From: an uncultured Clostridia bacterium
GTDB lineage: Bacteria; Bacillota; Clostridia; Oscillospirales; Acutalibacteraceae
NCBI GenBank assembly: GCA_947585615.1
Contig: CANPXD010000005.1
Location: 1-45,934 of the forward strand
DNA: 45,934 nt
Direction: 5' to 3'
Position numbers and translations under genes: made by a program. Below the pieces are notes generated by a model. It was not told the origin of the DNA. It saw only the letters and a list, made by a program, of their open reading frames with translations, and ran no database searches. Of the stretch, positions 1 through 45,934 are shown piece by piece; positions within the stretch are counted from its first letter, which is position 1, and every line of letters starts with the position of its first letter.

Positions 1-75
1 TTTTCATTTTTAACCCCAAAATACAACAAAATCCCTGCCTTCGCCTAAACAAAACAGGGGTTCTTTGACAGGCTG
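1..75. repeat. Dispersed repeat copy, inverted relative to 45854-45928
   Basis: Bases 1-75 are the reverse complement of 45854-45928 with 2 mismatches by eye. Confidence 0.9.
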
Positions 76-77
76 AA

Positions 78-103
78 GGAGAGTGAATTTCACTCTCCTT
101 TTT
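78..103 (+). terminator. Rho-independent terminator-like hairpin
   Basis: ggagagtga-att-tcactctcc followed by ttttta. Confidence 0.6.
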
Positions 104-224
104 ATATACTTTTAAACGGTAATCGCCGCGCCCCACATTCTTATCGTTCTAACGCCCGTTCATTTTTCCATTTCATCAGCCCCGAAACGGAACAGCCGCT
201 GCATTTCTTTCTTCTCTATATTCT

Positions 225-1430
225 TTATATCCAATCGGCGTCAATATCGGGAAAAGGCGCAACGCTTCTCTTTAGTATTCCGTTCATATACGCGATAAGT
301 GTGCCGTAGTTGGTAAAACCAACATTCTGATCCTGCGCACATTTAAGACGATAGAGCACTTCCCTATCATTGAGCATACAGCCGCCGCAGTGAACAACAA
401 GAGCATAACTGCTTAAATCCTCCGGGAAACCGCCGCCTGAAGTGAATTGAAAGCTTAGAGTCTTTCCCGTATGCTTTTGAATCCAATTCGGAAGCTTAAC
501 AGTTCCTATATCCTCGCATTGACGGTGGTGCGTGCATCCTTCTGAAATCAAAACCGTATCTCCGTCGGAAAGTCTCTCAAGCATTGCCGCGCCCTTTACT
601 GCCGCCTTGAGTATGCCTTTGCGCCTTGCAAAAAGTATCGAAAATGATGTCAGCGGAACATCTTCGGGTACAATGTCCTTTACCCTGTAAAATGCCTGAC
701 TGTCCGTTACGACCATTTTCGGCGGTTCTTTAAGCGCCGCAAGAGCAGATGAAAGCTCCTCCGTCTGAGTAACAATGCACATCGCATTTGAATCGAGAAT
801 GTCCCTGATCGTCTGCATTTGCGGCAGAATCATTCTTCCTTTCGGAGCGGAACCGTCAATAGGCGTTACAAGCACAACTTTGTCTCCTCTGTTCAGAAGA
901 TCTCCGATAATTCTTTTTTCACTTTCCTCTTTTTTGGCAAGGAATGCGATTTTTTCTTTTAGTTCAAATAGATTCGTGCCGTATTTTGCGCTGACTGCAA
1001 TTTCATTTTCCGAGAGCTTTTCACGGGATTTCAAATCGCTCTTGTTATAAACTACAATATACGGTATGGCTTTTTCCTTAAAAAGCTTTATCAGTTCATT
1101 TTCAGATTGATCCATGCCTGCGGTTGAGTCAACAATCAAAACTGCAACGTCTGTTTTGTTCAGAATTTTTTTTGCGCGGCGAACTCTTTGCTCACCGACT
1201 GCGCCCTCATCATCTATTCCCGGAGTGTCAATAATCATAACCGGTCCGACCGGCAAAAGCTCCATTGCCTTTGAAACAGGGTCTGTCGTTGTTCCCTTTA
1301 CATCGGAAACTATTGAAAGCTCCTGTCCCGTAACAGCATTGACAATACTGGATTTTCCTGCATTTCGTTTTCCGAAAAAGCCTATATGCACTCTGTTTGC
1401 GTTAGGCGTCTGATCAAAATTTTCTGCCAT
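225..1430 (-). CDS. hydF: [FeFe]-hydrogenase maturation GTPase HydF
   Basis: N-terminal Era-like GTPase (GKRNAGKSS, DTPGIDD, NKSD) plus C-terminal cysteine cluster (CTHHRQCEDIG...HCGGC); start placed at MAENFDQTPN. Confidence 0.92.
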   Translation of the reverse strand: MAENFDQTPNANRVHIGFFGKRNAGKSSIVNAVTGQELSIVSDVKGTTTDPVSKAMELLPVGPVMIIDTPGIDDEGAVGEQRVRRAKKILNKTDVAVLIVDSTAGMDQSENELIKLFKEKAIPYIVVYNKSDLKSREKLSENEIAVSAKYGTNLFELKEKIAFLAKKEESEKRIIGDLLNRGDKVVLVTPIDGSAPKGRMILPQMQTIRDILDSNAMCIVTQTEELSSALAALKEPPKMVVTDSQAFYRVKDIVPEDVPLTSFSILFARRKGILKAAVKGAAMLERLSDGDTVLISEGCTHHRQCEDIGTVKLPNWIQKHTGKTLSFQFTSGGGFPEDLSSYALVVHCGGCMLNDREVLYRLKCAQDQNVGFTNYGTLIAYMNGILKRSVAPFPDIDADWI

Positions 1431-1605
1431 ACGAATCACCATAGCCTTTCCGGCTGCAAATTGTTTATTAAAAATCACATATGCGTCTTGCAGCAGCCGG
1501 ACAAGGCGTATGTGGCGATTACAGTTCTCTCAAAATTATGCCGCAGGCAAAAATTTTGAGGACAATATAATCCCGATTGTGTGATTTATCACACTGTTTC
1601 TCTTA

Positions 1606-2646
1606 TCAATCCTTTTTATAATCCCCTCTGCTTACGACGACGTTATATCCGATACCTTTCATGCGCCTTTTCATACATTCGATACATTCCGCCGCCTCAT
1701 CACCCATACAGATTTTATTATCGTACAACTCATATTTTCTTCTTGTTTCGACCGGTGAGAGATTCGGCATAACCACGTTTGCGCCTGCAAGTATTCCTTT
1801 TTCGCGTCCGAGCGGATCAATTGTCCCAAGAGCAGTAGTTGCGGGAAGAAGCACACGTGGTATCATAAGCCTGATAATACTCAAAAGCTTCAATGTCAGC
1901 TCAAGCGTTCCGTTCTTAAAACCTTTAAAAGGCGTGTCTTTATGAGGAACAAACGGACCGATTCCAACCATATGCGGCTCAAGCTTTCTGATAAACTTTA
2001 AATCTTCGATTATGCTATCAGTTGTCTGAAACGGAGAGCCGACCATAAAACCGCAGCCAACCTGATAACCTATTTCTTTTAAATTGTAAAGGCACTGCAT
2101 TCGGTTTTGAAGTGAAAGCTCCTTCGGATGAAGTTTTCCGTAGTGAATATAATCTGCCGTTTCGTGACGAAGCAAATAACGGTCAGCGCCCGCATCAAAG
2201 TACGCCTTGTAACTATCATAGCTTTTTTCTCCGATAGAAAGAGTAAGCGCGCAATCCGGATATAAGGATTTAATTTCGCTGATTAAGGCAACAAGCCTTT
2301 CATCAGTATAATAACCGTCTTCTCCCCCCTGAAGAACAAAAGTCCTGAATCCGAGGGCGTACCCTGTCTTGCAGCAATCAAGAATTTGCTGGTCGGAAAG
2401 GCGATACCTCTCACAAAAAGAATTGCTCCCGCGTATTCCGCAGTAATAGCAGTCGTTTTTACAATAATTTGTAAATTCGATAAGTCCTCTGAGATAAACG
2501 TCCTTTCCGTAAAATTTTTCACGAACCTCAACAGCCCGCTCAGAGAGATAGGCGCTTGATTCGGTTTCATCGTTCTCAATCAGCGTTTTAAATTCGGAAT
2601 TGCTCAAAAAATGTTCCTTTTCAAGCTTCAGAATTAAATCTTTCAT
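1606..2646 (-). CDS. hydE: [FeFe]-hydrogenase maturation radical SAM protein HydE
   Basis: Radical SAM CxxxCxxC (CKNDCYYCGIR), HydE/BioB-like sequence, downstream hydF. Confidence 0.9.
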   Translation of the reverse strand: MKDLILKLEKEHFLSNSEFKTLIENDETESSAYLSERAVEVREKFYGKDVYLRGLIEFTNYCKNDCYYCGIRGSNSFCERYRLSDQQILDCCKTGYALGFRTFVLQGGEDGYYTDERLVALISEIKSLYPDCALTLSIGEKSYDSYKAYFDAGADRYLLRHETADYIHYGKLHPKELSLQNRMQCLYNLKEIGYQVGCGFMVGSPFQTTDSIIEDLKFIRKLEPHMVGIGPFVPHKDTPFKGFKNGTLELTLKLLSIIRLMIPRVLLPATTALGTIDPLGREKGILAGANVVMPNLSPVETRRKYELYDNKICMGDEAAECIECMKRRMKGIGYNVVVSRGDYKKD

Positions 2647-2649
2647 AAA

Positions 2650-5478
2650 TTATCTCTTTTCAAGCATAGGTTTAAGATATTTTCCTGTATACGATTTTTT
2701 GCATTTAACAAGTTCCTCGGGCGTTCCCGCTGCAACAATCTTTCCGCCGCCATTTCCGCCCTCCGGTCCGAGGTCAATAATATAATCCGCGGTTTTTATA
2801 ACATCAAGGTTATGTTCTATCACAAGCACGGTATTTCCTGAATCGACAAGCTCGTTTAATACGTTGATCAGCCTGTGCACGTCTGCTGTATGAAGACCGG
2901 TTGTCGGCTCGTCAAGAATATAAATTGTTTTTCCCGTTGAGCGCTTCATAAGCTCTGTTGCGAGCTTGACACGCTGCGCTTCCCCGCCCGAAAGCGTTGT
3001 AGCAGGCTGACCGATTTTTATATATCCGAGACCGACATCCGACAAAGTTTTCAGCTTGCGGTATATTTTCGGCTGCTGCCTGAAAAATTCGAGTCCCTCG
3101 TCGACCGTCATTTCAAGCACCTGATAAATATTTTTGCCCTTGAATTTAACCTCAAGTGTTTCGCGGTTATATCTCTGACCTCCGCAGACATCGCAAGGAA
3201 CATAAATATCGGCAAGAAAGTGCATTTCAATCTTCACAATACCGTCGCCCTGGCACGCTTCACACCTGCCGCCCTTTACGTTGAAGGAAAAGCGGTTTGA
3301 TTTGTATCCGCGCATTTTTGCATCAGGCGTTTCAGCAAACAGGTCTCTTATATCATTGAACACACCTGTGTATGTTGCGGGGTTTGAGCGCGGCGTTCTG
3401 CCAATAGGAGACTGGTCAATATTTATAACCTTGTCAAGGAATTCCGTTCCCTTCATTTTATCAAAACGCCCCGGACGCTTTTTGGCGTTATTAAGAACGT
3501 TTGCAAGGTGCTTATAAATTATCTCGTTTACAAGGCTTGATTTACCCGACCCCGAAACACCTGTTACGGCAACGAACTCACCGAGAGGAATTTCGACATT
3601 TATTTTTTTTAGATTATTTTCAGCCGCACCCATTACAACAAGTTTTCTTCCGTTGCCGCTCCTTCTTGCCAACGGAACAGGTATATTTCTTTTACCGCTT
3701 AAATACTGCCCTGTAACCGAATTCTCGCAAGCAATTATATCCTCAACGGTTCCTGCCGCAATAAGTTCACCTCCGTGGACACCTGCACCGGGACCTATAT
3801 CAACAACATAATCTGCCGCACGCATAGTATCCTCGTCATGTTCAACAACTATAAGGGTATTTCCGAGGTCGCGCAGATGGCGCAATGTACCGAGCAGTTT
3901 TTCATTATCCCTTTGATGAAGTCCTATAGACGGCTCGTCAAGAATATATAATACGCCCATAAGAGACGAGCCTATCTGTGTAGCAAGCCTGATTCTCTGA
4001 GCCTCTCCGCCGGAAAGGGTGGCCGCCTCCCTTGAAAGCGAAAGATAATCGAGACCAACGGAATTAAGGAAATTCAGTCTTTCCTTGATTTCACGGATGA
4101 TTAACCGACCGATCATCAGCTCCTTTTCTGTCAGCTTCAAATTTTCAATAAATTCAAGTTCTTCGGATATTGACATCTTACAGAACTGATGAATATTCTT
4201 TCCTCCCACCGTAACAGAAAGACTTATGGGAGAAAGTCTTGCCCCGTTACAATCCGGACATACAGCGGACACCATAACCGATTCAATATCCGACCTCGCC
4301 CATTCGGAGCCGGTCTCGTCATATCTGCGTTTGAGATTTGTAACAACACCCTCAAAATCATTTACATATGTTCCGCTGCCATAGGAGGTTACTCTCTTCA
4401 TTTTTATTTTTTTCCCTTTAGTGCCGTGGAGAATAACATCAACAGCCTCTTTTGAAAGCATTTCTACAGGCATATCGAGCGAAAAATTATATTCCTTTGC
4501 AAGAGCCTCAAAATACATTCTCGCAATAGAAGAGCCATCAGCAACATTCCAGCCGCTTGCTTTAATTGCCCCTTGATTTATAGATAGCTTTCTGTTCGGA
4601 ATAATCAAATCCTCGTCTATCTCCATAAATGTTCCGAGACCTGAGCAGCGTTTGCACGCGCCGAACGGATTATTGAATGAAAACATACGCGGACTCATTT
4701 CCTCAATTGAAACACCGTGCTCAGGGCAGGCATATTCAAGGGAAAAAAGCTCTTCCCCACCCCCCACGATGTCGCAGAGAACAACACCCTTTGAAAGTCT
4801 TGTTGCGGTTTCAATGCTGTCCGTAAGACGGCTTTTTATGCTTTGTGAAACAACAAGCCTGTCCACAACAACCTCAATGCTGTGTTTCTTATTCTTATCC
4901 ATAGTGATTTGCTCGGACAAATCATATATAATCCCGTCAACACGGACACGGACAAATCCGCTCTTGCGCGCGTCGTCAAGTTCCTTGACATATTCGCCTT
5001 TTCTGCCGCGCACAATCGGAGCCATAATCTGAATTCTTGTTTTTTCGGGATAAGAGAGAATTTTGTCAACGATCTGGTCGATGGTCTGCTGTGAAATTTC
5101 CCTGCCGCAGACGGGGCAGTGAGGTATTCCTATTCTCGCATACAGAAGTCGCAGATAGTCATAAATCTCCGTAACCGTTCCTACAGTAGAGCGCGGATTC
5201 TTTGATGTTGTCTTCTGGTCTATTGAAATTGCCGGACTGAGTCCATCAATATAATCAACGTCCGGCTTTTCCATTTGACCAAGGAACTGCCGCGCATAAG
5301 AGGATAAACTTTCAACATATCTTCTCTGCCCCTCAGCATAAATGGTATCAAAGGCAAGACTTGATTTTCCGGAGCCGGACAACCCCGTAAATACAACAAG
5401 GCTGTCTCTCGGAATTTCAACGTCAATATTTTTCAGGTTGTGCTCCCTCGCGCCCTTAACAACTATATTCTTATTCAT
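2650..5478 (-). CDS. uvrA: Excinuclease ABC subunit A
   Basis: 942 aa; two ABC cassettes ([24 protein letters not shown]), Zn-binding CxxC motifs, LSGGEAQR twice. Confidence 0.98.
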
Positions 5479-6893
5479 TCTTTAATCACCCGCCTGTTTT
5501 TAAATTCTTCAACGGCCTCTCTGCCCTCCTGCGTTACGGGACGCAGCCAACCGAGAGAACGATAATATTTTACACAGAGAAAAGTTTTCAGATAATCCTC
5601 AAAAACATACATTACGGCAAAAGCAACAACAAACGGAACATTAAGAACGTAAACTGCAAACAGTGTTGCAGGCAGTGACACCAGCCACAGCGTGCATAAA
5701 TCATATTTTACGCCCGTTACCGTATCGCCGCCGGAACGGAAAATTCCCACTATCAGAATATACGGAATCATTCTGACAGGAAGCTCAAAAGCGTATATTG
5801 CCATTATTATCATTGCCGTATTCAGTGTTACTTCACTGATATTGTTGCCCATATTGAATATTCCGATAAGCTGTCTCCTGAAAATAAATATGGCAACCGA
5901 TACAATAACAGCCGCAGCAGGCACAAGTACCGAAAAGCGCCTTGAATCCTCTATTCCGCGTTCTATTTTTCCCTTGCCGACTGATTTCCCTATCATAACG
6001 CTTGACGCGCTGCACATTCCGATAAAGAAGATAAACGCAATATTTTCAAAGCTCCTCAAAATTGTTACAGACGCAAAATACGCATAACCCATATTGGCAA
6101 AAATCAGGTTAAAGGTAAACGTACCGAGTCCCCACAGTCCTTCGTTAAAAATTACGGGCAAAGATTTTTTATAAAACGCCTTGAACTGAGCGGCGCTGAA
6201 ACCGAATGTTTCTTTAAGCTTTCCGATAAGAATATTTTTGCGGGCAAACGAAACCATAACAATAATGCAGACGCCCGCCCACGCCGATACGGAGGTTGCA
6301 AGTGCAGCGCCCTTTGTTCCCATTTCAGAGAAACCGAATTTGCCGAATATCATACAGTAATCAAGAAATATATTAAGCGCGGTGGTAAATGCCGAAACAT
6401 ACATTGGCAGCCTTACCTGCTCAACAGAACGCAATACTGCAGATAGAATATTGGTTAATGCAACAGCCGCATAGGAGTATGCAACAACAGTCAGATACCT
6501 GCTGCCCTCCTCAATAATCTGCGGGTCTGAATTGAACATTCTCAGCACGTATGACGGAACGGTCAAGCTTACACCGATAAACACAGCCGAAACGATAAGA
6601 ACGGAAACAATCGCAATACCGCAGGTCAGTCTTATCTTTTTTATGTCCTTAATCCCCCAGAACTGTGAAACGAACACCGTTGTACCCGATGAAAAACCGA
6701 CAAGCACCATCGTCATAAGCCATCCCCACTGACCTACCATTCCGACTGACGAAAGTGCAACCTCTCCGAGCCTGCTGACAAGAAGCGTATCGGCAAGAGT
6801 AAAGGAGCTTGTCAGCATATTTTGCAGCGCTACGGGAATCGCAAGTTTAAGCGCGGTTTTCCAAAAGCCTTTATCATTAAATAATTTAAACAT
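5475..6893 (-). CDS. MATE family efflux transporter
   Basis: 472 aa, about 12 TM segments, MATE-like N-terminus ([27 protein letters not shown]). Confidence 0.9.
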
Positions 6894-6900
6894 ACATAGT

Positions 6901-8859
6901 TTACTCCGATTTGAGTTCGGCTATCTTGTCTCTGAGATATGCGGCATGCTCAAACTCGAGCATTTTTGCCGCCTCTTTCATTTCCTTGGTAAGAGAACGT
7001 ATAAGCGTTTCGCGTTCACCTTTAGACATTTTTCGCCTGCTTTTGTCTTCAATTTTATCCTTTGAAGTGATTTCAAGCACCTGTCTGACATCTTTCTTGA
7101 TTGTTTGGGGAACAATACCGTTCTTTCTGTTGTATTCCTCCTGGATACTGCGGCGGCGCAGCGTTTCGGAAATCGCGCGTTCCATAGACGGTGTAACGCT
7201 GTCGGCATACATAATAACCTCACCGTTCGCGTTCCTCGCGGCACGACCTATCGTCTGCACAAGCGATGTCTCCGAACGCAGAAATCCCTCTTTGTCAGCG
7301 TCAATTATTGCCACAAGAGAAACCTCGGGAATATCAAGTCCTTCTCTCAATAGATTTATACCGACAAGCACGTCAAATTCCCCGAGACGCAGATCCCGTA
7401 TTATCTCCATTCTTTCGATGGTGTTCACATCGTGGTGCATATAGCGCACTTTAATATCAAAACCCTCGAGATAGGAAGTCAGATCCTCCGCCATTGCCTT
7501 TGTGAGCGTTGTAACAAGAACCCTTTCCTTTCGCTGAGTGCGCAGATTTATTTCGGACACAAGATCTTCCATCTGGTCCTCGGTCGGCTTAACTGTGACT
7601 ATCGGGTCAAGAAGACCTGTCGGGCGGATAATCTGTTCAATGATCTGCGTTGAATTTTCCTTTTCAAACTGTCCCGGTGTAGCGGAAGTAAATATAACCT
7701 GATTCACCTTAGAATAGAATTCATCAAACCTCAGCGGTCTGTTGTCAAACGCGGACGGCAGACGGAAGCCGTATTCAATCAGACTTTCCTTTCTGCTGTG
7801 GTCACCGCCGTACATTCCCCTTACCTGCGGCAGCATAACGTGGCTTTCATCGCAGAAAAGAAGAAAATCATCGGGAAAATAATCCAGAAGGGTAAACGGC
7901 GCTTCTCCGGGTTTTCTTCCGCTCATAACGGCGGAATAGTTTTCAATACCCTTGCAGAATCCTGTCTCCTGAAGCATTTCAATATCGTTCATCGTGCGCT
8001 CTCTTATGCGCTGCGCTTCAAGAAGCTTCCCCTTTTTTTCAAAGTAATCAACACGTTCAACCATTTCGTCGTATATCTTTTCAAGCGCCTTTTTCATCTT
8101 TTCTTTTCCTACAACGTAATGGGAAGCAGGATATATACAGATATGCGAGAGTATGCCCTCCACCCTGCCTGTAAGCGGATTTATTTCGGAAATCCTGTCT
8201 ATTTCATTTCCGAAGAACTCAACTCTTACGGCACTGCCGGCGGAGCCGGCCGGAAAAATTTCAAGAGTGTCGCCGCGCACACGGAATTTGTTTCTGACAA
8301 AATTAATATCATTTCTCTCATACTGTATTGATACCAGCTTTGAAATCAGTGCTTCTCTGCCGTATTCCATACCGGTACGCAAAGATATAACCATGTTGCG
8401 GTAATCTATCGGATCACCTATCGAATAGATACAGGAAACGGAAGCGACTATTATAACATCCCGTCTTTCGGAAAGCGCGGCGGTTGCGCTGTGGCGCAGC
8501 TTGTCTATTTCCTCATTTACGGCACTGTCCTTTTCGATATAGGTATCCGTGGTCGGCACATATGCCTCAGGCTGATAATAATCATAATAGGAAACAAAAT
8601 ATTCAACAGCGTTTTCGGGAAAAAACTCCTTGAATTCCGAGCAGAGCTGGGCAGCAAGCGTCTTGTTATGGGCAAGAACAAGCGTAGGTCTGTTTATCTT
8701 TTCAATGATATTCGCCATCGTAAAGGTTTTTCCCGAGCCGGTTACACCCATAAGTGTCTGCTCTCTGTCTCCCCTTCTGACACCCTCAACAAGCGCTTTT
8801 ATCGCCTCAGGCTGATCGCCTGTTGGTTTGTATTCACTTACAAGCTTAAAACGGTCCAT
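6901..8859 (-). CDS. uvrB: Excinuclease ABC subunit B
   Basis: 652 aa; [25 protein letters not shown] beta-hairpin, C-terminal UVR motif. Confidence 0.98.
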
Positions 8860-8942
8860 ATAAAAATTTTCCTTTGATTTGCATAATCAGCTTATTATAA
8901 CACATTATTTACTTTTTGCAAATTATATTATATAATTAATGT

Positions 8943-9893
8943 ATGAAAAGTTTTACAATATCGGATAATGATTCCGGACAGCGCGTGGATAAATTCATTA
9001 TTAAAAGGTTTCCAAATCTGCCGAAATCACTGATGTATAAGGAAATCAGAAAAAAGAACATAAAGGTAAATAAAAAGCGGACTTTCCCAAATGCTTTCCT
9101 GAATACGGGAGACATTATCGAGCTTTATCTGAAAGATGACGTATTGCAGGAAAAAGTAAAGCATTATGACTTTACAGTTGCCTCAAAAGAACTCAGCATA
9201 TTATATGAGGACGAAAACATTCTGCTTGCCGATAAGCCTGCCGGACTGCTGTGTCACCCTGACGGCAATGAATATACCGACACACTTATTTCACGCATAA
9301 AGCGGTATCTGTATGATAAAGGCGAATGGGATCCCGACGAAAGCGAAGCATTTTCACCGTCACTTGCCAACAGAATAGACAGAAATACAGGCGGAATTGT
9401 GATTGCGGCTAAAAATGCGGCTTCTCTGCGGGTTTTAAACGAAAAAATAAAACTCAGAGAAATAGAAAAATATTACCTGACCGTTGTCCACGGAAAAATG
9501 GAAAAGAACAGCGACACTCTCACTGCATTTCTTTACAAAGACAAGACAAAAAACAAGGTTTATGTTTCAGGGAACAAATTGCCCGGTTCCAAAGAAATTA
9601 TCACTAAATATACTGTTCTGGACTGTAAAAACGGAAAATCACTGCTTGAAATAGAGCTAAAAACAGGAAGGACCCATCAAATCAGAGCGCATCTTGCCGC
9701 CGCAGGTCATCCGCTTGTAAACGACGGAAAATACGGACGAGAGCGCGGCAGATACAGGCAGGCGCTTTACAGCTACAGGCTTGTTTTCAATTTCAAAAGC
9801 GGCGCAGCTCCGCTTGATTATCTCAACGGCAGAGAATTTACTGTTAAAAACTGCGAAATGCTTAATCATTTTTTGGAGGGAAAATACGAATGA
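8943..9893 (+). CDS. RluA-family pseudouridine synthase
   Basis: N-terminal S4-like domain; NRIDRNTGGIVIAAK and GRTHQIRAHLAAAGHPLVND motifs. Confidence 0.9.
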   Translation: MKSFTISDNDSGQRVDKFIIKRFPNLPKSLMYKEIRKKNIKVNKKRTFPNAFLNTGDIIELYLKDDVLQEKVKHYDFTVASKELSILYEDENILLADKPAGLLCHPDGNEYTDTLISRIKRYLYDKGEWDPDESEAFSPSLANRIDRNTGGIVIAAKNAASLRVLNEKIKLREIEKYYLTVVHGKMEKNSDTLTAFLYKDKTKNKVYVSGNKLPGSKEIITKYTVLDCKNGKSLLEIELKTGRTHQIRAHLAAAGHPLVNDGKYGRERGRYRQALYSYRLVFNFKSGAAPLDYLNGREFTVKNCEMLNHFLEGKYE

Positions 9894-10429
9894 AAAAGAA
9901 CTTTATATGGATCATGTCGCCGATAACGCTCGGCGTTGCGCTTATACTTGACGCCGCTGTTTTGGGATTCGGCATTTTTGCCGTAAAAAAACTGACGGAA
10001 ATACAGAATGCCAGAATAATCTTCTTTTGCGCTGTGGTCGTGCTGTCCATTGTCGTTGCCTTTATGTATACAAAAGAAATCATGAAAAACGGTATTATTT
10101 TTCATGAGGATGAACTTGAATTTACAGGTGTTGATGACAAAAATATTTTCAGTTATGATGAAATTTCTCTGATAGAAACTTATCAGGACACAACGGCAAG
10201 CCTCATAAAGAATTTTATCGACCGCAGCGCACTTATGATAATTACTCTAAATGACAAAACAGTTTATACAATAAATTTGGGGCTGACAACGAAAGGCACA
10301 TTGGATAAAATAAGAGAAGAACTTTCAAAACATATTGAATCGGAAAAAATCTCAAAAGCCGATCCAAAAAGAGTCTCGCACAACAAATCAAAAGACCCGA
10401 TTAAAAAAGATGATACAGATGAAAAATAG
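9890..10429 (+). CDS. Small membrane protein of unknown function (PH-like region)
   Basis: 179 aa, two N-terminal TM helices; starts overlapping the upstream stop. Confidence 0.6.
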   Translation: MKKNFIWIMSPITLGVALILDAAVLGFGIFAVKKLTEIQNARIIFFCAVVVLSIVVAFMYTKEIMKNGIIFHEDELEFTGVDDKNIFSYDEISLIETYQDTTASLIKNFIDRSALMIITLNDKTVYTINLGLTTKGTLDKIREELSKHIESEKISKADPKRVSHNKSKDPIKKDDTDEK

Positions 10430-10456
10430 CCGCTGAAAACAGCGGTTCTTTTTTAT
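10428..10456 (+). terminator. Rho-independent terminator
   Basis: gccgctg-aaaa-cagcggttctttttt. Confidence 0.75.
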
Positions 10457-10469
10457 TCTTTAACAAACA

Positions 10470-10520
10470 TTGACAAATCGTCTATAATAATGTATACTTG
10501 TATACAATGTATACAAGTAT
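10470..10520 (+). promoter_or_regulatory. Promoter with overlapping palindromic operator
   Basis: TTGACA (10470-10475), 17-bp spacer, TATACT (10493-10498); 27-bp perfect palindrome atacttgtataca-a-tgtatacaagtat at 10494-10520. Confidence 0.75.
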
Positions 10521-10536
10521 GAAAGACGGTGGTTCA

Positions 10537-11841
10537 ATGAAGCGCATAATTGCAAACAGTAATGCAAATTATCATAAAGATATTTTCCCCTTTGACATTC
10601 CCCCTATTGATCCTGCAAATCAAATTGAAAGAGATATTTTTATCACAGATACCACGTTCAGAGACGGACAGCAGGCAATGCCTGCCTTTTCAACGGAACA
10701 GATGGTATCCTTGTATAAAATGATGTCCGATCTCGGCGGCGAAAACGGACTTATACGTCAAACAGAGTTTTTCCCTTATTCGGATAAAGACCGTAAAGCA
10801 ATTGAAAAATGCAAGGAATTAAACTTAAAATTTCCCGAAATAACAACTTGGGTCAGAGCCGATAGGAAAGATGCGGATATACTTGAAGATCTGGAAATAA
10901 AGGAAACAGGCGTACTGATGAGCTGCTCCGATTACCATATTTTCAAAAAACTGAAAATCTCTAAGGAAAATGCCCTTGAAAAGTATATCAAAATTGCCGA
11001 AAGCATACTAGACCGCGGAATAATTGTGAGATGCCATCTGGAGGATTTAACAAGAGCCGACATATACGGCTTCGTTATTCCCCTGATAAACAAACTGAAT
11101 GAAACGGTCGGTAACAATAAACACGCAATAAAATTCAGATTATGCGACACGCTGGGCGTCGGACTGCCTTATGAATCGTCCTCTCTGCCGAGAGGCATTC
11201 CGACTTTGTTAAAAAAATTATACGCCGACACCGATCTATTGCCCGAACAGCTTGAGTGGCACGGACACAATGATTTTTACAAGGCAGTTGTCAACGGAAC
11301 ATCTGCCTGGATTCACGGCGTTTCAGCCGTCAACTGCACACTGCTGGGTATCGGAGAAAGAACAGGCAATATTCCGTTGGAAGCAATGCTTTTTGAATAT
11401 GCGTCGCTTAAAGGTTCGTTCGGCGGCGCAAATATGGAAATCATATCAAAAATCAAGAATTATTTCATTGATGAAATCAGTTATAATCTGCCGGAAAATA
11501 CGCCGTTTGTCGGAAAGAATTTTAACACCACAAAGGCAGGTATTCATGCTGATGGTCTGCTTAAAAGCAGTGATATATACAATTCATATGATACATATAC
11601 CGTTCTTCGTTCAAGACCCGGCGTATGCCTTAACAAAACCTCCGGCAAAGCCGGTATTGCATACTGGATTAATTCATACTATAATTTAAATAACGGCATA
11701 TCAAAGGATCATCCTTTGGTCAGTATTATCTATGAATACATCAACAACGAATATGAAAATAATGCAAGATTATCCTATATAAATGAAAAAGAAATTACTG
11801 CACTGATTGAAAAAACGGGGTGGGTCATTAAAAATGAGTGA
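10537..11841 (+). CDS. Probable Re-citrate synthase (isopropylmalate/homocitrate synthase superfamily)
   Basis: DIFITDTTFRDGQQ, SDYHIF, LEDLTRADIYGF, LEWHGHNDF motifs; resembles clostridial Re-citrate synthase from memory; start moved to MKRIIANSN behind acggtgg RBS. Confidence 0.7.
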   Translation: MKRIIANSNANYHKDIFPFDIPPIDPANQIERDIFITDTTFRDGQQAMPAFSTEQMVSLYKMMSDLGGENGLIRQTEFFPYSDKDRKAIEKCKELNLKFPEITTWVRADRKDADILEDLEIKETGVLMSCSDYHIFKKLKISKENALEKYIKIAESILDRGIIVRCHLEDLTRADIYGFVIPLINKLNETVGNNKHAIKFRLCDTLGVGLPYESSSLPRGIPTLLKKLYADTDLLPEQLEWHGHNDFYKAVVNGTSAWIHGVSAVNCTLLGIGERTGNIPLEAMLFEYASLKGSFGGANMEIISKIKNYFIDEISYNLPENTPFVGKNFNTTKAGIHADGLLKSSDIYNSYDTYTVLRSRPGVCLNKTSGKAGIAYWINSYYNLNNGISKDHPLVSIIYEYINNEYENNARLSYINEKEITALIEKTGWVIKNE

Positions 11842-12478
11842 AAATTTAACGTTAAAAATTTATGATATATTGGAATCGAGAATTTTATCCGACTATTACA
11901 GCGACGAATACTACCTTAAAGAAAAGGAGATTTCCGAAGAATTCAATGTCAGCAGGACGCCTGTACGTGAGGCGCTGCAATTGCTTGAATCAAATTATCT
12001 GATAAAGCACAGCGGTTCAAACAAGGGTTATATTGTATGCAAATTCAATACAGGCGATATGATAAACATTTATGATTTGAGGGAAATCCTTGAATCATTC
12101 AGCGCGAAACTGTGCGCAAATAACATAAGTGAAGAAAAACTATTGCAATTAAATGAAATTCTGATATTAGAAGAATTCTATATAAAAAACTATAATCTTG
12201 AAAAAATAGTCTATTATGATAATAAATTTCATAACGCTATACACAGCCAGAGCAACAATGTTTTTCTTGAAAGAATGTTAAATCAGCTTCACCATTACAC
12301 CCTGCACTACAGAGAAAAATCATACAAATCGGAAGAACGCGCAAAGCTGTCATTTTGTGAACACAAACAGATTTTTCTGGCGATTCGGGACAAAAATCCG
12401 GCATTGGCTGAAAAAATGATGGCAGATCATATTAAAAACGCAAAAGAATATATGATAAAAATCAAAACCGCCGGATAA
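11834..12478 (+). CDS. GntR-family (FCD-type) transcriptional regulator
   Basis: N-terminal wHTH (LKEKEISEEFNVSRTPVREALQLLES) and alpha-helical FCD-like C-terminus. Confidence 0.88.
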   Translation: MSENLTLKIYDILESRILSDYYSDEYYLKEKEISEEFNVSRTPVREALQLLESNYLIKHSGSNKGYIVCKFNTGDMINIYDLREILESFSAKLCANNISEEKLLQLNEILILEEFYIKNYNLEKIVYYDNKFHNAIHSQSNNVFLERMLNQLHHYTLHYREKSYKSEERAKLSFCEHKQIFLAIRDKNPALAEKMMADHIKNAKEYMIKIKTAG

Positions 12479-12657
12479 CCGGTAATCATTCGAAGTTCCG
12501 ATTCCTTACAATTCAATATGTATCACTCCCTCTTTTTTACAGCCGGAATAATACTATGAACCGAATTACATTTTTTCCTATTCATTTTTCTTCACAAAAG
12601 CTTTGTTTTATCACATACTTTACCGGTTATTAAGATACGCTGTATACACGGCAAAGC

Positions 12658-12700
12658 AAAAGGTCTGAAGTGCAAACCTCAGACCTTTGCTTTATTTTTT
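12658..12700 (+). terminator. Rho-independent terminator between convergent genes
   Basis: aaaggtctga-N-tcagaccttt followed by gctttatttttt. Confidence 0.75.
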
Positions 12701-12868
12701 ATGGCAGATTTCCGATGACGGGCAACACTCGCAGCCGCAGTCACAACCGCACGAGCTTTTTCCTTTTTTTCTGTCTTTCACCATTTTGACTATAATCAGA
12801 ACAACAACGGCAAGTAAAACAAGACCAACTATAATCGTGGACAGATTTTTAGTTATAAAAGCCGCCAT
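12692..12868 (-). CDS. FeoB-associated Cys-rich membrane protein
   Basis: Not in supplied ORF track; 58 aa: MAAFITKNLSTIIVGLVLLAVVVLIIVKMVKDRKKGKSSCGCDCGCECCPSSEICHKK; one TM plus Cys cluster, directly downstream of feoB. Confidence 0.85.
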   Translation of the reverse strand: MAAFITKNLSTIIVGLVLLAVVVLIIVKMVKDRKKGKSSCGCDCGCECCPSSEICHKK

Positions 12869-12886
12869 TATATTTCACCAAGCCTT

Positions 12887-15316
12887 TCATACATTGACCT
12901 TTTCTTTTTTGGAAGTATTGACATTGACGCCAAGAGATTTTGCTTCCTTATAAGGTTTGAACAGCATATAGATTATGAAAGCGGCAACGGCAAGTGCGGC
13001 TATGACACCGATCATGCTTGCATTTCCGTTGAATATACTGCCGATTTGATATACCATAAGCGAGACAGCATATGCAAAGACGCACTGATAGCCGATTGCA
13101 AAGCAGGTCCATTTTGCACTGTTCATTTCTCTCCTGATCGCTCCGATTGCAGCAAAGCAAGGCGCACAAAGAAGATTGAAAATAAGGAATGAATAACCCT
13201 GAAGCTGTGTGAGATTTTCAAAATCAAGGACGCCGAATACGCCGACAACCTCTTCCTTTGCAACAAGCCCCATAACTGTGGCGATCGTCGCTTTGATTGT
13301 TCCGAATCCTATAGGAGCAAAAATATATTTAACTATATCGCCTATTCTTCCAAGTACACTGACCTCCAGATCCATATCAGGGTCAAAACCGAAGCCGCCG
13401 GCGGCAAGTGTTCCAAAATGAGAGCCTGCCCATACTATGATTGAGGAAAGAAGAATTATCGTGCCCGCTTTTTTAATGAAAGATGAAGCGCGCTCCCACA
13501 TACTGCGCATAATATTGCCGAAAGTCGGCCAGTGATATGATGGAAGCTCCATAACAAACGGAGCAGGATCACCTGCGAACATCTTTGTCTTTTTAAGCAT
13601 AATTCCCGAGGAAATGATTGCTGCAATACCAAGGAAGTAAGCGCTCGGCGCAACCCACCAGGCATTTCCGAAAAGAGCCGCGGCAATCATTCCTATAATC
13701 GGAAGCTTTGCTCCGCAGGGAATAAAGGTAGTCGTCATAATCGTCATCCTGCGGTCCCGTTCATTTTCTATCGTTCTTGAAGCCATAACGCCGGGAACAC
13801 CGCAGCCTGTGCCTATAAGCATCGGGATAAATGATTTACCGCTGAGACCGAATCTGCGGAAAATTCGGTCGAGTACGAAAGCTATTCTCGCCATATAGCC
13901 GCAGCTTTCAAGAAAAGCAAGCATAATAAACAGAACAAGCATCTGGGGAACAAATCCGAGGACGGCACCCACACCGCCTATAATACCGTCAAGAAGAAGT
14001 CCCTGAAGCCAGTCGGCACAATTGATTGCGGTAAGTCCCTTTTCAACCAGAACAGGAATACCTGGTATCCAGACCCCGTAGTCCTCTGTCGCAGGAACGC
14101 CATCTGCCTCAAGCGCGGCGTCTACAGTCTCTGAAATATCAAATCCTTCATTTGCAAGTGATTCACCATAGTTTGAGTATGCCTCATCAAATGCGCCGAA
14201 ATCTTCATCGGCAATAGCGGTCTGAATATCCTCCGCACCGATTACGCCTGCAGATGCTGCCGCGTCAACAGCAGCAACAACATCTTCTGTCCAGATGTTT
14301 TCTATCGCATATTCGATCATAGCTTCATCATAATCGCTTGTGCCGATGTTGAACAAATGAAATCCGTCGCCGAAAAGACCGTCATTTGTCCAGTCGGTAA
14401 CAAATGTTCCGACTGTTGTAACGGAAATAAAGTATACAAGAAACATTACAACAGCAAAAATCGGCAGCGCGGCAAAACGGTTTGTTACAACCCTGTCTAT
14501 TTTATCGGAAACAGACAGCTTGCCTGCCGATTTCTTCCTATAACAGCCTTTAATTATGGAAGCTATGTATATATATCTTTCATTTGTTATAATGCTCTCC
14601 GCATCGTCGTCAAGTTCATCTTCTGCGGCCTGAATGTCTTTTTCGATATGCGCTTTAACCTCATCAGCAAGATTTAACTGCTGAAGCACCTTTTCATCCC
14701 TTTCAAAAAGCTTTATTGCATACCATCTCTGCTGCTCCTCCGGAAGATTGTGAACAGTGATTTCTTCAATATGTGCGAGAGCGTGCTCCACTGTTCCGCA
14801 AAATCTGTGCTGCGGCATACTTTTTTCTCCATTTGCAGCATTTACCGCCGCTTCGGCGGCCTGCGCTATTCCCGTGCCCTTCAGTGCGGAAATTTCAACA
14901 ACCTTGCAGCCCATTGCACGCGAAAGTTCTTCTGTATTGATTTTATCGCCGTTTTTCTTAACAACGTCCATCATATTAACGGCAACAACAACGGGTATAC
15001 CAAGCTCGGTAAGCTGAGTTGTAAGATAGAGATTTCTTTCCAGATTCGTTCCGTCGACAATATTAAGGATTGCATCGGGACGCTCCGTTATAAGATAATT
15101 TCTCGCAACAACCTCTTCAAGAGTATAGGGTGACAATGAATATATACCCGGAAGGTCCGTGATGATTACATCGCTGTGTTTCCGCAGTCTACCCTCTTTC
15201 TTTTCCACCGTAACTCCCGGCCAGTTTCCGACAAACTGATTAGAGCCTGTAAGCGCGTTAAACAGTGTTGTCTTTCCGCTGTTCGGGTTACCTGCAAGTG
15301 CAATTTTAATGCTCAT
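12887..15316 (-). CDS. feoB: Ferrous iron transport protein B
   Basis: N-terminal G domain (GNPNSGKTTLFNALTG), Gate motifs (GTGCGVPGVMASRTIENERDRRMTIM). Confidence 0.97.
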   Translation of the reverse strand: MSIKIALAGNPNSGKTTLFNALTGSNQFVGNWPGVTVEKKEGRLRKHSDVIITDLPGIYSLSPYTLEEVVARNYLITERPDAILNIVDGTNLERNLYLTTQLTELGIPVVVAVNMMDVVKKNGDKINTEELSRAMGCKVVEISALKGTGIAQAAEAAVNAANGEKSMPQHRFCGTVEHALAHIEEITVHNLPEEQQRWYAIKLFERDEKVLQQLNLADEVKAHIEKDIQAAEDELDDDAESIITNERYIYIASIIKGCYRKKSAGKLSVSDKIDRVVTNRFAALPIFAVVMFLVYFISVTTVGTFVTDWTNDGLFGDGFHLFNIGTSDYDEAMIEYAIENIWTEDVVAAVDAAASAGVIGAEDIQTAIADEDFGAFDEAYSNYGESLANEGFDISETVDAALEADGVPATEDYGVWIPGIPVLVEKGLTAINCADWLQGLLLDGIIGGVGAVLGFVPQMLVLFIMLAFLESCGYMARIAFVLDRIFRRFGLSGKSFIPMLIGTGCGVPGVMASRTIENERDRRMTIMTTTFIPCGAKLPIIGMIAAALFGNAWWVAPSAYFLGIAAIISSGIMLKKTKMFAGDPAPFVMELPSYHWPTFGNIMRSMWERASSFIKKAGTIILLSSIIVWAGSHFGTLAAGGFGFDPDMDLEVSVLGRIGDIVKYIFAPIGFGTIKATIATVMGLVAKEEVVGVFGVLDFENLTQLQGYSFLIFNLLCAPCFAAIGAIRREMNSAKWTCFAIGYQCVFAYAVSLMVYQIGSIFNGNASMIGVIAALAVAAFIIYMLFKPYKEAKSLGVNVNTSKKEKVNV

Positions 15317-15344
15317 ATTCTATAATCCTTTCCTTAAAATAAGA

Positions 15345-15358
15345 TTAGTTTAGACTAA
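15345..15358. promoter_or_regulatory. DtxR-type operator-like box
   Basis: ttagtttagactaa (TTAG-N6-CTAA) between feoA and feoB. Confidence 0.6.
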
Positions 15359-15399
15359 CTTTGGTGCGTCAAAATTCGATTTTTGAAAAAGTTTAGGGA

Positions 15400-15645
15400 T
15401 TAAACTTTCTCAATTTCAATCATCTCCGCATCTGCCTTGCGGATGGAAAGCTCATAACCGCGAACAGTTACTTCAACAGGATCTCCGAGCGGAGCAACCT
15501 TGCGGATGTAAACCTCAACGCCTCTTGTTATGCCCATATCCATGATACGGCGCTTTACGGCACCCTCACCATGCAGCTTAACAACTCTCAGCGTTTCGCC
15601 GACCTTTGCATTTTTTAAAGTATCCATATATATCCTCCTGTTCAA
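15400..15645 (-). CDS. feoA: FeoA domain protein
   Basis: 81 aa SH3-like FeoA (RRIMDMGITRGVEVYIRKVAPLGDPVEVTVRGYELSIRK). Confidence 0.92.
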   Translation of the reverse strand: MNRRIYMDTLKNAKVGETLRVVKLHGEGAVKRRIMDMGITRGVEVYIRKVAPLGDPVEVTVRGYELSIRKADAEMIEIEKV

Positions 15646-15651
15646 ATACTA

Positions 15652-15864
15652 TCAAATCATAATTTTGCTTGCCATTTCCTTGCTTATTGCGACGCGCGAT
15701 TCTTTAACATTCACAATAAGATTTCCTCCAATTGCAGAAATGATATGGACTCTTCCACCCGTTACAAATCCAAGATTTTCAAGATGCTGCCTGACTTCCG
15801 GCTTACCGCCGATTTTTTTGATTATGTTTTCCTCGCCGATTTCGGCTAATGTTAAAGGCATCAT
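15652..15864 (-). CDS. feoA: FeoA domain protein (second copy)
   Basis: 70 aa FeoA-like; adjacent to feoA/feoB. Confidence 0.88.
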   Translation of the reverse strand: MMPLTLAEIGEENIIKKIGGKPEVRQHLENLGFVTGGRVHIISAIGGNLIVNVKESRVAISKEMASKIMI

Positions 15865-15886
15865 ATCACTCCGCTCTTTTCTGCAG

Positions 15887-15960
15887 TGAGTTGCAACTAA
15901 CCGCTCATCAAAATAATATAGTTAGATTTCTCTAACCGCAAATATATTAGCATAGACTAA
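15887..15960. promoter_or_regulatory. Three DtxR-type operator-like boxes
   Basis: tgagttgcaactaa (15887-15900), ttagatttctctaa (15922-15935), ttagcatagactaa (15947-15960). Confidence 0.65.
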
Positions 15961-16108
15961 CCTGCTTGTCAATACTAAAATTTATTTTTTTTGATTTATT
16001 TGAAAAATCTTTAAATATGTGTTACACTTTATCTGTACATATGAAATTTGTTGCAGCGAAGCAATCTGATATTACAGTATATTACAGCGGAAAGGCTATG
16101 TGAATTGA

Positions 16109-16480
16109 ATGAGTATACATGAATCTGCGGAAAACTATCTTGAAACAATATTGATTCTGAAAAACAGAAAAGGCATCGTACGCTCAATAGACATAGTTAA
16201 TGAACTTGCGTTTTCCAAGCCCAGCGTCAGTGTTGCGATGAAAAATCTGCGTGAAAAAAAACTTATTGAGGTTGATGATAACGGCTATATTTCCCTTCTG
16301 CCCGAGGGACGCAAAATTGCGGAAACTATGTATGAAAGGCACACCGTTATATCCGATTGGCTTATTTCTCTCGGAGTTGATTCAAAAACTGCTGTCGAGG
16401 ACGCCTGCAGAATCGAGCACGTTATCAGCGCGAAAAGTTTTGAAGCCGTCAAAAAACTGATTAAAGAAACGCGCCATTGA
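16109..16480 (+). CDS. DtxR/MntR-family metal-dependent transcriptional regulator
   Basis: MSIHESAENYLETILILKNRKGIVRSIDIVNELAFSKPSVSVAMKNLREKKLI; EDACRIEHVIS; 123 aa. Confidence 0.92.
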   Translation: MSIHESAENYLETILILKNRKGIVRSIDIVNELAFSKPSVSVAMKNLREKKLIEVDDNGYISLLPEGRKIAETMYERHTVISDWLISLGVDSKTAVEDACRIEHVISAKSFEAVKKLIKETRH

Positions 16481-16542
16481 GCATATCCCCCCATCGTCTA
16501 TTAAAAAAAGCTCTGAATTGCTTTTTGCTTTTCAGAGCTTTT

Positions 16543-17043
16543 CTAATCAAACAGGATACTGATACCGGCATCTTTAAAAATAATTGATTTATAGGAATAA
16601 TCATCAAACTGCAAAAGCGTAAAGCTTCCGAGGGAAGTCTTGCCGTCATATCTAAAGCCGTCGGCAGTCTTGGAAGCATCCGGCGCTTTGCCTGATGCAA
16701 TGCTTTCAAAAACTTCATAGACAGCCTTTGCGGGATTTGCAGCGTTAAGCCGCTGAGCAGGGAGAGTATATTCCATATCCGAATACCTGAAAACAGCTGT
16801 ATCACCGTTATAAAAGACAGAAAGACCACTCGCATTTGTTGATGTTGCAGTCACTGTTACCCCTTCGGAATTTCGTACAATTTCACAGCTATAAGAAAAT
16901 TCCCCCGTTGAAACGGACGCTTTCTGAGAAAAGTCCGCTATTTCGGGGGTATAGTTTTTTACTTTACAACCTGTCAAAAGCAGTGCAAGTAACAACACCG
17001 CAATCGGTATTATTTTTTTCAAGCAATCATTCCGTTTATTCAA
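16543..17043 (-). CDS. Putative lipoprotein
   Basis: Signal peptide with lipobox LLTGC; 166 aa. Confidence 0.7.
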   Translation of the reverse strand: MNKRNDCLKKIIPIAVLLLALLLTGCKVKNYTPEIADFSQKASVSTGEFSYSCEIVRNSEGVTVTATSTNASGLSVFYNGDTAVFRYSDMEYTLPAQRLNAANPAKAVYEVFESIASGKAPDASKTADGFRYDGKTSLGSFTLLQFDDYSYKSIIFKDAGISILFD

Positions 17044-18541
17044 ATTTACTCATCAGCGCACCCAAAAGCTCCAGCATATCAAAAACAGTCATGCCTCTGA
17101 CGCTTATTTCCTTGGCTGTTATATCACCGCAAAGCCCGTGGATATAAACGGCACACTGTGCCGCTGCAAGAGGCTCAATGCCCTGCGCAACAAACGATGC
17201 GAGCATACCCGTCAGCAAATCGCCTGTTCCGCCCATTGCAAGTCCGGGATTTCCCGTGGTATTCACAAAAACACGGTTTCCGTCGCTGATAACCGTATTT
17301 GCTCCTTTAAGCACAACAACACAGGCGTATTCTTTTGCGAAAGCTTTTGCCACATCTATTCTGTTAGCCTGAACATATCCAACACTTTCGTTTACCAGTC
17401 TTGCCATTTCGCCCGGATGGGGAGTCAGAATAACTGGCGCTTTAGAGTCCCTCAAGACATCTATATTCGGAATTACGGAATTTATGCCGTCAGCATCAAG
17501 AATTACGGGAACTTTGCTTTCCTTTATAACCTGATTTACAATGACCTGCGTATCATCGTTATTTCCGATTCCGCAGCCGATGGCAACACTGTCAGCCCAA
17601 TCAAGTTCTTCAAGAATGCGGGTAAGCGCACCCATTGAAAAAGTTTTGCTTTCATTTTCGCTTACGGGCATAAAGAGAGGCTGAACAAGATGAGATGTCA
17701 TAACACCGTATATTGATTTCGGAAAGGCGCATTTAAGAAGACCCACTCCTGTTTTAAGCGCGCCATGCGCGCAGATCACGGCGGCTCCCGGCATAGAGTA
17801 ACTGCCGCAGATATTAAGCTGCCTTCCGTGACTGCCCTTGTTGGAATTGACCTTTCGCTTTTCAAAGCAGCCTTTGACGAATGTTTTAGAAATGGTGTTT
17901 GCATATTTTCCGGAATAACATTCCTCCGGAATACCGATGTTTACCGTTACTGTTTTACCGCAGTATTCATTTGCAGGCGGAAGAACGTGACAGTATTTAA
18001 GCGTTGAAATTGCGACCGTCAAATCAGCTCTTACCGCATTCATGACAGTTCCGTCAGTTGCGTTTACGCCGCTCGGTACATCTATGCTTACAACTGTTGC
18101 TGCGCTGTCATTTACAGCGTCAAAAACATCACTGAAGGGAGCTTTTGGTTCTCCGTGAAAGCCTATTCCGAACACGCAGTCAACTATCAGTGTGCAGTTC
18201 ATATCACAATCCGCGAAGCGGACAACTTTTACGCCGCTTTCAACTGCTTCATTGAAATATTTAAGAGGTTCAGGCAAAACAGGCTCTTTATCACAAATTA
18301 CGATCCGAGCGTCAGCACCGAAGATTAGAAGTTCTTTTGCAATAACAAAACCGTCCCCTGCATTTTTTCCGTTTCCGCAAAAAACTAGAACTTTTCTATT
18401 TAAAATGTTTTCTCCGTAATGCTTTATGATTACAGCGGCACTTTTTCTGCCTGCGGCTTCCATAAGCTCGGCTTCGGTAAAATATTTTTCAAAGGCGGCT
18501 TTTTCTGCCTGTCTAATTTCGTCGGCTGTCAGTATTTTCAT
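17036..18541 (-). CDS. nnrD: Bifunctional NAD(P)H-hydrate epimerase / ADP-dependent dehydratase
   Basis: YjeF_N (FCGNGKNAGDGFVIA) and carbohydrate-kinase-like domain (TPHPGEMARL, GNPGLAMGGTGDLLTG). Confidence 0.95.
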   Translation of the reverse strand: MKILTADEIRQAEKAAFEKYFTEAELMEAAGRKSAAVIIKHYGENILNRKVLVFCGNGKNAGDGFVIAKELLIFGADARIVICDKEPVLPEPLKYFNEAVESGVKVVRFADCDMNCTLIVDCVFGIGFHGEPKAPFSDVFDAVNDSAATVVSIDVPSGVNATDGTVMNAVRADLTVAISTLKYCHVLPPANEYCGKTVTVNIGIPEECYSGKYANTISKTFVKGCFEKRKVNSNKGSHGRQLNICGSYSMPGAAVICAHGALKTGVGLLKCAFPKSIYGVMTSHLVQPLFMPVSENESKTFSMGALTRILEELDWADSVAIGCGIGNNDDTQVIVNQVIKESKVPVILDADGINSVIPNIDVLRDSKAPVILTPHPGEMARLVNESVGYVQANRIDVAKAFAKEYACVVVLKGANTVISDGNRVFVNTTGNPGLAMGGTGDLLTGMLASFVAQGIEPLAAAQCAVYIHGLCGDITAKEISVRGMTVFDMLELLGALMSKFE

Positions 18542-18861
18542 AATTTACTCCATAAAATAACTGTTGCAACAGCATAGTCGCCGTCGTGACTGATAGAAAG
18601 ATCCGAGCAATTCTCAGCACCGCTGATAAACGGCTTCCCTGAAGCGTCGTGCAAAATCTCTATTGCGTTAAGACGGCAGTTAATGCCTGTTCCCTTAGCC
18701 TTGAGATACGCTTCCTTTGCGGCAAAAAGTCCTGCATAGGTTTGAGCGCTCTCCGCATATACAATTTCCTTTTCAGTGAAAACCCTTTCCGCAAAGCCTT
18801 TTATTTCAAGGCTTTTTTCAATTCTCGAAATTTTAACAATATCCGTTCCTATTTTAAACAT
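18538..18861 (-). CDS. acpS: Holo-[acyl-carrier-protein] synthase
   Basis: GTDIVKISRIEKS, RVFTEKEIVYAE, FAAKEAYLKAKGTGI, LSISHDGDYAVA; start placed at MFKIGTD. Confidence 0.94.
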   Translation of the reverse strand: MFKIGTDIVKISRIEKSLEIKGFAERVFTEKEIVYAESAQTYAGLFAAKEAYLKAKGTGINCRLNAIEILHDASGKPFISGAENCSDLSISHDGDYAVATVILWSKL

Positions 18862-21847
18862 TATTTTTCCCCAACGGTTTAACGGTGAAGCTGTTTGTGT
18901 ATCTGCGAACTTTCCTCTTTCTGTGTTCCGCACTCGGTATTGGTCCGCAGGAGTTAGATCCTGCGCCCATCATAAAGCCGTCCAGATGAACAACTGTTGT
19001 GTCATATTCTTTGAGTTCCTCGGCGTGCATAGCCTTGGCGCACTGTAAAACAGTGTAGTGATTTGCGTTAAAAACAAAGGAATTTCCGCTTTCAAAACGC
19101 AATCCAAAACCGTTTTTGTCTGTAAGTTCTGCCCAATAAGTGTTATATCGCATTCCGCTTTCCTGCGGCTTAATATATTTTTCGTGCATATCGCTTACAT
19201 CAAGCTCTGTAATGTTGAAAACAGCTTGCTCTTTGAAATCCGAAAGACTCATTTTATCAAGACCGTAATATCGGACAGACGAAAAGCTTTTCGGCATTTC
19301 AAACGTTATTCCGAGTCGCGGCAGATTCGTAAATTTCAGATTTTTAAAGCAATAATCAACTGAAATTTCACCGTTTCCACTGATTTTGTAATGAATCAGA
19401 AACTTTCCCGCTTTTTTGCGGTACGGGGTGGAAAGAGCAAACGCTGCACTGATACATACATAGTTACCCTCCGTGCGGTAAAAATTCTTTGAAGGAATGA
19501 GCCTGAACGCAAGTTTGTCAAGACCGTCCGCAAGCCATTTGCGTTTCATATTCATATCATTATCGAGCGGCGCCCTGAAAAGCTCGGGAACAAATCCGCG
19601 TGCTGCACCGAAAGGAATTTTATTTATGAGCTGTTTACCGCAGTAAACATAACTTTCCATTTCTCCTGATTCGGAATTATAGATAATTTCGAAATCACCT
19701 GCAGAAACATATATTTTTCTTTCGCTCTTTTCAATCACGGGTGCGGCATCCGAGGCAGTATTTTTCGAATGATAAGTATTGCTCAGAATTATCTGCTCGC
19801 GGGCAATTTCAATATCTCCGTCAAAATATTTGAATATAATAACGGTATGCTCAGAGACCTCATAATTGATGCTTTTCGCAATAGTTCTTGTCGGCTCAAT
19901 GTCAAGCTGTGTTTCGCCGTTCTTAATTTCCTGCCCGTTCCTAAGTATTGCATATTCCGCTCTCAGAAAAGCTTTTTTGAAATAAGAATGATTGGTAAAT
20001 TCAAACACATTTTTTTCTTTCAGCCTTGCTCTAACAGGACGATAACAGTTTTTCATTTGAATAGCGCCTGTATGTGGCGTTCTGTCGGGGAAAAACAGAC
20101 CGTCAACGCAAAAATTACCGTCGTGCCTGAACTCTCCGTGATCGCCCCCGTAGGTGTATTTATACTCCCCGTCCTTATGATAAACAGCGTGATCGGCAAA
20201 TTCCCATATACATCCGCCCATCATATTATCAGCAGAATAGAAAAGACGGACATATTTCTCAAGGTCACCGCTGCCTACACCCATTGCGTGCGCGTATTCG
20301 CAGAGAAAAAACGGTCTTTTATAATATTTTGACGGCAGTCCCCTGCCGTCTGCAATTCTTTTGCAAATCTTCGGGGAAGTATACATTTCGGAATGAACAT
20401 CATATGACCAGCGTATTGTTCTGCAGGCACCCTCATAGTGAATCGGAACATCGGTAAGTTCCTTCAGATTTTTATAGCAGTAATCCTGACATCTGTAACC
20501 TCCCGCCTCGTTTCCGAGAGACCACATTGTAATGCACGCATGATTTTTATCACGCTGGAACATTTTGTTTATTCTGTCCCAATAATGCTCTTTCCATTTC
20601 AAATTGTTGCTGATAAGATTCGGCGCTTTGATCTCGCCCACGCCGTGAGCCTCTATATCCGCCTCATCAACAGCATAAATGCCATATTCATCGCACAAAT
20701 CAAGAAAAATCGGATCCGGAGGATAATGCGACGTTCTGACGCAGTTTACATTATATTCCTTAAATATCCTAACATCCCGCTCCATATCGGAAACAGACAA
20801 AACGTATCCCTTTTCAGCGTCTGTATCGTGATGATTTACTCCAAGGAGCTTAATTCTTTTATTATTGTAATAAAAAATATTTTTTCTTATTTCTATATGC
20901 CTGAAGCCTATTCTCTTTCTGATTATTTCCTGCGTTTTCCCATCTTTGGAAAGCGTGAGATAAAGGTCATAGAGCTTTGGTATTTCAGCGCTCCATTCTT
21001 CAACATCAAGAACATCAAAGGTCACCTTATCCGTCTTTCCGGGGCAAATGTTTATTGACTGCACGGCAACGGTGTTTTCACCGTCTTTGATTTCAGCCGT
21101 AAAGGTCAGTTCATCTTTAATTTTGAACTGCGCAATTACGTCAAGCATATAGGAGCCGTCTGTATTATACTTAGTCTTGGCCTCAAAATCATAAACGGAA
21201 TTATCACCCGTTCTGATAATGAGAACATCACGAAAAATACCGTTGTTTCGGAACATATCCTGACATTCAAGATATGTTCCGTTACACCATTTATGAACAA
21301 CCGCTACAATTTCGTTTTCTCCTTCGGCAAGAAAGTCTGTTATATCAAATTCGGCTGTGTTGTGGCTTCCCTCGCTGTAGCCTGCATATTCACCGTTTAC
21401 AAAAACATCAAGACTTCCCGCGACGCCGAGAAAAGAAAGACAGAAATTACCCTGAATGTCATCAATTATAAATTTTTTAATATATACCCCGACAGAGCAA
21501 TCCTCCGGAAAATAAGGCGGGGCAGGCGCAAACGCATAACGCGTGTTTACATAATACGGCTTTTCATATCCCGTAAACTGCCACATTGAAGGCACTTTGA
21601 TCTTGTCGGTTTCCAGCGTGTCCGTATTAAACTCATCAGGCATATCGGAGACCTTTTCGTAATATTTGAACTCCCAGTCACCCGAGAGAACAGCAACGCG
21701 CGATGAATTAAACCGTTCAGTTCTAATATCTGTTTTCTGAAGTTCCTGAATGTCAGAAAAAGGTATAAAATAAGAACGCGGCGCTGACAGATTATCGGAA
21801 AAAACCTCAAAAGTTTTATAATTATCCTTTTTTAAACTGTAAATCAT
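18854..21847 (-). CDS. lacZ: Beta-galactosidase (GH2, LacZ-type)
   Basis: 997 aa; RTSHYPPDPIFLDLCDEYGIYAVDEADIEAHG, MWSLGNEAGGY, FLCEYAHAMG. Confidence 0.96.
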   Translation of the reverse strand: MIYSLKKDNYKTFEVFSDNLSAPRSYFIPFSDIQELQKTDIRTERFNSSRVAVLSGDWEFKYYEKVSDMPDEFNTDTLETDKIKVPSMWQFTGYEKPYYVNTRYAFAPAPPYFPEDCSVGVYIKKFIIDDIQGNFCLSFLGVAGSLDVFVNGEYAGYSEGSHNTAEFDITDFLAEGENEIVAVVHKWCNGTYLECQDMFRNNGIFRDVLIIRTGDNSVYDFEAKTKYNTDGSYMLDVIAQFKIKDELTFTAEIKDGENTVAVQSINICPGKTDKVTFDVLDVEEWSAEIPKLYDLYLTLSKDGKTQEIIRKRIGFRHIEIRKNIFYYNNKRIKLLGVNHHDTDAEKGYVLSVSDMERDVRIFKEYNVNCVRTSHYPPDPIFLDLCDEYGIYAVDEADIEAHGVGEIKAPNLISNNLKWKEHYWDRINKMFQRDKNHACITMWSLGNEAGGYRCQDYCYKNLKELTDVPIHYEGACRTIRWSYDVHSEMYTSPKICKRIADGRGLPSKYYKRPFFLCEYAHAMGVGSGDLEKYVRLFYSADNMMGGCIWEFADHAVYHKDGEYKYTYGGDHGEFRHDGNFCVDGLFFPDRTPHTGAIQMKNCYRPVRARLKEKNVFEFTNHSYFKKAFLRAEYAILRNGQEIKNGETQLDIEPTRTIAKSINYEVSEHTVIIFKYFDGDIEIAREQIILSNTYHSKNTASDAAPVIEKSERKIYVSAGDFEIIYNSESGEMESYVYCGKQLINKIPFGAARGFVPELFRAPLDNDMNMKRKWLADGLDKLAFRLIPSKNFYRTEGNYVCISAAFALSTPYRKKAGKFLIHYKISGNGEISVDYCFKNLKFTNLPRLGITFEMPKSFSSVRYYGLDKMSLSDFKEQAVFNITELDVSDMHEKYIKPQESGMRYNTYWAELTDKNGFGLRFESGNSFVFNANHYTVLQCAKAMHAEELKEYDTTVVHLDGFMMGAGSNSCGPIPSAEHRKRKVRRYTNSFTVKPLGKNNV

Positions 21848-21983
21848 AACAAGCTACCCCTCAACAAATATACATCATTATACCATATACAGATACAGCA
21901 TTGCAATCAATAAAATTAATAACTCTTTACAGTTGTGCAGTTTTGCGTTAAAATACTATATATTAATTTTGCGGAGGCGCTTT

Positions 21984-22703
21984 ATGGCAGGAATGATAGG
22001 TGTTATCGTGAACACCGTTACTGTTTTAATTGGCTCATTTTTGGGACTTCTTTTAAAAAAAGGCATACCGGAAAGGTTCAAGGACAGCCTTATGAAAGGC
22101 ATCGGACTATGCACAATATATATAGGCATAAGCGGAAGCCTTAAAGGGAACAACACCATTGTTCTCATTCTTTCCGTAGTCGCGGGAATTCTGATAGGAA
22201 CTTGGATAGATATAGATAAAAGATTCAATACAATCAGTCTCAAAGTTGAAAACAAATTCAAAAAGGACTCCACTCCGACAGGAAGCTTTGCTCAGGGTTT
22301 TGTTACCGCCTGTCTTGTTTTCTGCATTGGCTCCATGACAATAGTCGGCAGTCTTGAAGCGGGTCTCAACGGCGACAACAAAATGATTTTCATCAAATCA
22401 ATTCTTGATTTGATTTCAAGCTTCGTTCTCGCAAGTTCACTCGGAGTCGGCGTTGCGGCGTCGGCAGTCTTCGTTTTTGTATTTCAGGGCATAATTGTGC
22501 TGCTTGCTCATACTGTCGCTCCCGTTCTTACAGACAGCGTTGTCAACGAAATGGTATGCGTCGGCAGTCTTCTCATTCTCGCTCTCGGTCTTGAACTTAC
22601 AGGTATAAAAAAGTTAAAGGTTATGAATTACCTCCCTGCTGTATTTATGCCGATCGTTTTAGTCCCTATATATGATTTAATAAGCTCTCTTATCAACAAA
22701 TAA
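21984..22703 (+). CDS. DUF554 (YqgA/YdfK-like) membrane protein
   Basis: Start at MAGMIGVIVNT behind gcggagg RBS; GSMTIVGSLEAGLNGD signature. Confidence 0.88.
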   Translation: MAGMIGVIVNTVTVLIGSFLGLLLKKGIPERFKDSLMKGIGLCTIYIGISGSLKGNNTIVLILSVVAGILIGTWIDIDKRFNTISLKVENKFKKDSTPTGSFAQGFVTACLVFCIGSMTIVGSLEAGLNGDNKMIFIKSILDLISSFVLASSLGVGVAASAVFVFVFQGIIVLLAHTVAPVLTDSVVNEMVCVGSLLILALGLELTGIKKLKVMNYLPAVFMPIVLVPIYDLISSLINK

Positions 22704-22756
22704 GAACAGACAGAGTTATAAATTTTAACTTTTTTCAATATACATTACCAAGGACG

Positions 22757-23023
22757 GTGAAACACTTGAACGGTAATGTTGAAAAAAGATGTATTGAAAT
22801 AGGCAGATACATAAGCGAAACCGGTGCAACTGTAAGACAGGCAGGCGCAGTATTCGGAATAAGCAAGTCAACTGTGCATATCGACGTAACAAAACGCCTG
22901 TATGAAATAGACAGAATATTGTATGAAGACGTTAAGAAAGTGCTTCAGGAAAACAAGGCGGAGCGCCATATACGCGGAGGAAACGCGACTAAAAAGAAAT
23001 ACAGCGGCAATAAAAAAAATTGA
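22757..23023 (+). CDS. spoIIID: Sporulation transcriptional regulator SpoIIID
   Basis: CIEIGRYISETGATVRQAGAVFGISKSTVHIDVTKRL. Confidence 0.92.
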   Translation: MKHLNGNVEKRCIEIGRYISETGATVRQAGAVFGISKSTVHIDVTKRLYEIDRILYEDVKKVLQENKAERHIRGGNATKKKYSGNKKN

Positions 23024-23081
23024 TATTTTTATATTGCTGTGTTAGTATATAAGTAATTATTAAGAAGCAGAGGAAGTTTAT

Positions 23082-23879
23082 ATGAGCATTGGATTTATAG
23101 GTTGCGGAAATATGGCATCCGCGATTATCAAAGGGATTACAGAGTCAGGCATAATTGACGGAAAAGATATTTATATTTTTGATACGTCTCCATCTACACT
23201 TGAAAACGCATCGGCAAAATACGCAGTAAATAAATGTCAAAATGCAAGAGAGGTTGTACGCCTTTCCGAATACGTTATTCTTGCCGTTAAGCCAAATGTA
23301 CTATCGACTGTGCTTAACGACATAAATATAGTTCTCGAAGAAAGCGGAGCCGTCCTTGTATCCATAGCAGCCGGCAAAACAATAGATTTCATAAGAGAAC
23401 ACCTGTCGCACGACAACAAAATCATCCGCGTTATGCCGAATATCAACGCAAAGGTAGCTTGTGCGTGCAGTGCCTATTGCGCGAACACAGAAGTTACTGA
23501 TGCCGAAAAGAAAGAAATTGAAAGGTTGTTTGCCGCGGTCGGTGAAATTATCGAGCTACCCGAAAGCGACTTTCCTCTTTTCGGTGTTCTTTCCGGCTGT
23601 TCACCTGCATTTTCCTATATGTTTATCGATGCTCTTGCGCGTGCCGGAGTCAAAAACGGAATGAAAAAGGATTTGGCGCTGAAAATTGCCGCGCAGACTG
23701 TTCTCGGCAGTGCAAAAATGATTCTTGAAAGCGGCAGCCACCCCTATGAACTTATAGATCAGGTCTGCTCACCGGGAGGTACAACAATTGAAGGCATAAC
23801 TTCTCTTCAGGCAGACGGTTTTGAGACTGCTGTTCATAACGCAGTTGACAGTGCGGTAAAAAAAGATAAATTACTTTAA
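23082..23879 (+). CDS. proC: Pyrroline-5-carboxylate reductase
   Basis: IGFIGCGNMASAIIKG; GCSPAFSYMFIDALARAGVKNGM; SPGGTTIEGI. Confidence 0.96.
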   Translation: MSIGFIGCGNMASAIIKGITESGIIDGKDIYIFDTSPSTLENASAKYAVNKCQNAREVVRLSEYVILAVKPNVLSTVLNDINIVLEESGAVLVSIAAGKTIDFIREHLSHDNKIIRVMPNINAKVACACSAYCANTEVTDAEKKEIERLFAAVGEIIELPESDFPLFGVLSGCSPAFSYMFIDALARAGVKNGMKKDLALKIAAQTVLGSAKMILESGSHPYELIDQVCSPGGTTIEGITSLQADGFETAVHNAVDSAVKKDKLL

Positions 23880-23881
23880 TG

Positions 23882-23924
23882 AAAAACGGTGCGGCACCAA
23901 AGCGATGCCGCACCGTTTTTATTT
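23882..23924 (+). terminator. Strong Rho-independent terminator
   Basis: aaaaacggtgcggca-ccaaagcga-tgccgcaccgttttt. Confidence 0.9.
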
Positions 23925-24123
23925 CTTTTGTAAACTGTTTATACAGTTTTCCCGCTTACCCAAGATATTTCCTTTACTGTATGCTTCGATCTTATGAAAA
24001 GCCTCTTGCCGTAAGTGACAAAAAAGAAATTTTTATTATTTAGCATTAAACAACTTTTCAGGTGATAATAATTTTCAGTATTTAAGAGTGAATACACACT
24101 TTGAACAAATCTGCGGCGTGGAA

Positions 24124-24882
24124 TTAGAATATTCCACTATATTTTTTTGCCTTTACAATTAAAAAAGTTGGTTTGATTTGTTCTTTTTGCAAAATATTGG
24201 GTAATTTTTCCATTGCGCTTTGCTCCGGGATAGGCTCAGATACCGTTTCAATTATAAATCCTGCCTTGCTTAGATCTGTAATAATATCTGAAAATCTGCG
24301 GTGATATTTCCTTACACCGTCAACAAACCAAGAGGTGACTCTTTCACCGGGTTGTCCATAGTTGGAAAATGTATAGGATGTATAATTCCCGTCGGAATCT
24401 TTATTATAATGCTGTAAGCCGTCAAATGTTGCGGTAACCAGCGGATGCTCCTGTGAAAAAAGCAAATATCCGCCCTCATTTAGTTTTCGATACATATCTT
24501 TTGCGAGTTGAGCAAAATTTTCTACATAATGAAAAGCAAGAGAGCTATAAATCAAATCAAATTTTTGATTGAGTTCGCCTATATCCGTCATGCTCATTCT
24601 TATGTATTGAATTCTATTATCTGTCGATTCTGCCATTGCGATTTTAAGCATTTTTTCCGATATATCAACACCAATTACATTCGCCGCTCCTTTTTTCGCA
24701 AAATCAACACAATTACCACCATAACCGCATCCCAGATCAAGAACGGATTTTCCTTTTAGGTCCGGCAGCAGTTTTCGCATTGCCGGCTGTTCTAATTGAA
24801 TATTATAATTTGCATCATTTTTACGAAGTTCTTGATAGTCATTAAAAACTGTATCGTTGTCGAAAATATTTTGTTCGCCCAT
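24124..24882 (-). CDS. Class I SAM-dependent methyltransferase
   Basis: VLDLGCGYGGNCVDFAKKGAANVIGVDIS; start at MGEQNIF behind gaaggagtgg RBS. Confidence 0.9.
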   Translation of the reverse strand: MGEQNIFDNDTVFNDYQELRKNDANYNIQLEQPAMRKLLPDLKGKSVLDLGCGYGGNCVDFAKKGAANVIGVDISEKMLKIAMAESTDNRIQYIRMSMTDIGELNQKFDLIYSSLAFHYVENFAQLAKDMYRKLNEGGYLLFSQEHPLVTATFDGLQHYNKDSDGNYTSYTFSNYGQPGERVTSWFVDGVRKYHRRFSDIITDLSKAGFIIETVSEPIPEQSAMEKLPNILQKEQIKPTFLIVKAKKYSGIF

Positions 24883-25055
24883 ATTTACCACTCCTTCTCT
24901 CGCAGTAATTTGCAATTTCCGCATAAATCGGCGGCAGCCCTCACGCTGCTTTTTCCTTGTTTTACCCTTATTGCTATGTGAAAAAGCATCCCGGTGAAAC
25001 CGTGTAATTAATAAGGCGGTTCAACTGTAAAAAGCCTTTGTTTTCAAGGCTTCTG

Positions 25056-26273
25056 TCAAACCGCCCCTTTGAAAGATTTGCCGTTATTTATTTTACTACA
25101 AATACTTTTTATCTCTTCAACCTTATCAAGTTTTTCCCAGGAAACGCCGAGATCCTCTCTGCCCATATGACCGTAAGCCGCAACATTTTTATATATGGGC
25201 TTTCTCAAGTCAAGTCTGTCGATGATGGCAGACGGTCTTAAATCAAATACCTTTGTAATAATTTCGGAAATTTCATCATCCGATTTTATTCCTGTTCCGA
25301 ATGTATCCACCATAACGGATACAGGCTTGGCAACGCCTATGGCGTATGCAATCTCAACCTCGCATTTATCGGCAAGACCGGCAGCGACAACGTTTTTAGC
25401 AACCCAACGCGCGGCGTAGGCGGCACTGCGGTCAACCTTTGTGGGATCTTTTCCGCTGAAAGCCCCGCCGCCGTGGCGCGCGTATCCGCCGTATGTATCA
25501 ACAATAATTTTTCTGCCTGTCAGTCCGCTGTCTCCATGAGGTCCTCCGATAACAAATCTGCCGGTCGGATTTACATAAATTACAGTATTTTCGTCCATTA
25601 ATTCAGCAGGAATTGCCACATTGATGACCTTTTCAGTAATGTCCTTTCTCATTGTTTCAAGGTCAATATCGGCGCTGTGCTGACTTGAAACAACAACCGC
25701 CGTCACCTTGGAAGGTCTGCCTTCGTCATACTGAACTGTTACCTGTGTTTTTCCGTCGGGATACAGATAAGGCAGTGTTCCGTTTTCGCGCACCTCAGTC
25801 AGCCTGACAGCAAGCTTATGGGCAAGGCTTATCGGCATCGGCATAAGTTCGTCCGTTTCATTACAGGCATATCCGAACATCATACCCTGATCTCCCGCTC
25901 CGTTAAGATTGAATTCATCTTTTTCATCGTTTTTCAGCTCGTATGATTTATCAACACCCATTGCAATATCCGCGCTTTGTTTATCGAGCGACACAAGAAC
26001 AGCACACGTATTGCCATTAAAGCCTTTTTCATCGCTGTCATACCCAATATCACAAATGGTTTTTCTCACGATCGACGGAATGTCCACCTGTGCGCCTGAA
26101 GTAATTTCGCCCATAACAAGCACCTGTCCTGTTGTGCAGGTGGTTTCGCAGGCAACTCTGCTCATCTTGTCCTGCTCAAGCATAGCGTCAAGAATTGCAT
26201 CTGAAATCTGGTCGCATATTTTATCGGGATGCCCCTTAGTTACCGATTCGCTTGTAAACAAAAATTTTGACAT
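25056..26273 (-). CDS. metK: S-adenosylmethionine synthetase
   Basis: [55 protein letters not shown]; start at MSKFLFT, 40 codons inside the listed ORF. Confidence 0.98.
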
Positions 26274-26290
26274 AAATATTCTCCTTTCAT

Positions 26291-26320
26291 AAAAAAAGCA
26301 CACTCCGATATGAGTGTGTA
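26291..26320 (-). terminator. Riboswitch expression-platform terminator
   Basis: On minus strand: cacactc-atatcg-gagtgtg-c-ttttttt between aptamer and metK. Confidence 0.8.
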
Positions 26321-26330
26321 TAAACCCTGA

Positions 26331-26423
26331 CTCATCGTTCGGATATACCGCAGGAATTAGCACCTTGCCGGAAGCAGGTTGCTGTGGCGTCATAAGGCCT
26401 GTCCCTCAGCCACTCTTGATAAG
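26331..26423 (-). ncRNA. SAM-I (S-box) riboswitch aptamer
   Basis: Minus strand cttatcaagagtggctgagggacaggccttatgacgccacagcaacctgcttccggcaaggtgctaattcctgcggtatatccgaacgatgag; P1 CTTATC/GATGAG; conserved S-box blocks. Confidence 0.95.
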
Positions 26424-26645
26424 ATTCTATTCAATTGCAATATCTTTAACAGATAAATGATAACGCGGCAAGGTATAATTGTCAATACTTTTCCTTAAAA
26501 ATTCAAAAAGATTAATTTATGAACAAAATGTTAATTTTTTTAAAAAAATTATTCATTATTTTCGTTAAATACTGTTGTAATTTGTTTATAAATAGTTTAT
26601 AATATGCAATGAAAAACCATAAACTTTAATAAGGAGGCTAATCCA

Positions 26646-28208
26646 ATGGCTAAGAAAACCGTATTCATCACCGGAGGTACCGGTAATATGGGCTGGGCGG
26701 CTGTTCAGGAAATGCTTAAAAAACCGAACGAAATCAATATAAAGATGCTCGCTCGCAAAAGCGCTAAAAACGAAGAAAAGTTAAAGCCGCTTATGAGCAA
26801 GCCGAATCTTAAGGTCGTTTGGGGAGATTTGCTTGAATACGACGCAATTCTCGAGGGCGTAACCGGCGCTGACTATGTTCTTCACGTTGGAGGTATGGTT
26901 TCCCCCACTGCGGACTGGAAGCCTTACAAAACGCAGAAAACAAATATAGGAGCAGCTCAGAACATATGCAAGGCTGTGCTTGCACAGCCCGATCCCGACG
27001 CGATCAAGGTTTGCTACATAGGCACTGTTGCCGAAACCGGCGGACGCAATTATCCCATTCACTGGGGACGCTGCGGAGATCCTATTAAAATATCTATTTA
27101 CGACCATTATGCTATCTCAAAAACTGTTGCAGAGCGCACTTTTGTTGAGAGCGGAATCAAAAACTGGGTTGTTATGCGCCAATCCGGTATTCTCTATCCG
27201 AACATTCTCAAGAATATGGATCCGATTATGTTCCACGTCCCGATTAACGGCGTTCTTGAATGGTGTACCGTTGAGGACTCGGGACGTCTTATGTGCAACC
27301 TTGTAACAGAGGATGCAGCAGGGAATCTCGGCTCCGATTTCTGGAATCATTTTTACAACATTGGCTCAGGCAAGGAATACAGAATTTCAAACTATGAGTT
27401 TGAGTGCCTCCTTCTCGGCACACTCGGACTTGCAGGTCCTGAAAAACTCTTTGACCCCAACTGGTTCATCACAAGAAATTTCCATGGTCAGTTTTACGCG
27501 GACGGCGACAAGCTTGAGGAATATCTCCATTTCCGTGAAAATCTTCCGGTGCAGGATTATTTCAACCGTCTTGCCAATCAGGTTGAATTCTATTTCAAGA
27601 TTCCGAGATACCTTCCCAAAAATCTTGTTGCTGCCTGTGCTAAACCGTTTATGAAAAAAATCGCTTCCACTCCCGATTTCGGCACGCTTGACTGGGTTGC
27701 CAAAAACAACACGGTTCGTCTCAGTGCATACTACGGCACAAAAGCTGATTGGGAAAAAATCCCCAGCAAGTGGGAGGATTTTGAAATTATCAAATTTGAT
27801 AAGGATACAAGCGCGGCGGAGCAGTATAAACTTGACCACGGTTATGATGAAAGCAAACCGGAATCCGAGCTTGATATTGACGATATGAAACAAGCGGCTA
27901 AGTTCCGCGGCGGCGAATGTCTGTCCGAGACAATGACCAAAGGCGATCTCGCAACCAAGCTTAAATGGAAATGCGGTCACTGCGGCGCGGAATTTGAAGC
28001 AAGTCCCAATCTTATTCTTCTTGGCGGTCACTGGTGTCCCGAATGTTATATTCCTCAGAAGGCATGGGATTATGATTCAATCGCCAAAACAAATCCATTC
28101 TTTGCTCAGGTTTGGTATCCGAGCCATTCAAAGGATGAAAACAACCGTTACGACTTTGATGAAATGTTCCACATTAACGGCGTTAAATGGGACGACATCA
28201 AGAGATAG
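26646..28208 (+). CDS. NAD-dependent epimerase/dehydratase (SDR-e-like) with C-terminal zinc-ribbon-like domain
   Basis: FITGGTGNMGWAAVQEML Rossmann motif; YAISKTVAE; C-terminal WKCGHCGAEFEASPNLILLGGHWCPEC. Confidence 0.8.
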   Translation: MAKKTVFITGGTGNMGWAAVQEMLKKPNEINIKMLARKSAKNEEKLKPLMSKPNLKVVWGDLLEYDAILEGVTGADYVLHVGGMVSPTADWKPYKTQKTNIGAAQNICKAVLAQPDPDAIKVCYIGTVAETGGRNYPIHWGRCGDPIKISIYDHYAISKTVAERTFVESGIKNWVVMRQSGILYPNILKNMDPIMFHVPINGVLEWCTVEDSGRLMCNLVTEDAAGNLGSDFWNHFYNIGSGKEYRISNYEFECLLLGTLGLAGPEKLFDPNWFITRNFHGQFYADGDKLEEYLHFRENLPVQDYFNRLANQVEFYFKIPRYLPKNLVAACAKPFMKKIASTPDFGTLDWVAKNNTVRLSAYYGTKADWEKIPSKWEDFEIIKFDKDTSAAEQYKLDHGYDESKPESELDIDDMKQAAKFRGGECLSETMTKGDLATKLKWKCGHCGAEFEASPNLILLGGHWCPECYIPQKAWDYDSIAKTNPFFAQVWYPSHSKDENNRYDFDEMFHINGVKWDDIKR

Positions 28209-28221
28209 CCCTATAAAACAT

Positions 28222-28312
28222 TTAAATCCGCTTGAATTATCAGGCGGATTTTTCATTGGTATTACCAATGAAAAAACGCTCTGAAGATTACTCCTCGGAG
28301 CGTTTTTGATTA
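28222..28312. terminator. Stacked terminator/palindrome region between convergent genes
   Basis: aatccgc-N-gcggattttt, then 27-nt perfect palindrome 28249-28275, then acgctc-N-gagcgttttt. Confidence 0.7.
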
Positions 28313-28358
28313 AACTGTCATTTTTCTGTTCCAATGTCCCAATAAATATAAAAAGTAC

Positions 28359-29066
28359 TTACTTTTGCCCGTAGTAAGCATTTTTACCATGCTTTCTCTG
28401 ATAATGCTTATCAAGAAGATACTGCTCGATTCCGATATTTGAAGACTCATCACCGGCAGCGATTTTTTCCGTGCGGCACGCCATTTTCGCAACCTCTTCA
28501 AGAATGAGCGCGTTTTCTACGGCTTTGAAAGGATCGACGCCCCATGTGAACGGACCGTGGCGGTGAACAAGAACAGCAGGGCATTCATTCGGAGCAAGAT
28601 TTCTTCTTTCAAATTCCTCTACGATAACCTTTCCCGTGTTAAGTTCATATTCTTCGGCAACCTCTTGCTCGGTAAGTCCCCTTGCGCATGGAATGGAAAC
28701 ATTGGCAAAATCAGCGTGGGTCGTACCATAGGCAGGTATATCCCTGCCTGCCTGCGCCCATGAGCAAGCCCAGCTTGAATGGGTGTGAACGATTCCCCCC
28801 ACATCGCTGAATTTTCTGTATAATTGAGCATGAGTAGGCGTATCGGAAGACGGATTCAGCCTGCCCTCAATTTTATTTCCATTCAGGTCAACAACCACCA
28901 TATCATCTGCCGTCATACTGTCATAAGGAACACCTGACGGTTTGATTACGAACAGTCCCTTTTCCCTGTCTATACCTGAAACATTACCCCAAGTCAGTAC
29001 AACAAGACCGTATTCAACAAGCATCAGGTTTGCCTTGTAAACTTTTTCTTTAAGCTCTTCCAACAT
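28359..29066 (-). CDS. araD: L-ribulose-5-phosphate 4-epimerase
   Basis: Class II aldolase fold motifs (GNVSGID, VHTHSSWACSWAQAG); next to araA. Confidence 0.94.
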   Translation of the reverse strand: MLEELKEKVYKANLMLVEYGLVVLTWGNVSGIDREKGLFVIKPSGVPYDSMTADDMVVVDLNGNKIEGRLNPSSDTPTHAQLYRKFSDVGGIVHTHSSWACSWAQAGRDIPAYGTTHADFANVSIPCARGLTEQEVAEEYELNTGKVIVEEFERRNLAPNECPAVLVHRHGPFTWGVDPFKAVENALILEEVAKMACRTEKIAAGDESSNIGIEQYLLDKHYQRKHGKNAYYGQK

Positions 29067-29077
29067 ATCGAAACCTC

Positions 29078-30550
29078 TTACATACCAAGCTTGTAGGCAA
29101 CATCATTATAAAAAAGTTCTTTTCGGAATTCGTTTATATCTGTATTTTCATTGATATGAACGAATTCAATACCCATAATTTCGGCAAAGTCACGCATATT
29201 GTCTGCCGTGAGGCTGTAGGAAAGGACGCTGTGATGCGCCCCACCGGCATATATCCACGCTTCCGCCGAAGTCTGGAGACACGGCATAGGCTTCCATAGA
29301 ACGCCTGCGACGGGAAGCTTCGGCATACCGTTTACCTGTTCCTTGCATTCAACGTCATTGCATATCATACGCAGTCTGTCGCCCATATCCACAAGGGTAA
29401 CAACAATGCCTTTACCCGTTTGAGCCTTGAAAACAAGCCTTGCGGGGTCTTCCCTGTCGCCTATTCCGAGAGGATGAACCTGAATTTTCGGTTTTTCCGC
29501 GGCACAGGTCGGACATACCTCAAGCATATGCGAGCCTAAAAGCATTTCGTTTCCCGGTTCAAAGTGATACGTATAATCCTCCATAAATACCGTTCCGCCG
29601 TCAAGTCCCTCAGCCATTGCTTTCATAACTCTCAGCATCGCGGCTACTTTCCAGTCTCCCTCGGCACCGAAGCCGTATCCCTGTCTCATAAGATCCTGAG
29701 CGGCAAGTCCCGGAAGCTGACGAAGCTGCTGCAAATCCTCAAAATTTGTATGGAACGCATTGAAATTGTACCTCTCAAGGAATTTTTTGAGGGCGACTTC
29801 TTCCCTTGCCTGATAACGAACAGCGTCAATATTGTCAGTGTCCATAATATAATTTTTCTCGTATTCAGCCATCTGGGTATCGATTTCATCCTCAGTAACC
29901 GCATCAACCTCGCGTATAATATCACCGACTCCGTAATGATCAACCTGCCAACCGAGTTTTATCTGAGCCTCAATCTTATCGCCGTCTGTAACGGCGACAT
30001 TTCTCATATTATCGGAAATACGGAGAACGTGTATTTTTCTTGACTCGGCAGCGCCGACAGCGGCACGCATCCAGCCTGCCATTTTATTCTGAAATGTCTC
30101 GTCTTTCCAATATCCTGCAATAACCTTTCTTTTGAGTCTCATACGCGCCGAAATATAACCGTGCTCTCTGTCGCCGTGCGCGGATTGATTAAGATTCATA
30201 AAATCCATATCTATATCAGACCACGGTATATCTCTGTTAAATTGCGTATTAACATGAAGATAAGGCTTCTGCAGTGCGCTGAAACCGGCAATCCATGCCT
30301 TTGAAGGAGAAAAGGTGTGCATCCAAGTGATTACTCCGGCACAATCAGGGGCAGAGTTTGCCTCCTGCATCACATTCATAATTTCCGCCGAGGTTTTAAC
30401 ACAGGGCTTTGCGACAACCCTGCACGGGAGCTTTTCACTCCACACAGAGCACATCTGAGCTGCGTGCTCGTTTATTGTTTCAAAAATGTCTTCTCCGTAA
30501 AGGAACTGAGTTCCGACAACGAACCAAAATTCATAATCTTTAATGGCCAT
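29078..30550 (-). CDS. araA: L-arabinose isomerase
   Basis: FWFVVGTQFLYGEDIFETINEHA; GVITWMHTFSPSKAWI; GAHHSVLSY. Confidence 0.97.
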   Translation of the reverse strand: MAIKDYEFWFVVGTQFLYGEDIFETINEHAAQMCSVWSEKLPCRVVAKPCVKTSAEIMNVMQEANSAPDCAGVITWMHTFSPSKAWIAGFSALQKPYLHVNTQFNRDIPWSDIDMDFMNLNQSAHGDREHGYISARMRLKRKVIAGYWKDETFQNKMAGWMRAAVGAAESRKIHVLRISDNMRNVAVTDGDKIEAQIKLGWQVDHYGVGDIIREVDAVTEDEIDTQMAEYEKNYIMDTDNIDAVRYQAREEVALKKFLERYNFNAFHTNFEDLQQLRQLPGLAAQDLMRQGYGFGAEGDWKVAAMLRVMKAMAEGLDGGTVFMEDYTYHFEPGNEMLLGSHMLEVCPTCAAEKPKIQVHPLGIGDREDPARLVFKAQTGKGIVVTLVDMGDRLRMICNDVECKEQVNGMPKLPVAGVLWKPMPCLQTSAEAWIYAGGAHHSVLSYSLTADNMRDFAEIMGIEFVHINENTDINEFRKELFYNDVAYKLGM

Positions 30551-30562
30551 AAAATCCGCTCC

Positions 30563-32143
30563 TTAAATATTTTCGGCTGCCGCCTTTTCAACGGCAAGTC
30601 CGGATTTATATAATTTCATATAAGCATCAAAGCCCTTTGAATCTTCGTTAACAGGCTCGATTACCGTGCTTTTATATCTATTGAAGACCTTGTTTTCAAG
30701 ATACTTTTCAAGCGTTTCTCCGTTTTCTCCGGCTATGCAGTATCTGGCAAGCACAGCAATACCCCACGCGCCACCCTCGCCGGCTGTTTTCATTACAGCA
30801 ACGGGTGTGCCGAGCGCGCCTGCCATAAGGCGCTGACCTACTTCAGGAGTTTTGAACAAACCGCCGTGACCTGTCAGCCGATCAATTTTGACATTCTCTC
30901 TGTCAAGAATCTCCATTCCGATTTTAAGAGAAGCCATTGCAGCATATATCTGCGCACGCATAAAATTGGCAAGATTGAATTTGCTGCCCTGGGTTCTGAC
31001 AAAAAGAGGTCTGCCGTCCCGAAGACCGGCAACGGGTTCGCCGGAAAAGAAATTATAGTTTATAAGTCCGCCGCAGTCAGCATCTGCCTCAAGAGCCTTA
31101 TTATAAAGGAGATCATATATCTGAGGCTTTGAAAGGGGAACATTTGTTGCGCCGGCAAACTCTCTGAACAGTCCGACCCAGTAATCGAGGTCGGTACAAC
31201 AGTTATTGCAATGCACCATAGCAACAGGCTTTCCGGCAGGCGTTGTTACCATATCAATTTCCTCATAAACGCCCGAAAGCTGCTTTTCAAGAACAATCAT
31301 AAGGAAAATGGAAGTGCCGGCTGAAACATTTCCCGTTTTAACGGGAATGCTGTTCGTAGCCGTCATACCGGTTCCGGCATCGCCCTCGGGTGGACACATT
31401 ACAGCACCTGCTTCAAGAGAGCCTGACGGGTCGAGAAGCAAAGCGCCTTCTTCGGTGAGTGTGCCTCCATTTTCTCCCGCGATTAAAATATCCGGCAGTA
31501 TTTCTCTGATATTCCAGCCGTATTTTTTAACATTTTCGAGGGAGGAAAATTTATCAAGCATTTTTTCATCAAAACTGTTTGTATTGCTGTCAATCGGGAA
31601 CATACCCGACGCCTCGCCTATTCCGAGAACCTTTCTGCCCGACAGCTTCCAGTGAACATATCCTGCAAGGGTGGTCAGAAAAGCTATATCACCGACATGT
31701 TCTTCTTCGTTCAAGATTGCCTGATAGAGATGCGCTATGCTCCAACGCTGCGGAATGTTAAAATTAAACAGTTTTGTAAGCTGTGACGCGGCATCGGCGG
31801 TGGTTGTATTTCTCCACGTTCTGAATTCGGCAAGCTGTCTTCCGTCTTTATCAAAAGGAAGATAGCCGTGCATCATTGCCGAAAAACCTATTGAGGCAAG
31901 CTTCGTTATTTTAACTCCGTATTTTTCCTGAACTTCCATGTTCAGATGTATGTAAGCGTCCTGCAGTCCGGTCCATATATCTTCCGTGTGATATGTCCAG
32001 TAACCATTCTCAAGTCTGTTTTCCCAATCGTGACTGCCCGAAGCAATCGGATTGCAATTTTCATCAATCAGAACAGCCTTAATTCTCGTTGAGCCGAACT
32101 CAATACCAAGCGTTTCATTTCCGCTGATTTTATAATCGATCAT
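30563..32143 (-). CDS. araB: FGGY-family carbohydrate kinase, probable L-ribulokinase
   Basis: [18 protein letters not shown]-type C-terminus; upstream of araA/araD. Confidence 0.85.
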
Positions 32144-32243
32144 TTTAACCTCCGCTCATTTATTTAAATTAATTTTACAACATCGCTGTTGATTTTTCAA
32201 CAGCTTAATCGTTTCTATATCTAAATAAAAAATAAACGAAACG

Positions 32244-33560
32244 CTACTTTGCGGAATTCTGTTTGCGCGTAACAACAGCCCTTTCGACAGTGTGATTAAC
32301 AACATTCAACACGTCAATCACAAGCATATCTGTTTCAACGGAAAACGAGGCGTTATCCTCCGGAATCGAGCAATAAATACCGAAAATATATCCGCTGAAT
32401 GTTTCGTACTCCTCAACAGGCAACTTTATTTCAAGCACCCTTTCAACCTCGTCAAGAGAGGCAGAGCCTTTGATTTTCCATTTATCCTTTGATATTTCTG
32501 CAATGTCAGGTTCATAAGCGGCGGCGTTTTTCTCATTTTCAAGATCGCCGACTATTTCCTCAAGAAGATCATTCATCGTAATTATGCCAACTGTGCCACC
32601 GTATTCATCAAGAACAACCGCGAAATGATTGCGGCTTTTCTGCATATTTTCAAACAGCACATCGATTTTCATATTTTCGGGAATGAATACAGGCTGCGAC
32701 ACTGCGTATTTCCAGACAGAGTCTGTTGTTTTATCCTTCAGTCTGAAATATTTTTTGGAGTCGAGCACTCCCACAATATGATCAATATTACCCTTGAATA
32801 CAGGATATACGCTGTGGCTTGAATCCGTAATGATTTTTTCCCACTCCTTAACGGACAGATCACTGTTCAGACCTAAAATATCCGTGCGGTGCGTTGAAAT
32901 TTCGCCGCATTCCTTGTCATTGAAATCAAAGATATTTGAAATCATTATTTTTTCATCTTTGGCAATTATGCCTTTTTCAGAGCCGACGTCAACGAGCATT
33001 CTGATTTCTTCTTCGCTGACTTCTTCGTCCTTAGCGTTGGGATCGATGCGCATACAACGAAGAATCAGATTTGTTGAAGCCGTAAGAAGCCAGACAAGAG
33101 GAGCAAATATTTTTGCAATAACCGAAATCAGACCTGATACGCCAAGCGCAGTGGACTCCGTTTTGCGCATAGCCACCCGTTTGGGAACAAGTTCACCGAA
33201 AACAAGAGTCAGATACGACAGAATGATCGTAATAATGATAACGGAAATTGTATCAAGTGTTGAACGCGAAATTCCTATTCCCTTTTTCATAATCGCATCA
33301 ACAAGGATTTCGGAAAAATTATCTGCCGCAAAAGCTGAACCGAGAAAGCCCGACAGGGTAATTGCAACCTGAATCGTTGCAAGAAAAGTTGCAGGCTTTG
33401 AGGTCAGTTTAACAAGTCTTCTCGCCCTTTTATTTCCCTGTTTTGCCATTTTTTCAAGCTTAACATCATTCATTGATACAATCGCTATTTCAGCGCTTGC
33501 AAAAACTGCGTTGACACAGATAAGCACCGCCTGCAAAAGCAGCTGCGCCCATATAGGCAT
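32244..33560 (-). CDS. CNNM/hemolysin-family transporter with CBS domains
   Basis: DUF21-like TM domain, tandem CBS, CorC_HlyC C-terminus. Confidence 0.9.
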
Positions 33561-33717
33561 TAACAGATCCCTCCTGATACATTTTTATAATATTATAGTA
33601 TACCCAAACAATTATGGCAAGATTTTTCCCATCTTATTTTACTGCTAAAAATTAATTTTAGGTATTGACTTAAATCCAATAAGGTGTTATTATACTTAAG
33701 TCGCAGCGAGATTATAA

Positions 33718-33794
33718 GGGCCATTAGCTCAGTTGGTTAGAGCTCCCGGCTCATAACCGGTCGGTCCGGGGTTCGAGTCCCTGATGGCCCACCA
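33718..33794 (+). tRNA. tRNA with CAU anticodon (tRNA-Met elongator or tRNA-Ile2)
   Basis: Cloverleaf gggccat...atggccc+acca, anticodon loop ctCATaa; CCA encoded; promoter ttgact-17-tattat upstream; identity between Met and Ile2 not resolved. Confidence 0.93.
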
Positions 33795-33795
33795 T

Positions 33796-33831
33796 ATCTC
33801 CGCAGTTTCAATAACTGCGGAGTTTTTTTAT
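33796..33831 (+). terminator. tRNA terminator
   Basis: ctccgcagtt-tcaat-aactgcggag-ttttttta. Confidence 0.85.
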
Positions 33832-34016
33832 TTAAGCAACGGAAAATCAAACAAAGCATCTAAAACAACCGTTTTTCCGCATCTAACACCATTTTTGCCT
33901 TGCCATACGGCAGTATTGCCTGCGGAAAAGAAATAACTTTATGCACAAAAAGCGATTATTTCAGGTGCGGTAAGGAAAATCCCTTTTGCTGTTTTTCAGG
34001 CAAAAGGAATTTTTGT

Positions 34017-35216
34017 TTAAAGTTCATGCTTTTCAAGCAGCTTTTGCGCCTCTCTGAAGCTAATGTTATTTTCATCGGCAACAGCGGCAATCTCATCGTA
34101 TTCCATTTTTTCCTTTACCGCTCCATAGCCGCTTGAGATTTTCTTGCTTATTTCACCTGACGATGTTTTTATCTTTACACTTTTTCTATCCATAACATAT
34201 CTGTCAAAGTGACACTTTCTTACGCCGATTGTTGTTGTATGCTTAAATAAAAGCTCCGCTATATTGTCAGCTTCATTTTCATGGCACAAAACAGATATTT
34301 TAGTTCCCTGACGAGACTTTTTCATATAAACAGCAGTAGTATAAACCTCAAGCGCTCCTCCTGAATACAGACGTCTGCAAGCGTATGATATTTCCTCTGC
34401 CGTCATATCGTCAACGTTGCAGGAAAGCTCTGCTATACATTCCTTTGCACCTTCGGCAGCTTCACCCAACAAAGCGCGCAGGCAGTTTGCAGTGTCAAAC
34501 TCCTTTGTACCAAAACCGTAACCGATTTTTTTGATTTTCATTGCAGGCAATTCGTTAAATTCAGTCACAAAATACTTCAGGAGTGCCGCCCCTGTCGGCG
34601 TACAGAGCTCACTTTTTATGTGACCGCCATAAATAGGTATATTCCTCAAAATCAATGCCGTAGCCGGTGCAGGGACAGGTAAAATCCCATGCGCACATTT
34701 AACTGTACCGCTGCCCGTATTAACAGGCGAGCAAACAATTTTATCAGGACTAAGCTCGTTCAACAGCAGACAGACAGCTGTAATATCGGCAACGGCGTCC
34801 ATTGCCCCAACCTCGTGAAAATGGATTTCTCCGACGGGTACTCCGTGTACCTCGCTTTCAGCCTCGGCTATAATTCTATATATATTTTTGATGTCGTTTT
34901 TGATTTTTTGAGAAACATCAATTCCATCAATAATTTTTTCAATATCCCCGAGATTTCTGCCATGGTGGTGATGGTGATGCAGGTTTTCGCCCGAGTAAAT
35001 TTCATCGTTCTCCTCTTTGCCTTTGACTTTCAAAGTCATATGAATTCCCCTGATGCCGCATCTTAACGATTCCTCATATTCGAAAAAAACGCCGGGAATA
35101 TTAAGACTGTTCAGCTTTTTAATATACTTATCTCTATTATCCATCAGGTCAAGCAACGCCGCCGAAAGCATATCTCCGGCAGCGCCCATTGCGCATTCCA
35201 AATAAAGGACCTTCAT
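34017..35216 (-). CDS. larC: Nickel-pincer cofactor biosynthesis protein LarC
   Basis: LYLECAMGAAGDMLSAALLDL; His-rich HHHHHHGR linker; single uninterrupted ORF. Confidence 0.93.
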   Translation of the reverse strand: MKVLYLECAMGAAGDMLSAALLDLMDNRDKYIKKLNSLNIPGVFFEYEESLRCGIRGIHMTLKVKGKEENDEIYSGENLHHHHHHGRNLGDIEKIIDGIDVSQKIKNDIKNIYRIIAEAESEVHGVPVGEIHFHEVGAMDAVADITAVCLLLNELSPDKIVCSPVNTGSGTVKCAHGILPVPAPATALILRNIPIYGGHIKSELCTPTGAALLKYFVTEFNELPAMKIKKIGYGFGTKEFDTANCLRALLGEAAEGAKECIAELSCNVDDMTAEEISYACRRLYSGGALEVYTTAVYMKKSRQGTKISVLCHENEADNIAELLFKHTTTIGVRKCHFDRYVMDRKSVKIKTSSGEISKKISSGYGAVKEKMEYDEIAAVADENNISFREAQKLLEKHEL

Positions 35217-35971
35217 TTTTTTACCTCCATATGATTAATCATACTTGCAAGATAACCTGCTCCGAAACCGTTGTCAATATTCACCGTACAAACCCCTGAT
35301 GCACAAGAGTTGAGCATGGACAAGAGTGCCGCAAGACCGTCAAAAGACGCCCCGTAGCCAACACTTGTCGGCACGGCGATTACAGGACAGTCGGCAAGAC
35401 CTCCTATAACACTCGCAAGAGCGCCTTCCATCCCTGCAACGACAATCACAACGCTAGCATTCATTATTTCTTTAATATAAGGTAAAAGTCTGTGCAGTCC
35501 CGATACGCCAACGTCGTAAATTCTCTCAATATCATTTCCGAGAGCCTCCGCTGTAACAGCCGCCTCTTCGGCAACAGGAATATCACTTGTTCCGGCTGTT
35601 GCAATAACGATTTTACCGATTCCGTAAGGCTTCGGAATCTCGCCAATAATGCCGATTTTTGCCGCATCATAGTATGTCAAACTAAGCTTTTCGTTAATTT
35701 CATCGGCGGTATCCTTATCGATTCGCGTTATGATAATCGTTTTTTGCCCGTTATTTAACATTTTGCGGGAAATACCGATTATCTGTGAAACGGTTTTGCC
35801 ACCGCCGTAAATCACTTCGGCAATGCCTTGCCTGAGTTCACGGTGAAGATCCACTTTTGCGTAGCTAAGATCCTCAAAAGGAGCAGTTTTCAACTTTAAA
35901 ACCGCGTCATCAACCGAAATTTTGCCTGATTTTACATCCTCAAGTATCTTTTTTACTTCTTCGCCGCGCAT
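35213..35971 (-). CDS. larB: Nickel-pincer cofactor biosynthesis protein LarB
   Basis: PurE/AIR-carboxylase-like (GTSDIPVAEEAAVTAEALG, VVVAGMEGALASVIGGL, PTSVGYGASFDGLAALLSMLNSCA); start at MRGEEVKK. Confidence 0.93.
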   Translation of the reverse strand: MRGEEVKKILEDVKSGKISVDDAVLKLKTAPFEDLSYAKVDLHRELRQGIAEVIYGGGKTVSQIIGISRKMLNNGQKTIIITRIDKDTADEINEKLSLTYYDAAKIGIIGEIPKPYGIGKIVIATAGTSDIPVAEEAAVTAEALGNDIERIYDVGVSGLHRLLPYIKEIMNASVVIVVAGMEGALASVIGGLADCPVIAVPTSVGYGASFDGLAALLSMLNSCASGVCTVNIDNGFGAGYLASMINHMEVKK

Positions 35972-36067
35972 AAGATTCCTCCAAGTATAATCAAACTGCA
36001 CTTTAAATATACCATTATCGTAAAATAAATACAAGAAAACATTTTTTAATATATTTTAATTTTTGTA

Positions 36068-36096
36068 TTGAAAAATGATTTAAGTTGTACTATAAT
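36068..36096 (+). promoter_or_regulatory. tRNA-Trp promoter
   Basis: TTGAAA (36068-36073)-17-TATAAT (36091-36096). Confidence 0.8.
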
Positions 36097-36121
36097 ACAC
36101 AAGTACCAATTCAAAAAATAC

Positions 36122-36197
36122 AGGGGTATAGCTCAGTTGGTAGAGCAGCGGTCTCCAAAACCGCGTGCCGAGGGTTCAAGTCCTTCTGCCCCTGCCA
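36122..36197 (+). tRNA. tRNA-Trp (CCA anticodon)
   Basis: Acceptor AGGGGTA/TGCCCCT, anticodon loop tCCAaa, encoded CCA. Confidence 0.95.
36153..36197 (+). repeat. attL core (3' part of tRNA-Trp)
   Basis: ctccaaaaccgcgtgccgagggttcaagtccttctgcccctgcca, identical to 45776-45820. Confidence 0.95.
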
Positions 36198-36264
36198 CCG
36201 AAAAGTCTTGAATTTCGCTTAATAATGCGGATTTTAAGACTTTTTATTTTTTTCGTTTTTGTTC

Positions 36265-36313
36265 CTGCAAACAATTACATATCAATTTGCAAACAATTTG
36301 CAAACAGCAAACG
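36265..36313 (+). repeat. Left-end GCAAACA array
   Basis: GCAAACA at 36267, 36289, 36300; GCAAACG at 36307. Confidence 0.8.
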
Positions 36314-36322
36314 AAAATCCGG

Positions 36323-37480
36323 CTATATTACAATCATTTTATTAAGACTATCTGCGATTTGAATTTTTGATGTTTTATCACTATGAGCATAAAACTTTAG
36401 TGTCGTTGATGAGCTACTGTGTCCTAACCATTCTGCTACTTGAACAACAGAAAAACCGTTGTTTAAAAGATTACTTGCAACGCTGTGTCTCAAATCGTGC
36501 AATCTTATGTGTGGTAGGGTACTTTTAATGATAATTTTATGAAACGTTCTTGATAAATAATTTGGCGCTATAACATTTCCGTCTTCCCAAGTACACACGA
36601 AATTATTATCTACATAATTATTACCAATTAGCTCTTTTCGCTTTCGTTGAAGCTCTTTGTGCTTTTTAAGCATTTGATAAACATCTTCTGTCAGTGGTAA
36701 TGTTCTGTAACTGCTTTCTGTTTTAGGAGTATCAATATAATTCGTATTTTCTCCTTTATGCTGTTGGAGTGTCTGACTTATAGTGATTGTTCTATTAACA
36801 AAATCTATACTATTCCAGCTAAGGCCTAATACTTCGCTTCTTCTGAAACCGTATATTGCGCAGAGTGTTACAGGTATTTCCACACTTGAACCTTTGAATA
36901 GCAGCAACAAATCTTGAAGCTGTTTCGGATTGAGAAACTCACTTTTATATGTTTCTGTTTTTGGAGTTTTCGCATAAGACGCAGGATTATAATGTATAAT
37001 ATCCTTTCGCACAGCGTCAGATAACGCTTTACTGATATTTTGATGATGATGTTTTATTGTTGTGTGTGATAATGCTTCATCACTTCTTAACTTGCTGTGT
37101 GGCTTTAATTTGAATTTGTAATAATCTTCAAGGTGATAAGGCTTTAGCTCTTGTATTAAAATATCTTTACTTTCAAAATAAGGTATGATGTGATTTTCCA
37201 TATTGCCTTTGTAAGAACGATATGTATTAGGTTTAACTTCTAATTCAATTTCCTTAATCCAATTTTTAAAATACTCTGCAACTGTTAAATCACAGTATTT
37301 TACATTTTTCTTATCCCATTCCAAAAGTAAATCATTTAAAATCTTTTCGGCTTTTTTCTTATTACCTCTAACGGCTAATTTGGTATTATACCATTTCTGC
37401 CGTCTTTCGCCATATTCATTATAATAACTAATTATAGCGTGATATGTTCCGTTTCTTTCAAACAAACTTCCAGTTGCCAT
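36323..37480 (-). CDS. int: Site-specific tyrosine integrase
   Basis: Catalytic motifs R (YGFRRSEVLGL), HDLRHSVAS, LGHSSSSTTLKFYAH; adjacent to attL. Confidence 0.96.
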   Translation of the reverse strand: MATGSLFERNGTYHAIISYYNEYGERRQKWYNTKLAVRGNKKKAEKILNDLLLEWDKKNVKYCDLTVAEYFKNWIKEIELEVKPNTYRSYKGNMENHIIPYFESKDILIQELKPYHLEDYYKFKLKPHSKLRSDEALSHTTIKHHHQNISKALSDAVRKDIIHYNPASYAKTPKTETYKSEFLNPKQLQDLLLLFKGSSVEIPVTLCAIYGFRRSEVLGLSWNSIDFVNRTITISQTLQQHKGENTNYIDTPKTESSYRTLPLTEDVYQMLKKHKELQRKRKELIGNNYVDNNFVCTWEDGNVIAPNYLSRTFHKIIIKSTLPHIRLHDLRHSVASNLLNNGFSVVQVAEWLGHSSSSTTLKFYAHSDKTSKIQIADSLNKMIVI

Positions 37481-37573
37481 TATTCGCTCCTTTCTTTGAA
37501 ACGGACAAATATATTCATTTGTATAATAGCATTAATATTTGCCCGCTTCAAGTATTTTAAATTTAATTTTAGA

Positions 37574-37756
37574 TTAGCTTATATCAAGAAAGTTAATAAC
37601 GCTTTTCTTTGGTATAATGTATCTGTTTCCGATTCTTAATGTCTTTATCCTATTTTCTTTTAAAAGTTTATATGCTGCTGACCTGCCAATCCTTAAAATT
37701 TTTTGCAAATCATCAACAGATAAAATATCAGGATAATTATTTAACAAATTTTGCAT
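37574..37756 (-). CDS. xis: Excisionase-like / HTH_17 DNA-binding protein
   Basis: 60 aa; LSVDDLQKILRIGRSAAYKLLKENRIKTLRIGNRYIIPKKSVINFL. Confidence 0.85.
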   Translation of the reverse strand: MQNLLNNYPDILSVDDLQKILRIGRSAAYKLLKENRIKTLRIGNRYIIPKKSVINFLDIS

Positions 37757-37799
37757 ATTTAATTCCTTTCAGAAATTATTTTTAAATTTAGGTATAATT

Positions 37800-38948
37800 T
37801 TAGTTAAACATCGAATTAAATAAATCGACGTTGTCAATCGTTGAGATATTAGGACGATTAGCGTCTGAAAAAATATTATCTTTGTCTTCATTAGGCACTG
37901 CGTTATATTTAAAGTTTTTACTGTCATATTCCATAACATGAATGTGGTCATAGTCCATTTTAATAACAAGTGATAATCTTCGTGATAGCTGTTTAAAACT
38001 ATCTGTTATCGACGTATAATTACCAAAATAGCAATTATAAAATGCGTCTGGACTATAAGGCGTTGTTATTATTATTAAATCGCAGGTTAATTCTTTATCG
38101 CTATATCTCGACGGAAGCATTTTATTGATTTCAAACGGGTCAAGTATTCTTAGTAAATCAGAAAATTCAATAATCCTCGGTCTAAGCTCGTCAATAATTA
38201 AGGTATGTTCGCCTAAATATTTTTGAAAATAATCCTTTGATGAACCTGTTAAATAATAGGGCTGGTTTCTTTTTTCGGCATAATATTTTGCAAAGGTCGT
38301 CTTACCTGTACCTGCTTCCCCGTATATCCAAATTACTGTTACTCGTTTGCCCTGTGCAATCATTTCTTTTTTAAAATCTTTAGATTGTTTTTTTAATAGC
38401 TTAGAATACACATTTTCTATTTGAGTTTTATATCTTCCATATTGAGCGCCTGTTATTTGTTTCTCAACTTCTTCTTTAGTAATCAACCCTGAATATAACA
38501 AATCAAGTAAGTTCTTTATTTTCATAGAATTTTTGCTTGAAACCTCTGACAAGATGTTTTCAAGAAGCTCAATATAATCAAAATTTGCGATTACCCGAGC
38601 GGGATCGTACTGATACTTTGTTGTTGCGGTATTTGTTCTATGTACCAGATAAGCATAGCCGTTATTGCTGTTTCCTTTCCACGCTTCAATATATTGCGGC
38701 TTATCGTTAAGAAGGCTTGCAACTTTATTAAGAGAGCGTGCATTTTGAAAACTCATCATAACGTGCACATGAGCTTCAATAAGATTACCTTTTTCGTCAG
38801 TGTCTTTGTCGTGTAGAATCAGGGCATACTTTTTAGGCTTAATTTTATTTTCAATTATATCAACAAGCTTGTCTATCGAACCGGCAGGAAGATGTTTTAA
38901 CTGCTGTTCATACATCATATTTTTGTAACTGTTATTTTTACTGCTCAA
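37800..38948 (-). CDS. rep: Rep/relaxase-like initiator: HUH endonuclease (Rep_2-like) fused to P-loop helicase domain
   Basis: ALILHDKD, EAHVHVMM (HUH), YLVHRTNTATTKYQY, Walker A GEAGTGKTT, Walker B LIIDE; start placed at TTG 38948 behind aaaggag; listed ORF extends to 39050 through non-coding repeats. Confidence 0.85.
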   Translation of the reverse strand: MSSKNNSYKNMMYEQQLKHLPAGSIDKLVDIIENKIKPKKYALILHDKDTDEKGNLIEAHVHVMMSFQNARSLNKVASLLNDKPQYIEAWKGNSNNGYAYLVHRTNTATTKYQYDPARVIANFDYIELLENILSEVSSKNSMKIKNLLDLLYSGLITKEEVEKQITGAQYGRYKTQIENVYSKLLKKQSKDFKKEMIAQGKRVTVIWIYGEAGTGKTTFAKYYAEKRNQPYYLTGSSKDYFQKYLGEHTLIIDELRPRIIEFSDLLRILDPFEINKMLPSRYSDKELTCDLIIITTPYSPDAFYNCYFGNYTSITDSFKQLSRRLSLVIKMDYDHIHVMEYDSKNFKYNAVPNEDKDNIFSDANRPNISTIDNVDLFNSMFN

Positions 38949-38998
38949 ATCGGTGTCGTCTCCTTTCTTATTAAATTTGGTTTTTTCATATTTTTTTA

Positions 38999-39120
38999 AC
39001 ACCGTAACACCATTACGGGTGTGTGTGCATAACAAGCCCTGCACACACAAAATATGTATTATTACTAATGTTTGACACCTAACACCGCTGTTGCTTTTGT
39101 TTCACAACGCACAGCGGTGT
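38999..39120. other. Candidate replication/transfer origin (three inverted repeats)
   Basis: acaccgtaa/ttacgggtgt (38999-39022), tgtgtgtgca/tgcacacaca (39020-39049), acaccgctgt/acagcggtgt (39082-39120). Confidence 0.5.
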
Positions 39121-39127
39121 CCGATTT

Positions 39128-40528
39128 TTAGCTGTGATACTTGTTAAGCAATCTGCCAAGCTCAGCGTATACCTTAAAAGTCATACGCGGAAAATGCACA
39201 AATGATACTCTGTCGTGTAATCCGTCTGTGCTGGAAAACCAAGCGTCGCCTGCATTATAAACTCTGCCGTTATTAAAATCTTTTAGCTTGTCACTATCCC
39301 AGATTAGTCGTCCTTCATCAAGTGTAGGCTTAAAAAGAATTTTTGTTGTCATTGCAGAACGTAACATTGCAGGTAGACCACCCTCAGATACACTGGCTTC
39401 TGCTATGCTGATTATTGCAAAGCACCCTGCACTTGCGCCCATTGTTACAATACGCTTTAGCAAGCTGTCAAATGTTGCAAGGCAGTAAGTTGGGCAGTTT
39501 TTACTCGGTTTTGATGGAAACATAGTTCTACAAGAAACATATTCATCTATAAATATAAATGAAGCGTGCATTCCTGCATCCCACCATTTCACCGCATCGC
39601 CGGTTTTTTCTGACAATGTATTTAGTGTTTGTTGACGCTTAACAATGATATCAGAAAACATTTGCATAGCTTTTAATATTCCTTTTGCTTCGCCGTCTTT
39701 GTCAAGAGTAACGACCGTTGGCAAACGGCTTAATTCCGCTTGCTTGGGGTCAATTATAATAATTTTACTGTCAAAATTATCTTTTTCATAGAGAAGGGAC
39801 TGAATTAACAGGCTTATTATTCCTGTTGTCTTGCCGCTTCTTGTTTTACCGGCGCATAGAATACTGCCTGATGTTCGTAAATCAATATATGTATTCTTTT
39901 GAACAGCAAGCGTTGCCGGATTAGTCTGCTTCATTTTTTTTACTTCATTAAAAGTCAAACTAAGGTCTTGAGTTACATCTTCAATGCGAAATTTAACATT
40001 ATTAAAACTTATATCGGTATCGGTTTGAGTTACCGCATAATTAGCAAATCTTTTTTTGTTTAAAGCTGATGAAATACTGCTTGTTATATTTTGCATATTC
40101 TCAACCGTACAAGAAACTACTTTTACTGTAAGCGTGAACACGCCAAGCTCGCTTACTTCACATTTTATCTTAGGTAAGCGTTCTCCGTCTTTTAGGTTTA
40201 GCGGATTGCCGTATTCGTAGCTGCATAACACCTTACGTACCATATATTTGATACGAGTTTTATCAGGCATTATAAAGTGGATTGTAATGGCTGTTACAAT
40301 AAGTATAGCACCTATAATAAGTGAAGCACGACTTATTGTTGTAAGTGCGCATACAAGCCATTCTATAACAACTTGAAACAAATCAATATTAAAAGATATT
40401 GTTTTTAATACAAGTCTTAATATTAACGTAAAAAGGGCAATTAAAAGGCTACACATACCTAATAACAAAAGTTTCGTATTAGGTAATAAAAAGGCAACAA
40501 TTGACCTTTTTTTATTAAAATAATTCAT
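39128..40528 (-). CDS. FtsK/SpoIIIE-type ATPase (TcpA-like coupling protein)
   Basis: Two-region N-terminal TM; Walker A GKTRSGKTTG; IIIIDPKQAE; FIFIDEYVS. Confidence 0.88.
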   Translation of the reverse strand: MNYFNKKRSIVAFLLPNTKLLLLGMCSLLIALFTLILRLVLKTISFNIDLFQVVIEWLVCALTTISRASLIIGAILIVTAITIHFIMPDKTRIKYMVRKVLCSYEYGNPLNLKDGERLPKIKCEVSELGVFTLTVKVVSCTVENMQNITSSISSALNKKRFANYAVTQTDTDISFNNVKFRIEDVTQDLSLTFNEVKKMKQTNPATLAVQKNTYIDLRTSGSILCAGKTRSGKTTGIISLLIQSLLYEKDNFDSKIIIIDPKQAELSRLPTVVTLDKDGEAKGILKAMQMFSDIIVKRQQTLNTLSEKTGDAVKWWDAGMHASFIFIDEYVSCRTMFPSKPSKNCPTYCLATFDSLLKRIVTMGASAGCFAIISIAEASVSEGGLPAMLRSAMTTKILFKPTLDEGRLIWDSDKLKDFNNGRVYNAGDAWFSSTDGLHDRVSFVHFPRMTFKVYAELGRLLNKYHS

Positions 40529-40537
40529 GATTTTTTG

Positions 40538-40891
40538 TTATGGATTCACAATCTGAATATCTTCACATTTTATGCTTAGACATTCGTTGTATTGCCCGTA
40601 AACTTTTGCCTTAACTTTCAAAGGCTTAATAAGAGAGTTCACCGGTATATTCATCCGTTTACCTACTTTAAAGGTAACGGATGAATACCGATTTGTGGTA
40701 TTCAAGATGTCACCATTATTATCAATATATTTTGTTTTATCATTGATAATAACAGCTTCAACTTTTGTACCGATAACCATTTTTGTATCATGATCTACCC
40801 ATTCTCTGCAGTCGGTGACAGAAAACTGTTTGTCAGCAGAAAATGATTCCCAATCAAAATGTAAAAATTGGGTTAATCTTTTTAATGCCAT
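40538..40891 (-). CDS. Conserved-looking element protein of unknown function
   Basis: 117 aa ORF in run with ftsK-like gene; 1-bp overlap with upstream ORF. Confidence 0.7.
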   Translation of the reverse strand: MALKRLTQFLHFDWESFSADKQFSVTDCREWVDHDTKMVIGTKVEAVIINDKTKYIDNNGDILNTTNRYSSVTFKVGKRMNIPVNSLIKPLKVKAKVYGQYNECLSIKCEDIQIVNP

Positions 40892-41112
40892 TATTTTTCA
40901 CCTCCTTTCTCGTCAAGAGGGATTGATAAATCTAATCCCTCATAAACGATACTTCTTATAATTGACATAATTACATTTATACCGTAATTATGTTCATATG
41001 GTTCTAAACAATCAATGTTTTCAACATCGATTGTAATTGAACCTTTCACATAAGAATCTATAAATGCTTTTATTTTTATTAAAGCATTTTTTTCCTTATC
41101 TATTGATGCCAT
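40891..41112 (-). CDS. Small element protein of unknown function
   Basis: 73 aa; directly upstream of 40538-40891. Confidence 0.6.
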   Translation of the reverse strand: MASIDKEKNALIKIKAFIDSYVKGSITIDVENIDCLEPYEHNYGINVIMSIIRSIVYEGLDLSIPLDEKGGEK

Positions 41113-41487
41113 GTATAAACATCCTTTCTATTAATTTTATGTTAATTAACGGGGTGAAACCGCCCTCAAAAATATAACTGTACCTAAGTAGGATGTAATT
41201 TCAGAAAATACTCTGATTTAAAGCAACAACTTATAAAATTCATTTTTTTCACCTCCTTCCGGGTTATCTTAATACAATCTTTTATGTATGTAGAAATTGC
41301 TTTTTTCCTGAACCTGTAGTGCCACTTAAAAAATATGGAATTTTGCTTTAACAAGTAGTTCAAGTTTATTTGCAATTCCCCTTGGCATAGAGCCAAGAGC
41401 CATACTCAATAAGTTTTTTAATTTGAATTTAACACCTCCAACTTAATAATAGAATTTTGTAATGTTTTAAAAACATAAAAAGAAAAA

Positions 41488-41578
41488 GGATTATAACATA
41501 TTTATGCATACAACCAATCTGCGCAAGCAATTGCTAAAGGCGCATTTCGGCCGTTTTAACATAAACGTGTTATAATCC
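41488..41578. repeat. Long inverted repeat in 5' leader of element operon
   Basis: ggattataacatatttatg (41488-41506) vs cataaacgtgttataatcc (41560-41578), 17/19 complementary. Confidence 0.85.
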
Positions 41579-41586
41579 ATAATCAA

Positions 41587-41615
41587 ATGATACTATTACA
41601 TAGGTGACTTGTCAA
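41587..41615 (-). promoter_or_regulatory. Sigma-A promoter for element rep/ftsK operon
   Basis: Minus strand TTGACA-17-TATCAT. Confidence 0.75.
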
Positions 41616-41859
41616 TAGGAAAAAGAAAATTTCTGTTAATATTAACAAAAAAATTACTTGAAGCGCAATAAAAATTGGCAATAATTAACAATGAATAAAT
41701 ATAACAAATATTATAATAAATTGTATAAATATACAATACTTATATATCTTTGTAATACTATACTAATCTATGAAAAAAAATCTTTGATTCTGAAAGCCGT
41801 TCTGTTCGAAATAGTCGACTTTTTCTGTTTGAGGATTGTCTGTAAGTCATTCCCGCATT

Positions 41860-42108
41860 TTAACGTTCTTCCAATTTGTATGATTTCAGTTCAATGAGCA
41901 TACCTGAACCATTATGATTCATTTCAACGGTTTTGTGAAATACATTTTCGGCGTCAATAAAGAATAAGCCTATATATGGGCTTTCACTGTCGCCGAGTTC
42001 GCCGGTTCTTTTAATCGTTGTGACAGATACTTTGTATATGAGATTTGTCACAATGTTGATTTCCGTATCGGCGTTATTTAGCTTTTTTGATAATTGTTCT
42101 GTAGACAT
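41860..42108 (-). CDS. Hypothetical protein
   Basis: 82 aa ORF within element; start codon at 42108. Confidence 0.5.
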   Translation of the reverse strand: MSTEQLSKKLNNADTEINIVTNLIYKVSVTTIKRTGELGDSESPYIGLFFIDAENVFHKTVEMNHNGSGMLIELKSYKLEER

Positions 42109-42172
42109 TTTTATACTCCGTGGTTTTTATTCCCCATTTTGATTTTTTTTTGTCGGTTTTTGATAAACTTTA

Positions 42173-42204
42173 TGGCTGGACACAGTTTTATCTATGTCCA
42201 GCCA
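42173..42204. terminator. Hairpin, probable terminator
   Basis: tggctggaca-N12-tgtccagcca; T-run weak. Confidence 0.45.
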
Positions 42205-42218
42205 CGGTTTAGCGGATA

Positions 42219-42953
42219 TTATTTCTTTACGGCTCCGCAACCCGTGCATTCGTAATGGTCAATGACCTTTTTCGTACCGACTTGTACTTTTTCGTAGCCG
42301 ATAAGTTCTTCTACGAGATGACCTGTACCATAATGGTCGTGGACTTTGAGATGGTCGCCGGATACAGCTACTTCACTTTGCCCTGTTTTACGACCGATTT
42401 CAGTGAAGTCTATTCCGCATACAGAACAGTAGTAATGTGTTACGCATTTGTATCGAGGCTGTTCCTCGTAGACGGGTTCCTCACGGTATACGGCTTTGTA
42501 AGTATGCTGATGTACCGTGGTTGCAGGTTTTGCTTTTTGTGTCGTTGGAGCCTTTGTAGTCGAAGTCGACTTTTTAGTCGCTGTAGGCTCTGTTGTGCGT
42601 TTCTGTGTTGTTGCAGAAACAGTGGATTTTTTAGTCGTCGTTTCAGCGGTATGTTTCGTTGTAACAGACGAAGCGGATTTGGTTGTAACGGGTTTCGCCG
42701 GTTCTACGCCTTTTTTGTCAGTCGGAGTTTCGGCATTTTTTTGTTCGGTAACAGTTTGTCCGTCGGAAACGGATGTTGTTTCTGTTTCTGCTGTGTCGCC
42801 TTTTGCGGTAGTGCCGTCGGTCTGTGTGATGTCCTGTGTGATTTCGGTATCATTTTGCGTTACCGTTGATTCCACGGGCGCACGAGCCGTACAAGCCGTG
42901 AGAAAGCAGACCGCGAGAACTACGAGCAGAATGCTTATGAGTTTCTTTTTCAT
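42219..42953 (-). CDS. Thr-rich putative lipoprotein with two C-terminal CxxC knuckles
   Basis: Lipobox LTAC; long T/K/A-rich linker; HQHTY...YYCSVCG...YECTGCGAVKK. Confidence 0.8.
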   Translation of the reverse strand: MKKKLISILLVVLAVCFLTACTARAPVESTVTQNDTEITQDITQTDGTTAKGDTAETETTSVSDGQTVTEQKNAETPTDKKGVEPAKPVTTKSASSVTTKHTAETTTKKSTVSATTQKRTTEPTATKKSTSTTKAPTTQKAKPATTVHQHTYKAVYREEPVYEEQPRYKCVTHYYCSVCGIDFTEIGRKTGQSEVAVSGDHLKVHDHYGTGHLVEELIGYEKVQVGTKKVIDHYECTGCGAVKK

Positions 42954-43079
42954 AGTAATGTACTCTCCTTATTATAAAATTTTTGAAAATATTATTTTCA
43001 CTTATAATCCCGGCACGGTTTACCGTGCTGTTTTCTCAGATGTGATATATTAAGAATTTCGGGAAAACAAGGCAACTCG

Positions 43080-43235
43080 TTACGAGTCGCCCTTATTATC
43101 TACCGTGCAAGTTATACTTGTTTGATTATGTGTTTCGGTACTGTCGTCGGCAAAAATGTGATAGGCGAGGATTCCTGTTCCTATCGTGAAACCTATGATA
43201 ATAGCTGTGACGCTTAATAACATTGTTAAAAGCAT
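43080..43235 (-). CDS. Small membrane protein
   Basis: 51 aa: MLLTMLLSVTAIIIGFTIGTGILAYHIFADDSTETHNQTSITCTVDNKGDS; one TM; weak RBS; not in supplied track. Confidence 0.4.
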   Translation of the reverse strand: MLLTMLLSVTAIIIGFTIGTGILAYHIFADDSTETHNQTSITCTVDNKGDS

Positions 43236-43252
43236 CACATTGATATGTTTTT

Positions 43253-44317
43253 TTAGCCTTTTATATAAGAATTGATGTCAAAAATCACTTTTTTATTTTT
43301 TTCTAAAACATCATCAACATTATCAACTGAAACATTTTTAGTGCCAATGGGATCAATGGTAAATTGTTCAAGATTTTTTCCTCTTGTGAGAAGATAATAT
43401 AAATTATATGTATTACCGTTTTCAATATCAACTCTATATCCAAAATAATATGAATCATATATTTGAAACCCTGTTGTTCCAAACTCAATTAAAGGTCCAA
43501 ACAATTCGATCTTGTTTAATTTAAGACTATATGTATCCTGTATATATGCAAAAGAATTATCAATAACTGGTGCATATTGCTCTACTAATGATTCAGAAAT
43601 AGCATTGTTACCTGTAGAATCAGTATTAATAACAATATTATACTGCAATGTTGGATTCGATGTATAATCTTCAATCGCTTTTATAGCCATTTTTCCTGCT
43701 TCAGAAGATTTAAAACATTCAATAAGGCCATTGTAAATATTATTGGCGGCTTTTTTATAATCGCCTGTTGTAAAACATTCAATATAATTATTCTTAACTA
43801 CATCTCTTAACTTATTTCCAAGTTCACCGTTCCAATCTGATAATTCAGGAACAAAATCATAGAAATTTTCATCAGATATATCAGAATATCTATGCCCGTA
43901 AATATCTATGCTGTTTTCATACTCGATTTTTAACTTTTCTTCCCATTCTTTCTCAGAATATATTGTAACATTTTCTATCAATTCGTTATAAGCCTTTTCA
44001 TTAGATTCTTTAACAAGTTCTTTAAAACTATTCTCTGCCATTTCCTCTATTTCAGAATCTTCCATATTTTCTAATTCACCTAAAGTCATTTCAGGATAGT
44101 ATATCATATTTGTACCATCTTCTTTGAAGATGAGAACAGATTCAACTTTAGCTTCTTTTGCAGGAATGGCGCTATCCTCGCTATTTACTAAAAGAAAAAT
44201 TCTGTGTTTATCTTCTAAATATCCGCTAAGCGTTGTATATTTAGATGATTTGCCACAGCCGACAAGCATTACTGCTATGAGAGCCACGCTTAAAATGACT
44301 GATAATGATTTTTTCAT
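43253..44317 (-). CDS. Putative lipoprotein of unknown function
   Basis: Start at MKKSLSVILSVALIAVMLVGCGKSS; lipobox LVGC. Confidence 0.8.
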   Translation of the reverse strand: MKKSLSVILSVALIAVMLVGCGKSSKYTTLSGYLEDKHRIFLLVNSEDSAIPAKEAKVESVLIFKEDGTNMIYYPEMTLGELENMEDSEIEEMAENSFKELVKESNEKAYNELIENVTIYSEKEWEEKLKIEYENSIDIYGHRYSDISDENFYDFVPELSDWNGELGNKLRDVVKNNYIECFTTGDYKKAANNIYNGLIECFKSSEAGKMAIKAIEDYTSNPTLQYNIVINTDSTGNNAISESLVEQYAPVIDNSFAYIQDTYSLKLNKIELFGPLIEFGTTGFQIYDSYYFGYRVDIENGNTYNLYYLLTRGKNLEQFTIDPIGTKNVSVDNVDDVLEKNKKVIFDINSYIKG

Positions 44318-44391
44318 AGTTTTTAATATCCTCCTAAAAATATAAATTTGCAGCCAAAACCACACATTAAACATTGCACCGGCAATAATAA

Positions 44392-44446
44392 ATACTCAGT
44401 ATATTGAGCATATTCAAATTATACTCAATATCTTTAGCATAGTCAA
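44392..44446. promoter_or_regulatory. Divergent promoter/operator region with 21-bp direct repeats
   Basis: atactcagtatattgagcata (44392-44412) and atactcaatatctttagcata (44421-44441); minus-strand promoter TTGACT-17-TATAAT (44446-44418). Confidence 0.65.
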
Positions 44447-44497
44447 GAGATTAGTTATGTTATTTTATTCATATATTATATTAAGAGATGATAGCAT

Positions 44498-44707
44498 ATG
44501 ATTTCTTACGCTCCGTTTTATAAAACCTTAAATAAAAAAGGCATAACTGAATACGCCCTGATTTTTAAGCACGGAATTCCCGCAAATACGCTCCATAGAA
44601 TGAAGCACGGCGAAGCAATTACCACAAAAACGCTTAATGAATTATGCTTCATTCTTGATTGCAGAGTTGAAGATATTTTAATTTATATAAAGAATGATAA
44701 AGAATAA
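44498..44707 (+). CDS. XRE/Cro-CI-like HTH regulator
   Basis: 69 aa; YALIFKHGIPANTLHRMKHGEAITTKTLNELCFILDCRVEDILIYI. Confidence 0.88.
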   Translation: MISYAPFYKTLNKKGITEYALIFKHGIPANTLHRMKHGEAITTKTLNELCFILDCRVEDILIYIKNDKE

Positions 44708-44708
44708 A

Positions 44709-44738
44709 ATCCTGCTTGTTAAAGGCAGGATTTTTTAT
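44709..44738 (+). terminator. Rho-independent terminator
   Basis: atcctgc-ttgttaaag-gcaggatttttt. Confidence 0.8.
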
Positions 44739-44881
44739 TTAATATTGATTTTTAAAACAATAACTGTTATTATATCAACAGAGCTTTTGCTCTCTTGGAG
44801 TTATCACTGATAACGGTAGGCGGTTAGTCCTCTTAATAAAAAGAGGGCAATGCCCTCTAATTGATTTTAGGGGGTGATGCT

Positions 44882-44962
44882 ATGGAATATTTAGCTTTTA
44901 TAGTAATTATTCTTATCGTAGCCACGGGCTACATAATAAGCATAAAAAACGACCGCCCATAA
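44882..44962 (+). CDS. Candidate type I toxin peptide (26 aa)
   Basis: MEYLAFIVIILIVATGYIISIKNDRP; strong RBS ttagggggtgatgct; promoter TTGATT-17-TATTAT at 44745-44773. Confidence 0.65.
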   Translation: MEYLAFIVIILIVATGYIISIKNDRP

Positions 44963-45026
44963 GCTCCACACTTAGGCAGTCGTTTGTCTAACTTGGGCTA
45001 ACCGTCTATCGGATAACTCCTTGTTC
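44943..45026 (-). ncRNA. Candidate antisense antitoxin RNA
   Basis: Minus strand promoter TTGACA-17-TATAAT (45061-45033); terminator aacgactgcctaag-N-cttatgggcggtcgttttttat. Confidence 0.65.
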
Positions 45027-45309
45027 ATTTTTATTATAATAAGCTGATTTCAATTTGTCAACAGTCAAGTTTTATTCCGCTTGATTTATATGGGATATTT
45101 TTTAATCGGTTTTATATCAACTCTCACTTATGCTTTTCATTATACCAACAGCAATAATTTGTCAAATCTCGACTGAGATTACGACAAAGAAAAAACTTTT
45201 TTCTTCATTATATGTTAAAAAGCTTTTTTCTTTGCTTGACAAATTATCTTATGTTGGTGACTTCTCCTTGCACTCGTAAGAGTAGTAATTATTTAAAGGA
45301 GTTGTCAAA

Positions 45310-45528
45310 ATGAAACTGACATACGAAATTAACAAAATTGATGAGTTCAAGGCTTGGAGCGGGGCAGTGGAAACCGTCAAAGCGATTATTGAAAATGATA
45401 AGCAAGATGAATTTATGTTCATTCTTGAAGACATTTTCCCTAATGGTTGTACTGAAACAGAGCTTAACGATTTCCTTTGGTTTGATGATGATTTCATCTT
45501 TTCCTCACTTGATATAAAACAAGATTAA
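45310..45528 (+). CDS. Small acidic hypothetical protein
   Basis: 72 aa; RBS aaaggagttgtcaaaatg. Confidence 0.65.
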   Translation: MKLTYEINKIDEFKAWSGAVETVKAIIENDKQDEFMFILEDIFPNGCTETELNDFLWFDDDFIFSSLDIKQD

Positions 45529-45542
45529 GCACATAAAAAATA

Positions 45543-45577
45543 TCCCTGCTTTGTTAAATCAAGGCAGGGATAAAATT
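45543..45577 (+). terminator. Rho-independent terminator
   Basis: tccctgct-N-aggcaggga-taaaatttt. Confidence 0.65.
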
Positions 45578-45597
45578 TTGAATATATTGTCCGTTTA

Positions 45598-45651
45598 CTG
45601 CAAACAAAATTAAGATTTTTTGCAAACAAATTGCAAACATTTTTGCAAAAA
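45598..45651 (+). repeat. Right-end GCAAACA array
   Basis: GCAAACA at 45600, 45622, 45633; degenerate GCAAAAA at 45645. Confidence 0.8.
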
Positions 45652-45775
45652 AAATGTTAAGCTATTGTTATATCGTTGTGATTTTATACAATGTAATTTT
45701 AAAAAAATTGTGCAAGTTAAACTAAAAATCACTAAAAAACACCAGAAAACATTACTTGTAAAGCTATTTGAAACG

Positions 45776-45820
45776 CTCCAAAACCGCGTGCCGAGGGTTC
45801 AAGTCCTTCTGCCCCTGCCA
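45776..45820 (+). repeat. attR core
   Basis: Identical 45 bp to 36153-36197. Confidence 0.95.
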
Positions 45821-45823
45821 AAT

Positions 45824-45853
45824 CAATCCCCGCCGCTTACGCGGCGGGGATTG
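45824..45853. terminator. 13-bp perfect GC-rich stem-loop downstream of attR
   Basis: caatccccgccgc-ttac-gcggcggggattg; no long T-run. Confidence 0.5.
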
Positions 45854-45928
45854 CAGTCTGTCAAAGAACCCCTGTTTTGTTTAGGCGAAGGCAGGGATTT
45901 TGTTGTATTTTGGGGTAAAAAATGAAAA
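45854..45928. repeat. Dispersed repeat copy, inverted relative to 1-75
   Basis: Reverse complement of 1-75, 2 mismatches. Confidence 0.9.
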
Positions 45929-45934
45929 GAAAGA

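Follow-up and report, generated by a model that had tools for sequence, protein, structure and literature searches.

The window, that is the whole stretch of 45,934 nucleotides analysed here, contains an integrated element of 9.6 kb (36153-45820), whose borders (36153-36197 and 45776-45820) are direct repeats of 45 bp from the 3' end of tRNA-Trp. On the minus strand of this element lie the genes of a tyrosine integrase (36323-37480) and of an excisionase-like helix-turn-helix protein of 60 amino acids (approximately 37578-37758, with a TIGR01764 match just below the cut-off), then rep (37800-38948) and the gene of an FtsK/SpoIIIE-like ATPase (39128-40528), whose stop codon at 39128 agrees with the initial annotation. 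The latter product has N-terminal hydrophobic segments and an FtsK_SpoIIIE domain (E 1e-9, with the general FtsK model and not a TcpA-specific one), and is a candidate TcpA-like coupling protein; it is 68% identical to the product of the gene adjoining the origin of the related locus L002 and only distantly similar (25%) to its counterpart on a Staphylococcus epidermidis plasmid. The other genes of the element are short or lipoprotein-like, among them two lipoprotein-like cargo genes without family matches (42219-42953 and 43253-44374); L002 also has a lipoprotein-like gene, at 1345-2232. The small gene at 40538-40891 contains two strong perfect inverted repeats (40648-40687 and 40716-40752, with 12- and 11-bp arms). 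No domains of an own T4SS were present in the scanned proteins of the element, a scan which covered all but the very short ORFs. Beside the insertion site, larB-like (PF00731) and larC-like (PF01969) genes, probably host genes for the nickel-pincer cofactor, occupy 34017-36034. Further genomes of the genus (L050, L051, L053, L055) have second copies of the tRNA-Trp 3' end with no Rep of the window-Rep family nearby, and tRNA-Trp seems to be an insertion hot spot of other elements as well.

Rep carries a PF01719 HUH endonuclease domain (E 4e-14) followed by a PF00910 SF3-type helicase domain (E 9e-9). Its aligned HUH motif reads HVH and its motif III reads YLVH, the Y and H being invariant in the A2 alignment. 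Profile and fold searches with Rep led to the vientovirus Rep and to the ATPase of PCV2 Rep, and those with the N-terminal part to plasmid RepB; the AlphaFold model built from a three-sequence input was middling (pLDDT 66), and the single-sequence model was useless. Judged by these domains and motifs, the protein is a bacterial pCRESS Rep, which is also a known IME relaxase type. The start of rep had been placed at TTG 38948, and this placement is supported by the ribosome site AAGAAAGGAG that precedes it and by a TTG at the matching place in L052. In L002 the corresponding position (6002) reads ATA, and the start there may be this ATA or the ATG ATG 30 bases downstream. It had also been suggested that the supplied ORF is not translated upstream of TTG 38948. 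In-frame stops, TGA in L002 and TAA in L003, stand within about a dozen codons upstream of the conserved MMYEQ start region, thus the segment equivalent to 38949-39050 is not translated in these relatives; the coding reading of 38949-39050 was ruled out by these stops in two close relatives.

The gap between the ftsK-like gene and rep was described in the initial annotation as holding three inverted repeats, two of them with perfect 10-bp arms, and a pentamer, ACACC/GGTGT, recurring about seven times in an iteron-like manner. The two perfect repeats are there (39020-39029/39040-39049 and 39082-39091/39111-39120), while the third, at about 38999-39022, is imperfect, its inverted form is absent from the relatives, and it consists of two tandem iterons with their surroundings. 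When 38949-39127 (179 nt) was shuffled with its dinucleotides preserved, one 10-bp hairpin occurred in 36 of 5000 shuffles and two in none (0/5000). The rep strand of the gap has a fold z of -5.1. It should be emphasized that the whole 46-kb window holds 19 perfect 10-bp hairpins, so such hairpins are not rare in it, they are weak evidence by themselves, and conservation has to decide. The pentamer was indeed present in seven copies (38952, 38999, 39007, 39018, 39075, 39082 and 39116) against a shuffle mean of 0.8, a count matched in 0/5000 shuffles, and four of these copies belong to phased RGTGYYA iterons. An Rfam scan gave nothing relevant.

Conservation singled out the middle repeat. On the minus strand, which is the rep strand, 39020-39049 forms the hairpin TGTGTGTGCA-GGGCTTGTTA-TGCACACACA with 10-bp arms, and its loop GGGCTTGTTA (39030-39039) has the positions GGGCT.G.T invariant in nine aligned relatives, where GGGCT-x-G-T was found without exception; L058 has GAG instead of GGG. 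The loci L002 and L003 (61% and 51% identity), recovered by protein search, have a hairpin at the matching place with the common loop core and different stems, and the loop occurs with other stems directly upstream of rep in L052, L058 and L004 as well. L052 and L058 come from the window's own genus, and L052 had been chosen for its second copy of the tRNA-Trp repeat, its rep and hairpin being found afterwards. The same loop is present on plasmids of Staphylococcus epidermidis/Lactiplantibacillus, S. warneri, S. haemolyticus, Lactococcus and phytoplasmas, where the annotated initiator is a Rep of the window type; in plasmids the hairpin is also found at 200-280 nt from rep. Upstream of its GGGCTTG hairpin, the L027 plasmid has a further hairpin at about 3764-3790, CGAGGTTG-TGCTACGTCG-CAACCTCG, whose loop resembles the pMV158-like CTACG nick site.

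Furthermore, the stems covary. Among 10 sequences each of the 8 inner pairs has 2-4 pair types, all of them Watson-Crick, with 3-8 double-sided changes per inner pair relative to the window; pairs were counted outward from the loop, since MAFFT did not register the unequal loops. Of the 12 upstream regions, 11 have a GGGCTNG hairpin on the rep strand and none has one on the opposite strand, the permuted-motif control giving a mean of 0.2/12. The hairpins were located by a motif-plus-arm search, which makes the stem match partly a matter of construction, a point answered by the permuted-motif and the rest-of-locus controls. Five permuted motifs equalled the observed count, and these are presumably the unpermuted arrangement; the five hairpins counted outside the upstream regions all come from circular plasmids whose sequence was read beyond its end, where the same hairpin was presumably counted again. 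Within the window 39020-39049 is the sole hairpin of the GGGCTNG type. Variant loops occur at L010/L024 and L041, L031 reads GGGCTGTC, and the related loci L008, L016 and L040 have no such hairpin. Rep and profile scans of viral contigs gave no relatives, and class- and phylum-wide genome searches with strict cut-offs gave no match beyond the window's own genome. An open-literature search for GGGCTTGT together with rolling-circle and plasmid returned no match, subscription papers being outside its scope and an earlier description being possible.

The iterons are arranged on both sides of this loop on the minus strand: GGTGTTA at 38997-39003 (offset +36 from the loop) and 39005-39011 (+28), GGTGTCA at 39073-39079 (-40), and GGTGTTA at 39080-39086 (-47), the last reaching into the 3' arm of the upstream hairpin. 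RGTGYYA, which averages about 0.1 per 180 nt over the window, stands at -47, -40, +31 and +37 in L002 and at -48, -41, +28 and +35 in L052, with incomplete sets in L003 (-40, +28) and L058 (-40); the more distant plasmids showed no such iterons. The alignment across homologous elements, which had been proposed as a check, showed a conserved loop in covarying stems, on the same strand and in the same position in all close relatives.

The second conserved hairpin (39082-39120, minus strand) consists of an outer and a small inner stem with an A-rich bulge on the 3' side. In L002, L003, L052 and L058 a corresponding hairpin with a different stem sequence comes after the preceding gene. The window hairpin has no T-run behind it on the rep strand. 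Single-strand origins were predicted upstream of the nick site in related plasmids (PMC3541243), and by the same location 39082-39120 may be a single-strand origin; a transcription element is the other candidate, and the preference for a single-strand origin is a first guess of low confidence.

Loop type follows the type of Rep. The tree of 31 Reps splits with 100/100 support into one side with motif III YLxH or YMxH, whose hairpins have GGGCTNG-T or related loops (GGGCTACGTC in Dulem virus 75, AGCTTCGTC in L010/L024), and another with motif III YxxK, where TAGTATTAC stands in the loop at ten loci. At these loci (L006, L007, L012, L013, L014, L017, L018, L019, L021 and L023) the TAGTATTAC hairpin was observed on the sense strand, a short way upstream of rep. 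TAGTATTAC belongs to the class of nonanucleotides known from eukaryotic CRESS viruses, and PMC8780604 describes what the nonanucleotide loop does in viruses. Since at least one of these loci, L023, lies in a single-contig bacterial genome of 3.1 Mb, TAGTATTAC is bacterial there. The association of loop type with Rep type was 14:10 without exception among typed loci (Fisher p = 5e-7, and 8e-6 with near-copies merged, shared descent still inflating the test). The L013 loop, GGGCTAGTATTACCC, contains both patterns. Dulem virus 75 (L041) is an inovirus with a PF01719-like Rep and the hairpin CGGCTCCCAT-CGGGCTACGTC-ATGGGAGCCG before rep, its loop being intermediate between GGGCTTGT and the pMV158 CTACG loops. 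It is conceivable, at slightly under even odds in our judgement, that the nick signature switched together with motif III (YLxH with GGGCTTG^T, YxxK with TAGTATT^AC) and that the eukaryotic nonanucleotide was inherited from bacterial integrated elements, loci like L013 being intermediate.

As regards the position of the cut, the G-T step is invariant in the YLxH set and the bases after it vary, and origins of the pMV158 type are cut at TACTACG/A (PMC3541243). Based on these two features and on the intermediate-looking inoviral loop GGGCTACGTC, the cut is probably GGGCTTG^TTA, between G39033 and T39032 of the minus strand, and this is favoured over a CRESS-like cut after TT (T39031).

Taken together, the gap region is very probably (we would put it at about 0.85) the Rep-dependent origin of an integrated, excisable plasmid-like element of the pCRESS type, or equivalently of an IME with a PF01719-PF00910 relaxase. 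The earlier proposal that the repeat cluster is an origin with its nick site is largely upheld, a nick-site hairpin beside the HUH Rep gene being backed by conservation, iterons and the link between loop and Rep; the predicted nick hairpin is the middle repeat only, and it would act on the rep strand. The integrase and the excisionase would release a circle, and Rep would bind the RGTGYYA iterons on both sides, as their fixed offsets suggest, and extrude the hairpin. The HUH active site would then cleave the loop on the rep strand, most likely at GGGCTTG^TTA, Rep remaining on the 5' end, and the free 3' end would prime rolling-circle synthesis through rep with unwinding by Rep's own helicase domain. 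The displaced strand might be recircularised, which is replication, or passed by the FtsK/TcpA-like protein to the conjugation machine of a helper, which is transfer.

The balance between these two outcomes can be drawn differently, with the nick hairpin being mainly an oriT, Rep the relaxase for mobilisation and autonomous replication minor. An FtsK/TcpA-like gene adjoins rep both in the element and in the staphylococcal plasmids, and PMC5357655 proposes PF01719-PF00910 proteins that occur with TcpA as IME relaxases, tcpA lying upstream of the relaxase gene as in the window. Nevertheless, the small plasmids of phytoplasmas and Lactococcus have the same hairpin and Rep with no FtsK gene listed and need the hairpin for replication, and the helicase domain lies within Rep itself; a mainly oriT role is therefore rather unlikely. 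Where small plasmids share this Rep and hairpin, we infer that the site must be a replication origin, since Rep is the annotated initiator there, and the FtsK-like neighbour of rep argues for a transfer role as well. Some other HUH initiators use one site for both replication and transfer, and the present site is likewise taken to serve both.

Control of gene expression could also explain repeats located between two genes. An inverted iteron copy, GACACC, stands between the ribosome site and the start codon in the window, L002 and L052, and ACACC/GGTGT repeats and palindromes might be sites of an element-encoded or host repressor controlling rep; nevertheless the repeats keep phase with the nick hairpin on either side of it, as Rep iterons do, which makes this improbable. 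The inverted copy could let Rep repress itself. A role of the inverted repeats in transcription, as terminators or attenuators between ftsK and rep, as the place of 39082-39120 directly 3' of ftsK might suggest, is very improbable: it is the loop and not the stem of the nick hairpin that is conserved, in a strand-specific manner and, in plasmids, also at 200-280 nt from rep. The terminator reading itself was rejected, as neither hairpin has a T-run after it on the rep strand and the terminator scan lists none. The longest ORF spans the gap region, and palindromes arising by chance inside an N-terminal coding part of rep were considered as well; against the in-frame stops just upstream of the conserved start, the stem covariation and the shuffles, the probability of this is negligible.

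With the origin reading, a widespread and little-tested group of bacterial integrated elements, related to ancestors of the CRESS-DNA viruses, gains a specific origin and nick site that can be put to the test. MOB-suite typed most plasmids with this Rep as non-mobilizable, and the GGGCTNG-T loop with RGTGYYA iterons gives a sequence tag for locating the oriT/dso on such elements. Additionally, the link between nick-site sequence and motif III of Rep allows the plasmid-to-virus origin story to be tested on the DNA itself.

Compared with known systems, the MobT oriT of Tn916-ICESt3 (CT'AA in a GC-rich hairpin loop; PMC9371924) has a nick site in a hairpin loop on an integrated Firmicutes element too, whereas the MobT relaxase belongs to PF02486 and the window loop is without CTAA. 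The pMV158-type dso (RepB, TACTACG/A) shares the PF01719 HUH domain, the hairpin nick site and YLxH; the window loop, however, is GGGCTTGTTA as against TACTACGA, it is free of TACTAC(C)G/A, and the window Rep has a helicase domain. The CRESS-DNA virus origin (TANTATT/AC) resembles the present one in its stem-loop with a short conserved loop, its flanking iterons and its HUH-SF3 Rep, but the window loop is not the nonanucleotide TANTATTAC, the window has no TAGTATTAC hairpin and motif III is YLxH, while the sister YxxK bacterial clade has TAGTATTAC. Streptococcal IMEs with the Rel_PF01719-PF00910 relaxase, some of them with a TcpA coupling protein (Coluzzi et al. 2017, PMC5357655; PMC5704250), share with the window element the integrase, the relaxase domain pair and, upstream of the relaxase gene, a gene for an FtsK-like protein, which in the window is a candidate coupling protein; they differ in being streptococcal, and the accessible text of PMC5357655 gives no oriT for this relaxase type. 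The bacterial pCRESS plasmids of the YLxH supergroup (pCRESS4-8; Kazlauskas et al. 2019, PMC6668415), in the main text of which no origin hairpin or nick motif was found, have an HUH and SF3 Rep with YLxH, form integrated elements with att repeats and include the phytoplasma plasmid pCPa, and the window element likewise combines PF01719 with its HUH motif, YLxH, a C-terminal SF3 helicase and integration with direct repeats.

Follow-up and report, generated by a model that had tools for sequence, protein, structure and literature searches.

Does a short hydrophobic ORF on a contig of a gut-type Clostridia bacterium, faced by a promoter on the opposite strand, belong to a type I toxin-antitoxin locus, and to which known systems is it related? 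An earlier note on this DNA had proposed such a locus, and we followed this up in the window, that is, the whole 45,934-nt stretch (contig C5 of a 2-Mb genome in 125 contigs), and in its relatives. The type I reading is backed by a conserved ORF, an antisense promoter, an antisense terminator and their joint conservation, and we consider it very probable that this is a type I toxin-antitoxin locus on an integrated element, with an mRNA closed end to end and an antisense RNA. Comparison of sequences establishes the anatomical parts, the selection on the ORF, the covariation of the terminator and the matching of two complementary boxes within loci, and makes a convincing case for an uncatalogued, widespread variant of the type I toxin-antitoxin locus. 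The parts in the window are as follows.

36153-45820, no strand: host mobile element of 9.6 kb, integrated in tRNA-Trp, recognized by its repeat and gene content
44498-44707: Cro/C1-type HTH gene (PF13443) with its own terminator, directly upstream of the locus
44745-44773, + strand: promoter P1, TTGATT-17-TATTAT with a TG extended -10, read from sequence; equivalents lie upstream in most type A relatives
44780-44793, + strand: 5'-terminal hairpin AGAGC-TTTT-GCTCT, right at the predicted mRNA start
44797-44830, + strand: 5' box, with P (44797-44805, GGAGTTATC) and Q (44814-44830, CGGTAGGCGGTTAGTCC), complementary to the 3' box
44829-44875, + strand: C-rich anti-Shine-Dalgarno (anti-SD) segments and SD-sequestering hairpin (CCTCTT..AAGAGGGC; GCCCTCTAA..TTAGGGGGT)
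44869-44879, + strand: extended Shine-Dalgarno (SD) sequence AGGGGGTGATG
44882-44962, + strand: toxin-candidate ORF, 26 aa with a single membrane helix by translation, MEYLAFIVIILIVATGYIISIKNDRP
44944-44984, - strand: antisense terminator, with its stem at 44984-44948 and its U-run at 44949-44944; it reaches into the ORF 3' end and is supported by covariation
44995-45020, + strand: 3' box GGGCTAACCGTCTATCGGATAACTCC, which supplies the 3' strand of the helix joining the two mRNA ends; the antisense RNA begins with its complement
45061-45033, - strand: antisense promoter P2, TTGACA-17-TATAAT, 12/12 consensus
~45026 to 44944, - strand: predicted antisense RNA (candidate antitoxin) of ~84 nt, from promoter and terminator, conserved at the matches of the antisense model described below

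The element is bounded by a 45-bp direct repeat of the tRNA-Trp 3' end (36153-36197 and 45776-45820) and carries genes for a tyrosine integrase, Rep and an FtsK-like protein. The toxin-antitoxin locus lies near its right end, between the Cro/C1-type HTH gene, which may regulate the element, and a small ORF. A 72-aa acidic ORF near the element end (45310-45528) has no Pfam family. This setting suggests that the locus may serve to stabilize the element.

On the + strand, the 26-codon ORF had been described as having a strong ribosome-binding site and its own promoter, and re-reading of the sequence agrees in both respects (SD and P1). The Kyte-Doolittle mean of the peptide peaks at 2.6 (19-residue window). 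The charged tail ascribed to the peptide (NDRP) is present in the window but is peculiar to this locus: it results from a shift of A7 to A6, and relatives, which carry one A more, stop at ...SIKK. Hairpins of other sequence, with compensated stems (GGAGC/GCTCC, GGACA/TGTCC, GGAGGT/ACCTCC and GCTTG/CAAGC), occupy the position of the 5'-terminal hairpin in about half of the type A relatives. Inspection of the listed 5' UTRs of relatives shows that they repeat the C-rich anti-SD/SD pattern. In folding of the window sequence, the SD is predicted to be paired in the full-length, 3'-truncated and 5'-only forms of the mRNA; because it is masked in the truncated as well as the full-length folds, folding alone does not explain how translation switches on. 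The + strand of the window has no strong terminator at the central hairpin or at the 3' box, and the latter abuts the antisense promoter; the placement of the mRNA 3' end at this locus is one that we infer.

The minus strand holds what the earlier note had seen there: a TTGACA-17-TATAAT promoter, which is perfect in the window and kept across type A relatives; a hairpin with a U-run ending within the toxin 3' end, the stem of which covaries; and an antisense RNA overlapping the ORF end, put at ~85 nt and predicted by us from promoter and terminator to be ~84 nt. P2 is the sole 12/12 promoter match within a 1.9-kb region, and among 32 type A loci it matches the consensus at 12/12 positions in 22, 11/12 in six and 10/12 in three. 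In an alignment of 47 loci, the terminator stem shows double changes at 9 of 11 pairs, with 42 double-changed cells compared with 9.4 in shuffles (0 of 500 shuffles as high), and the pairing is lost when the alignment is slid. The structure of alignment A1 was given by hand because RNAalifold missed the terminator. The window's own stem carries compensating changes (UA to CG and AU to GC). In the stem core, C.A on the + strand, which is G.U in the minus-strand RNA, outnumbers G.U on the + strand by 24:2, which fits selection on a hairpin within the antisense RNA, although the relatives are not independent. The U-run at the hairpin is strong only for the antisense strand in the window and for both strands in many relatives. 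Type C loci had at first sight no antisense promoter, but this absence was only apparent: the promoter sits ~28 nt further out (L063, L044, L138 and L142), and the antisense RNA there gains a 5' hairpin.

How far does this unit extend? The covariance search for the antisense structure in other genomes, which the earlier note had proposed as a check, was run with R2, a covariance model of the antisense half, and returned matches in 61 of 201 genomes of the family, or about 30% of those sampled, with 1 to about 15-18 copies per genome, some of them in tandem. Two tandem arrays (L240, G481:C18; L241, G407:C21) hold three to four complete toxin-antisense units; L240 has four copies with a common 5' UTR, the third carrying a different peptide. 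Across the phylum, R2 matched in 16 of 300 genomes, and blastn with a 206-base query against 298 genomes of the order hit 34 of them; the stronger matches are true relatives with the same anatomy and some weak ones are chance. The exact 18-mer GGGCTAACCGTCTATCGG from the 3' box was counted at 17 loci in viral contigs and at no fewer than 120 in GTDB genomes; the latter are chiefly those of Lachnospiraceae, Oscillospiraceae and other Clostridia, and also of Anaerovibrio and Phascolarctobacterium. Taken together, these matches put the number of loci with the unit at well over 100, most of them in Clostridia. A 5' UTR pattern search was too strict, matching 1 of 397 genomes, and blastn against phages gave short chance-like matches only, with none when the relative L003 was the query. 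An Rfam scan yielded sub-threshold matches only; the best, to the OrzO-P antitoxin (33.2 bits against a gathering threshold of 60), lies at 44704-44779, outside the antisense gene, and was judged to be chance. We found no description of this arrangement in the open PMC literature, which does not establish its absence from the literature at large.

The peptides carried by the unit fall into several types: type A (MEY..ATGYI.SIKK), type B (VTYSDLF..), type C (LIAVLSFGLTCFGIGYSIG..KTQK) and others. Among type A ORFs, 96 pairs gave pS 0.55 and pN 0.19 (pN/pS about 0.34), with differences at the three codon positions of 318:162:618, so that changes are mostly synonymous; the window and L059 differ with pS 0.56 and pN 0.06. 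On this comparison, the toxin-candidate ORFs are under purifying selection. The window peptide had no significant match in Pfam, NCBIfam, PHROGs or PADLOC, its type did not match PF16935 (Hol_Tox), and type A and type C peptides matched no family in Pfam, NCBIfam or PHROGs. Type B-like peptides reach Hol_Tox, L174 with an E-value of 5e-6 (above the cut-off) and L051 with 6.6e-5 (just below). We consider it an evenly balanced possibility that a single RNA chassis, in which a closed mRNA and an antisense RNA overlapping the terminator begin with an identical 5' end, serves as an exchangeable platform for toxic peptides of several unrelated kinds and has both spread through Clostridia and multiplied there in tandem; it would then be among the most numerous type I families, unregistered as an RNA family.

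The toxin and antisense halves are lost unequally. In 16 genomes, 39 of the 41 confident toxin starts (R3 matches with E below 1e-4) have an antisense half. The remaining two are altered: what L246 encodes after its start is not hydrophobic, and in L247, near a contig end, the end of the ORF is changed. No intact toxin-only locus was found in these 16 genomes, whereas eight loci keep the antisense promoter and terminator and miss the toxin start (L184, L185, L210, L221, the first copy of L222, L230, the first copy of L237, and L248). These counts are small and partly read by eye, but antisense-only loci without intact toxin-only loci are what would be expected if the peptide alone is harmful. 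Solitary antisense genes sometimes keep a toxin fragment.

This pattern bears on the alternative that survives best, in which the peptide does no harm and is a small membrane protein tuned by antisense RNA, either regulating a membrane complex or being a holin-like peptide of a phage or element. Such a role would suit the several relatives in viral contigs and the one relative whose peptide matches a PHROG annotated as holin. It would not lead one to expect the unequal loss, nor the layered silencing by anti-SD, end-to-end helix and antisense RNA, which is typical of toxins; furthermore, some relatives on the chassis are Hol_Tox, and hydrophobicity is retained while the peptide sequence is free to vary across relatives. 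We therefore regard a harmless protein as unlikely, and a toxin as the better reading of the peptide.

The antisense RNA and the mRNA start with the same ~30 nt, and the mRNA 5' end is thereby complementary to the + strand 3' box. The earlier note had located the interaction at the ORF end and 3' UTR; this overlap stands, but the mRNA 5' end, overlooked there, belongs to the surface as well. In the window, the 5' and 3' boxes form a helix of 26 bp (9 + 17) with a duplex energy of -41.5 kcal/mol, and folding gives about 22 expected pairs of the end-to-end helix in the ensemble. For an unbiased test of the boxes, we used loci found by R2, which rests on the antisense half alone, without using the 5' box. 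The mean 5'-3' duplex energy was -44.3 kcal/mol for a locus's own boxes, -31.1 for boxes swapped between loci and -24.4 for shuffled ones; own duplexes were favored over swapped ones (Wilcoxon p 7e-14), and all 25 swaps were beaten at 53 of 90 loci. In the set of loci with the 18-mer, which leaves the 11-nt P core largely unconstrained, the core scored 9.01 for own and 7.47 (sd 0.074) for swapped partners. Where the two box copies differ, the mRNA has U and the antisense RNA C in 61 cases and the reverse in 4 (expectation from swapped copies 3:1, p 2e-4), and all transitions between the copies are divided 120:42 (p 5e-4), a bias that favors G.U pairing within the helix of the mRNA. A comparison of folding energies between strands went in one direction at 113 of 116 loci, but we do not count it as support, since shuffled and swapped controls attributed it partly to composition and family-wide fixed sites; we relied instead on the counts for the P core and on the comparison of own with swapped boxes. 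As the ends are matched within each locus, the full-length mRNA should close end to end. The long-range 5'-3' helix is under selection, and in this predicted closure the message resembles hok and AapA.

Could the flanking inverted repeats instead act as DNA elements, either bounding a small transposable unit as its terminal repeats or serving as operators through which a regulator controls both promoters? There is indeed a repeat at each of the predicted transcription starts, and the unit is found in tandem copies and on mobile elements. However, the differences between box copies give G.U pairs in the mRNA (U/C, 61:4), which a DNA site does not need, and the repeats differ between loci yet match within them. 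This makes DNA elements a very unlikely explanation compared with pairing between the two ends of an RNA.

With the repeats taken as RNA partners, the locus can be compared with known systems. Hol_Tox (PF16935) loci include TxpA/RatA, SprG/SprF and the plasmid 'putative holin-like toxin' genes of lactobacilli. Judged by the common RNA chassis, the nearest relatives are Hol_Tox/TxpA-SprG-like loci, with which the window has in common a short single-helix peptide with a lysine-rich end, a convergent antisense RNA, here predicted, that is complementary to the mRNA 3' part, and a location on mobile elements. The lactobacilli plasmid loci additionally have a similar terminator region and a 5'-to-3' complement (L032-L036). 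In contrast, the window peptide type is in no Pfam or NCBIfam family, and its 22-26 aa compare with 59 aa in TxpA. Of the analogues named earlier, TxpA remains, whereas the Fst and Ldr type does not fit, since the locus lacks PxxxG and its repeats are inverted. The locus also has the general marks of type I systems, namely, a short hydrophobic one-helix peptide and a predicted antisense gene overlapping the toxin mRNA.

In full-length hok and AapA toxin mRNAs, long-range 5'-3' pairing occurs together with local SD-masking hairpins (PMC6733600, PMC8167048). The locus resembles hok/Sok and AapA1/IsoA1 in the predicted 5'-3' closure of the full-length toxin mRNA and in its SD-masking hairpins, whereas peptides and hosts are unrelated; unlike in these systems, the antisense gene begins within the 3' box, which gives its RNA the same start as the mRNA. 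C. difficile toxins of the CD2517.1-RCd8 type, of 50-53 aa, are reported to share no homology with known type I toxins; by description only, these modules are alike in their convergent antisense RNA, hydrophobic lysine-ended peptide and prophage or mobile location (PMC6563280, PMC7699646).

An Fst/par-type locus is scarcely credible here; in that type, the antisense RNA pairs with direct repeats where translation starts, and a bidirectional terminator serves both RNAs. The Fst/par locus of pAD1 is similar in its convergent toxin mRNA and short antisense RNA, the overlap at the terminator and a short membrane peptide with a charged tail, and the type A 5'-terminal hairpins resemble the helix at the 5' end of par RNA I (PMC7472228). 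Nevertheless, the P/D/S/TxxxG motif was not found in the window helix (in VATGYI, the residue four before G is I), and no direct repeats were found at the toxin start: the flanking repeats are inverted, so both RNAs carry the same sequence there rather than complementary ones, and the asymmetry of C.A and G.U favors the hairpin as a structure of the antisense strand. A chance origin, a random short ORF beside promoter-like sequence, is refuted by conservation at well over 100 loci, covariation and purifying selection.

In the type I reading that we prefer, P1 would give an mRNA for the 26-aa membrane peptide, and the C-rich anti-SD just upstream would mask the SD. Once transcription arrives at the 3' box, which the full-length mRNA probably reaches, the 5' box would pair with it over 26 bp and the message would be closed end to end. 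P2 would give the ~84-nt antisense RNA, whose complementarity to the 3' part of the mRNA is complete and takes in the ORF end, the terminator stem and the 3' box. We expect that both RNAs are made and that the antisense RNA, as the labile antitoxin to a membrane-toxic peptide, should mark the mRNA for decay or block it. Trimming of the 3' end, a step borrowed from hok and AapA, would activate the mRNA.

To our knowledge, type I systems of the dominant gut Clostridia have hardly been described outside C. difficile, and here a widespread unit has no matching Rfam family and its main peptide type no Pfam or NCBIfam family. The boxes allow direct mutational tests of how the work is divided among closure, masking and antisense decay, and tandem arrays, with different peptides on one chassis, are a natural experiment on specificity between neighboring copies. 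The genome of the window itself holds a second family member on the minus strand of another contig (L244, G000:C119:400-1500), a weak R2 match (E 0.017) in which we recognized by eye its own peptide (MKHIALKIAVALLIVAIVFIAFAPIAQ), its own differing, matched boxes, and a TTGACA-17-TATAAT antisense promoter.
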